Shown here: positions 1 through 45,700 of the stretch, piece by piece | Position numbering within the stretch: the first letter of the stretch is position 1 | Layout: each line of letters starts with the position of its first letter | Assembly: GCA_903855705.1 (NCBI GenBank) | Contig: CAINZT010000073.1 | Coordinates: forward strand, 1-45,700 | DNA length: 45,700 nucleotides | Source of the DNA: an uncultured Synechococcus sp. | GTDB lineage: Bacteria > Cyanobacteriota > Cyanobacteriia > PCC-6307 > Cyanobiaceae | Direction: 5' to 3' | Notes under the pieces: model-generated | What the model saw: only the letters and a program-made list of their open reading frames with translations | The model's database searches: none | Told to the model about the DNA's origin: nothing | Made by a program: the position numbers and the translations under genes

Positions 1-1
1 C

Positions 2-1306
2 CCGCTCGTGCTGGAGGTAACGGCCATCGCTGTCACCGCCGGGGGACCCTGGCGGGTGGCCTCGGCAGCGCCCCTGGAGGCGGCCAGTGGCGCCGGCCTC
101 GATCGCCTGCGGCTGGAGCAGCAGCTGGGCCGGCTGGGGGGCACCCCCTGGAAGCTCGGGCGGCTGGACATCGACCTGGCCGCGGGGTTGTTCCTGCCCG
201 TGGCCCAGCTCAACGCCCTGCGGCGCCAGCTGGTGGAGTGTCTGGCTGGGGCCAATCGCCCGCCTGAAAAGGCCCCAGGCGCTAACTCCTTGGCCGAGGA
301 CCCGCCTCCAAGCGCGGAGGCTAGACAGGCTCCTGGGGAACGAGACCGGCGCCAGCAGATCGCCACGGCCCTGGAGGCGCTCTTGCCGCAAGCCATGGGG
401 CCACGTCCCCAGCCCGCTGCCGGGCCCACCCTCGAGCCCCCTAGCGAGCCCCTGGCCGAGCCAACCCTCACGGTGCTTGTGCGCAGCCTGGAGCAGCTCG
501 AAGCCCTGCTGGAGCACCCGATCCACCGGGTGGTGGTGGACATCGAACACCCGGCCCAACTGCGCCAGGCCATGGCCCTGGGGCGGGGCCGCTGGCCCGG
601 GGGCCTGTGGCTGGCGGGCCAACGCATCTGCCGGCCCGACGAACGCTGGAGCCTGGAGCCTTTGCTGCGGGCCCAGCCCGATGGCTACCTGGTGCGCAAC
701 GCCGACCAGCTGGAGCGCCTGAGCCTCGAGGCCCCCTGCATTGGCGATTTCAGCCTGAATGTGGCCAACCCGCTTTCGGCCGCCTGGTTGCTGGAGCGCT
801 GGGGCCTGGAGCGGATTACCGCCAGCTACGACCTGGCCCTCGACCAGCTGCTGGAGCTGGTGGCGGGCTGCCCGGCGGGGCGGGTGGAACTGACCCTGCA
901 CCAGCACATGCCCCTATTCCACATGGAGCATTGCCTGTTTTGCGCCTTCCTCTCCGATGGCCACGACCACAGCGATTGCGGCCGTCCCTGCGAGCAACAC
1001 CAGGTGCTGCTGCGCGACCGCAGTGGCACCGAACACCCGCTGAGGGCTGACCTGGGCTGCCGCAACACCTTGTTCAACGGCAAGGCCCAGACCGGGGCCG
1101 AGGCCATTCCCCAGTTGCTGCGGGCCGGGCTCCGCCACTACCGGGTCGAACTGCTTCAGGACAGCGGCGCCGATGCCAAACGGCGCGTCGAGCTCTATCG
1201 CCAGGCCTTAGCCGGCCAGCGCTCAGGCCGGCAGGTGTGGCAGCAGGAGCAGCTCGACAGTCGCCTGGGGGTCACCCGGGGCAGCTTGAACCGGCGGAGC
1301 GGTTAG
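2..1306 (+). CDS. Peptidase U32-family protein, C-terminal part (5' end outside window)
   Basis: The frame is open from the first bases, so the gene almost certainly starts upstream; about 434 residues are visible. The segment 'LGGTPWKLG...LFLPVAQLNALRR' (about residues 44-75) matches the middle domain of long cyanobacterial U32 proteins. The C-terminal half carries a cysteine cluster within 'HMEHCLFCAF' and 'DCGRPCEQH' (C309, C312, C324, C328, with C351 further on, counted from the GTG at 8). U32 relatives such as RlhA and TrhP act in RNA hydroxylation and UbiU/UbiV in quinone hydroxylation, and some use cysteines to hold an iron-sulfur cluster, so proteolysis should not be assumed. Residues about 82-150 are Pro/Ala-rich and probably a disordered linker. 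Family assignment is good; the substrate is unknown. Confidence 0.8.
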   Translation, partial: PLVLEVTAIAVTAGGPWRVASAAPLEAASGAGLDRLRLEQQLGRLGGTPWKLGRLDIDLAAGLFLPVAQLNALRRQLVECLAGANRPPEKAPGANSLAEDPPPSAEARQAPGERDRRQQIATALEALLPQAMGPRPQPAAGPTLEPPSEPLAEPTLTVLVRSLEQLEALLEHPIHRVVVDIEHPAQLRQAMALGRGRWPGGLWLAGQRICRPDERWSLEPLLRAQPDGYLVRNADQLERLSLEAPCIGDFSLNVANPLSAAWLLERWGLERITASYDLALDQLLELVAGCPAGRVELTLHQHMPLFHMEHCLFCAFLSDGHDHSDCGRPCEQHQVLLRDRSGTEHPLRADLGCRNTLFNGKAQTGAEAIPQLLRAGLRHYRVELLQDSGADAKRRVELYRQALAGQRSGRQVWQQEQLDSRLGVTRGSLNRRSG

Positions 1307-1502
1307 AGCACTGAGATAGCATGGATTGATCAGACCAGCAGCCAAGGGGTTGTCTGATCGGCCGGCTCCGGCCCTTCCCCAGCGACGCTTCCCGTCGCAG
1401 CTCGAGCCCCCAGCTCGGGTGTTGCCGTTCCGATCCCAGACCACCGACAACACCCCACCCGGGTTTCGTCAGATTCCATCAAGCCTTACCGAGAGATCCA
1501 CC

Positions 1503-3311
1503 ATGAGCGGCGAACACAAGGGCGCCCCGATTCGCAACATTGCGATCATTGCCCACGTTGACCACGGCAAAACCACCCTGGTCGATGCCCTGCTGAGCCA
1601 GTCCGGCATTTTCCGCGATGGTGAGGCCGTGCCCACCTGCGTGATGGATTCCAACGACCTGGAGCGTGAGCGTGGCATCACGATCCTCTCTAAGAATACG
1701 GCGGTTGATTACAACGGCATCCGTATCAATATTGTTGATACTCCTGGCCACTCCGATTTCGGTGGTGAAGTGGAGCGGGTGCTCGGCATGGTGGATGGCT
1801 GCCTGCTGATCGTGGATGCCAACGAAGGGCCCATGCCCCAGACCCGTTTCGTGCTCAAGAAGGCCCTGGAAAAGGGTTTGAGGCCGATCGTGTTCGTCAA
1901 TAAAATCGACCGGGCCCGGGTCGATCCCGAGCAGGCCGTTGACAAGGTGCTTGACCTCTTCTTGGAACTGGGCGCCGACGACGACCAATGCGACTTCACC
2001 TATCTGTTTGGTAGCGGCATGGCCGGCTATGCCAAGCCGACCATGGCGATCGAGAGCGACAACATGAAGCCGCTCTTTGACGCGATCCTGCGCCATGTGC
2101 CTGCCCCCATCGGCGATCCGGAGAAGCCCCTGCAGATGCAGGTGACAACCCTCGATTATTCCGATTTCCTGGGCCGGATCATGATCGGCAAGATCCACAA
2201 CGGCACGATCCGGAATGGCCAGACCGTCGCCCTGATCCGGGATGACGGCAGTATCAAACGGGGCCGCGTCAGCAAGTTGCTCGGCTTCAAGGGGCTCTCT
2301 CGCATCGAAATCGACGAGGCCCGGGCCGGCGATCTGGTGGCCGTATCTGGCTTTGATGAGGTGAATATCGGTGAAACGATCGCCTGCCCGGACCACCCCG
2401 AGGCCCTGCCCCTGATCAAGGTGGATGAACCCACCTTGCAGATGACCTTCGTCGTCAACGATTCCCCCTTTGCGGGCAAGGAAGGCAAGTTCGTCACCAC
2501 GCGCCAATTGCGTGATCGCCTGCAGCGGGAACTGCTCACCAACGTGGCCCTACGGGTTGAGGACACCGATTCCCCTGACCGCTTCTCTGTGAGTGGCCGG
2601 GGCGAACTGCACCTGGGCATCCTGATTGAAACGATGCGCCGCGAGGGCTACGAGTTCCAGGTCTCCCAGCCCCAGGTGATCTTCCGCACGATCGATGGCA
2701 CCCCCAGCGAGCCCTTCGAAATGCTGGTGATGGATGTGCCCGAAGAATCAGTGGGCGGCTGCATCGAGAAACTCGGCATCCGCAAGGGCGAGATGCAGAA
2801 CATGGAAACCACCAGCGATAACCGCACCCTGCTCGAATTCGTGGTGCCCTCCCGGGGCCTGATCGGCTTCCGTGGTGAGTTTATTCGCGCTACCCGCGGC
2901 GAAGGGATTATGAGCCATTCCTTCCTCGACTATCGCCGCATGCAGGGGGATCTCGAATCCCGTCGCAATGGCGTGCTGATCTCGTTTGAAGAAGGAACAG
3001 CCACCTTCTATGCCCTCAAGGGCTCCGAAGATCGCGGCCAGTTCTTCATCACCCCGGGCACCAAGGTCTACAAGGGCATGATCGTGGGCGAGCACAACCG
3101 CCCACCCGATCTCGAACTCAATGTCTGCAAGATGAAGCAGGTCACCAACATCCGCTCGGCCGGCGCTGAGGTGCTCGACACCCTGCAGGCCCCCATGCAG
3201 ATGACCCTGGAGCGGGCCCTCGAATACATCGGCCCCGACGAAATGCTCGAGGTCACCCCCGAGTCGATCCGCCTGCGCAAGCTGCCCGCCAAAAAGGTCG
3301 CCAAGCGCTGA
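1503..3311 (+). CDS. typA: TypA/BipA translational GTPase
   Basis: The protein is 602 residues, the usual TypA length. It has the GTPase motifs AHVDHGKTT (G1, residues about 17-25), [12 protein letters not shown] (G3) and NKID (G4), followed by EF-G-like domains and the conserved C-terminal region containing '[10 protein letters not shown]'. TypA/BipA is a ribosome-associated GTPase used in 50S assembly and stress or low-temperature adaptation. The ATG at 1503 is chosen because homology begins at '[13 protein letters not shown]'; an upstream TTG-type extension in the same frame encodes 59 low-complexity residues and is unlikely to be translated. A strong hairpin terminator follows. Confidence 0.97.
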
Positions 3312-3350
3312 TCCAAGGGGCGCTGGGCTTCCAGACCCCAAACCATCAGT

Positions 3351-3391
3351 ACAACGCCTGTCCGGGGTAAGTCTGGCCAGGCGTTGTTTTG
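3351..3391 (+). terminator. Rho-independent terminator after typA
   Basis: There is a perfect 10-bp inverted repeat, ACAACGCCTG (3351-3360) and CAGGCGTTGT (3378-3387), with a 17-nt loop and a short T run (TTTT) at the 3' side. It lies 40 bp after the typA stop. Confidence 0.8.
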
Positions 3392-3420
3392 TGTGAAGGG
3401 TGGATATCAGGCGCAGGCTT

Positions 3421-4011
3421 ATGAATGGCAGGTTTATCAAACGACGGCCGGCCAGCCGATCAGGCGAAGTGCTCCATGCCGAAGGTATCTCTGCCCAAGA
3501 CAGACGAGCCGAAGGCCTCTCAGCCGAAGGCGTCTCTGCCCGAGACTTCTCAACCAAAAACTTAGTAGCCGCAGACTTGTCAGCCGAAAACGTGTCAGCC
3601 GCAAACGTGTCAGCCGAAAACCTTCCAAGTACAAGCCTCCAGGGCGACGGCGACCTGGAGGCCGACCCCCAGCTGGCCGAGGCCATTGCCCTGTTCAACC
3701 GGGGCGAGTGGTATGCCTGCCATGACCGGCTCGAAGACCTCTGGCACCAGTGCCAGGGCCCCGAGCGCCAGGCCCTCCAGGGCCTGCTGCAGATCGCCGT
3801 GGCCCAGCTGCACCTGCAGCGGGACAACCGGCGCGGCGCCACCGTGTTACTCGGCGAGGGCCTGGGCCGGCTCAAGCCCTATGGCAGCGAAGCCCTGGGC
3901 CTGGACCTGGGCCCCCTGCTGGACGCCGTCAGCCTGCGGCTCCAGGCCCTGCAACAGGAGCTTGAGCCCAGCGATGGCCCCTTGCCCCAGCTAGGGGCGG
4001 CCCAGGGCTGA
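3421..4011 (+). CDS. DUF309 protein with an N-terminal pentapeptide-like tandem repeat
   Basis: The C-terminal part has the DUF309 signature: 'ALFNRGEWYACHDRLEDLW' followed by 'LQGLLQIAVAQLHLQ' and 'GATVLLGEGLGRLKPY'. This is a small helical family of unknown function, common next to other genes in cyanobacteria. The N-terminus (about residues 20-69) is unusual: ten consecutive 5-residue units of the form A-x-(N/D/G)-(V/L/F)-S, encoded by ten 15-bp units at 3478-3627. The periodicity resembles pentapeptide repeats, but the position that should hold a small inward residue is often Glu, Lys or Arg, so a true right-handed beta-helix is doubtful. The start is uncertain: GTG 3400 and ATG 3421 are both in frame; ATG is preferred. 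Confidence 0.75.
   Translation: MNGRFIKRRPASRSGEVLHAEGISAQDRRAEGLSAEGVSARDFSTKNLVAADLSAENVSAANVSAENLPSTSLQGDGDLEADPQLAEAIALFNRGEWYACHDRLEDLWHQCQGPERQALQGLLQIAVAQLHLQRDNRRGATVLLGEGLGRLKPYGSEALGLDLGPLLDAVSLRLQALQQELEPSDGPLPQLGAAQG
3478..3627 (+). repeat. Ten 15-bp in-frame tandem repeats in the DUF309 gene
   Basis: There are ten units of 15 bp with consensus GCCGAAAACGTGTCA (variants such as GCCGAAGGCGTCTCT). They run without interruption in the coding frame and encode AEGIS, AQDRR, AEGLS, AEGVS, ARDFS, TKNLV, AADLS, AENVS, AANVS and AENLP. The last units are more alike than the first ones. Confidence 0.9.
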
Positions 4012-4028
4012 CACCTAGATTGGCCGCC

Positions 4029-4622
4029 ATGGCGGCGATGGCTCTCGGGTTGAACGCAGTATTGGCCGCAGCCCCGGGCTGGCGGCGTCCCTTGTCCTGG
4101 TTGGTTGTCGCCCTTGGCACGGGTGCCCTGGCCCTGGCGCAGCCGCACCAGGCCCGGGCCCTGCCGGCCCAAAACGACACTCCCAGTGCCAACGCCCCCA
4201 GCACCCCCGGCGGCCCCAGCCAGGCCCCCACTCGCCAATCGATCCCCACGGGTCTGGTCAGCATCGAATCGGACATCCAGCGGGCCGACCAGGCCACAGG
4301 CGTGATCACAGCCACGGGCAATGTGCGCATCCTCTATCCCGATAAGGGCGTGATGGCGACGGCCCGCCAGGCCCAATACTTCACGCGGGAAGGCCGGGTG
4401 GTGCTCAGTGGCGATGTCGATGTGGTTCAGCAGAATGGCAACCTGCTGCGGGCCGAGCAGGTCACCTATCTGGTGCGCTCCGAACGGATCACGGCCCTGC
4501 CCGCCGCCCAGCAGCAGGTGTTCAGCCGCCTGCGCCTGACCACCACCCCGGCAACGGCTCCCCCTGGGACTGCTGCTGGCGCGGCGCCAAACCGGCCAGC
4601 GCCCCCGGCGGTGGCCCCATGA
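4029..4622 (+). CDS. lptA: LptA-like (OstA domain) LPS-transport protein
   Basis: This 197-residue protein has an N-terminal hydrophobic export segment ('LSWLVVALGTGALALA', about residues 21-36) and then an OstA/LptA-type beta-jellyroll: 'SIESDIQRADQATGVITATG' and 'GVMATARQAQYFTREGRVVLSGDVDV'. LptA proteins form the periplasmic bridge that carries lipopolysaccharide from the inner membrane to the outer-membrane LptD. The C-terminus is Pro/Ala-rich. It overlaps lptB by 4 bp (ATGA), so the two are translationally coupled, and lptF/G follows in the same way. The start is ATG 4029; TTG 4020 and ATG 4038 are alternatives. It could function as a merged LptC/LptA because no separate lptC is seen here. 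Confidence 0.85.
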   Translation: MAAMALGLNAVLAAAPGWRRPLSWLVVALGTGALALAQPHQARALPAQNDTPSANAPSTPGGPSQAPTRQSIPTGLVSIESDIQRADQATGVITATGNVRILYPDKGVMATARQAQYFTREGRVVLSGDVDVVQQNGNLLRAEQVTYLVRSERITALPAAQQQVFSRLRLTTTPATAPPGTAAGAAPNRPAPPAVAP

Positions 4623-5347
4623 GCCTGTCCCTGCAACAGGTGACCCTCACCATCGCCGGCAGGCCGTTGGTGAAGGGCGTCAGCCTCGATCTCAAGGCTG
4701 GAGAAGTGGTGGGGCTGCTGGGCCCCAACGGCGCCGGCAAGACCACCACCTTCAACCTGGTCACGGGCCTGCTGCGTCCCGATGCCGGCGCCGTACTGCT
4801 CGATGGCCTACCGGTCCAGACCCTGCCGATGCCCCAGCGGGCCCGGCTAGGCATCGGCTACCTACCCCAGGAAGCCAGCGTCTTTCGCCAGCTGAGCGTT
4901 CGCGACAACCTCAGCCTGGCCCTGCAGCAGAGCGGCGTCGGCCAGAGCCAGCGCCGCATCCGGCTGGAGCAGCTGGTGGACGAGTTCCAGCTAGGGGCTT
5001 TCCTGCACCGCCTCGGCTACCAGCTCTCCGGCGGCGAGCGGCGCCGCTGCGAGGTGGCCCGCGCCCTGGCCGTGGGGGTTCAGGGTCCCCGCTATCTCCT
5101 TTTGGATGAACCCTTTGCCGGGGTCGATCCCCTGGCCGTGTCCGACCTGCAGGAGCTGATCGGAACCCTGCGCCAACGGGGCATGGGCGTGTTCATCACC
5201 GACCACAACGTGCGCGAAACCCTGGCGATCACCGATCGGGCCTACATCCTCACCGACGGCAGCATCCTGGCCGCCGGCAGCTCCGAACAGCTCGCCAGCG
5301 ATCCAATGGTGCGCCGCCACTACCTCGGCGAGGGCTTCCGGCTATGA
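4619..5347 (+). CDS. lptB: LPS-transport ABC ATPase LptB
   Basis: This 242-residue ABC ATPase is complete: Walker A GPNGAGKTT (residues 35-43), signature LSGGE (136-140), Walker B LLLDEP (160-165) and H-loop His196. The sequence 'GIGYLPQEASVFRQLSVRDN' after the Q-loop is typical of LptB. The protein powers extraction of LPS from the inner membrane together with the LptF/G permease. The start codon overlaps the lptA stop (ATGA at 4619) and its own stop overlaps the permease start (ATGA at 5344), so the three genes form one translationally coupled operon. Confidence 0.95.
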   Translation: MSLSLQQVTLTIAGRPLVKGVSLDLKAGEVVGLLGPNGAGKTTTFNLVTGLLRPDAGAVLLDGLPVQTLPMPQRARLGIGYLPQEASVFRQLSVRDNLSLALQQSGVGQSQRRIRLEQLVDEFQLGAFLHRLGYQLSGGERRRCEVARALAVGVQGPRYLLLDEPFAGVDPLAVSDLQELIGTLRQRGMGVFITDHNVRETLAITDRAYILTDGSILAAGSSEQLASDPMVRRHYLGEGFRL

Positions 5348-6711
5348 CCCGAGCCGCCGCAAGTGCCAACAGCCGCCAGGACGGGGGCCAATCCGATCCC
5401 CCAGCCGGCAACGCTGCAACCACAAACCCAGCCAAGGCGAACCAAGCCAGTCCAAACCCAGCCCAGCTTGGACGCCTCCTGCCCCACTCCCCCAAACCTC
5501 AGCAGCCCTTGGCAGCCTTGGAGTCCATGATCGAGGCGCTGCGGCGACTACCGGGCCAGGCCCAGCGCCAGTGGACCCGGCTGCCGCTGATGGATCGCTG
5601 GCTCGCCGGCGAGTTACTCGGTCCCCTGCTGTTTGGCGTGGCCGCCTTCACCACCGTCTCCCTGTCGGTGGGGGTGGTGTTCGAGCTGGTACGCCGGGTC
5701 TCGGAATCGGGCCTGCCCGTTACGGCGGCCTTTCAGGTGCTGATCCTGCGGCTGCCGAGCTTCCTGGTGCTGTCCTTCCCGATGGCCACCTTGATGGCCA
5801 CCCTGCTGGCCTACAGCCGGCTCTCGAGCACCAGCGAACTCACGGCCCTGCGCAGCATCGGCGTGGCCACCTGGCGGATGGTGGTGCCGGCCCTAGTGGT
5901 GGCGGGCCTGATGAGTGGTCTCACCTTTGTGTTCAACGATGTGATCGTGCCCCGGGCCAACCTGGCCGCCTCGATCACCTTCGATCGGGCCCTGGGGCGG
6001 GCCCTGTCCTCGGAACGGGGCAAGGATGTGGTGTATTCCCGCTTTGGTTCGATCCAATCCAACGATCCAGGGGCACCAACCAAAGAGGGCCTAGCCCAAC
6101 TCTTTTACGCCCAGGAATTTCGCGACGGGGTGATGCTGGATGTCACGGTGCTGGATTTTTCCCACCAGGGCCAGCAGCAAATCATGACAGCCCAGAAAGG
6201 AATCTGGAATGAGAAACGCAGCCTCTGGGAATTTCTCAATGGACGCATTGTCAATATCAACCCCGGCGATAACACCACCACCTCAGCCCAGTTTGATCGC
6301 TACTTCTATCCCTTCACTTCCGCGCCGATCCAGGTGGCCAAGTTGCCCACCAACGCCGAAGAAATGACGGCGGCCCAGGCGATCAGGGCCGAGCAGTTGC
6401 TGGAGGAGGCCGGCGATGGCAAGGAGGCCCGGCGCCTGCGGGTGCGCATTCAGGAGAAATTCGCCTTCCCCTTCATCAGCCTGGTGTTTGGCCTGATTGG
6501 CAGCAGCCTGGGGGTCAGACCCAATTCGCGCACCAGCCGCAGCCAGGGGTTTGGCATCAGTGTGCTGCTCATTTTTGGCTACTACCTGATGTCGTTCATC
6601 TTCAGTTCCCTGGGGGTCAAGGGCACCCTTTATCCGATCCTGGCGGCCTGGATGCCGGTGTGGATCGGCCTGGGCGGCGGCCTACTGCTGTTACGCCAGG
6701 CCAGCCGTTAA
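5344..6711 (+). CDS. LptF/LptG-family (YjgP/YjgQ) permease
   Basis: The protein is 455 residues with the YjgP/YjgQ fold: N-terminal helices after 'MDRWLAGELLGPLLFGVAAFTTVSL', a central periplasmic beta-jellyroll, and C-terminal helices ('FPFISLVFGLIGSSLGV', 'FGISVLLIFGYYLMSFIFSS'). It is the membrane partner of LptB. Cyanobacteria usually carry a single LptF/G homolog, and only one is visible here. The first about 60 residues are Ala/Pro/Asn-rich and not conserved; ATG 5527 would give a more typical 394-residue protein, but the 5344 start overlaps the lptB stop by 4 bp, which favours it. Confidence 0.9.
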   Translation: MTRAAASANSRQDGGQSDPPAGNAATTNPAKANQASPNPAQLGRLLPHSPKPQQPLAALESMIEALRRLPGQAQRQWTRLPLMDRWLAGELLGPLLFGVAAFTTVSLSVGVVFELVRRVSESGLPVTAAFQVLILRLPSFLVLSFPMATLMATLLAYSRLSSTSELTALRSIGVATWRMVVPALVVAGLMSGLTFVFNDVIVPRANLAASITFDRALGRALSSERGKDVVYSRFGSIQSNDPGAPTKEGLAQLFYAQEFRDGVMLDVTVLDFSHQGQQQIMTAQKGIWNEKRSLWEFLNGRIVNINPGDNTTTSAQFDRYFYPFTSAPIQVAKLPTNAEEMTAAQAIRAEQLLEEAGDGKEARRLRVRIQEKFAFPFISLVFGLIGSSLGVRPNSRTSRSQGFGISVLLIFGYYLMSFIFSSLGVKGTLYPILAAWMPVWIGLGGGLLLLRQASR

Positions 6712-6778
6712 GCCTGGTCTGCCCCTCAGCCAGGCCATGGCTTGCCAGACTGGCCGCCAGTGACCTTGCGCTCGAGCG

Positions 6779-7783
6779 TTGCCCGTTTCCCTGACCGACC
6801 CGGTGCTTGGCCTGGGCCTGGCCGCCTTTGCCCTGCTGCTCCTAGCCCTGCCCCTGGCCTTCTGGGGCCTAAGCACCTCGCTAGCCCAAACAGATGGCCT
6901 GAGCCAGCCAACTGGCTTGCCTCAGCAATCTGGCTTGCCTCAACAAACAGGCAACAGCGGCCTGGTTCGCGTGCTGGTGGCCAGCGCCAACCTGGCCCTC
7001 ACAGCCCAGCTGGTGTTGCGCTGGTGGCAGTCGGGCCATTTTCCGATCAGCAACCTCTACGAGTCGTTGTGTTTTCTCGCCTGGGCCTGCACCTTGACCC
7101 AACTGCTGGTGGAGCGCTCCTGGCCCTCGGCCCTGGTGCCGGCTTCGGCCACCCCCATGGGCCTGGGCTGCGTGGCCTTTGCCAGCTTCGCCCTGCCCGA
7201 CCAGCTCCAGGCCGCCTCGCCGCTGGTGCCGGCCCTGCGCTCCAGCTGGCTGGTAATGCACGTCAGCGTGATCATGGTGAGTTACGCCGCCCTGCTGGTG
7301 GGCTCCTTGCTCTCGATGGCGGTGTTGTTTACCGAGCGGGGCAAGGCCCTTGAGGTGCGCAGCAGCTCAATCGGCAGCGGCGGCTTTCGCCAGGGCGTGA
7401 TGGCCGCCAGTGCTGCTGGGGGACCTAGCCCGGCCCTGAGCCTGCAGAGCGCCGCCATGGGCGTCAGCGAGCAGCTCGACAGCCTCAGCTATCGCACGAT
7501 CACCGTGGGCTTCCTGCTGTTGTCGGTGGGGATCGTGAGCGGCGCCGTTTGGGCGAATGAGGCCTGGGGCAGCTGGTGGAGCTGGGATCCCAAGGAAACC
7601 TGGGCCCTGATCTGCTGGCTGGTCTATGCCGCCTACCTGCACACCCGCCTCAGCCGCGGCTGGCAGGGCCGCCGCCCAGCCCTGGTGGCGGTGGCTGGCC
7701 TGGTGGTGATCTGCGTCTGCTACATCGGCGTCAACTTGCTGGGAATCGGCCTGCACAGCTATGGCTGGTTCTTCGATAGCTGA
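6779..7783 (+). CDS. ccsA: Cytochrome c biogenesis protein CcsA (heme handling)
   Basis: This 334-residue multi-pass membrane protein carries the tryptophan-rich heme-handling WWD motif '[19 protein letters not shown]' (around residues 261-279) and conserved histidines near the C-terminus ('IGLHSYGWF'). CcsA works with Ccs1/CcsB (System II) to move heme to the thylakoid lumen for attachment to apocytochromes c. The start is a TTG at 6779, because no ATG precedes the first membrane helix. A loop after the first helix (residues about 38-58) holds imperfect 6-residue repeats around G-L-P-Q-Q, encoded by 18-bp units. The gene sits 67 bp after the LPS permease. Automatic pipelines may call this protein CcsB. 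Confidence 0.92.
6890..6952 (+). repeat. Imperfect 18-bp in-frame repeats in ccsA
   Basis: There are three to four 18-bp units centred on GGCTTGCCTCAG, encoding [18 protein letters not shown] and a partial Q-T-G. They lie in the first extramembrane loop. Confidence 0.7.
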
Positions 7784-7865
7784 GGCCTTTGCATCTCGGC
7801 GATGGCCTGGGGCGGACCGATCCCCGACTCTGCCTTGAGCCAGCAGCAGCGGGCCCACCCAGCAA

Positions 7866-7901
7866 AAAGCCCCGGCAGCCCTTCTGGGTCGCCGGGGCTT
7901 T
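7866..7901. terminator. Bidirectional terminator between ccsA and rpe
   Basis: There is a perfect 11-bp inverted repeat, AAAGCCCCGGC (7866-7876) and GCCGGGGCTTT (7891-7901). A-rich and T-rich flanks make it usable in both directions between the convergent ccsA and rpe genes. Confidence 0.85.
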
Positions 7902-7966
7902 CGGTTAGGGGCTCTGGGCTGGGCCCAAGCTGGATTCGTCCCAATCCGGTGCCCAGCCGAGGAGGC

Positions 7967-8650
7967 TCAAGCGGCCACGGCCACGGGGCGGCGGCTGTTG
8001 CGGATGCCGGTAATGGCCTCGGCGTAGCTGGGCTGGTTAAACACTCCCGAACCCGACACGATCGCATTGGCGCCGGCCTCGATCACCTGCCAGGCATTGC
8101 TGCCCTTGATGCCGCCGTCGACTTCGATCCAGGGATCGAGGCCGCGCTCATCGCACATGCGGCGCAGGGCCGCGATCTTCTGCACCTGGGAGGGGATGAA
8201 GCTCTGGCCGCCAAAGCCGGGGTTGACGCTCATGATCAGCACCAGATCACAGAGCTCGAGGCAGTACTCCAGGGTGTCGAGGGGTGTGCCGGGGTTGAGC
8301 ACGGCGCCGGCCAGCTTGCCCAGGTCTTTGATTTGGGCCAGGTTGCGATGCAGGTGCGTGCAGGCCTCCACCTGGACGCTGATGATGTCGGCGCCGGCCT
8401 TGGCGAAGTCGGCCACATAGCGCTCCGGCTCGACGATCATCAGGTGCACGTCCAGGGGCTTGGTCGTGACCGGGCGCAGGGCCTCGACGATCAGGGGACC
8501 GATCGTGATGTTGGGCACGAAGCGGCCATCCATCACATCCACATGGATCCAGTCAGCGCCGGCCTCGTCAACGGCACGCACGTCCTCGCCAAGGCGGGAG
8601 AAATCGGCCGAAAGGATCGACGGGGAGATCACCAGGGGCTTGGTGCTCAT
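7967..8650 (-). CDS. rpe: Ribulose-phosphate 3-epimerase
   Basis: This 227-residue TIM-barrel epimerase has '[20 protein letters not shown]', '[16 protein letters not shown]' and '[15 protein letters not shown]', with the metal-binding His/Asp residues in place, plus the terminal 'DGGIKGSNA' and '[11 protein letters not shown]' phosphate-binding motifs. It interconverts ribulose-5-phosphate and xylulose-5-phosphate in the Calvin cycle and the oxidative pentose phosphate pathway. It is divergent from glpX, another Calvin-cycle gene, across a 252-bp intergenic region. The ATG start at 8650 is unambiguous. Confidence 0.97.
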
Positions 8651-8679
8651 GGAGGGGCCACCGGGGCACAGGGGATTTA

Positions 8680-8685
8680 ATTGTA
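8680..8685 (-). promoter_or_regulatory. Possible -10 box of rpe
   Basis: Read on the minus strand, TACAAT lies about 30 bp upstream of the rpe ATG, in the only AT-rich patch of the rpe-glpX intergenic region. No convincing -35 hexamer was found at 16-18 bp, so the call is tentative. Confidence 0.3.
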
Positions 8686-8902
8686 GGAATCGGCCCGGCC
8701 CGGTTTCGGTTGGGAGCCACTGATACAGTGAGCGGCGCTAAAAGCCCGAGAGGCCCTGCGGCTGCTGGAAGCTGCGCCGAAACTGTCCAAGCTTGCAAGC
8801 CGGTGCTGCCGTCGGCCCTGTCAGCCCAACCAGCCCAGCGCCTTCTGGCGGCGCGGCAATGCCGCTCCAACTGCCAAAGCCCCCCACCCCCGCCGGACTG
8901 CT

Positions 8903-9907
8903 GTGGATCGCACCCTTATCCAGGAAATTCTCGAGGTCGTTGAGCAGGCCGCCATCGCGTCCGCCAAGCTCACCGGCCTCGGCCAAAAAGACGAGGCGGA
9001 TGCCGCCGCCGTCGAAGCGATGCGCACCCGCATGGGCGCCATCCAAATGAAAGGCCGCATCGTGATCGGCGAGGGCGAACGGGACGAAGCACCGATGCTC
9101 TACATCGGCGAGGAAGTCGGTAGTGGCACGGGCCCCGGCGTTGATTTCGCCGTGGATCCCTGCGAAGGCACCAACCTCTGCGCCAACAACCAGGACGGCT
9201 CGATGGCCGTGCTGGCTGCCTCCGACCGCGGTGGCCTGTTCAACGCCCCCGACTTCTATATGAAGAAGCTGGCCGCGCCCCCGGCCGCCAAAGGCAAGGT
9301 GGACATCCGCAAATCGGCTACCGAAAACATCGCCATCCTCAGCGAGTGCCTGGGTCTGGCCGCCAGCGAGCTGGTGATCGTGGTCATGGACCGCGCCCGC
9401 CACAAGGACCTGATCGCCGAGATCCGCGCCACCGGCGCCCGGGTCAAGCCGATCTCCGACGGCGACGTGCAAGCCGCCATTGCCTGTGGTTTCGCCGGCA
9501 GCGGCACCCATTGCCTGATGGGCATTGGAGCGGCTCCCGAAGGCGTGATTTCCGCCGCCGCCATGCGTGCCCTTGGGGGCCACTTCCAGGGCCAACTGGT
9601 CTATGACCCTGCCGTGGCTCAAACCTCCGAGTGGGCCGACTACACGGTGGAAGGCAACATCGCTCGTCTCAATGAGATGGGCATCACCGACATCGACAAG
9701 GTGTATGAAGCCGAAGAACTGGCATCCGGTGAGAACGTGGTGTTTGCCGGCAGCGGCATCACCGACGGCCTGCTCTTCCACGGTGTGAAGTTCGAGAAGG
9801 ACTGCACCCGCACCAGCAGCCTGATCATCAGTACGCTCGACAACACCGCCCGGTTCACCAACACGGTGCACATCAAGGACGGCGCTAAGAGCATCGCCCT
9901 GCGCTGA
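8903..9907 (+). CDS. glpX: Class II fructose-1,6-/sedoheptulose-1,7-bisphosphatase
   Basis: The 334-residue protein begins '[18 protein letters not shown]' from a GTG at 8903. It has the GlpX metal and phosphate motifs '[18 protein letters not shown]' and '[10 protein letters not shown]'. In cyanobacteria this bifunctional enzyme performs both bisphosphatase steps of the Calvin cycle. It stands at the head of a same-strand run with hemA (38 bp gap), glgC, gnd and pgl, and is divergent from rpe. About 250 bp of upstream non-coding sequence could hold the promoter, but I could not identify a good -35/-10 pair. Confidence 0.97.
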
Positions 9908-9945
9908 CGCAGATCCCACCCAAGCGCCAGCGAGGTTCGCCCTTC

Positions 9946-11256
9946 ATGCACATCACGGTCGTCGGCCTCAGCCACAACACCGCTCCGGTGGAAATCCGCG
10001 AGCGGCTCAGCATCGCTGAGCAGACCATGGAGGACTCCCTCCAGCGGCTGAGGGCTGACGACCAGGTGCTGGAGGCCTCGATCCTCAGCACTTGCAACCG
10101 GCTGGAGATTTACACCCTGCTGCGCCATCCCGAGCAGGGTGTGACGGCCGTGGGCACCTTTTTGAGCGAGCAATCGGGCCTCGATCTGGTGGAGCTCACT
10201 CCCCACCTCTTCACCTATCACCATGAAGAGGCGGTCGCCCACCTGCTGCGGGTGGCCGCAGGCCTGGACAGCCTGGTGCTGGGCGAGGGCCAAATCCTCT
10301 CCCAGGTGAAAAAGATGTTCCGGCTCGGCCAGGAACATCGCTCAATTGGCCCGATTCTCAACCGCTTGCTCAACCAGGCGGTGAGCACCGGCAAACGGGT
10401 GCGCACCGAGACCAACCTGGGCACCGGGGCGGTGTCGATCAGTTCGGCGGCCGTGGAGCTGGCCCAGCTCAAGGTGGGCCAGGGCCGCGGTCTCGATGAG
10501 TTGGTCTCCCTTGATCAGGAGCAGGTGGCCGTGGTGGGGGCCGGACGGATGTCGCGGCTGCTGCTGCAACACCTGGGCTCCAAGGGTTGCCGCGGCGTGG
10601 TGCTGCTCAACCGCACGGTGGAGCGGGCCGAACTGCTGGCGGCCGATTTCCCCGACCTACCGGTCCAATGTCGCCCCCTCAACGACCTGGACCACTGCCT
10701 GAGCACCTGTTCCCTGGTGTTCACCAGCACGGCCGCCGAAGATCCGATCATTGATGCCGAGCGGCTCAACCGCCTCAATCGGCGCTCCTCCCTGCTGCTG
10801 ATCGATATCGGCGTGCCCCGCAACATCAGCTCTGATGTGCAGGGCATCGAGGGCGTGGGTGCCTTTGACGTGGACGACCTCCAGGAGGTGGTGGCCCGCA
10901 ACCAGGAGGCCCGCCGCGAGATCGCCGCCGAGGCCGAGGGACTGCTCGAAGAGGAAGCCCGCCTGTTTTTGGAATGGTGGGATGGCCTTGAAGCGGTGCC
11001 GGTGGTCAACCGCATGCGCCGCCAACTGGAAGACATTCGCGAACAGGAATTACAGAAGGCCCTGAGCCGCATGGGACCCGACCTCTCCTCCCGTGATCGC
11101 AAGGTGATGGAGGCCCTCAGTAAGGGCATCATCAATAAGATTCTCCATACCCCCGTGACCAATTTGCGGGCGCCCCAGCCCCGTCAGCAGCGCCACGTGG
11201 CCATGGGCGTGCTGGAGCGCCTGTTTGAGCTGCGCGAGGAGAATCCAGACAGCTGA
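9946..11256 (+). CDS. hemA: Glutamyl-tRNA reductase
   Basis: The 436-residue protein starts '[20 protein letters not shown]'. The catalytic cysteine is Cys50 in '[10 protein letters not shown]', followed by the NADPH-binding '[17 protein letters not shown]' and the C-terminal dimerisation helices. It reduces glutamyl-tRNA(Glu) to glutamate-1-semialdehyde, the first committed step to chlorophyll, heme, bilins and cobalamin. It lies 38 bp downstream of glpX, so co-transcription is likely. The next gene, glgC, is 118 bp away with its own strong ribosome-binding site. Confidence 0.97.
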
Positions 11257-11360
11257 TCTGCCCGAAATTGCCCGCTCAGCAGCCAGTTCCATCAATGTGC
11301 GGTGCCATGCCTTCCGCCGGCCAGCCGATCGCCTACCGTTGCCAAACCCTGACAGTGCAA

Positions 11361-11367
11361 AGGGGAG
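11361..11367 (+). promoter_or_regulatory. Ribosome-binding site of glgC
   Basis: AGGGGAG is 7 nt upstream of ATG 11375. It is one of the clearest Shine-Dalgarno sequences in the window and fixes the start, excluding a 50-residue upstream extension in the same frame. Confidence 0.7.
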
Positions 11368-11374
11368 AACGCTG

Positions 11375-12670
11375 ATGAAACGAGTCCTGGCCATCATCCT
11401 TGGCGGCGGAGCAGGGACCCGTCTTTTCCCCCTTACCCAGACGCGGGCAAAGCCGGCCGTGCCCTTGGCAGGCAAGTATCGGTTGATTGATATTCCGATC
11501 AGCAACTGCATCAACTCCGGCATCAACAAGATGTACGTGTTGACGCAATTCAATAGCGCTTCGCTGAACCGTCACCTCAGCCAGAGTTACAACCTCTCCT
11601 CCGGCTTTGGCCAGGGTTTTGTCGAGGTGCTGGCGGCCCAACAGACCCCCTCTAGCCCCAGCTGGTTTGAAGGCACGGCCGATGCGGTGCGCAAATACCA
11701 GTGGCTGTTCCAGGAATGGGACGTGGATCAGTACCTGATCCTCTCCGGCGACCAGCTCTATCGGATGGATTACAGCCTGTTCATCGAACACCACATCCAA
11801 ACCGGAGCCGACCTCACCGTCGGGGCCCTGCCCGTGGATGCGGCCCAGGCCGAGTCCTTTGGCCTGATGCACACAGACGACGACGGCCGCATTCGCGAAT
11901 TCCGCGAAAAGCCCAAGGGCAAAGCCCTAGAGACCATGAAGGTGGACACCTCCCTGATGGGCCTCTCAGCGGAAGAGGCTGAGCGCCGGCCCTACCTGGC
12001 CTCCATGGGCATCTATGTATTCAGCCGCGACACCCTCTTCGACCTGCTGAGCAAGAACCCCAACTTCACCGATTTCGGCAAAGAGATCATTCCCGCCGCC
12101 CTGGAGCGGGGCGACCGCCTGCAGACCTACCTGTTTGACGACTACTGGGAGGACATCGGCACGATCGGGGCCTTCTATGAGGCCAACATGGCCCTCACCG
12201 ACCAGCCCAACCCCGCCTTCTCCTTCTACGACGAGAAGTTTCCGATCTACACCAGGCCCCGCTATCTGCCCCCGAGCAAGCTGCTCGACACCCAGGTCAC
12301 CCAGTCGATCATCGGCGAGGGCTCGATGCTGCGGGCCTGCAGCATCCACCACTGTGTGCTCGGGGTGCGGACCCGGGTCGAGGACGAGGTGGTGCTCCAG
12401 GACACCCTGGTGATGGGGGCCGACTACTTCGAGTCCGGCGAAGAGCGGGCCGTGCTGCGGGAGCGCGGCGGCACGCCGATCGGTGTGGGCCAGGGCTCCA
12501 CGGTGCGCCGCGCCATCATCGACAAGAACGTGCGCATTGGCCGCAACGTCACGATCGTCAACAAGGACCACGTTGAAGAGGCAGATCGGCCCGAGCTGGG
12601 CTTCTACATCCGCAATGGCATCGTTGTGGTGGCCAAGAACGTGACGATCACCGACGGCACCGTGATCTGA
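11375..12670 (+). CDS. glgC: Glucose-1-phosphate adenylyltransferase (ADP-glucose pyrophosphorylase)
   Basis: The 431-residue protein has the N-terminal nucleotide-binding motif '[19 protein letters not shown]' and '[15 protein letters not shown]', the glucose-1-phosphate region 'FREKPKGKA', and a C-terminal left-handed beta-helix ending 'VTITDGTVI'. It makes ADP-glucose, the donor for glycogen synthesis, and is normally activated by 3-phosphoglycerate. Length and both ends match cyanobacterial GlgC exactly. Confidence 0.97.
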
Positions 12671-12951
12671 GACCGGCCTCTGGGCTTGGGATGTCTGCCC
12701 GTGATCTGGGCCTTGGATCTGAGCCCGTGGGCTCCAGACCTCGCCCCCAGCTCCGGGAGCCGCTCCAATCAAGGATCCCCAATCGAGCCGCTGCGGCCCC
12801 CGATCTGGAGGCAGCGGCGGCTTTGCTGTTGGAGAACCCCAGCGGGGGCTGCCCCTTTCGGTGCGCTGTCCCTCACAGATGCGGGGGGCTTGGTTCCGCC
12901 CAACGGTGCCCGTCGCCACACTGACGGAATCCGCACCAGGACAGGATCACA

Positions 12952-14370
12952 ATGCAGAAAGCCCACTTCGGTCTGATTGGCCTAGGGGTGATGGGGGAAA
13001 ACCTGGTGCTCAACGCCGAGCGCAACGGGTTTTCCTGTGTCGTCTACAACCGCACCTACGCCAAGACCGAGGAGTTTCTGGCCGGTCGGGGCGCGGGCAA
13101 GGCGATCATCGGCTCCACCTCCCTCCAGGACTTTGTCGACAAGCTGGAGAAACCGCGCCGCATCTTGATGATGATCAAGGCCGGCCAGGCCATTGATGAC
13201 ACCATCGCCACCATTTCCCCCTATCTCGAAGAGGGTGATCTGCTGATTGATGGCGGCAATTCCCTCTACACCGACACCGACCGCCGCGTCGCCGAGCTGG
13301 AAAGCAAGAGCTTCGGCTTCATCGGCATGGGCGTCTCCGGCGGCGCCAAGGGGGCCCTGGAGGGCCCGAGCATGATGCCCGGCGGCACCCGCAGTGCCTA
13401 CGACGCGATCGAAAGCCTGGTGCGCAAGATGGCCGCCCAGGTTAACGATGGCCCCTGCGTCACCTACATCGGCCCCGGGGGCGCCGGCCACTTCGTCAAG
13501 ACCGTGCACAACGGCATCGAATACGGCATCGAGCAGATCCTGGCCGAGGCCTACGACCTGATGAAGCGCTCCGCCGGCCTGGGCGGCATCGCCATGGCCG
13601 ACGTGCTGGCCGCCTGGAACGACACCGAAGAACTGTCCTCCTTCCTGGTGGAGATCACCGAGGTGTGTCTGCGCACCCGCGATCCCCAGGACGGCTCCGA
13701 CTTGGTTGAAAAGATCGTCGACGCCGCCGGCCAGAAAGGCACGGGCCTCTGGACCGTGGTGAGCGCATTGGAGATGGGCATCTCCGTGCCAACCATCTAT
13801 GCGGCCCTCAATGCCCGGGTGATGAGCTCCCTGCGCAGCGAGCGGCTCGAGGCCGAATCCGTGCTGGCGGCGCCCGCCCCGGTGGCGATCAACCTGGGCA
13901 GCCCGGCCGATGCCATGGCGCCCCTCCAGGACGCCTGCATCCTGGCCTGCATCGCTAGCTACGCCCAGGGCATGGCCCTGATGGTGGAGGCCTCCAACCT
14001 GCACAACTACAACCTGGACCTCTCGGCCATCGCCCAGATCTGGAAGGGCGGCTGCATCATCCGCGCCCGCCTGCTGCAACGCATCCAGGACGCCTTCACC
14101 GCCAACACCTCCCTGCCCAACCTGATGGTGGACCCCTGGTTCGCCGAGCAGATCAACCGCCGGCTGCCCGGCCTGCGCCAGGTGGTGGCCGGCGCCGCCC
14201 TGGCCGGCATCCCCGTGCCCTGCCTGAGCAGCAGCCTCGATTACATCGACAGCTACCGCTCCGGCCGCCTGCCCCAAAACCTGGTGCAGGCCATGCGCGA
14301 CTGCTTTGGCGCCCACACCTATGAGCGGGTTGACCAGGCCGGCAGCTTCCACACCGAGTGGCTCGATTGA
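12952..14370 (+). CDS. gnd: 6-phosphogluconate dehydrogenase (decarboxylating)
   Basis: The 472-residue protein has the Rossmann motif 'IGLGVMGENLVLNAE', the substrate-binding 'MGVSGGAKGALEGPSMMPGG' and the catalytic-lysine motif 'GPGGAGHFVKTVHNGIEYG'. It converts 6-phosphogluconate to ribulose-5-phosphate, yielding NADPH, in the oxidative pentose phosphate pathway. pgl, the preceding enzyme of the same pathway, starts 11 bp after its stop codon. The 281-bp gap before gnd contains only short GC hairpins (for example GAGCC-N4-GGCTC at 12721-12734) and no gene that I can support. Confidence 0.97.
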   Translation: MQKAHFGLIGLGVMGENLVLNAERNGFSCVVYNRTYAKTEEFLAGRGAGKAIIGSTSLQDFVDKLEKPRRILMMIKAGQAIDDTIATISPYLEEGDLLIDGGNSLYTDTDRRVAELESKSFGFIGMGVSGGAKGALEGPSMMPGGTRSAYDAIESLVRKMAAQVNDGPCVTYIGPGGAGHFVKTVHNGIEYGIEQILAEAYDLMKRSAGLGGIAMADVLAAWNDTEELSSFLVEITEVCLRTRDPQDGSDLVEKIVDAAGQKGTGLWTVVSALEMGISVPTIYAALNARVMSSLRSERLEAESVLAAPAPVAINLGSPADAMAPLQDACILACIASYAQGMALMVEASNLHNYNLDLSAIAQIWKGGCIIRARLLQRIQDAFTANTSLPNLMVDPWFAEQINRRLPGLRQVVAGAALAGIPVPCLSSSLDYIDSYRSGRLPQNLVQAMRDCFGAHTYERVDQAGSFHTEWLD

Positions 14371-14381
14371 GCGGGGCTGGA

Positions 14382-15110
14382 ATGGGTCCCCTTGGCGTGG
14401 TTTACCAACTCGAGATCAGCCCGAGCCAGGACCAGCTCGCCGGCCGGGCCGCCGAAGTCCTGGCCAGCCAGCTCAAGCTAGCCCTGGCCGAGCGCGAAAG
14501 GGTCCTGCTGGCCCTCGCCGGCGGCACCACCCCGGCGGCGGCCTACCGCCTGCTGGGCCAGGAACAACTGGCCTGGGACCGGGTCGATGTGCTTCTCGGC
14601 GATGAACGCTGGGTGGGGCCCGAGGATCCGGCCAGCAATGCCCGCATGCTCCACGAGACCCTGCTGGCCCTGGGCCCGGCCCGGGAGGCCCATTTCCATC
14701 CGGTGCCCACCGAGCGGGACACCCCCCTGGCCTCAGCTGAGGCCTTCGAGCAAACCCTGCGCCAGCTCTGCGGTGATCCCCCCGTGCTGGATCTGATCCT
14801 GCTGGGCCTGGGTGATGACGGCCACACGGCCTCCCTGTTTCCCGGCAGCGCTGCCGCCGGTGTGACCGATCGGGCCGTCGCCGTAGGCGAAGGCAAGGGC
14901 CTCGAGCGCATCACCCTCACGGCGCCGGTGCTCAGCGCCGCCCGCCAGGTGATCATCCTGGTGAGTGGCGCGGCCAAGCAGGAGGCCCTAAGGCGCTTGC
15001 TCGATCCAGCCGAATCCCCCCTGCGCACCCCCGCCAAGCTGGTGCAACCGCGCCAGCCCGTGTTGGTGCTGGCCGATGCCGCCGCGGCTGGTCTGGTCGC
15101 TGGCGCCTAG
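14382..15110 (+). CDS. pgl: 6-phosphogluconolactonase
   Basis: This 242-residue member of the Pgl/DevB sugar-isomerase-like family has 'LLALAGGTTPAAAYRLL' near the N-terminus, 'VLLGDERWVGPEDPASN' and 'LILLGLGDDGHTASLFPG'. It hydrolyses 6-phosphogluconolactone to 6-phosphogluconate, one step before gnd. ATG 14382 is chosen; an in-frame GTG at 14358 would overlap gnd and add only eight residues. The last 35 bp overlap the next gene. Confidence 0.95.
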   Translation: MGPLGVVYQLEISPSQDQLAGRAAEVLASQLKLALAERERVLLALAGGTTPAAAYRLLGQEQLAWDRVDVLLGDERWVGPEDPASNARMLHETLLALGPAREAHFHPVPTERDTPLASAEAFEQTLRQLCGDPPVLDLILLGLGDDGHTASLFPGSAAAGVTDRAVAVGEGKGLERITLTAPVLSAARQVIILVSGAAKQEALRRLLDPAESPLRTPAKLVQPRQPVLVLADAAAAGLVAGA

Positions 15111-15924
15111 GACCGCCCGCTGGGAGCTGGCCAGGGTCCTGGTCAGGCGCCTGCCAGGACTAGCCCCAAGTCTGCTGTTTGTTTTTTTCGGCCCGGCTGG
15201 CCTGGCCGTCCCAGGGCCAAATCCGTCCAGGCCCACCCCTGGGGCCTCCCTCGCCAGACTGGTGAGCCCACCCCCCACTGCCGCAGCAGGCGGCACCAGC
15301 AGGCCCGTGTCCCCCAGCCCCACCGCCAGCAGCAATCCCGATCCAGGCCCTGGCCCCAGCGGAGGCCCCCCTGGCGACGGCTCCCTGCTGATCGTGGCGG
15401 GGGATGGCTTTGCCGGCTGGCACAGCCTCAATGACACGATCATGGGTGGCCGCAGCCAAGGCCAGTGCCAGAGCGGCTCCACTGGCCTGGTGATGACGGC
15501 GGAGGTGGTGGCCGAAGGGGGTGGCTTTGTCAGTTGCCGCTCGCCCCTGTTCTCCCCTCCCTTAGATCTCTCCACCCAGGCCGGCCTGCAACTCGAGCTG
15601 GAGGGGGATGGGCGTCGCTACAAGCTCGCCATCGCCTGCAGCGATGGCCTGGCCGGCCTCACCGAATTGATTCCAGGTGGGTTGCGCTGGGTGGCCGAAT
15701 TCGGCACCGAAGCCCAGGGGCCCACCCGGGTGTGGATTCCCTTCAGCCAACTGCGGCCCAGCGTGCGCGCCAAGCCCGTGGGGCTGCCCCTGCGCTTTGA
15801 TCCAGCCCGCATTACCCGGTTGCAGATCCTCCATTCCCGCTTCGGCGATGACGGGGGAGTGAACGGCGGCTTTCGAGCCGGCCCCCTGGAGCTGAGGATT
15901 CAGGCGATTCGGGCCCTGCCCTGA
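15076..15924 (+). CDS. CIA30-domain protein, probably membrane-anchored
   Basis: The protein is 282 residues. Residues about 110-280 match the CIA30 (NDUFAF1-like) domain: 'FAGWHSLNDTIMGGRSQG', 'EGGGFVSCRS' and the final 'RAGPLELRIQAIRAL'. Before it lie a hydrophobic stretch (about residues 30-45) and a Pro/Ser-rich linker, suggesting export or membrane anchoring with the beta-sandwich outside. CIA30 proteins assist complex I assembly in mitochondria; the cyanobacterial role is not established, and carbohydrate-binding-like functions are possible. The start overlaps pgl by 35 bp; a later start would remove the hydrophobic stretch. Confidence 0.8.
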   Translation: MPPRLVWSLAPRTARWELARVLVRRLPGLAPSLLFVFFGPAGLAVPGPNPSRPTPGASLARLVSPPPTAAAGGTSRPVSPSPTASSNPDPGPGPSGGPPGDGSLLIVAGDGFAGWHSLNDTIMGGRSQGQCQSGSTGLVMTAEVVAEGGGFVSCRSPLFSPPLDLSTQAGLQLELEGDGRRYKLAIACSDGLAGLTELIPGGLRWVAEFGTEAQGPTRVWIPFSQLRPSVRAKPVGLPLRFDPARITRLQILHSRFGDDGGVNGGFRAGPLELRIQAIRALP

Positions 15925-15941
15925 CGCCCGACTTAGACACC

Positions 15942-16340
15942 ATGGACTGGAGCGATCAAACGACTTGGCAGGACTTCGCCAGCCGATTAGCCGCCGCCGC
16001 CGACCTCTGCCTCAAGCCCCACCGGCACGGCGTGCGGCTGGTGGGGGAGCTGCCCGAGGCCGACGCCGCCGATGGAGATCTCTGTGTGCGGATTGAGCCC
16101 CGCAGCCCCGAGGGAGCCAGGCTCGAGCAGGCCGATCTGGAGTTGGAGCTCTACCGCAGCGGCAGCGACATCCACCTCACCTTGGTGACCCTGGCCGATG
16201 AGGGAGCCCCCCTGCTCTGGCAGGGATCCCACCCGGTCTGGATGGACGGGGTGAGTGGCGAACGCTGCGAACGGCCCGAGGGCGGCGTGCCCCTGGAAGC
16301 CCTGGCCCGCCGCATCCGAGCGCTAGTCGTTGGGGCCTAG
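15942..16340 (+). CDS. Small conserved hypothetical protein
   Basis: This 132-residue acidic protein has no signal peptide or membrane helix. It is mixed alpha/beta, with regular strands such as 'QADLELELYRSGSDIHLTLV'. I do not recognise a named domain. It starts at an ATG 17 bp after the CIA30 gene and is the last gene of this plus-strand run, facing ilvD. Codon use and GC look like the neighbours, supporting a genuine gene. Confidence 0.65.
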   Translation: MDWSDQTTWQDFASRLAAAADLCLKPHRHGVRLVGELPEADAADGDLCVRIEPRSPEGARLEQADLELELYRSGSDIHLTLVTLADEGAPLLWQGSHPVWMDGVSGERCERPEGGVPLEALARRIRALVVGA

Positions 16341-16367
16341 GGGAGCCCCGGAAGGCACCCTCGATTT

Positions 16368-16396
16368 GGCGGGCAGGCCCTGTACCCCGGCCCGCC
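16368..16396. terminator. GC hairpin between convergent genes
   Basis: There is an inverted repeat GGCGGGC (16368-16374) / GCCCGCC (16390-16396) in the 66-bp gap between the converging hypothetical gene and ilvD. It has no long T run, so terminator strength is uncertain. Confidence 0.5.
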
Positions 16397-16406
16397 GCGC
16401 ATGCCC

Positions 16407-18077
16407 TCAGGGCTGGTCCGTGACAGCCCCCAGGCTGCTGGTGCTCACCAGCCGGGCGTATTTGCCGAGCACTCCAGTGGTGTAGCGGGGGACGGGGGCG
16501 ATCCAGGCGGTGCGGCGGCGCTCGAGTTCAGCCGCATCCACGTTGAGTTGGATCAGCAGCTGGTGGGCATCCACCGTGATGCTGTCCCCTTCTTGAACCA
16601 AGCCAATCGTGCCACCAACGGCCGCTTCAGGAGCCACGTGGCCAACAACCATGCCGTAGGTGCCGCCGGAGAAGCGGCCATCGGTGATCAGCGCCACCTT
16701 GTCGCCCAGGCCCTGGCCGATGATCGCCGAGGTGGGCGAGAGCATCTCGCGCATGCCCGGGCCGCCGACCGGCCCTTCGTAGCGGATCACCAGCACATCG
16801 CCGGCCTGGATCTGGCCCTCGAGGATGGCGGCCAAGCAGGTCTCCTCGCTTTCAAACACCCGGGCCGGGCCTGTGAGCTGGGGGTTTTTAACGCCACTGA
16901 TCTTGGCGACGCTGCCTTCGCTGGCCAGGTTGCCCTTGAGCACGGCCAGGTGCCCCTTGGCATAAAGGGGATTGCTCAAGGGACGGATCACGTCCTGATC
17001 GGCCCGGGGCACCGAGGGAATGGCGGCCAGGGTCTCTTTGAGGGTCTTGCCCTCGATCGTGCGGCACTCGCCATGAAGCAGGCCCGCATCGAGCAGCAGC
17101 TTCATCACCTGGGGAATGCCGCCGGCGGCATGCAGGTCGGTGATCACGTAGCGACCGCTGGGCTTGAGATCACAGATCACCGGCACCCGCTGGCGAATCG
17201 TTTCAAAGTCGTCGATCGTGAGCGGCACGCCGGCGGTGCGGGCGATCGCCAGCAGGTGCAACACCGCATTGGTGGAACCGCCCACCGCCATGATCACGCT
17301 GATGGCGTTCTCAAACGCCTCGCGGGTGAGTAGATCAAGCGGGCGAATATTTGCGGCGATCGCCTCAACTAACACCTCGGCCGAACGGGCGGCGCTATCG
17401 GCTTTTTCCGAATCAACGGCGGCCATGGTGGAGCTGCCCGGCAGGCTCAGGCCCATCACCTCGATGGCCGAACTCATCGTGTTGGCGGTAAACATGCCGC
17501 CGCAACTGCCGGCCCCAGGGCAAGCATTCTTTTCCACGGCCGTGAGCTGGGCTTGATCGATAGTCCCGGCGGCGAATTGTCCAACCGCCTCAAAGGCACT
17601 CACCACCGTGAGGTCGCGGCCAGCCAGTTTGCCTGGTTTGATCGTGCCGCCGTAAACAAAGATCGCCGGAATGTTCATGCGGGCAATGGCGATCATGGCG
17701 CCGGGCATGTTCTTGTCGCAGCCGCCCACGGCCAGCACCCCATCCATGCTCTCGCCGTTGCAGGCCGTTTCGATCGAATCGGCGATCACCTCGCGGCTCA
17801 CCAGGGAATACTTCATCCCCTCGGTGCCCATCGAGATGCCATCACTGACCGTGATCGTGCCGAACATCTGGGGCATGGCACCGGCCACCTTGGCTGCGGC
17901 TTCGGCCCGCAGGGCCAGGTCGTTCAGCCCCATGTTGCAGGGGGTGATGGTGCTGTAGCCGTTGGCAATGCCGATGATCGGCTTGTTGAAGTCGCCGTCG
18001 CCAAAGCCCACCGCCCGCAACATGGCGCGGTTGGGGGACCGCTGGAAGCCCTGGGTAATGGCAGCGGAACGCAGCAT
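16407..18077 (-). CDS. ilvD: Dihydroxy-acid dehydratase
   Basis: The 556-residue protein is the usual IlvD length. It begins '[20 protein letters not shown]' and includes the iron-sulfur cysteine motifs '[10 protein letters not shown]' and '[15 protein letters not shown]'. It catalyses the third step of valine/isoleucine synthesis. ATG 18077 is preferred; a TTG at 18104 would add nine residues not expected in the family. It ends just before a GC hairpin shared with the opposite strand. Confidence 0.96.
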
Positions 18078-18175
18078 GGCCGGCAGGAAAGCACTGGCAT
18101 GCAACCTACCGATCCGCCGTTCATCCGGCCGGGCCCCCAGGCCTCAATAGGGAGAAAAGGGGCCCAGCAGGGGCC

Positions 18176-18466
18176 CTAGCGATCGGCAGGAGCGGCGGTG
18201 CTGAGGCTTTCCAGCTGGCGGCGCACATCCTCGATGGCCTGGTTGAGCTGCTGCACCCGGTCCTGCAGTTCCCCTTCGGCCAGGGGCCGATCGGCTGGAG
18301 ACTCCAGCAGTTCGGGCGCAAAGCGCAGGGAACGGACCCGCCGCTGCAGCTCCTGGCGCCGCTCCGCCTGGGACAGCAACCACCAGGCCAGGCCGGCGGC
18401 CCCCAGGAAGGCCCCCGCCATGGCGCTGATCATCAGGTTGGACTGGCTGTCGCTGCGCTGCTGCAT
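18176..18466 (-). CDS. Small membrane protein with C-terminal coiled coil
   Basis: This 96-residue protein has one hydrophobic segment (about residues 13-32, 'ISAMAGAFLGAAGLAWWLL') followed by charged heptads ('ELQDRVQQLNQAIEDVRRQL') predicted to form a coiled coil. No named domain is recognised. It lies between upp and ilvD on the same strand, 75 bp downstream of upp, and could be co-transcribed with it. ATG 18466 is chosen over a TTG 15 bp upstream. Confidence 0.65.
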   Translation of the reverse strand: MQQRSDSQSNLMISAMAGAFLGAAGLAWWLLSQAERRQELQRRVRSLRFAPELLESPADRPLAEGELQDRVQQLNQAIEDVRRQLESLSTAAPADR

Positions 18467-18541
18467 CGCCGCTGAAACCAAGGGAGCTGAATTGGCGTCA
18501 GCCTAGGCATGCTGCCCCAAGCCAGCCACCGCCCCAGGGGC

Positions 18542-19216
18542 CTAGCGGCCGGGAAGGGTTCCAAACAGCCGGGCTTCGGCATCGCCCAGCCCGGGCACGA
18601 TCCGCTGCTGCCCATCGAGCTCGGCATCGATGCAGGCCGCATAGATCGTGAGATCGCTGAAGCGTTCACCCAGGATCTTGAGCCCAGGCGCGGCGGCCAG
18701 GGCCGAAATCACCCGCACCTGGCGCCCGCCCACCCCCAGGCGTTCCAGCCGTTCCAGCACAGCCAGGAGGTTGGTGGCCGAGCCCACCAGCGGCTCAAAC
18801 ACCAGCACCCCCGTGGTGGAACCGATCTCGGCGGGAAGCCCATCGAGGTAGGCAGCCGGAGATGGCGATCCAGCCGCCAGGCCGGCGTCGCTGCCGTAGC
18901 CGACATGGGCCACCAGGGCGGTGGGCAGCACGGTGCGGGCCCCCTCCCAGAGCCCCAGGCCGGCGCGCAGCATCGGGATGGCCAGCAGGGGAGCGGCCGG
19001 ATCGATCACGCTGCCTTCGCTGGCTGCCAGGGGGGTGTGAATCTCCACCCGCCGGTGGGGTAGCCAGTCGCGCAGGGCCTCGTAGGTGAGCCAGCGGCCC
19101 AGTTCCGCCATCGCTGTGGCAAACAGGGGAGTGGGCGTGTCCTGGTCGCGCAGCAGGGTCAGCCAGTGGCCGATCAAGGGGTGGGGTGGAACCACCACCC
19201 GCAGGGACATGCTCAT
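18542..19216 (-). CDS. upp: Uracil phosphoribosyltransferase-like protein with altered PRPP loop
   Basis: The 224-residue protein aligns along the whole Upp family: 'PHPLIGHWLTLLRDQDTPTP', 'IPMLRAGLGLWEGARTVLP' and the C-terminal 'IVPGLGDAEARLFGT'. Upp makes UMP from uracil and PRPP. The PRPP-binding loop, normally close to DPMLATGGS, reads 'FEPLVGSATNL' here, so the catalytic Asp and the Thr-Gly-Gly are changed. Activity on PRPP is therefore uncertain, and the protein may have a shifted substrate or regulatory role. Most other conserved blocks remain, which argues against simple decay. Confidence 0.8.
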   Translation of the reverse strand: MSMSLRVVVPPHPLIGHWLTLLRDQDTPTPLFATAMAELGRWLTYEALRDWLPHRRVEIHTPLAASEGSVIDPAAPLLAIPMLRAGLGLWEGARTVLPTALVAHVGYGSDAGLAAGSPSPAAYLDGLPAEIGSTTGVLVFEPLVGSATNLLAVLERLERLGVGGRQVRVISALAAAPGLKILGERFSDLTIYAACIDAELDGQQRIVPGLGDAEARLFGTLPGR

Positions 19217-19273
19217 CGCTTCGCGGTGGGGTGGCGCCTTGCCATAACTTGAAGCGACACGCTAGGGCTGCCG

Positions 19274-19873
19274 TTGTCCCGCTCCGGAACGCCCCATCCG
19301 CCCGACCCAGCCGGCGCGCCTACTCCAAGGGCTTGGCTGGGCTGCTTCGCTGGCCTGAGGCGCCTGAGCCAGACCGCCTTGGCCTTGGGGCTGGTGGGGT
19401 TGATCGGGGCCACGGCCCTGCTGGGCGGTATGGCGGTGCCGGCGGCCTGGGCGATCACGGCGCCGGAACTGCGCAGCCAGAAATCCCTGGTGGATCTGCA
19501 GAGCGACATGCATGGCCGCAACCTGCAACAGCAGGAGTTCCTCAAGGCCCAGCTCGGCGGTTTCGATTTCAGCGGCGCCGACCTGCGCGGAGCCGTGTTT
19601 AACAGCAGCGACCTGCGCTCCAGCAACCTCAGCGGGGCCGATCTCGAGGATGTGGTGGCCTTCGCCAGCCGTTTTGACGAGGCCGACCTGGGCGATGCCG
19701 TGTTGCGCAACGCCATGTTGATGCAAAGCCGTTTTACGGGCGCCCGGATCGAGGGGGCCGATTTCACGGATGCCGTGATCGACCTAACCCAGCAAAAGGC
19801 CCTCTGCGCCCGAGCTAGCGGCACCAACCCCCGTACGGGGGTGGACACCCGCGAGAGCCTGGGCTGTCGCTAG
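19274..19873 (+). CDS. Exported pentapeptide-repeat protein (probable thylakoid lumen protein)
   Basis: The 199-residue protein has a signal peptide (hydrophobic '[20 protein letters not shown]' and cleavage near 'AAWA'). About twelve pentapeptide repeats of A(D/N)LXX type follow ('[20 protein letters not shown]'), then a Cys-containing tail ('[20 protein letters not shown]') typical of lumenal pentapeptide proteins TL15/TL17. The fold is a right-handed beta-helix; the function is unknown. The start is a TTG at 19274, since no ATG precedes the signal peptide. Confidence 0.85.
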
Positions 19874-19893
19874 GCCAAGGGAAGCCTAGATTT

Positions 19894-20045
19894 CGGGTTC
19901 GGTTCCCCTGGTGACCAGCCAGGGGAGGAAACGGGGAAAGTCCGGTGGGGTGCTGGGAAACCAGCCACTGAGTCCGGCGCTGTCCCGCAGCTGTGAAGCG
20001 GAATCCTTCAGGGTTCAGCCCAGTCAGAACACCCGCCGAAGCCCA
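19894..20045 (+). promoter_or_regulatory. Cobalamin (B12) riboswitch upstream of hupE-cobW
   Basis: The core matches the cobalamin aptamer: 'GGGGAAAGTCCGGTGG' followed by 'TCCGGCGCTGTCCCGCAGCT' and the closing 'GTCAGAACACCCGCC'. A plausible P1 stem pairs GGGTTCGG (19895-19902) with CCGAAGCCC (20036-20044). Only about 30 nt separate P1 from the hupE ATG, which leaves little room for an intrinsic terminator and favours control of translation initiation. The likely outcome is repression of cobalt uptake when adenosyl- or other cobalamin is plentiful. Confidence 0.9.
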
Positions 20046-20075
20046 CCCCATCCCTGGCTCGGACCAGATTCCCGG

Positions 20076-20693
20076 ATGACCAACCTTCGCCTCGGCGCAG
20101 CCCTCCCCCTCGGAGCGGCTGCCCTGCTTTTGCTATCTGAGCTCCTCTTTGGCGCTCCAGCTTCCGCCCACCATTTAATGGGGCTGTTCCACCTGACCCC
20201 ATCGCCCTTGAGTGGCCTGGTCAGCGGCCTAGCCCATCCCCTGCTCGGCCCTGACCACCTGCTCTTCCTGCTGGCCCTGGGCCTGGTGGGGCTGCAGAAA
20301 CGGCTCAGCTGGATGGTCGGCCTGCTGGCCACGGGGCTGGCCGGCTCCGTCCTGGGCCTGGCCCTGCCCGGCATCCCCCTGGCCGAACCCCTGGTGGCCC
20401 TGTCCCTAGTGGTGGTGGGCCTGGTGCTGCTGCAGCGCCTGCCTGCCTTGCTGCTGGTGCCGGCCTTTGCCCTGCATGGCTACGTGCTCAGCGGCTCGGT
20501 GATCGGCTGGGAACAGAGCCCGATTGCCTTCTATTTGGTGGGCCTGCTGATCAGCCAAGGGCTGCTGCTGACCACCGCCCTCACCCTGGTGCGTCGCTGG
20601 GGCACGGGCCTGAGCCCCGCCCAACTGCGGCTGACCGCCGGCATCCTGATCGGCGTGGGCTCCAGCTTCGCCTGGTCCGCCCTGGTGCCCTGA
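20076..20693 (+). CDS. hupE: HupE/UreJ-family transporter, predicted cobalt uptake
   Basis: The 205-residue protein has a signal-like N-terminus ending 'GAPASA' and then 'HHLMG', about six membrane helices, and the family hallmark 'HPLLGPDHLLFLLALG'. HupE/UreJ proteins move nickel or cobalt; copies placed under B12 riboswitches are predicted cobalt importers. The riboswitch directly upstream and cobW two bases downstream support cobalt. ATG 20076 is preferred, since an upstream in-frame extension would run through the riboswitch. Confidence 0.88.
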   Translation: MTNLRLGAALPLGAAALLLLSELLFGAPASAHHLMGLFHLTPSPLSGLVSGLAHPLLGPDHLLFLLALGLVGLQKRLSWMVGLLATGLAGSVLGLALPGIPLAEPLVALSLVVVGLVLLQRLPALLLVPAFALHGYVLSGSVIGWEQSPIAFYLVGLLISQGLLLTTALTLVRRWGTGLSPAQLRLTAGILIGVGSSFAWSALVP

Positions 20694-20695
20694 CC

Positions 20696-21871
20696 ATGGC
20701 CGTCGCACCCCAGATCGCAACCCAGGCCCCCGAATCCAGCCCTGTTAGCCCATCCCAACCCGGCCTCTCCCGCTTGCCGGTGACCGTGGTGACCGGCTTC
20801 CTCGGGGCCGGCAAATCGACCCTGCTACGCCACCTGCTCTTAAGCAGTGGCCTGCGGCTGGCCGTTTTGGTGAATGAATTTGGTGAGGTGGGCATCGATG
20901 CCGAGTTGATTCGTAGCTGCGGCTTCTGCCCCGAAGAGGAGCTGGACGGCCGGGTGGTGGAACTGGCCAACGGCTGCCTCTGCTGCACCGTGCAGGATGA
21001 ATTCCTGCCGACGATGCAACTGCTGCTGGAGCGCGCAGACCAGCTCGACGGCATCGTCGTCGAAACCAGCGGCCTGGCCTTGCCCGAGCCCCTGGTGCAG
21101 GCCTTCCGTTGGCCCGAGATCCGCACCCGCACCCGTGTCACCGGCGTGGTGACGGTGGTGGATGGCGAGGCCCTTGCCCAGGGCCACGTGGTCGGCGATC
21201 CAGCCGCGATTGAGGCCCAGCGCCTGGCCGATCCCAGCCTCGATCACCTCAGCGCCATCGAAGAGTTATTCGACGACCAACTGGTGGCGGCCGATCTGGT
21301 GCTGATCAGCCGGGCGGATTGCCTGCAAGCCGAGCAGATCGCCGCCCTGCAAGCCCAGTTGGCCGCCAGGCTGCGTCCGGGTGTCACGGTGCTGCCCATG
21401 GCCCGGGGCCAGGTGCCAGCGGCCCTGCTGCTCGGACTCGACCGTGATCAGGGCGACCATGGCCATGACACTCACAGCCATGGCGACCACGGGCATGGCG
21501 ATCACGGGCACCATCTCGATCACGCCCACCATGGGCATCACGACCACAGCCATGTGGCGATGCAATCGGTGGCGCTGCGACTGGAGGGTCCTGTCGATCG
21601 GCAGGCCCTCGAAACCCTGCTGCGGAGCCAAATCGATCGCCAGAACTTCCTGCGGTTAAAGGGGCGGGCCTGGCTGGCTGGCAAGGCCCAACCCCTGCAG
21701 ATCCAGGCGGTGGGCCCGCGGCTGGAGTGCTGGTTTGACCCCAAGGCCGCCGCCGCTGACCACGCCGCCGACCAGGACCACCCCCCGGGCCTGGAACTGG
21801 TGGCCCTGGGCTTGCAGGTGGATGGGGCGGCCCTGGAGCTTGAGTTGCGGGCCCTGCTTGGCCTGGCCTAG
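20696..21871 (+). CDS. cobW: CobW-family metal-chaperone GTPase
   Basis: This 391-residue COG0523 GTPase has Walker A 'TGFLGAGKSTLL' (around residues 35-46), the metal-binding 'GCLCCTV' (CxCC) motif and a C-terminal CobW_C domain. Between them is a His-rich stretch (about residues 250-285) with many H-x-H pairs, a likely metal buffer. CobW is proposed to deliver cobalt for cobalamin synthesis; other COG0523 members handle zinc or nickel. Being immediately downstream of the riboswitch-controlled hupE makes the cobalt role most likely. Confidence 0.92.
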   Translation: MAVAPQIATQAPESSPVSPSQPGLSRLPVTVVTGFLGAGKSTLLRHLLLSSGLRLAVLVNEFGEVGIDAELIRSCGFCPEEELDGRVVELANGCLCCTVQDEFLPTMQLLLERADQLDGIVVETSGLALPEPLVQAFRWPEIRTRTRVTGVVTVVDGEALAQGHVVGDPAAIEAQRLADPSLDHLSAIEELFDDQLVAADLVLISRADCLQAEQIAALQAQLAARLRPGVTVLPMARGQVPAALLLGLDRDQGDHGHDTHSHGDHGHGDHGHHLDHAHHGHHDHSHVAMQSVALRLEGPVDRQALETLLRSQIDRQNFLRLKGRAWLAGKAQPLQIQAVGPRLECWFDPKAAAADHAADQDHPPGLELVALGLQVDGAALELELRALLGLA

Positions 21872-21900
21872 GGCTGCCCTCGGGGCTGGGCCAGGAGCGG

Positions 21901-21926
21901 GCCCCTGGTGGATTCACACCAGGGGC
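21901..21926. terminator. Hairpin after cobW
   Basis: There is a perfect 10-bp stem GCCCCTGGTG / CACCAGGGGC with a 6-nt loop, 30 bp after the cobW stop and followed by AATT. A second, wider inverted repeat, CAATTGCC (21926-21933) / GGCAATTG (21965-21972), lies next to it, towards the end of the minus-strand gene. Confidence 0.65.
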
Positions 21927-21984
21927 AATTGCCGGGTTCCAGACCCAGCCCAGGCAGCCCAGCTGGCAATTGGGCCGGCTGGGC

Positions 21985-22365
21985 TCAATCGAGGGGGAAG
22001 CTCCCCTTGATGCAGTGGCCGTCCCAGCAGAGGCTGCGATCGGACTGCCAGAGCGGTTGCACCGGCCGCGCCGGCCCAAGGCCCTCCTGCAAGGTCATTC
22101 CGCCCCGACCATCGGCGCGCAACACCCAGCGCTCCCGGCCCACCTGCAACCACCAGTGGCGGCCCAGGCTTTCAATCGTGAGCAGGCAGGTCCGCCAGGG
22201 CCCCGAGGCCCTGCGGCATTGCAAAGGCAAGGCTTGCTGGCCCATGGCCGACGGGGGGACCGGCCTAGGTACTGCCGAGAGGGTGGCCGCGGGAAACTGG
22301 GCTGGGATCAGCGACCAGGGGCCCTGCAGCCCGGCGACCAGCGCCAAGGCAAGCCAGGGGGCCAT
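21985..22365 (-). CDS. Putative secreted hypothetical protein
   Basis: This 126-residue protein has an N-terminal hydrophobic signal-like segment ('MAPWLALALVAGLQGPW'). The rest is rich in Trp, Arg and Cys ('QCRRASGPWRTCLLTIESLG', 'WQSDRSLCWDGHCIKGSF'), suggesting a small disulfide-stabilised exported domain. No named family is recognised. It is divergent from purS, with 93 bp between the starts. ATG 22365 is chosen; a TTG at 22404 adds 13 residues in front of the hydrophobic core. A plus-strand reading through this region exists but only as an upstream extension of purS. Confidence 0.55.
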   Translation of the reverse strand: MAPWLALALVAGLQGPWSLIPAQFPAATLSAVPRPVPPSAMGQQALPLQCRRASGPWRTCLLTIESLGRHWWLQVGRERWVLRADGRGGMTLQEGLGPARPVQPLWQSDRSLCWDGHCIKGSFPLD

Positions 22366-22449
22366 GGCCGATCGGCAGGAGAGATCTTCCACACTGGCGA
22401 TCAAGGCTGGTTGCCTGCGGCCGGCCTGCCAAGATTTAACAATTGCCCT

Positions 22450-22454
22450 GGAGG
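22450..22454 (+). promoter_or_regulatory. Ribosome-binding site of purS
   Basis: GGAGG lies 4 nt before a GTG at 22459. This decides the start of purS, since a much longer open frame extends upstream. Confidence 0.6.
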
Positions 22455-22458
22455 TCCG

Positions 22459-22752
22459 GTGCCCGTCTACTCCGCCCGCGTTCTGGTCTCGCTGCGGCCA
22501 TCGGTCCTCGATCCCGCCGGCGAGGCCACCCGCTCTGCCGCCAGCCGCTTAGGCGTTGAGGGCATTGCCAAGCTACGGATCGGCAAGGCGGTGGAGCTGG
22601 AGATTGAGGCCCCCGACCTGGACACGGCGCGGGAACGGCTCAGCCTCTTGAGCGATCGCCTGCTGGCCAATCCGGTGATCGAAAACTGGACCCTGGAATT
22701 GGCCGCTAACGGGCAGGCCCATGGCACGTCCAGCCCCGTGGGGGAAGGCTGA
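22459..22752 (+). CDS. purS: Phosphoribosylformylglycinamidine synthase subunit PurS
   Basis: The 97-residue protein from GTG 22459 reads '[20 protein letters not shown]' and '[10 protein letters not shown]', which match PurS. PurS bridges PurQ and PurL in the FGAM synthase complex of purine biosynthesis. purQ starts 1 bp after its stop, so the two are co-translated. The C-terminal extension after '[10 protein letters not shown]' is slightly long for the family. purL is not in this window. Confidence 0.93.
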
Positions 22753-22753
22753 G

Positions 22754-23407
22754 ATGACCATCGGGGTGGTGGTATTTCCCGGTTCGAACTGCGACCGGGA
22801 CGTGCGTTGGGCAACGGAAGGCTGCCTGGGAGTGCCGACCCGGTTCCTCTGGCATGAGGAGCGAGATCTCACTGGCCTCGATGCGGTGATCATCCCCGGA
22901 GGCTTCAGCTACGGCGACTACCTGCGCTGCGGCGCGATTGCCCGCTTCGCGCCGATCCTGCAGGAAGTGGCGGCCTTCGTGGAGCGGGGCGGACGGGTGC
23001 TTGGGATCTGCAATGGCTTCCAGGTGCTCACCGAGATGGGGCTGCTACCAGGCGCCCTGACCCGCAACGAAAAGCTCCACTTCCTCTGCGAAGACACGCC
23101 CCTACAGGTGTCTCCTGGCCACTGCCAGTGGCTGCAGGGCTATGGGGACGGCGAAACCATCCGCCTGCCGATCGCCCATGGCGAGGGGCGCTACCAGGTG
23201 GATCCCAGCCAGCTGCAGCAACTGGAGGACTCGCGCTGCGTGGTGTTGCGCTACCAGGCCAATCCCAATGGCTCCGTAGGCGCGGTGGCTGGCCTCACCA
23301 ATCCGGCCGGCACGGTGCTCGGCCTGATGCCCCATCCGGAGAGGGCCTGTGATCCCGCCACCGGGGGCCTCGATGGCCATCGGCTCCTGGCCAGCCTGCT
23401 GGGCTAA
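22754..23407 (+). CDS. purQ: Phosphoribosylformylglycinamidine synthase glutaminase subunit PurQ
   Basis: This 217-residue class I glutamine amidotransferase starts '[17 protein letters not shown]'. The catalytic Cys is in '[11 protein letters not shown]', and the His-x-Glu pair is in 'MPHPERA'. It supplies ammonia to PurL for FGAM synthesis. It is followed by a strong bidirectional terminator. Confidence 0.97.
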
Positions 23408-23488
23408 GGGGCCGCGGGGGCCAAGGGTGGATTCAAACCAGCCAGGCCCTAGCTCCTGCCCACAAGCAGGCCAAATCTGACCATGAAA

Positions 23489-23510
23489 AAAGGCCCCCGA
23501 AGGGGCCTTT
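23489..23510. terminator. Bidirectional terminator between purQ and the peroxiredoxin gene
   Basis: There is a perfect 9-bp stem AAAGGCCCC / GGGGCCTTT with a CGAA tetraloop, preceded by a run of A on the plus strand (a T run on the minus strand). It is the first of three successive hairpins in this gap. Confidence 0.9.
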
Positions 23511-23520
23511 GGGGACCGGA

Positions 23521-23576
23521 CCGATCGGCTTAAGTCGATCGGGACCGGGCTGATCGCCGCTGGGCTTAGCCAGCGG
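23521..23576. repeat. Two further hairpins in the purQ-peroxiredoxin gap
   Basis: CCGATCG (23521-23527) pairs with CGATCGG (23536-23542) over an 8-nt loop, and CCGCTGG (23557-23563) pairs with CCAGCGG (23570-23576) over a 6-nt loop. Both lie just downstream of the minus-strand peroxiredoxin gene and could protect or terminate its mRNA. Confidence 0.6.
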
Positions 23577-23589
23577 CTGGGGGATGAAT

Positions 23590-24192
23590 TCAGTTGACGG
23601 CGGCGAAGAATTCCTTGCTGCCGACGGGATCGGGCTTCATCGTTTTTTCGCCGGGGGTCCAGTTGGCGGGGCAGACCTCATCGGGGTGGGACTGCACGTA
23701 CTGGAAGGCCTGCAGCACCCGCAGGGTTTCATCAACGCTGCGGCCAACGGGCAGGTTATTGATCGTGCTGTGGGTAATCACGCCATCGGGATCGATGATG
23801 AAAAGGCCGCGCAGGGCCACGCCAGCATCTTCGTCGAGCACGTTGTAGGCGCTGGCGATCTCTTTCTTGAGATCGGCGACCAGCGGGTAGCTGATATCAC
23901 CGATACCGCCACTTTTACGCTCGGTCTGAATCCAGGCCAGGTGGCTGAATTGGCTGTCCACCGAAATGCCAAGGATTTCCGTGTTGCGGCTAGTGAAATC
24001 GCCGTAGCGATCGCTAAAGGCGATGATTTCAGTCGGGCAAACGAAGGTGAAATCGAGGGGATAGAAGAACAGAACCACATACTTGCCTCTGTAATCAGAC
24101 AGGCTGATGGTCTTGAACTCCTGATCCACCACGGCCGTGGCGGTGAAATCAGGGGCCTGTTGGCCAACCCGCAGGCAACCGGTGCTGGTCAT
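23590..24192 (-). CDS. Typical 2-Cys peroxiredoxin
   Basis: The 200-residue protein has the peroxidatic Cys52 in '[16 protein letters not shown]' and the resolving Cys174 in '[17 protein letters not shown]', the usual 2-Cys (AhpC/Prx1) layout. It reduces hydrogen and alkyl peroxides, probably recharged by thioredoxin. ATG 24192 is chosen because homology starts at '[13 protein letters not shown]'; the in-frame upstream extension is unlike any transit or signal sequence. The 259 bp between this gene and the divergent 24452 gene must hold both promoters; no clear pair of boxes was identified. Confidence 0.95.
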
Positions 24193-24451
24193 GGGATCGG
24201 TGGGGGAAACGCGTGGAGATTCAGCCAGGAGGAAGGTCGTTGCCAAGGCCGCACTAGGCGACCCCCACAACCCAGACCCTTGAGTCACCATCATTGACTC
24301 AAAACGGGCGTTGACCCCCATGGGCCAGCCCGGCCTAGGCGGACAAGGACGTAGTCGGAACGACTTCCACTTGGTACCGCAACAATTTATCACAGGTTCC
24401 TAGCCGGGCCCCATCCCCTAAGGTTGTTTCAACGACACGTTTGTTTGGCCG

Positions 24452-24928
24452 ATGGCCTGGGACCCAGCGCTGCTGCGGAAATTCAATGCAACCGGCCACT
24501 TCCGGCTCCTCAATCAGGTGCGCAGCGAATTAAAGGCCAATCCGATCAAGCGGGCGGCCCCCTCTCCCGCCGACCAGGCCAGCAGCCGTGGACCAGCCAC
24601 CGGCAAGCCCCTAGACCTGCGCTCCCAGGGCTACGGACGCCGCCGCTCCTCCGGTGCTTCTGCTGCCGCGGTATCCACTAGCGCCCAGGCCCCGAGCGCC
24701 GCTGCGCCCCTACCGGTGGCTCCCTTGACCGAGAGCTGGGCGGCCCCGGCCGCCAGAGCGAGCCCCTGGGGCCGCTCTAGTTCCAATTCCGCCTCCACCA
24801 CGGGCAGTGCCCTTAGCCCAGAAGCCAGCTTGCCGGTGGAGCGCGACTCCCAACAGGACAATGATTTACCAGCCGAGAGTGGTTCGAGCAGCTTCCGGGA
24901 CAGGCTCAACGCCATCCAAATGCGCTGA
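24452..24928 (+). CDS. Conserved hypothetical protein with ordered ends and disordered middle
   Basis: The 158-residue protein has a helical, charged N-terminus ('LLRKFNATGHFRLLNQVRSE'), a long Ala/Ser/Pro-rich middle (about residues 40-140) expected to be disordered, and a short C-terminal motif 'SFRDRLNAIQMR'. I do not recognise a named domain. The pattern suggests two short binding motifs joined by a flexible tether. It is cytoplasmic, with no signal peptide. It converges on the next minus-strand gene. Confidence 0.65.
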   Translation: MAWDPALLRKFNATGHFRLLNQVRSELKANPIKRAAPSPADQASSRGPATGKPLDLRSQGYGRRRSSGASAAAVSTSAQAPSAAAPLPVAPLTESWAAPAARASPWGRSSSNSASTTGSALSPEASLPVERDSQQDNDLPAESGSSSFRDRLNAIQMR

Positions 24929-24977
24929 ACTTCCCTGCTTTTAGGCAATCGCTAAAGGGCGATACCTTGGTGAGGCA

Positions 24978-25532
24978 CTAAAGTAACGCCCCTAGATAGG
25001 GGGCGATGTAACGCTGCCCCCTGGCAATCCAAACGGCTGTGAAAAGGGATTCAAACTCCTGGTTCACCAAAGCCATGGCCCCCTTCAAACGCTCGGGGCC
25101 ATAGGCGATGAACTGGGCAGTGGAAGCGGCGTAATAGGCGCGCTGGGCGCCGGCCTGATTGCGCTTGAAAGCGTTGGAATAAAGCTCTCGGCCCGATTCA
25201 ATCAGGTCCTCCACCGCTGGGCTGAAACCAACCGTGCCGCCCCCGGGCAGGACAATGCGCTTGTCCTTGATGAAACCGATCACCTGGCGCATGCAATCGC
25301 GGGCCTGGTCGGCACTGAGGCAGCCTGGATCCTGGCGGCGGAAGCCCCATTGGGCGCAACCGTTGGTGACTTCCAGCACCCGCAGCAGGGCCAAGTTGTC
25401 GAGATCCTGGGGCCCAATCGCCTGCAACGGGATCAGGTCGTGTTCAATCTCCTGGCGAAACCTGGCGCCCTCGCTGCCAAACCAGGGGGCCAGTTCCCGA
25501 ATTTGCTCCAATGCTGCCCAATCCACGGCCAT
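24978..25532 (-). CDS. Unrecognised all-helical hypothetical protein
   Basis: The 184-residue soluble protein looks almost wholly helical. Notable segments are 'NGCAQWGFRRQDPGCLSADQ', a Gly-rich turn 'IVLPGGGTVGFSP' and the helix 'AYYAASTAQFIAYGPERLKG'. No family is recognised; the helical content and the Tyr/Ala-rich region are faintly like phycobilisome-type folds, but I see no chromophore cysteine motif and do not claim it. There is no signal peptide. The ATG start at 25532 is clear. Base composition is similar to neighbours, so it is probably part of the core genome. Confidence 0.65.
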   Translation of the reverse strand: MAVDWAALEQIRELAPWFGSEGARFRQEIEHDLIPLQAIGPQDLDNLALLRVLEVTNGCAQWGFRRQDPGCLSADQARDCMRQVIGFIKDKRIVLPGGGTVGFSPAVEDLIESGRELYSNAFKRNQAGAQRAYYAASTAQFIAYGPERLKGAMALVNQEFESLFTAVWIARGQRYIAPYLGALL

Positions 25533-25756
25533 GGCTGGCGAAAGTCCTGTCTTGGCTAGGGCCAGTCTCCCCCAGCCCGGCAGAACGGGGAGTGCCTGCT
25601 GGAGCCAAGTCTGCCAGGGGAACGGCCATCAAGGGATCGGTCTGGAACGGGACTGGGCCTCGGCGTAGGGCCCCATGGCCAATCAAGCTTGCCCAGACCA
25701 ATCAGACTTCGGTCGAAGGCGGAATCTTGCCGGGCTAGGGGGGGAAGCCCAAGATT

Positions 25757-26656
25757 TCAGGCCTTGAGACTGCGCTCGGCGCAACGGAGCCGCTCCCGGT
25801 GAATCCATTGCCGCGGTGTGCAACCAAAATGACGCAGAAAAAGGTGCTGCAGCACCAACCTGGAATAACCGCTGCGGCTTTCCAATTCACTCAGCCCCAG
25901 GGGCCCATGCAGGTTGGCGCGCATGTGGTCTATCAGGGCGTCTAATCGGCTGTTGTGGGCCCCCTCCCGATACCGGTACGCCTCGCCAGCGGAGTGTTCA
26001 ATCAGCGCCGGCAGTAACAGGGCGACAAGTCGCCTGCAGAGCTGGTCGTCCAAACAAGACCAGCTCTGCAGCTGGCCAGTGGGCTCCAGCAGGGGATCAA
26101 CCAGAGTGGTCAGGTGGCGGATCTGGTTGAGCAGAATCGCCTCGGTTCGTTTCTCAAGGGAAAAGACCCGGCAGCCGCTGATCGCTGCAAGGAAATCCCG
26201 TTCTTGAAAATGATGGGGGGCCATGGCGCGGGCAACCCGCTCGAGGGCAGCATGGCTGATGCGAAGGGCTACACCGCTATAGGCGCTGGTCTCCGTGCGC
26301 GATAGGCCTGCACGGGAGACGAGCACGGCCTGACCCGGCTGGTAAGTGACCTGCTGGCCATGGCTATGACTCACGGCCATCCCTGAATAGGGCAGCAAAA
26401 ATGTGGCGTTGGCACTGGTTATCGCCGGAGCACTAACACTGACATTGGTATGGGCCACGGCGGCCAGGGTCAATTCACCAACTTGAAGCGCGGCAGAGCG
26501 GTAGCAAAACTGGCCGGCTCCCCCCAGGGGCAGGTAGTCGTTAATCGGCAAAACTTTGGCGATATCACGGGCAGAAATCTGGGGATCACGCTCGATCACC
26601 GCCTTCCAACTGAGGAAAGGTAACTGTAGATTAGTGACCCGTTGAAGATCAGACAT
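25757..26656 (-). CDS. AraC-type regulator lacking the second HTH
   Basis: The 299-residue protein has an N-terminal sensor-like domain (about residues 40-190) and a C-terminal AraC/XylS DNA-binding region: 'LGLSELESRSGYSRLVLQHL' and 'HFGCTPRQWIHRERLRCAER'. AraC domains normally contain two HTH units of about 100 residues in total; this protein stops right after the linker helix 'RLRCAERSLKA', so the second HTH is absent. The frame after the stop codon gives only a few residues before another stop, and other frames show no missing HTH. It may bind DNA as a dimer with single HTHs, or be a decayed regulator. Confidence 0.75.
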   Translation of the reverse strand: MSDLQRVTNLQLPFLSWKAVIERDPQISARDIAKVLPINDYLPLGGAGQFCYRSAALQVGELTLAAVAHTNVSVSAPAITSANATFLLPYSGMAVSHSHGQQVTYQPGQAVLVSRAGLSRTETSAYSGVALRISHAALERVARAMAPHHFQERDFLAAISGCRVFSLEKRTEAILLNQIRHLTTLVDPLLEPTGQLQSWSCLDDQLCRRLVALLLPALIEHSAGEAYRYREGAHNSRLDALIDHMRANLHGPLGLSELESRSGYSRLVLQHLFLRHFGCTPRQWIHRERLRCAERSLKA

Positions 26657-26760
26657 AGCAGTCTAAAACTATTGCGTGGGTGAAGGGGCTAGGAGGGACA
26701 GATGGGATGCACCATGACCAGAAAAGCCAATAAAACACCATGACAACTCACTGGAATTAC

Positions 26761-27663
26761 CTACATCACGGCTTCATTAATGATCACATCAGCATACTGC
26801 CTTAGGGGCTCGAGATAGGAGCTTGAAAGCATCTTTAGCAAGCGAAGCACTTGCGGGCTCTCCTCTAAGCCGCGCAAAACAACAAGCGATTCTTTAGCCC
26901 TAAAACCACAGTCATAATCAATCCGCCTGTAGTGGCCAAAGTCTTCAAAGGCCAAGGGGTGATGCGCCATAAAAAAAGTCACTGAAGAACGATCCTCAAG
27001 CAACTGATCAGATCCGCAATCAGCATCCTGGCTATCTCCATAAAGATGATTAAATAATTGAACGACGCACCCCTTACTTTCCGGCGAAAGGAATCCCTGG
27101 GGTTTTACACGCGACAAGCTTCTGACATCGCCCGAACTAAGACTTGTCTCGGAACAAAGGGGGTTACTAGCTTGCTTTTCAGTCAAACCTTCCGCGCAAA
27201 GAATTAAGGGAACCTCGTAAAGGTCAAAGCAAACAAATTTGGGGTTGTCATCTGCTGGTCGCTGACTAGTTTCAGTAATCATGGCATCAATCACCCGATC
27301 TTCCAACAACCTCAAGGCCGCCCCTACCGGCTCCTTCTTCCTGGCGGGATTCATCATCCAGTCTGCGTCCAACTGGCCATCCAATAGGCGACTCGCCCAA
27401 TAGGGTGCATGCAACCTGAGCCGGCGCCCTCCAATCAGGCGATAGAGCTGGTGCACCTCCCGTTCCATCTGCAACAAGCTGTGCTGAACCCCCTGCCCAT
27501 GGAAGCCCAGATCGCGGCTGGGCTTGAGGTTGAAAACCTTTAGGGTATTCTGGCTGCGCCGACTGATTGTGCTTTGGTTGCAGTAGCTAAGCAGGGCCGC
27601 ATCCTCGCCATGATGCAGCCAGCACATCAGGTCGAGGGCTTCCAATTCTTCCGGAGTGACCAC
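26761..27663 (-). CDS. LysR-like transcriptional regulator
   Basis: The N-terminus (from 'VTPEELEALDLMCWLHHGED') contains a winged-helix HTH with the recognition-helix-like 'YCNQSTISRRSQNTLKVF'. A linker helix and a region resembling the LysR effector domain follow ('GAALRLLEDRVIDAMITE', 'VCFDLYEVPLILCAEGL'). Start choice: a GTG at 27690 is only 2 nt from the predicted -10 box, so it would not be transcribed; GTG 27663 is preferred, giving 300 residues. The gene is AT-richer than its surroundings (28 of 60 G+C in 26761-26820), a hint of horizontal origin. The target is unknown; it may control itself or the neighbouring AraC-type gene. Confidence 0.65.
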   Translation of the reverse strand: MVTPEELEALDLMCWLHHGEDAALLSYCNQSTISRRSQNTLKVFNLKPSRDLGFHGQGVQHSLLQMEREVHQLYRLIGGRRLRLHAPYWASRLLDGQLDADWMMNPARKKEPVGAALRLLEDRVIDAMITETSQRPADDNPKFVCFDLYEVPLILCAEGLTEKQASNPLCSETSLSSGDVRSLSRVKPQGFLSPESKGCVVQLFNHLYGDSQDADCGSDQLLEDRSSVTFFMAHHPLAFEDFGHYRRIDYDCGFRAKESLVVLRGLEESPQVLRLLKMLSSSYLEPLRQYADVIINEAVM

Positions 27664-27692
27664 GCGTCTTGATACGCTGCATTTTGGCACTC

Positions 27693-27721
27693 AATATACA
27701 GCATAATTAAACCTCTAGCAA
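27693..27721 (-). promoter_or_regulatory. Sigma70-type promoter of the LysR-like gene
   Basis: On the minus strand TTGCTA (plus 27716-27721) and TATATT (plus 27693-27698) are separated by exactly 17 bp. The predicted start site falls inside the first in-frame GTG, which argues for the downstream GTG start at 27663. Confidence 0.65.
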
Positions 27722-27815
27722 CCTCACCCAACAACACAATCACGATCTATGCAGGCGTTGCATCCTGCAGCAAGCCCATGCTCATGCCTACAGATGGGCG
27801 CTGTTGTAAGTGGGG

Positions 27816-28121
27816 CTACAACTCCTTTACACCCTCGCGGACGCGCCGGGCAGTCAGGCCCGCTTCCGCCGCTGTGATCCCGGCCAGCAGCAGCAATCCG
27901 GCTAGACCAACCAGCTGGTGGCGTTGGCTCAAGGCCCCGTCGTCCTGGCCGCCGAGCAGGGCACCGGCGACAAACCAACTGGTGGCCAGGGCCGAGGTGA
28001 ACCAGTAGGCGCGCCAGCGCCGTTGGTAGATGTAGCCCGTGCCCAGGCCCGGCATCACATTGAGGAGCACAGCCACCCAGCCACTGGAGGCGGCCAGGAT
28101 CTCCTGCTTGCTTGGGGTCAT
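27816..28121 (-). CDS. Small multi-helix membrane protein
   Basis: The 101-residue protein has three hydrophobic segments (about residues 14-32, 38-58 and 66-90). The motif 'NVMPGLGTGYIYQRRWRAYW' is reminiscent of TM2-type membrane proteins with a Pro-Gly-x-Gly-x-x-Tyr turn. The function is unknown. It starts with ATG 28121, divergent from fetA across 158 bp. Confidence 0.65.
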   Translation of the reverse strand: MTPSKQEILAASSGWVAVLLNVMPGLGTGYIYQRRWRAYWFTSALATSWFVAGALLGGQDDGALSQRHQLVGLAGLLLLAGITAAEAGLTARRVREGVKEL

Positions 28122-28269
28122 GGTCTAGGCGCTGGGGGAGGGGGCAATCTGGCGGATCTGCAGCCGCGCTGGAGTGGACCGGGCCGTGGCAGGGAGCTGG
28201 TGGCGGTCTCACCGGCGATGCGGCGGGGAACCATCGCCCATCGCCGCGGCCGCGAGAATGGACGGGCCC

Positions 28270-28274
28270 GGAGG
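28270..28274 (+). promoter_or_regulatory. Ribosome-binding site of fetA
   Basis: GGAGG is 5 nt upstream of ATG 28280 and excludes a 56-residue upstream in-frame extension. Confidence 0.65.
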
Positions 28275-28279
28275 CACCG

Positions 28280-28924
28280 ATGACGAGCCCGTTGCTGCTG
28301 GCCCAAGGTCTCCGCAAACGGCTGGGTGAGCGACTGCTCTGGCACGGAATCAGCATCGACCTGCGAGCCAGAGAGCGGCTGGCCCTGGTGGGGCCGGCCG
28401 GCTGCGGCAAAACCCTGCTCCTGCGCCAGCTGGCCTGGCTCGATCCCCCCGACGGGGGCCAGGTGCTGCTGCGGGGCCAGCCACCCCAGGCCTGGACCCT
28501 GCCGCGCTACCGGGCCCAGGTGGCCTACCTGGCCCAGCGGCCGCCGGTGTTCGCCGGCACGGTGGCCCAAAACCTGGCCGAGCCCTGGACCTACCGCTGC
28601 CACCAGGGCCGCAGCCCCCAGCCGGAGCGGCTGCTCGCCTGGTTAGCCCAGCTGGGCCGCGATCCAACCTTTTTGGGCCAGGCCGCAGGCCTGCTCTCGG
28701 GCGGCGAAACCCAGCTCCTGGCCCTGCTGCGCCTGCTCCAGCTTGATCCGGTGGTGCTGCTGCTCGATGAACCGAGCGCCTCCCTCGATGGCGCCACCAC
28801 CTTGAAACTAGAGGCGCTGCTGATGCAGTGGCTTCGCGGCGGCGAGCGGGCCCTGATCCTCACCAGCCACGACCACGACCAGGTGGAGCGCTGCTGCAAT
28901 CGCCGTCTGGAGTTGGGCCCATGA
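28280..28924 (+). CDS. fetA: FetA-like ABC ATPase (iron/metal export)
   Basis: This 214-residue ABC ATPase has Walker A 'GPAGCGKT', signature 'LLSGGETQLLALLRLL', Walker B 'VVLLLDEPSASLD' and an H-loop ('LTSHDHDQ'). It is short, like YbbL/FetA, and overlaps the YbbM/FetB permease by 4 bp. In E. coli FetAB exports iron and protects against oxidative stress; plant STAR1/STAR2 relatives act in aluminium tolerance. It opens the metal-transport island. Confidence 0.88.
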   Translation: MTSPLLLAQGLRKRLGERLLWHGISIDLRARERLALVGPAGCGKTLLLRQLAWLDPPDGGQVLLRGQPPQAWTLPRYRAQVAYLAQRPPVFAGTVAQNLAEPWTYRCHQGRSPQPERLLAWLAQLGRDPTFLGQAAGLLSGGETQLLALLRLLQLDPVVLLLDEPSASLDGATTLKLEALLMQWLRGGERALILTSHDHDQVERCCNRRLELGP

Positions 28925-29724
28925 GTGGAGCGGGGGCCCTACCAATCAGCGACGGGAGCCTGGCCCTCTCCGCCCTACTAATTCTGCTGAACCTGGCGAT
29001 CTCGAGCCTGCTGCGCCTGGGCCTGGGCCGGCCCCTGCTGCTCGCCTCCACCCGCATGGTGGTGCAGTTGCTGCTGGTGGGAGGCGTTCTCGAGTGGTTG
29101 TTTCGCCAACAGAATCCACTCACGATCCTGGGCCTGGGCCTGGTGATGGCCTGCATCGCCGCCCTCTCGGCCGTGCAGCGCACCCGGCGCCGCTTTGCCG
29201 GCATCTACTGGAACAGCCTGGTGTCGGTTCTAGCGGCCTCGAGTTTGGTTACCGGAGCGGCCCTATTGGGGATCATCCGGCCCCAGCCCTGGTTCGCGGC
29301 CCAATATTTGATCCCCCTCTTGGGAATGGTGCTGGGCAACACCCTCAATGGAATCTCCCTGGGGCTCGATCGGCTGATGGAGTCGTTGCTGGCGCACCGC
29401 GATCAGGTGGAGCTGCGTCTCTGCCTGGGGGCCAGCCGCTGGGAAGCCTGCCGCGAGTTGGTGGCCGAAGGGATCCGGGTGGGCATGATCCCCACGATCA
29501 ATTCGATGATGGTGATGGGCCTGGTCAGCCTGCCCGGGATGATGACCGGCCAGATCCTGCAGGGAGGCGCACCGACGGCCGCCGTTCGCTATCAGATTGT
29601 GATCTTGTTCATGATTGCGGCCGCCACCGCCCTGGGCCTGGTGTCGGTGGTGCTATTGGCCTATCTGCACCTAACCAGCCTGGACCACCAACTGCGCCTG
29701 GAGCGGCTGAGGGAAGTTCCTTAA
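28921..29724 (+). CDS. fetB: FetB-like permease (UPF0014/YbbM)
   Basis: The 267-residue protein has about seven hydrophobic segments and the UPF0014 motifs 'GMVLGNTLNGISLGLDRLM', 'ELRLCLGASRWEACRELV' and 'GLVSLPGMMTGQILQGG'. It pairs with FetA; ATGA overlap at 28921 couples their translation. The family exports iron or other metal ions. The C-terminus ends with charged residues as usual. Confidence 0.92.
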   Translation: MSGAGALPISDGSLALSALLILLNLAISSLLRLGLGRPLLLASTRMVVQLLLVGGVLEWLFRQQNPLTILGLGLVMACIAALSAVQRTRRRFAGIYWNSLVSVLAASSLVTGAALLGIIRPQPWFAAQYLIPLLGMVLGNTLNGISLGLDRLMESLLAHRDQVELRLCLGASRWEACRELVAEGIRVGMIPTINSMMVMGLVSLPGMMTGQILQGGAPTAAVRYQIVILFMIAAATALGLVSVVLLAYLHLTSLDHQLRLERLREVP

Positions 29725-30064
29725 ATCCTTCCTCAGGCCTGGATACAATTCCTAGCCCGGTTCAAATTCTTAGCCCGGATCCTTTAATAGGCTTCAGGAC
29801 AGTGATCGGAGCGATCACGATTGCCAATCTCTGATGGTGATCAAGCCCCCCATATCCGCTTATCACCACTGTTGATCGTAGCAATCACAGATGGTGATCC
29901 TAGGGGCGGGCGCTGAGCTTACCCCCTGCACTGCAGGCTATTAGCCCAATGTAGGTGTTGATTCGCTGGGCCGATCTGCATCAAGGGTTGAGGGGTCTGT
30001 TCACCCCAGCCAGTCAGCTACCGGCATCACTTTCTAAGGTGACGCCTCCAAGCGTTGCCCTGGC
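29725..30064 (+). promoter_or_regulatory. 340-bp non-coding region with GTGATC operator-like repeats
   Basis: No gene is supported here. A perfect 7-3-7 palindrome, GTGATCG-GAG-CGATCAC, lies at 29802-29818. A second, imperfect one with the same geometry, TTGATCG-TAG-CAATCAC, lies at 29872-29888. Each is followed by an identical GATGGTGATC (29833-29842 and 29890-29899), and an inverted ATCACC lies at 29862-29867. The region precedes the PacL-like ATPase and probably contains its regulated promoter. The sites do not match a metal-regulator box that I can name. Confidence 0.6.
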
Positions 30065-32827
30065 TTGCACCCCCTAGATCAGCCCCCCTGGCACAGCCTC
30101 AGTGCCCAGGATTGCCTAGCCAAGCTTGAGGTCACCACTGAAGGACTCAGCACAGCCCAGGCCGCCGAGCGGTTAGGGCGTAGCGGCCCCAACCGGCTGG
30201 AACTTGCAGCAGGCCGCAGCAGCCTGGCCATTCTCTGGGACCAATTCAGCAACGTGATGTTGTTGATGTTGCTGGCGGTGGCCGCCATCTCGGCGGCGAT
30301 TGCCTTCAGCGCCCAGAAATTTCCCAAGGACGCCATCGCGATTGTGCTGATCGTGGGGCTGAATGCCCTGCTCGGCTATTTGCAGGAAAGCCAGGCCCAG
30401 AAAGCCCTGCTGGCCCTACGCCAGATGGCCCAGCCCCTGGTGACCCTGCGCCGCGATGGCCAGTGGCAGCGCCTGCCCAGTGAGCAGTTGGTGCCGGGCG
30501 ACCTGATCCGGCTGGAGGCTGGCGATCGGGTGCCGGCCGATGGCCGCTTGCTGGAATTGGCAGACCTGGGCCTGCGCGAGGCCGCCCTCACCGGTGAAGC
30601 CGAGGCCGTGTTCAAACGGGCCGACCTGCTGCTCGATCCAGGCACCCCCGTGCTGGAACGGCAGAACTGCCTGTTTCAGGGCACCGAAGTGGTGCGTGGC
30701 CGGGGCCTGGCGGTGGTGACGGCCACGGGCATGGCCACCGAGCTGGGCCAGATCGCCCAGCTGATCAACACGGCCGGCGGCGAGGCCACCCCCCTGCAAA
30801 AACGACTTGACGGCCTGGCCTCGGTGCTAGTCAGCTCGGCCCTGGGCCTGGTGGCCCTTGTGATCGGGGTTGGCTGGTTGCTGGGTCAGCCCCTGCTCAA
30901 CTTGCTGGAGGTGTCCCTATCGATGGCTGTGGCGATCGTGCCCGAGGGCCTGCCGGCGGTGATCACCGTGACCCTGGCAATCGGCACCCAGCGCATGGTG
31001 AAGCGCGCTGCCCTGATCCGCCGCCTACCGGCGGTGGAGGCCCTGGGCTCGGTCACCGTGATCTGTTCCGACAAGACCGGCACCCTCACCCTGAACCGCC
31101 AGGTGGTTGAAGAACTGCGCTGCGGCAGCCAGGCGATCGCCGTCAGCGGCCAGGGCTATGAGCCCCAGGGGGACTTCAACGCCCGGGAGCTTCAGACCCC
31201 AGCCGCCATCCCCGCCGGCATCGCCCCAGGCGCCCTCACCCTGTTGTTGCAGGCGGGGGTGCTCTGCAGCGACGCCGAACTCAAGCGGGAGGCCGATGGC
31301 AGCTACGGGATCCTGGGCGATCCCACCGAAGGGGCCCTGGTGGTGGCTGCCGCCAAGGCGGAGATCGACGACTTCAGCCTGCGGGCCACCTACCCGCGCC
31401 AGGGGGAGATTCCCTTCAGCTCAGAACGCCAATGGATGGCGGTGTGGGTGGCGGATTCCGCCGGCCAGCTCCAGGCGCCCCTTGGCCCCCTGGCCGCCGG
31501 TTCCAGGGTGTTGATGCTGAGCAAGGGGGCCCCGGAGGTGGTGCTTTCAAGCTGTGACCGCTGGCTGGCAGCAGCAGGGGTGGCAGCCCTGGGCGAGGAG
31601 CAACGCAACTGGTGGCTCGAACAGGCCCGCCAACTGGCGGCCTGCGGCCTGCGGGTGCTGGCCTTTGCCTGCGCCCCCCACCACCAGGGCCCCGAGCAGG
31701 GGGCGGACCAGCTGGTGTTCCTGGGGTTAATGGCCCAGCTCGATCCGGCCCGGCCCGAGGTGGGCGCCTCGGTGGCCACCTGCCGGGGCGCAGGCATCCG
31801 GCCGGTGATGATCACCGGCGACCATCCCCTCACGGCCCGGGCGATTGGCGCCAGCATCGGCCTAACGGCCAGCGATGCCGAGGTCGTGCTCGGCCGCGAG
31901 CTGCAGGACTTCAACGACAGCGAGCTACAGGCGGTGGTGAGCCGCTGCAGCCTCTATGCCCGGGTGCCGCCCGAGCAGAAGCTGCGCATCGTGAAGGCCC
32001 TGCAGGCCAATGGCGAGGTGGTGGCCATGACCGGCGATGGTGTCAATGACGCCCCGGCCCTGAAGCAGGCCCACATTGGTGTGGCCATGGGCATCACCGG
32101 CACGGAAGTGAGTAAGGAAGCGGCCGATATGGTGCTATTGGATGATAATTTCGCCACGATTGTAAGTGCGGTGGAAGAAGGAAGATTGGTGTATGCCAAC
32201 ATCCGCCGCTTCGTGAAATACATCCTGGGCAGCAATGTTGGTGAATTGATCACGATTGCTGCAGCGCCCCTGCTCGGTCTCACCGGGGTGCCGCTCTCGC
32301 CCCTACAAATTCTCTGGATGAACCTGGTAACCGACGGGGTACCGGCCCTGGCCTTGGCCCTCGAGCCCGGCGAAGACGGCCTGATGCAGCGGCCCCCGGC
32401 CCAGCCTGGGGAATCGATCTTCGCCCGGGGCATTGGCCGCTACATCCTGCGCATTGGCCTGGTCTTCGCTGCGATCACCATTGCCCTGATGGCTTACGCC
32501 GCCCGCAGTAGCGCCCCCTGGCAGACGATGGTGTTCACCACCCTCTGCCTGGCCCAGATGGGCCATGCCCTGGCCGCCCGCAGCGAGCGGCCCCTAATCC
32601 AGGTGGCGCCCTTCTCCAACCCGGCCCTGCTCGGGGCGGTGGTGTTGACCTCGGCCCTGCAATTGGCCCTGCTCTATGTGCCGCTGCTTTCGGGGTTCTT
32701 TGGAACCACACCCTTAAGTCTCCAAGAGTTGGGCATCTGTGTGGGCGTCAGTGCCCTGTTCTTCGTCTATTTAGAGGCGGAAAAGGTGGTGCGGCTCTGG
32801 CGCCGGCGGGGGGCGGCCCACGTCTGA
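30065..32827 (+). CDS. P2-type calcium-transporting ATPase (PacL-like)
   Basis: The 920-residue protein is complete: cation-ATPase N-terminal domain ('[20 protein letters not shown]'), actuator TGE ('[10 protein letters not shown]'), helix 4 'VPEGLPAV', phosphorylation site Asp336 in 'CSDKTGTLT', '[19 protein letters not shown]', and helix 6 '[19 protein letters not shown]'. The PEGLP and NxxxD residues are those of SERCA/PacL calcium (or manganese) pumps. The start is TTG 30065; an in-frame stop at 30035-30037 and the lack of ATG leave few options. A second ATPase follows on the same strand after 225 bp. Confidence 0.93.
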
Positions 32828-32942
32828 TCGACCCGGGGGGTTGATCTCCCCCTTGGGTCTGGAGGGGATCGCCCCTTTCTGGCTGGGGCGCATCGAGCCC
32901 CTAAGGGCCCGCGGGGCATCGCCCGCATTGGGCCCTTAGGTC

Positions 32943-33056
32943 TTGGAGCTGCTCGATCCCGCCGTGCATCCACAGCGGAACGCCAGCAGGCGCCGCCAAT
33001 CCCCGGCGCCCCAGCCAATCCCGGCTAACGAAGGGGCAGTCCTCACACCGCCATGG
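32943..33056 (+). pseudogene. Possible displaced N-terminus of the second ATPase (other frame)
   Basis: In the frame one base off the 33053 gene, an open stretch from TTG 32943 encodes 'NASRRRQSPAPQPIPANEG'. It resembles the expected N-terminal P-type ATPase motif (R-R-x-x-x-x-G-P-N-x-L-P) and sits at the right distance. Joining it to the downstream frame would need a single-base deletion, or a two-base insertion, near 33053. The similarity is short, so this is suggestive only. Confidence 0.35.
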
Positions 33057-35407
33057 GGTTGCTGGAGCCCACCAACCTGTTGCTACTGGCCTGCGCCCTG
33101 ATCTACGGCCTGATCGGTGAGCCGGTGGATGGGGCGATTTTGCTGGTCTTTGTGGTGGCGATCAGCCTGCTTGATGCCCTGCAGCAACAGCGCAGCAACC
33201 GGGCCCTAGCCGAACTGGCGCGCCTGTCGGCCCCCAAGGCCCATGTACGCAGGGCGGGCGTAGCCCTGGAGCTGGCCGCGGACCAACTGGAACTCGGCGA
33301 TCTGCTGCGGTTGGAGGAGGGCGACCGGGTCGCGGCCGATGCCCGGGTGTTTGAAGCCCTGGGCCTGTGGCTGGATCAGTCGCTGCTCACGGGCGAATCC
33401 CTACCGGTGGAGAAATCAAGCCCCGGCAGCTTGCTGCTGGCGGGGTCCCTGGTGGCCAGTGGCCGGGGCTGGGCCGAGGTGGTGGCCGTGGCCGGAGCCA
33501 CGGAGTTGGGCCGGCTCGGCGCCAGCCTGGCCAGCGTTCAGCCGCCGCCCACCCCCCTGCAACGGCAGACCCGGCGCCTGACCGGGCGGCTGACGCTCTG
33601 GGCCCTGGGGCTATGCGTGGCCCTGGCCCTGGCCCAGGTGGCCGTAGGCGGGTCCTGGTCTGATGCTCTGCTGGCGGCCCTGGCCCTGGCCCTAGCCCTG
33701 CTGCCCAATGAGATTCCGGTGGTGCTGGCCCTGTTCCTGGCCCTCGGCGCCCTGCGCCTGGCCCGGATCGGGGTGCTGGCCCGTTGGCCGGCGGCGGTGG
33801 AAAGCCTGGGCAGCGCCACGGTGCTGGCCGTCGATAAGACCGGCACCCTCACCGAGAACCGCATGGGGGTGCAGCAACTGCTCACCTGGCCCGACCAGGA
33901 GCTGTGGCAGCGGGGCCAACCCCTCGCTGAGCCCTTTCACCGGCTGGTGGAGCTGGCGGTGCTGGCCAGCCGCGGCGATCCGGTCGATGCGATGGAACGG
34001 GCCATCCAGGGCCTGGCTGCCGAAGAGCTCGATGGCAGCGAGCACCTCCACCCGGATTGGCCCCTGCAGCGGGAATACCCCCTGCAGAGCCACTTGTTGG
34101 TGTTTTCGCGGCTTTGGCAGGCGGGCGGCGGCAACAGCCAACTGGCAGCCAAGGGGGCGCCCGAGGCCATCGCCGACCTCTGCCACCTGCCAGCGGAGCA
34201 GGCCAAGGGCCTACTGGCGGCGGCCGACCGACTCGCCGCAGCGGGGCTGCGGGTGCTGGCCGTGGCCCAGGGGCTTGATGGCTCCCGGCTCCATGGAGGC
34301 GAGCCCCTGCCCGCCACGGGCGAGCCGCCCGGCAACGTCCACGACTTCCTCTTTGAACCGGTGGGCCTGATCGCCCTGGCCGATCCCCTGCGCGCCGATG
34401 CCGCCGCCGCGATCGCCATGGCCCGTTCGGCCGGCGTGCGCGTGGTGATGATCACGGGCGATGGTCCGGTGACGGCCCGCTCAATCGCCGATCAGGCCGG
34501 CCTGCCGCCGGGACCGGTGCTCTGCGGCGCCGATCTGGCGGACCTGGGCCCCGCTGGCCTGGCGGAACAGGTGGCGAGCGTATCGGTGTTCGCTCGGGTG
34601 ATGCCCCAGCAGAAGCTGATGCTGGTGCAGGCCCTGCAGGCGGCCGGCGAAGTGGTGGCCATGACCGGCGATGGCGTCAATGACGCCCCAGCCCTGAAGG
34701 CCGCCGACATCGGCGTGGCGATGGGGCGACGGGGCACAGCCGTGGCCCGGGAATCGGCCGATTTGGTGCTGCTCAACGACACCTTCAGCGACCTGGTGGG
34801 GGCCCTGGCCCTGGGACGGCGTGTCGATGCCAACCTGCACCGGGCCCTGGGCTACACCCTGGCGATCCACCTGCCGATTGCAGCCCTGGGCCTGGTGCCC
34901 CTGCTCTGGCCCGGGCCCGGCCTGATCCTGTTGCCCGTGCACATCGCCCTGCTGCACCTGGTCATCGATCCGGCCTGCACGGTGGTGTTTGAAGCCCTGC
35001 CTGGGGCGCCGGAGTTGATGCGCCAGCCACTGCGCCCGCCCGCGGCGCCCCTGTTCGGGCCAGCCACCTGGCGCCGCTCCCTCAGCCAGGGGGCGGTGGT
35101 GATGCTGGCGGCCCTGACCCTGGCCTTCTGGCCCAACAGCGATCTGGCGCTGCGCCGCAGCCTGGTCTTTTCGCTACTGCTGCTCACCAGTGGCTCCCTG
35201 GTTTGGCTCAACGGTGATCGGGCCAGCCGGCTCAGCGCCGCCGGCGCGGCCCTAGGCGTTGGCCTCTGGCTGGCTTTGCTGACGATCCCTGGGCTGATGC
35301 CGTTTCTAAGCCTGGCCCCATTGCAGACTCCCCAGATCATCACGGTGGTTGCGGGCGCGGTGATTACAACCCTGCTGGCAGCCCTTGTGACCCGCCGCCC
35401 CGCCTAG
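33053..35407 (+). CDS. P-type ATPase of the LPNEIP subgroup, N-terminally short
   Basis: The 784-residue protein has actuator 'LLTGESLPVEKS', phosphorylation site Asp261 in 'AVDKTGTLTENRMG', 'VMITGDGPVTA', '[20 protein letters not shown]', and helix 6 'LHLVIDPACTVVFEALPG'. Helix 4 reads 'LLPNEIPVVLALFLALGA' instead of PEGLP, placing it near the bacterial 'PEEFP' ATPases whose ion is not well defined. The sequence starts directly in helix 1, missing about 40-60 residues normally present; an in-frame TAA at 33026-33028 prevents extension. See the displaced N-terminus entry. The core catalytic residues look intact. Confidence 0.85.
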   Translation: MGLLEPTNLLLLACALIYGLIGEPVDGAILLVFVVAISLLDALQQQRSNRALAELARLSAPKAHVRRAGVALELAADQLELGDLLRLEEGDRVAADARVFEALGLWLDQSLLTGESLPVEKSSPGSLLLAGSLVASGRGWAEVVAVAGATELGRLGASLASVQPPPTPLQRQTRRLTGRLTLWALGLCVALALAQVAVGGSWSDALLAALALALALLPNEIPVVLALFLALGALRLARIGVLARWPAAVESLGSATVLAVDKTGTLTENRMGVQQLLTWPDQELWQRGQPLAEPFHRLVELAVLASRGDPVDAMERAIQGLAAEELDGSEHLHPDWPLQREYPLQSHLLVFSRLWQAGGGNSQLAAKGAPEAIADLCHLPAEQAKGLLAAADRLAAAGLRVLAVAQGLDGSRLHGGEPLPATGEPPGNVHDFLFEPVGLIALADPLRADAAAAIAMARSAGVRVVMITGDGPVTARSIADQAGLPPGPVLCGADLADLGPAGLAEQVASVSVFARVMPQQKLMLVQALQAAGEVVAMTGDGVNDAPALKAADIGVAMGRRGTAVARESADLVLLNDTFSDLVGALALGRRVDANLHRALGYTLAIHLPIAALGLVPLLWPGPGLILLPVHIALLHLVIDPACTVVFEALPGAPELMRQPLRPPAAPLFGPATWRRSLSQGAVVMLAALTLAFWPNSDLALRRSLVFSLLLLTSGSLVWLNGDRASRLSAAGAALGVGLWLALLTIPGLMPFLSLAPLQTPQIITVVAGAVITTLLAALVTRRPA

Positions 35408-35412
35408 GAGCC

Positions 35413-36453
35413 ATGGCCCAGCCCAATGACCACGGTCATTCTCACAACCCGGGTCATTCTCACAACCCGGGTCATGCTCAAAACCCGGGTCATTCTCAGA
35501 ACCATGGCCCGGGTCCCCACCAAAGCCCTGCAGGCAACAACAGCCCTGGCGCCTCGGCGAGCCATCCGGCGGTGGCGATCCAGCGCCAGCCCCATCCGCG
35601 TCAGCACCAGCACCGCAGCGGCTCGGCGACGGCCTTTCGCTGGAGCGTGATCCTCAACAGTGGCCTCTCGGCCCTGCAGCTGGTGATCGGCTTTGGCTTC
35701 GGCTCCCTCGCCCTGATCGGCGATGCGGTCCACAACCTGGGCGATGTGGCCGGATTGTTGCTCGGCTGGGGGGCGGAACGGCTCAGCAGCCGAGCCCCGG
35801 ATGAACGCTTCACCTACGGCTATGGCCGCAGCACCCAGTTGGCCTCCCTGGCCAATGCGGTGTTGATCCTGATGGCCTCGGCCGTCGTGCTGATGGAGGG
35901 GATCAAGCGCCTCGGCGCCGCAACCGAGGTGATCAGCACGCCGGTGGCCTGGGCCGCCGCCCTCGGCATCGCCGTCAACCTGTTTTCGGCCCGCCTGTTC
36001 GGCCACGACAGCAGCCACGACCTCAACCGCCGGGCGGCGGTGATCCACCTGCTGGGCGATGCGGCCGTGTCGGCGGCCGTGTTGCTGAGCGCCATCGTCG
36101 TGGGGCTGACCCACTGGTATTGGCTCGATGCCGCCACCGGCATCGCCGTGGGCCTGGCCGTGGCCTGGACCGGCTGGGGCCTGCTGCGCGATGCCATGCA
36201 AGTGGCCCTCGATGCCGTGCCGCCAGGCATTGAGATGGCCGCGGTGGACCAGGTCCTACGGGGCCTGCCCGGGGTACTCGATGTGCACCACCTGCACGTC
36301 TGGGGCATGAGCACCTCCCAGATCGCCCTCACCGCCCACATGGTGCGCCGGCCCCTGGACGTCGATGACATGGACCTGCTGCACCAGGCCAAGGAACGCC
36401 TGGCCGAACTGGGCATCGCCCACAGCACGATCCAGCTGGAGCCGCCCTCCTGA
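35413..36453 (+). CDS. CDF-family divalent cation exporter (paralog 1)
   Basis: The 346-residue protein has six helices and a cytoplasmic CDF domain. The zinc-type metal motifs are H107-x3-D111 in helix 2 ('GDAVHNLGD') and H212-x3-D216 in helix 5 ('HLLGD'), as in ZitB/CzcD zinc, cobalt or cadmium exporters. The N-terminal about 70 residues are His/Pro/Asn-rich and contain four 18-bp tandem repeats. The gene starts 5 bp after the second ATPase and is likely co-transcribed. A closely similar paralog lies at 40221. Confidence 0.9.
   Translation: MAQPNDHGHSHNPGHSHNPGHAQNPGHSQNHGPGPHQSPAGNNSPGASASHPAVAIQRQPHPRQHQHRSGSATAFRWSVILNSGLSALQLVIGFGFGSLALIGDAVHNLGDVAGLLLGWGAERLSSRAPDERFTYGYGRSTQLASLANAVLILMASAVVLMEGIKRLGAATEVISTPVAWAAALGIAVNLFSARLFGHDSSHDLNRRAAVIHLLGDAAVSAAVLLSAIVVGLTHWYWLDAATGIAVGLAVAWTGWGLLRDAMQVALDAVPPGIEMAAVDQVLRGLPGVLDVHHLHVWGMSTSQIALTAHMVRRPLDVDDMDLLHQAKERLAELGIAHSTIQLEPPS
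35434..35505 (+). repeat. Four 18-bp tandem repeats in the CDF gene
   Basis: The unit GGTCATTCTCACAACCCG is found twice perfectly (35434-35451 and 35452-35469) and then with substitutions (35470-35487 and 35488-35505). Each adds a G-H-S-H-N-P type segment with metal-binding histidines. Confidence 0.92.
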
Positions 36454-36604
36454 GGCTTGGGATCGGCGGGCCACGGCCAACGCAGCAGCCCCGGCAATCG
36501 CTGGATGTGTCTGCCCTGGCGTGACAAGAGTTGCTGTAGAGCTGCCGAGGTTGGCTGACTGGTCGTTTTTTGGACCCAGGATGGGGCCGGCTCTGGAGTG
36601 AGTG

Positions 36605-37027
36605 ATGGCCAACCTGGATCCACGTCCCATCGACAAGTCCAGCCTGCGGCGACTGGGCCTGGGCTCCCTCTCCAGCCCAGGCAGAACCGGACGGGGCGCC
36701 ACGCCCCTGGCTCTGTTGGGGCTGGCGCTGGTGGCGGGGTTAGCCGGCTGCGCCGATCCCAATGCCTGGAAGCGCACCGCCTGCGAACAGGCCCAAGCCC
36801 AGCTCGGCCAGGCGACCGTGCAACAGATCGAGCTGTTGCGCAAAGCCCTCGGGCTAGCCGCCGAAGCGGATCCGGTGGCCTACTGCCGCTCGATCGGTGC
36901 CGCCATGGGCAGCCCCGCCCCCACCCCGGCTGAGGGGCAAAGCCCCAGCTCCGCCCCGAACGCCAGGCCCACGACCTCGCCCACAGGCCGGCCCCTCTCC
37001 GCCGCGGAGCAGGCCCCGGGCCGCTAA
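36605..37027 (+). CDS. Putative lipoprotein
   Basis: The 140-residue protein has a signal peptide with hydrophobic 'PLALLGLALVAGLAGC' and a lipobox LAGC, so the mature protein would begin at that Cys. The mature part is helical ('ACEQAQAQLGQATVQQIEL') with two further Cys, and the tail is Pro/Ser-rich. No named domain is recognised. It lies between a metal exporter and a two-component system and might be an accessory envelope sensor, but that is only inference from position. Confidence 0.65.
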   Translation: MANLDPRPIDKSSLRRLGLGSLSSPGRTGRGATPLALLGLALVAGLAGCADPNAWKRTACEQAQAQLGQATVQQIELLRKALGLAAEADPVAYCRSIGAAMGSPAPTPAEGQSPSSAPNARPTTSPTGRPLSAAEQAPGR

Positions 37028-37040
37028 AGCAGGCCCGGGG

Positions 37041-37071
37041 CCTGACCCCTGAGCCTGGGGCAGGGGTCAGG
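37041..37071. terminator. Strong hairpin before the response regulator gene
   Basis: There is a perfect 11-bp inverted repeat, CCTGACCCCTG (37041-37051) / CAGGGGTCAGG (37061-37071), with a 9-nt loop and a further overlapping GGGGTCAGG copy. It has no T tract, so it may be an mRNA-stabilising or attenuating structure rather than a classical terminator. Confidence 0.5.
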
Positions 37072-37191
37072 GGTCAGGCTGAACGATCGTCGGCCCATCC
37101 CCTGGGTCTTGCCCCTGGGGGACCACCACCAGGGCCAGCCAGCGACGTCCATGGCAGCCTGGTAGGGCTTGGACACAAGAGTTGGGCAGGC

Positions 37192-37878
37192 TTGAAGCTC
37201 CTGGTGGTTGAGGACGACAGCCAGCTGCGCAGCGCCCTAATCCAGCTGCTGGGGCGCTGGGGCTATGCCTGTGAGGGCAGTGGCGATGGCGCCTCGGCCC
37301 TGGCCCTGCTCGCAGCCCAGCCCTTTGATCTGGTGCTGCTGGATCTGGGCCTGCCGGGCCTCGATGGGTTAGAGCTCTGCCGCAGGTTGCGCCAGCAGCC
37401 CGGTCACCAGCCCCTGGTGTTGATGCTCACCGCCCGCGATGCCAGTGGCGACAAGGTGCGCGGCCTTGATGGCGGCGCCGACGACTATCTCGTCAAACCC
37501 TTCGAACCCGCCGTGCTGCAGGCCCAGCTGCGGGCCCTGCTGCGGCGCCGGGGCCGGCCCCTGGACGTCGATCTCAGCTGGGGGCCCCTGCGCCTGATCC
37601 CAGGCCAGAGCCTCCTCTGGATCGAAGGCCAGCCCCTGGGGATCACCCGCAAGGAAGCGCTGTTGCTGGAATTGCTGCTGCAGCGCCAGGGCCAATGCTG
37701 CAGCAAACAGGAGTTGCTCACGGGCAGCTCAGCCAGCTCCCGGGAGGTGGGCGAGGCCACGATCAAGGCCCACATCCGTAACCTGCGCAGCAAGTTGACC
37801 AGCGCCGGCTGCCGGGCCGATCTGATTGAAACCGTCTACGGCCTTGGCTATCGCCTCAACCCCAACGCCCTCGCCTGA
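37192..37878 (+). CDS. OmpR-family response regulator
   Basis: The 228-residue protein has a receiver domain with acidic residues in 'VVEDDS', phospho-acceptor Asp51 ('LVLLDLGLPGLDG') and Lys102 ('DYLVKPF'), then an OmpR/PhoB winged-helix domain ending 'LIETVYGLGYRLNP'. The start is TTG 37192. The partner kinase starts 5 bp after its stop. The position inside a metal-transport island, and TGAC repeats at 11-bp spacing upstream of mnx, suggest it regulates metal export. ManR/RpaB-like roles are possible but not shown. Confidence 0.92.
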   Translation: MKLLVVEDDSQLRSALIQLLGRWGYACEGSGDGASALALLAAQPFDLVLLDLGLPGLDGLELCRRLRQQPGHQPLVLMLTARDASGDKVRGLDGGADDYLVKPFEPAVLQAQLRALLRRRGRPLDVDLSWGPLRLIPGQSLLWIEGQPLGITRKEALLLELLLQRQGQCCSKQELLTGSSASSREVGEATIKAHIRNLRSKLTSAGCRADLIETVYGLGYRLNPNALA

Positions 37879-37882
37879 TCCC

Positions 37883-39478
37883 TTGCGGCTGAAGCGGCGC
37901 CTGGGGCTGCAGGGGTCCGGCTTTGCCCTACTGGTGCTCGGGGCCTTTGCCGCCGCGGTTTATGGGGGCATCGCTGCCCAACGCCAGGAGGACCTGCGCG
38001 GCGAGCTCAGTCAGCTGGCCGCCAGCGCCGCCTCCCAGCTGCCCCTAATCGCCCACGAGGCCCATGAGGTGGGCAATGCCCGCAAGTTCAACAACGATCG
38101 GACCGTGGTGGCCCTGCCGGAACGCAACCCCCAGCGGCTCCAGTGGTTTGACGCCGAAGGCCGCCTGTTGAACGACCAGGGCCAGCTGGCCGTGCCGCCC
38201 CTGCCTGACCTTGGGAGAGGGAGCGTGCCTGGGCCGAGCTCAGGACTTGGATCTGAATCTGAATCTGAATCTGAATCTGAATCTGGATCTGGATCTGGAT
38301 CGGGATCGGGATCGGGGACAAGGCCCAAGGGAACAGGACATCGCGAGGCGCCAGGGCGACTCGCTGGCCCGGGCCGCCCGCGCCCAGCCCTGTGGCAGCG
38401 CTGGCCTGGGGGGATCAGCCTGTGGCAGCCGGTGTACACCCAGTCCCGCCAAGGATCGAGTTCGGGCCAGGGATTGCACCAGGCCCCTGGGGCAGGGCCC
38501 AGCCGGGGCGGAGTGCCCCAGTTCAGCGGCTCGGTGCGGGTGGCCCTCTCGAACCAGGCCGCCCTGGCGGACCTGCGCCGGCTGCAACGGGGCCTGCTAC
38601 TGGGGGCGATCGTGGCGACCCTCTCGGCCCTGGTGGTGGGGCGGCGCATGGTTCAAGCCGCCTTCGCCCCCCTGCAGCAGCAGGTGGAAGCCCTGCAACG
38701 GTTCAGCGGCGAGGCCTCCCATGAATTGCGCCACCCCCTCACCAACCTGCGCACCCTGCTGGCCGCCGCCCCAGACTCGCTCGATCCGGCCAGCCGCCGG
38801 TTACTGGCCCAGGTCGATCGCCTGGCGGCCCAGATGGGGACCCTGCTCAACGACCTGCTGTTTCTCGCCCGCCAGGAGCAGGGGCTCGAACCCGGCCTGG
38901 CCTCCCACCAACGCCGGCGCCGCTTTGACCTACTCGAACTGCTCGACGACCTGCTGGAGAACCACCAGCTCCAGGCGGCCCAGCGCGGCATCCACCTAGG
39001 TCTGGAGGCGCCCGCCGGACTCGAGGCCTTGCCGGTAACGGCCGAGGCCGAGCCCCTGCAACGGCTGTTCACCAACCTGCTGCTCAATGCCCTGCGCCAC
39101 AGCCCCCGCCACGGCCGGGTCACGCTGCGGGTGAAGACATTCGGGGCGAAGCTGCTGGTGGAGGTGGTGGACGCCGGCCCCGGCATTGCCGAGGCCGATC
39201 GGGAGCGGATCTTCGAGCGGTTCTGGCGCGGCCCGCCCCCGCCGGACCAGGGCCCTGGCGACACCGGCGAATCCAGCCCTGGGGAGCCCGGCAGCCCCGA
39301 ACCTGGGGCGATCGAACCCAGCGGCCTGGGTCTGGCGATCGCCCGAGCCCTCGCCCGCCAGCAGGGCGGCGAGCTCACCCTGGCGGCCGCCGATCCCGGC
39401 CATTGCGTCTTTGCCGTTGAGCTGACCTGGGGCTGGGGGGGGCCCAGGGAAAGCAGCTCGGGGCACGATCTGGCCTGA
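37883..39478 (+). CDS. Sensor histidine kinase with hexanucleotide-repeat sensor loop
   Basis: The 531-residue protein has TM1 (about residues 10-32), an extracytoplasmic region of about 190 residues, TM2 ('GLLLGAIVATLSALVV'), the H-box with His280 ('EASHELRHPLTNLRTL'), the N-box 'LFTNLLLNALRHSPRHG', G1 'VVDAGPGIAEADRERIF' and G2 'GLGLAIARALARQQGG'. The sensor loop carries a run of about 22 residues alternating Ser with Glu and then Gly, encoded by eleven 6-bp units. The start is TTG 37883; a TTG at 37826 would overlap the response regulator by 53 bp. A Gly/Pro/Ser insertion also lies between G1 and G2. Confidence 0.9.
   Translation: MRLKRRLGLQGSGFALLVLGAFAAAVYGGIAAQRQEDLRGELSQLAASAASQLPLIAHEAHEVGNARKFNNDRTVVALPERNPQRLQWFDAEGRLLNDQGQLAVPPLPDLGRGSVPGPSSGLGSESESESESESGSGSGSGSGSGTRPKGTGHREAPGRLAGPGRPRPALWQRWPGGISLWQPVYTQSRQGSSSGQGLHQAPGAGPSRGGVPQFSGSVRVALSNQAALADLRRLQRGLLLGAIVATLSALVVGRRMVQAAFAPLQQQVEALQRFSGEASHELRHPLTNLRTLLAAAPDSLDPASRRLLAQVDRLAAQMGTLLNDLLFLARQEQGLEPGLASHQRRRRFDLLELLDDLLENHQLQAAQRGIHLGLEAPAGLEALPVTAEAEPLQRLFTNLLLNALRHSPRHGRVTLRVKTFGAKLLVEVVDAGPGIAEADRERIFERFWRGPPPPDQGPGDTGESSPGEPGSPEPGAIEPSGLGLAIARALARQQGGELTLAAADPGHCVFAVELTWGWGGPRESSSGHDLA
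38251..38316 (+). repeat. Hexanucleotide microsatellite in the histidine kinase gene
   Basis: There are eleven in-frame 6-bp units: ATCTGA five times, ATCTGG three times, then ATCGGG three times. They encode alternating Glu-Ser and then Gly-Ser. Length changes by whole units would keep the frame. Confidence 0.93.
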
Positions 39479-39564
39479 AACTGGCCTGAAAACGCCCTGG
39501 ATCTGGGCGGAATCTGACGCAACCTTGACGACTTTTTGACCGCTTTCAGGCCAGGGTTAGAGCC
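39470..39564 (+). promoter_or_regulatory. mnx upstream region with 11-bp-phased TGAC boxes
   Basis: TGAC occurs at 39515, 39526 and 39537, i.e. three boxes at exact 11-bp intervals (CTGACGCAACC, TTGACGACTTT, TTGACCGCTTT), the typical arrangement for OmpR/PhoB-family direct-repeat binding. Just upstream is a perfect 11-bp tandem duplication CTGGCCTGAAA (39470-39480 and 39481-39491) overlapping the kinase stop codon, and its inverse TCAGGCCAG recurs at 39546-39554. No good -10 box was found. Confidence 0.6.
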
Positions 39565-40221
39565 ATGACGTTTCCCGTAATCGCGAGTGATCCAGGCCTG
39601 GCGGCCTTTGGATCGAGTCTCACGGCCATCTCCCTGGCGGAACTGGGGGACAAAACCTTCTTCATGGCCCTGATCCTGGCGGCCCGCCATCGGCCCCGCT
39701 GGGTGTTCATCGGCGCCTTCGCCGCGCTGGCTGTCGTCACCGTGATCTCCCTGGGCCTGGGCTACGGCCTACGGGAGCTGTTACCGCCGGGCCTGGTGCC
39801 CTGGCTGGCCGCCGCCCTGTTCCTGGGCTTCGGCCTCAAGCTGCTGATCGACGCCCAGGCGATGGGGGCCAATGCGGCCCAGGAAGAAGCCGAAGACGCC
39901 GAAGCGGCCGTGAATGCGGCGGAGGTGGGCCCGCCGATTGCCACCGCCTGGGCCGTGATCTGGGAAGCCTTTGCGCTTGTGTTCATCGCCGAACTCGGCG
40001 ATCGCACCCAGTTCGCCACGATTTTTCTGGCCACCGCTCCCTCCTTCAGCTTTGCCGGACTGCTGGCCGGCAGCCTGGTGGGCCACGGCCTGGTCACCTG
40101 GCTTGCGGTGGGGGCCGGCCAATGGATCGGCGGCCGCATCAGTGAACGGATGCTCTATCGCCTCAGCGCCGGCCTGTTCCTGCTGTTTGGCCTGGCCTCC
40201 CTGCGGCAGGCCCTGGGCTGA
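39565..40221 (+). CDS. mnx: UPF0016/GDT1-family manganese exporter
   Basis: The 218-residue protein has two inverted repeats of three helices, each with the family motif: ELGDKT (residues 26-31) and ELGDRT (143-148), joined by an acidic Ala/Glu loop (residues 100-120). In Synechocystis the homolog Mnx moves manganese into the thylakoid lumen or out of the cytoplasm and prevents Mn toxicity; calcium is also proposed for the family. It overlaps the second CDF gene by 1 bp (TGATG) and follows the two-component system, so all may respond to metal excess. Confidence 0.93.
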   Translation: MTFPVIASDPGLAAFGSSLTAISLAELGDKTFFMALILAARHRPRWVFIGAFAALAVVTVISLGLGYGLRELLPPGLVPWLAAALFLGFGLKLLIDAQAMGANAAQEEAEDAEAAVNAAEVGPPIATAWAVIWEAFALVFIAELGDRTQFATIFLATAPSFSFAGLLAGSLVGHGLVTWLAVGAGQWIGGRISERMLYRLSAGLFLLFGLASLRQALG

Positions 40222-41240
40222 TGGCATCGCAGCCTGAGCCCGGCAGGCCCAGCCCTGGTACCCCCTGCACCGGTACCCATGGCGATCACCCCCATGGCAA
40301 TACCAACCATCACGACCACGATCAAGCCCACGATCACGACCACAGCCATAGCCATGGCCATGCCCATGGCTTAAGCCCAGGGGGAGCCTTCCGCTGGAGC
40401 ATCCTGCTCAACAGCCTGCTCACCGGCCTGCAGCTGGTGATTGGCCTGGGCTTCGGCTCCCTGGCCCTAGTCGGAGATGCCCTGCACAACCTGGGCGATG
40501 TGGTGGGCCTGGCCCTGGGCTGGGGGGCGGATCGGCTGAGCCAACGCCCCCCCCGGGGCCGCTTCACCTATGGCTTCGGCCGCAGCACCCACCTGGCCTC
40601 CCTGATCAACGGCTCGCTCACCTTTCTGGCCGGAGCCGTGGTGGTGGTGGAAGCCCTGCTGCGGGTCCTCCATCCAGTGCCGATCCAGGTGGCCCCCGTG
40701 GCCCTGGCCGCCGCCGCCGGGATCGTGATCAACTTGGTCTCCGCTCGCCTGTTTGGCCACGACCATCACCACGACCTCAACCAGCGGGCGGCGGTGCTGC
40801 ACCTACTCACCGATGCGGCCGTCTCCGTGGCGGTGTTGCTCAGTGCCCTGCTGGTGGGGGCCACCGGCTGGCTCTGGCTCGATGCCCTCATGGCGATAGC
40901 GGTCGGAGCCATCGTCATGGCCAGCGCCTGGGGCCTGCTGCGCGAAGCCCTGGCCGTGAGCCTCGATGCGGTGCCGGCGGGGATTGATCTAGCTGCGATT
41001 GAGGCCAGCTTGCGCGCCTTGCCCGGGGCCGTGGATGTGCGGGCCCTGCACATCTGGGGCATCAGCAGTTCGAAAACGGCCTTAACCGCCCGTCTGATGC
41101 GACTGGAGCAAACCCCAGACGACAGCAATGCCGTGCTGCAGCAGGCCCAACAGCGCCTCGCAGCCCTTGGCATTGACAAGGTCACCCTGCAGTTGGAAAC
41201 GGTCAAGCCAGCGCAGAGCCATCCAGCACTAACCAGCTAA
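40221..41240 (+). CDS. CDF-family divalent cation exporter (paralog 2)
   Basis: The 339-residue protein is a clear paralog of the 35413 gene (shared 'FGSLALVGDALHNLGDVVGL' and the CDF C-terminal domain). Metal motifs: H89-x3-D93 in helix 2 and 'HLLTD' in helix 5. The N-terminus (residues 20-50) is rich in His-Asp and His-Ser-His pairs, but without the 18-bp repeats of paralog 1. It is translationally coupled to mnx by TGATG, so joint export of two metals under one control is likely. Confidence 0.9.
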   Translation: MASQPEPGRPSPGTPCTGTHGDHPHGNTNHHDHDQAHDHDHSHSHGHAHGLSPGGAFRWSILLNSLLTGLQLVIGLGFGSLALVGDALHNLGDVVGLALGWGADRLSQRPPRGRFTYGFGRSTHLASLINGSLTFLAGAVVVVEALLRVLHPVPIQVAPVALAAAAGIVINLVSARLFGHDHHHDLNQRAAVLHLLTDAAVSVAVLLSALLVGATGWLWLDALMAIAVGAIVMASAWGLLREALAVSLDAVPAGIDLAAIEASLRALPGAVDVRALHIWGISSSKTALTARLMRLEQTPDDSNAVLQQAQQRLAALGIDKVTLQLETVKPAQSHPALTS

Positions 41241-41505
41241 CTCCGCAGCACCAGCCGAAGCAGCACCGGCCAATCATTGCCCTGAACCCTGCCCACTTGG
41301 GCCCGCAACAACAAGGCCATTGGGGCACCAGAATTCTCCAAGCCCCTTCCAGCAATGGGGCCAAATCGTTAATAACGAACAGCTCGCCATCACAGCAGCC
41401 ATAAAGTTTTAAAGATCGGCCCACCGCCCGCACCGCAGATCTACAGCACAGACGATTCAAGCCCATAAGCAGCCAATCCATTGATCAAGATTGGTTCAAG
41501 CCTGG
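41241..41505 (+). other. Non-coding gap before otsA
   Basis: This 265-bp stretch separates the CDF gene from the trehalose operon. It becomes AT-richer towards the 3' side and contains short AT patches (TTAATAA, TAAAGTTTT), probably the operon promoter, but no -35/-10 pair with good spacing was found. The Cys-rich minus-strand reading here is not supported as a gene. Confidence 0.4.
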
Positions 41506-43143
41506 ATGCTTGATGGTGAAGATTTGACCGGCCTTCTGTTGCCCCAGCAAAACCTGGCTACGGCAAGTCCGAGCAGCCCCAGCTGGACGCGCGACAGGTT
41601 GCAAACACTGATCAAGACATCCTTTGGCGAGCGGCGGGTAGTGATTGTGGCCAACCGCAAACCGCTGCCAGCCGGCCCAGGTCCCAATGGGGCAGGAGCG
41701 AGCCAGAGCGTCAGCGGCTTACTCTCTGCCTTGATTCCACTGATCGAAGTCAGTGGTGGAACCTGGATTGGCCACGGCCACAGCGACGGTGACAGTGAAA
41801 GAGACAGTGACAGTGAAAGAGACAGCGGCAGTGACAGTGACAGTGACAGTGACAGCGAGAACGAGGGTGCTGCCGCCCAGCGCAACGGCCCGGCGATGGC
41901 ATCGGCAAGCCGCCCCTCCTATCGACTCCGTAACGTTGAAATTCAAGCGCAAGACTACAAGCGCTACTACAACGGATTTTCAAACCAAGGACTGTGGCCC
42001 CTTTGCCACATCACCTATACCCAACCGCAATTCAAACAAGCCGATTGGCAAGCCTATTGCCGCGTCAACCAACGCTTCGCCGAAGCCGTGCTTGAGGAAA
42101 CACAAGGCCAACAGGCCATCGTTTTCATCCAGGACTACCACCTAAGCCTCCTCTCTTCCCTGCTCAAAAAAAAGAACCCGAATCTACTGATTGCCCAGTT
42201 CTGGCACATTCCATGGCCGCATCATGATCAACTGCGCACCTGCCCCTTTCAGCAGGAAATAGTAAGCGGACTACTGGGAAATGACCTGCTAGGCTTTCAG
42301 ACTGCAAACAACTGCGCCAATTTCCTGGAAAGCGAAAGACATAATCAGGCCAGCCAAGAAAATCCATACCAACAAGGGCTTCCCTCTAATTTCAATACAA
42401 CAACCGTCAAGGCCTTCCCCATCAGCATTGACATGCGCGCCCATGAGGATCTAGCGAACAGTACGGCGGCGGTCCAGGCCATGGAGAAATGGAAGGATAA
42501 GTATCAGCTCAACAACAAAATCATTGGCATTGGCATTGAGCGACTTGACTACACGAAAGGACTCTTGCAAAAAATGCAAGCTATTGAGATTGTCCTGGGA
42601 AAACGGCCCGACCTCCGGGGCCGCCTTGTCTTTATTCAATTAGCAATCAGCTCCCGATGCGAGCAAACGCTCTATCGCAAACTAGGCCATCAGCTGAAGC
42701 AACTCGTCAACACAATCAATCAGCAGTATGGCGATCGAGAATGGATGCCAATTATCCTGCAACTGGATGCACACGACCAAGTCGACCTAGTCGCCATTGA
42801 GCGTTTGGCGAAATTCTGCGTCGTCAACTCCCTCCATGATGGCATGAATTTGGTTGCCAAGGAGTTCTGTGCCGCCCGCATCGACAACCAAGGCGTGTTG
42901 ATTTTGAGCGAGTTCACCGGTAGCGCCTTAGAACTTTCAGGCGCTTTGATGATTAATCCTTTTGCGATCGAAAGGATTGCTGATGCAATGCTTGAAGCAA
43001 TCGCCATGGAGCCCCAAGAGGAAGCCAGAAGGATGATCGCGATGCGAAACACGATCAGCCGACAAAATATATTTAGATGGGGGGCCGATATCGTCCAAGC
43101 GTTAAAAGATATCGAGGGCACAAAAGCGCGGCCATGCCAATAG
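41506..43143 (+). CDS. otsA: Trehalose-6-phosphate synthase (GT20) with a Ser/Asp repeat insertion
   Basis: This 545-residue GT20 enzyme has 'VVIVANRKPLPAG', 'YYNGFSNQGLWPLCH', 'FIQDYHLSLL', 'FWHIPWPHHDQLRTCPF', 'LLGFQTANN', 'ERLDYTKGL' and 'LHDGMNLVAKEF'. These are the OtsA donor and acceptor elements. It joins UDP- or ADP-glucose to glucose-6-phosphate. Between 'GGTWIGHG' and 'YRLRNVEIQA' there is an extra, acidic, repeat-encoded insertion of about 45 residues. ATG 41506 is preferred over TTG 41491. treS overlaps its end by 10 bp and otsB follows. Glucosylglycerol-phosphate synthase is a related alternative, but the adjacent otsB and treS favour trehalose. Confidence 0.85.
   Translation: MLDGEDLTGLLLPQQNLATASPSSPSWTRDRLQTLIKTSFGERRVVIVANRKPLPAGPGPNGAGASQSVSGLLSALIPLIEVSGGTWIGHGHSDGDSERDSDSERDSGSDSDSDSDSENEGAAAQRNGPAMASASRPSYRLRNVEIQAQDYKRYYNGFSNQGLWPLCHITYTQPQFKQADWQAYCRVNQRFAEAVLEETQGQQAIVFIQDYHLSLLSSLLKKKNPNLLIAQFWHIPWPHHDQLRTCPFQQEIVSGLLGNDLLGFQTANNCANFLESERHNQASQENPYQQGLPSNFNTTTVKAFPISIDMRAHEDLANSTAAVQAMEKWKDKYQLNNKIIGIGIERLDYTKGLLQKMQAIEIVLGKRPDLRGRLVFIQLAISSRCEQTLYRKLGHQLKQLVNTINQQYGDREWMPIILQLDAHDQVDLVAIERLAKFCVVNSLHDGMNLVAKEFCAARIDNQGVLILSEFTGSALELSGALMINPFAIERIADAMLEAIAMEPQEEARRMIAMRNTISRQNIFRWGADIVQALKDIEGTKARPCQ
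41791..41856 (+). repeat. Hexanucleotide microsatellite in otsA
   Basis: There are eleven in-frame 6-bp units, mostly GACAGT with GAAAGA, GACAGC and GGCAGT variants. They encode a run of Asp-Ser and Glu-Arg pairs inserted into the N-terminal domain of OtsA. Confidence 0.93.
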
Positions 43144-44792
43144 GGACACCAAGCAACTGGCATCTAGATGCAATTTTTTACCAAGTCTATGTCAGGGGAT
43201 TTCAGGATAGCGACAACGATGGTATTGGCGACCTCAATGGACTGATCAGCAGACTTGATTACCTACAGCAGCTTGGCGTGACCTGCCTTTGGTTAATGCC
43301 AATTCTGGAATCACCATTGCGAGATGATGGTTATGATGTGTCAAATTTCCTTGCTATTGACCCAACAATTGGCAGCGTAGCCGACTTTGAAAGGCTGACA
43401 AAAGCGGCCCACGCGCGCAAGCTGAAGGTGATTACCGACCTGGTTGTCAGCCATACCTCAGCCGAACATGCCTGGTTCCAAGACGCGAAACGAGGTCCTG
43501 AGTCAGCCTATTACAGCTACTACGTCTGGTCAAATGACGACAAGAAATACGCAGATGCCCGCATCATTTTCAATGACGTTGAAGACTCAAACTGGGCATG
43601 GTGTTCCAGCGCAAAGCAATTTTACTGGCATCGCTTCTTTGCCCATCAACCCGATCTTAATTACGCAACAAGCGAGGTGCAAGAAGCCATGCTTGCCAAT
43701 ATGCGATTCTGGCTAGAGCGGGGCATTGATGGTTTTCGGGTCGACGCCGTTCCCTATCTATTTGAACGGGAAGGAACAACTTGCGAAAATCTGCCCGAAA
43801 CCCATGCATTCTGCAAGCGGATGCGCCAGCTAATCAATGATCACTACCCAGATTGTATCCTCCTGGCGGAAGCAAACCAATGGCCAGAGGAATTAATCGA
43901 ATATTTTGGCAGGGGCGATGAATTCCACATGGCTTTTAACTTTCCACTGATGCCGAGAATTTATATGTCAGTCAAACAAGAAGATAGGGGGCCAATCGTA
44001 GATATCCTGGAGCGATTACCAGCCGTTCCTGCCGGCTGCCAGTGGGCCACATTCCTGCGTAATCATGATGAACTAACCCTGGAAATGGTATCCGACCCGG
44101 AGCGAGATTACATGGTTGAATCGTTTGCGAATGAACCGCGAATGCGCTTGAATCGCGGCATTCGTAGACGACTTGCCCCCCTGATGGACAACGATCGCCG
44201 CCAAATAGAATTACTCTACAGCATTTTATTGTCACTACCTGGCAGCCCTGTTATTTACTATGGCGATGAAATTGGCATGGGCGACAACATCTATCTAGGA
44301 GATCGCGATGGCGTCAGGACGCCAATGCAATGGTCGAGCGATCGCAATGCAGGCTTTTCGCAAGCCGATCGCTCGCGCCTCTATCAGCCAATCAATATCG
44401 ACGCTATTTATCACTATCAAGCCATCAATGTTGACTCGCAATTGCACGCACCAGCATCGCTACTTAACTGGCTGAAAATGATGTTGCACGCCAGGGTAAG
44501 CCACAGGGCCTTTAGTCGCGGTGATATTACATTTCTAGATGCAAGCAATCGCTGCATCCTAGCCCTGACAAGAGAATGGTGCGGCGAAATTGCCCTGGTC
44601 ATTCACAATCTATCGAAACTGCCTCAACCGACCCATCTTGATTTATCACGCTACCAAAGTCTGGTACCGCATCAGCTGCTTGGCATGCATCGCTTTCCGG
44701 CCATCACAAGGGATCCTTATTTCATCATCCTGAGCCCCTATGCCTCCCTCTGGTTCCTGTTGCAGCAGCCCAGCCCATCACCAGAAGCATGA
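43134..44792 (+). CDS. treS: Trehalose synthase (maltose alpha-glucosyltransferase), GH13
   Basis: The 552-residue protein starts 'NWHLDAIFYQVYVRGFQD'. The GH13 catalytic residues are present: nucleophile Asp in 'GFRVDAVPYLF', acid/base Glu in 'ILLAEANQWP', and the third Asp in 'FLRNHDELTLE'. 'GDRDGVRTPMQWSSDRNAGF' is characteristic of TreS. It interconverts maltose and trehalose. No maltokinase domain is attached and none is visible nearby. ATG 43134 overlaps the otsA end by 10 bp; otsB starts inside its stop codon. Codon use is AT-richer than the first 40 kb. Confidence 0.9.
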   Translation: MPIGTPSNWHLDAIFYQVYVRGFQDSDNDGIGDLNGLISRLDYLQQLGVTCLWLMPILESPLRDDGYDVSNFLAIDPTIGSVADFERLTKAAHARKLKVITDLVVSHTSAEHAWFQDAKRGPESAYYSYYVWSNDDKKYADARIIFNDVEDSNWAWCSSAKQFYWHRFFAHQPDLNYATSEVQEAMLANMRFWLERGIDGFRVDAVPYLFEREGTTCENLPETHAFCKRMRQLINDHYPDCILLAEANQWPEELIEYFGRGDEFHMAFNFPLMPRIYMSVKQEDRGPIVDILERLPAVPAGCQWATFLRNHDELTLEMVSDPERDYMVESFANEPRMRLNRGIRRRLAPLMDNDRRQIELLYSILLSLPGSPVIYYGDEIGMGDNIYLGDRDGVRTPMQWSSDRNAGFSQADRSRLYQPINIDAIYHYQAINVDSQLHAPASLLNWLKMMLHARVSHRAFSRGDITFLDASNRCILALTREWCGEIALVIHNLSKLPQPTHLDLSRYQSLVPHQLLGMHRFPAITRDPYFIILSPYASLWFLLQQPSPSPEA

Positions 44793-45604
44793 AAACAGCC
44801 TCCAGCCTGCCTGTGCTGACCTGCCAAGCATTTCTCAACCATTACCAAGCCGATAGCCCCCTGCATCTGTGCAGTGACTTCGACGGAACCCTGGTGCCAT
44901 TCCAGGCCGATCCAAAGGCTTGCCAGCTATCACCAAGACAGGCCGACACGTTGACAGCGCTGGCAGCCCTACCAGGAGTCCACATCACAATTGTCAGCGG
45001 CAGAACGCTCCTAGATCTGCAGAACCGCTTGGGCATTACCGGCCTGGGTTATGTGGGCAATCACGGCCTTGAAATAGCAACCGAATCCCTCAATTTTGTC
45101 CACCCTGGCGCCGTCGCCATGACAACAAAACTCGCACACTGGCAGGCCATCCTGCAAGATAAACTGCATCATTTCTCCGGAGTATGGATCGAAAATAAAA
45201 CATTATCTCTTTCCATTCATTACAGAAATCTGCCAGAGCATCGCCGCCAAGAATTCCTATCCGTGGTCGAAGAATGCTCGAGTGCAATCACGCAAGAGCG
45301 GCAGTTGCTGATCAGCGCTGCCAAGCTCGTTGTGGAGATACGACCGAACTTGGCCTGGACAAAAGGGTCGGCTATCCAGGCGATCAACGATTCCATCGAC
45401 GCAGACAGAAGCAAGGCGAGACGTGTCTACTTTGGCGATGACATCTCCGATGAGGATGCCTTTGCCCAATGGCCGGATGACTTGACCGTGCTGGTGGGAG
45501 AGGCCAATCGGCTGACCCATGCCAATTACCGGCTGAGCGACTACCTAGAGACCCATCGGCTCCTAGACGCATTACTTAAGCGGGTCCATCTATTTCGCCA
45601 TTGA
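44789..45604 (+). CDS. otsB: Trehalose-6-phosphate phosphatase
   Basis: The 271-residue HAD-family phosphatase has 'LCSDFDGTLVPFQ' (catalytic Asp pair), 'ITIVSGRTLLDLQ', 'YVGNHGLEI' and 'VYFGDDISDEDAFAQW'. It removes phosphate from trehalose-6-phosphate made by OtsA. ATGA overlap with treS at 44789 makes otsA-treS-otsB one translationally coupled operon. The C-terminus ends about 96 bp before the window edge; only a weak GCTTG-N8-CAAGC hairpin (45618-45635) follows. Confidence 0.92.
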   Translation: MKTASSLPVLTCQAFLNHYQADSPLHLCSDFDGTLVPFQADPKACQLSPRQADTLTALAALPGVHITIVSGRTLLDLQNRLGITGLGYVGNHGLEIATESLNFVHPGAVAMTTKLAHWQAILQDKLHHFSGVWIENKTLSLSIHYRNLPEHRRQEFLSVVEECSSAITQERQLLISAAKLVVEIRPNLAWTKGSAIQAINDSIDADRSKARRVYFGDDISDEDAFAQWPDDLTVLVGEANRLTHANYRLSDYLETHRLLDALLKRVHLFRH

Positions 45605-45700
45605 CGAGAAAGAATAGGCTTGATCTTTAACAAGCTAAGGGATCTGATACGGGGAATTTTTAGGGGCTCCAAGGGTTCCCTGGGCCAGGTTGATGGCCCG

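What the first reader, a model, noticed from the sequence alone, without database searches (positions are those of the whole stretch)
39470..39564. Three TGAC boxes at 11-bp spacing before the manganese exporter, next to an orphan-looking two-component system
TGAC occurs at 39515, 39526 and 39537 in a row of 11-mers, and a perfect 11-bp tandem duplication with its inverse flanks them. OmpR/PhoB regulators bind direct repeats one helical turn apart. The response regulator and kinase sit immediately upstream, so the system may be a metal-sensing switch controlling mnx and the CDF exporter.
Basis: partly seen in the sequence, partly recalled or inferred. Interest (0 to 1): 0.62.

Follow-up and report, generated by a model that had tools for sequence, protein, structure and literature searches.

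The report
Conserved switch site for manganese exporter
The repeated DNA boxes before a manganese-export gene in a freshwater cyanobacterium are very probably the landing site of the regulator encoded next door, part of a sensor-regulator-exporter module shared by many small freshwater cyanobacteria and apparently not described before.

Summary
The boxes are real, and the main interpretation holds in improved form. TGAC boxes 2 and 3 (39526, 39537) match an operator found without using the window. A Gibbs search of 21 relatives with the kinase next to mnx gave CTCATGACTTCTTCATG, an 11-bp direct repeat. It lies about 22 bp before the mnx start in 25 of 25 kinase-linked loci and in 5 of 57 unlinked ones. 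Exactly 10 bp after it stands a -10-like YANNNT element ("YA" in 18 of 19 non-redundant loci), and 6-7 bp later the ATG. This is the PhoB/PmrA class II promoter layout, and it implies a leaderless mnx mRNA. The regulator's recognition helix co-varies with the half-sites. Two genomes keep the box although the regulator genes moved elsewhere. Close relatives that lost the regulator and kinase also lost or degraded the box.

The 11-bp tandem and its inverse are not conserved. The two-component system is not orphan-like. No second site with a -10 element was found in this genome.

Regulator binding, activation and Mn2+ as signal are inferred, not shown. Kind: a known type of circuit on a new target.

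The parts
37192..37878 (+). OmpR/PhoB-family response regulator (receiver + winged helix), TTG start
   Evidence: Pfam Response_reg 1.7e-27 and Trans_reg_C 2.4e-17; closest solved relatives PmrA/BasR 8jo2, 4s04
37883..39478 (+). Membrane sensor histidine kinase (start could also be TTG 37826 or 37844); sensor helix carries an invariant HExxE; window-specific hexanucleotide-repeat insert at about 38248-38316
   Evidence: HisKA, HATPase_c; sensor alignment; repeat
39515..39518 (+). First TGAC: extra half-site one turn upstream, shared only with sister genome L049 (degenerate TGAA in L050/L051)
39525..39541 (+). Operator TTGACGACTTTTTGACC: two half-sites 11 bp apart (contains TGAC 39526 and 39537); predicted binding site of the adjacent response regulator in place of a -35 element
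39552..39557 (+). Predicted -10 element CAGGGT (YANNNT), exactly 10 bp after the operator
   Evidence: YA at this offset in 18 of 19 non-redundant loci, 0-3 at other offsets except the CA of CATG itself
39565..39565 (+). Predicted transcription start = A of the mnx ATG (leaderless mRNA), inferred
   Evidence: 6-7 bp from the -10 element to ATG in most loci; no alternative in-frame downstream start before the ELGDKT motif in the window (sequence)
39565..40221 (+). mnx: GDT1/UPF0016 manganese exporter family, two E-x-G-D-(K/R)-T motifs
   Evidence: PF01169 9.2e-42; ORF
40221..41240 (+). CDF cation exporter overlapping the mnx stop (ATGA), so probably co-transcribed
   Evidence: TIGR01297 1.5e-61; homologues lie upstream of the regulator in other clades
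39470..39491 (+). 11-bp tandem CTGGCCTGAAA x2 overlapping the kinase stop; not conserved, not part of the operator
39544..39554 (+). Inverse copy TTTCAGGCCAG; it is the genus-conserved spacer/-10 sequence, and its pairing partner exists only in the window

Best explanation
The boxes are the operator of the adjacent two-component system. Signal-activated kinase would phosphorylate the PmrA/PhoB-like regulator. A head-to-tail dimer would bind the 11-bp direct repeat at 39525-39541 in place of a -35 element and recruit sigma-70 RNA polymerase to the -10 at 39552-39557. Transcription would start at the A of the mnx ATG, giving a leaderless mnx-CDF mRNA that exports excess manganese or another divalent metal. 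Shown here by sequence: the conserved operator, its spacing to the -10 and to the ATG, linkage and co-loss with the two-component system, helix/operator co-variation, and the absence of other convincing sites in this genome. Inferred: binding, activation rather than repression, the leaderless start, and Mn2+ as the signal.
For: Motif found without the window, log-likelihood score 464 against 185 for unlinked mnx upstreams. Box in 25/25 kinase-linked and 5/57 unlinked mnx loci (not corrected for phylogeny). Column similarity peaks at lag 11 (0.87; other lags 0.5 or less). -10-like YA exactly 10 bp after the box in 18 of 19 non-redundant loci. In an independent family-wide scan most mnx-adjacent hits lie 22 bp before the mnx start. 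Helix class [TS][IV][KR] goes with TSACG half-sites (7 loci) and [AS]LR with TCATG (13 loci; L060 mixed). In trans: genomes of L090 and L117 keep the box with the regulator unlinked. L052/L054 share a deletion from about RR codon 17 to inside half-site 2; L050/L051 lost the system and their box is degraded. A paralogous system has the same box + 10 bp + TANNNT before its regulator, a PMT glycosyltransferase and an RTX protein. No second site in this genome has a -10 among those checked. Invariant HExxE in the kinase sensor.
Against: No binding, expression or TSS data. The -10-like hexamers at mnx are weak (mostly CANNNT). Four genomes keep a box without a detectable regulator (L075, L100, L116, L122; two of these boxes score low, and some MAGs are incomplete). 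Enrichment and co-variation counts are inflated by shared ancestry. In Synechocystis mnx transcript does not respond to Mn excess (PMC11649195), though whether that species has this arrangement was not tested. The signal could be another metal or not a metal.
Confidence: 0.78

Rival explanations
1. The regulator binds this operator but represses mnx (as ManR represses mntCAB), or responds to a non-metal signal such as envelope stress or pH.
For: ManR in Synechocystis is a repressor that binds when Mn is present (PMC7020235, PMC11649195). The paralogous system controls a PMT glycosyltransferase and an RTX Ca-binding protein, which fits envelope or Ca sensing.
Against: Operator placement 10 bp upstream of a -10, with no separate -35, is the layout of OmpR/PhoB class II activators, and the same layout recurs in the paralogous regulon. 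The target genes are metal exporters.
Confidence: 0.25
2. The site belongs to another regulator (for example RpaB or RpaA) or is conserved only by hitchhiking with the locus.
For: RpaB/RpaA-type OmpR regulators also use direct repeats (background knowledge); all loci are related.
Against: Box tracks presence of this system, survives when the regulator is unlinked, co-varies with its helix, and stands out of poorly conserved flanks (mean 1.32 against 0.20 bits).
Confidence: 0.06
3. The region works as RNA: a hairpin or riboswitch (such as yybP-ykoY) in the mnx leader.
For: Window RNA folds well (z -4.45) owing to the tandem and inverse; GDT1 exporters elsewhere can be under yybP-ykoY control (literature lead).
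Against: No Rfam riboswitch hit even at E 5. The fold is absent from relatives (z -1.4, -1.1, -2.1, +1.2, -0.2). No terminator there.
Confidence: 0.04
4. Chance: short TGAC words in a GC-rich intergenic region.
For: The bare triplet occurs 3 times in the genome.
Against: Independent motif discovery and conservation across over 20 genomes.
Confidence: 0.02

Closest known systems
PmrA/BasR-PmrB (OmpR/PhoB family, class II activation; PDB 8jo2, 4s04/4s05)
   Same: Closest solved relatives of the regulator (E 2.5e-42); direct repeat of the same period replacing -35; kinase with an acidic metal-like motif in its sensor helix (PmrB ExxE recalled, HExxE here); the paralogous system even targets a PMT-family sugar transferase (ArnT-like, by recall)
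   Different: Far below the PmrA equivalog cut-off (167 against 330 bits); different half-site sequence; target is a manganese exporter; predicted leaderless start
ManS-ManR of Synechocystis PCC 6803
   Same: Two-component system with an OmpR-type regulator in cyanobacterial Mn homeostasis
   Different: ManSR represses the importer mntCAB; mnx there does not respond to Mn excess (PMC11649195); here the target is the exporter. Direct sequence comparison with ManR was not made
RppA-RppB / NrsR-NrsS (nickel-responsive system of Synechocystis)
   Same: Best kinase model and second-best regulator model in NCBIfam
   Different: Both well below their cut-offs (163 against 250; 121 against 400 bits); different target genes
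yybP-ykoY manganese riboswitch
   Same: Controls Mn exporters in other bacteria
   Different: Not found here; control here appears to be at the DNA level

Membership tests
OmpR/PhoB-family two-component regulator | Receiver domain plus C-terminal winged helix, paired with a HisKA/HATPase kinase | tested here: met
OmpR/PhoB-type class II promoter (PhoB, PmrA layout) | Direct-repeat operator with one-turn period ending about 10 bp before a -10 element, no -35 | tested here: met
   same layout in paralogous regulon
OmpR/PhoB-type class II promoter (PhoB, PmrA layout) | Phosphorylated regulator binds and activates transcription | not testable with these tools
   needs footprinting and mutants
PmrA equivalog | NCBIfam PRK10643 curated cut-off | tested here: not met
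   167 bits against 330
RppA/RppB equivalogs | NCBIfam NF041734 / NF041735 curated cut-offs | tested here: not met
   163 against 250; 121 against 400 bits
ManSR | Orthology to slr0640/slr1837 and repression of mntCAB | not tested
   no ManR sequence was compared; literature only
GDT1/UPF0016 Mn exporter (Mnx) | PF01169 with two E-x-G-D-(K/R)-T motifs | tested here: met
   ELGDKT and ELGDRT in the translation
yybP-ykoY riboswitch | Rfam covariance model match | tested here: not met
Leaderless mRNA | Transcription start at the start codon | tested here: inconclusive
   only predicted from -10 position; no TSS data

The most novel reading that the evidence does not exclude
A dedicated, apparently single-target two-component system in freshwater picocyanobacteria that senses excess periplasmic Mn2+ (HExxE sensor) and switches on a leaderless mnx mRNA. 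This would be a dedicated transcriptional control of a cyanobacterial manganese exporter, alongside but opposite in logic to ManSR.
Probability: 0.4. Interest if true: 0.6.

Novelty: new member of a known kind. Interest (0 to 1): 0.5.

Why it matters
Manganese is central to photosynthesis and toxic in excess. The literature held here says that only ManSR is known to regulate Mn homeostasis in cyanobacteria, and that mnx does not respond to Mn excess in the model species (PMC11649195, PMC7020235). A conserved regulator-operator-exporter module in many freshwater picocyanobacteria gives a concrete, testable candidate for Mn-excess control of export. Its natural losses, by deletion and decay, amount to ready-made knock-outs for comparison. 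The predicted leaderless start also makes a sharp TSS prediction.

Tried and rejected
Rfam scan for riboswitches: nothing above gathering, only weak unrelated hits. Consensus sigma-70 promoters and terminators: none at this site; the -10 emerged only from the alignment.

RNA hairpin formed by the tandem/inverse: strong in the window only, so set aside. Upstream peptide or N-terminal extension (ATGACTTCTTCATG reads M-T-S-S-stop or in frame in some loci): rejected because the frame and stops differ between loci and the window has no ATG there; the box also overlaps the kinase C-terminus in some genomes and not in others, so it is conserved as DNA.

Autoregulation: no box upstream of the mnx-linked regulator gene. 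Other targets in the own genome: the 11 best other near-matches checked lack the -10, and most lie in long open frames. Wider spread: box + -10 in 2 of 194 class genomes, both outside the family, consistent with chance.

Kinase model and Foldseek: only the kinase core matched usefully; the sensor fold stayed unassigned. The Fisher value (1.9e-16) is not corrected for shared ancestry.

Full report
OBSERVATION. The three TGAC words at 39515, 39526 and 39537, the 11-bp tandem at 39470-39491 and its inverse at 39544-39554 are all in the sequence. On its own the triplet is only mildly unusual: 3 exact occurrences in 2.63 Mb. The genes around it are a P-type ATPase, a CDF exporter, a small protein without a Pfam match, an OmpR-type regulator, a membrane histidine kinase, mnx (GDT1 family) and a second CDF exporter whose ATG overlaps the mnx stop.

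RELATIVES. Seventy-nine named loci with a close mnx homologue were fetched. About 22 have the kinase directly before mnx, mostly with the regulator before it and often a CDF gene before that; a further family search gave more. A Gibbs motif search on 21 such upstream regions, leaving out the window and its sister, returned AAYCTCATGACTTCTTCATG at a nearly fixed place before mnx. The same procedure on 21 unlinked mnx upstreams gave a much weaker best motif (185 against 464). The motif is an 11-bp direct repeat: columns resemble each other at lag 11 (0.87) far more than at any other lag. The window's boxes 2 and 3 align to it.

SPECIFICITY. With leave-one-out scoring all 25 kinase-linked mnx loci carry the box and 5 of 57 unlinked ones do. 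Of those five, L090 and L117 come from genomes that hold a regulator of this type elsewhere on the chromosome (identical coordinates identify these as L168 and L185), so the box is kept in trans; the regulator copy in L185 looks frame-broken. L122 retains the kinase's 3' end before the box (by eye), and L075, just below the threshold, has a kinase remnant. An exact-pattern scan of 300 family genomes found the box mainly 22 bp before mnx or at the paralogous system, plus scattered other hits, and the mnx-adjacent cases without a strong regulator hit have the kinase next to the box, cut by contig ends or partial. Outside the family the box with its -10 is essentially absent.

NATURAL LOSSES. Within the window's own genus only the window and L049 keep the system. 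L052 and L054 share a deletion from about codon 17 of the regulator to inside half-site 2. L050 and L051 lack the system through a different deletion and have a degraded box. Mnx itself is 89-95% identical across these genomes.

PROMOTER. Ten bp after the box comes YANNNT: A at the second position in 97% of 31 sequences, and YA at that offset in 18 of 19 non-redundant loci against 0-3 elsewhere, apart from the CA of CATG itself. Flanking columns average 0.20 bits, the box 1.32. The ATG follows 6-7 bp after the hexamer in most loci, so transcription would begin at the start codon. In the window no other in-frame start exists before the ELGDKT motif. A paralogous two-component system (regulator about 55%, kinase about 31% identical) carries the same box plus 10 bp plus TANNNT before its own regulator, a PMT-family glycosyltransferase and an RTX-repeat protein, there with ordinary leaders. 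This independently supports the layout.

REGULATOR MATCH. Regulators with [TS][IV][KR] in the recognition helix go with TSACG/TSACC half-sites (window, L049, L093, L105, L120, L158, L160; paralogues SVK). Those with [AS]LR go with TCATG (13 loci; L060 is mixed). The L168 regulator (TIK) and the operator in its genome (TTGACGACATCTTCACC, L090) obey the same rule although unlinked. This is suggestive, but confounded by ancestry.

SENSOR. The kinase sensor has an invariant HExxE at the outer end of its first long helix in both systems. A metal site is an inference, and the metal is not identified.

NOT PART OF IT. The tandem and inverse repeats form a strong RNA fold only in the window. The third TGAC is shared only with L049. 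No riboswitch was found.

KNOWN BACKGROUND. Papers read: ManSR is the only Mn regulator identified in cyanobacteria, and mnx is not transcriptionally affected by Mn excess in Synechocystis wild type (PMC11649195, PMC7020235). No description of this module was found in the searches made, but most subscription papers are not held. PhoB/PmrA promoter architecture and the PmrB ExxE motif are from background knowledge.

VERDICT. A well-supported, apparently undescribed regulon of a known kind. Binding, direction of control, signal and leaderless start remain to be tested.

Noticed in passing
L174, L175, L177, L178, L181, L183, L184: A paralogous two-component system in related picocyanobacteria has the same operator + 10 bp + TANNNT before its regulator, a PMT-family glycosyltransferase and an RTX Ca-binding-repeat protein: an apparent, seemingly undescribed multi-gene regulon.
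   Followed up: partly
window 38248-38316 and 41780-41855: In-frame hexanucleotide repeats encode Ser/Glu/Gly- and Ser/Asp-rich stretches in the kinase sensor and in a GT20 glycosyltransferase; the kinase insert is absent from the sister L049, so it may be a recent expansion.
   Followed up: partly
window 35413-36453 and 40221-41240: Two CDF exporters, 61% identical over 271 aa, flank the two-component system; a homologue of the second lies upstream of the regulator in other clades, so the module has been rearranged.
   Followed up: partly
L052 about 6228-6330, L054 about 7881-8025: The deletion in relatives fuses the first ~17 codons of the regulator gene, and presumably its promoter, to the mnx leader, which would put mnx under the former regulator promoter.
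   Followed up: partly
L063, L081, L104 (one MAG); L082 and L091 (one genome): Several genomes carry more than one mnx copy; L063, L081 and L104 all carry the box and system, while L082 and L091 look like one controlled and one uncontrolled copy.
   Followed up: no
window 41491-45604: GT20 glycosyltransferase, alpha-amylase family enzyme and trehalose-phosphatase-like gene in a row: possibly a compatible-solute cluster next to the metal genes.
   Followed up: no
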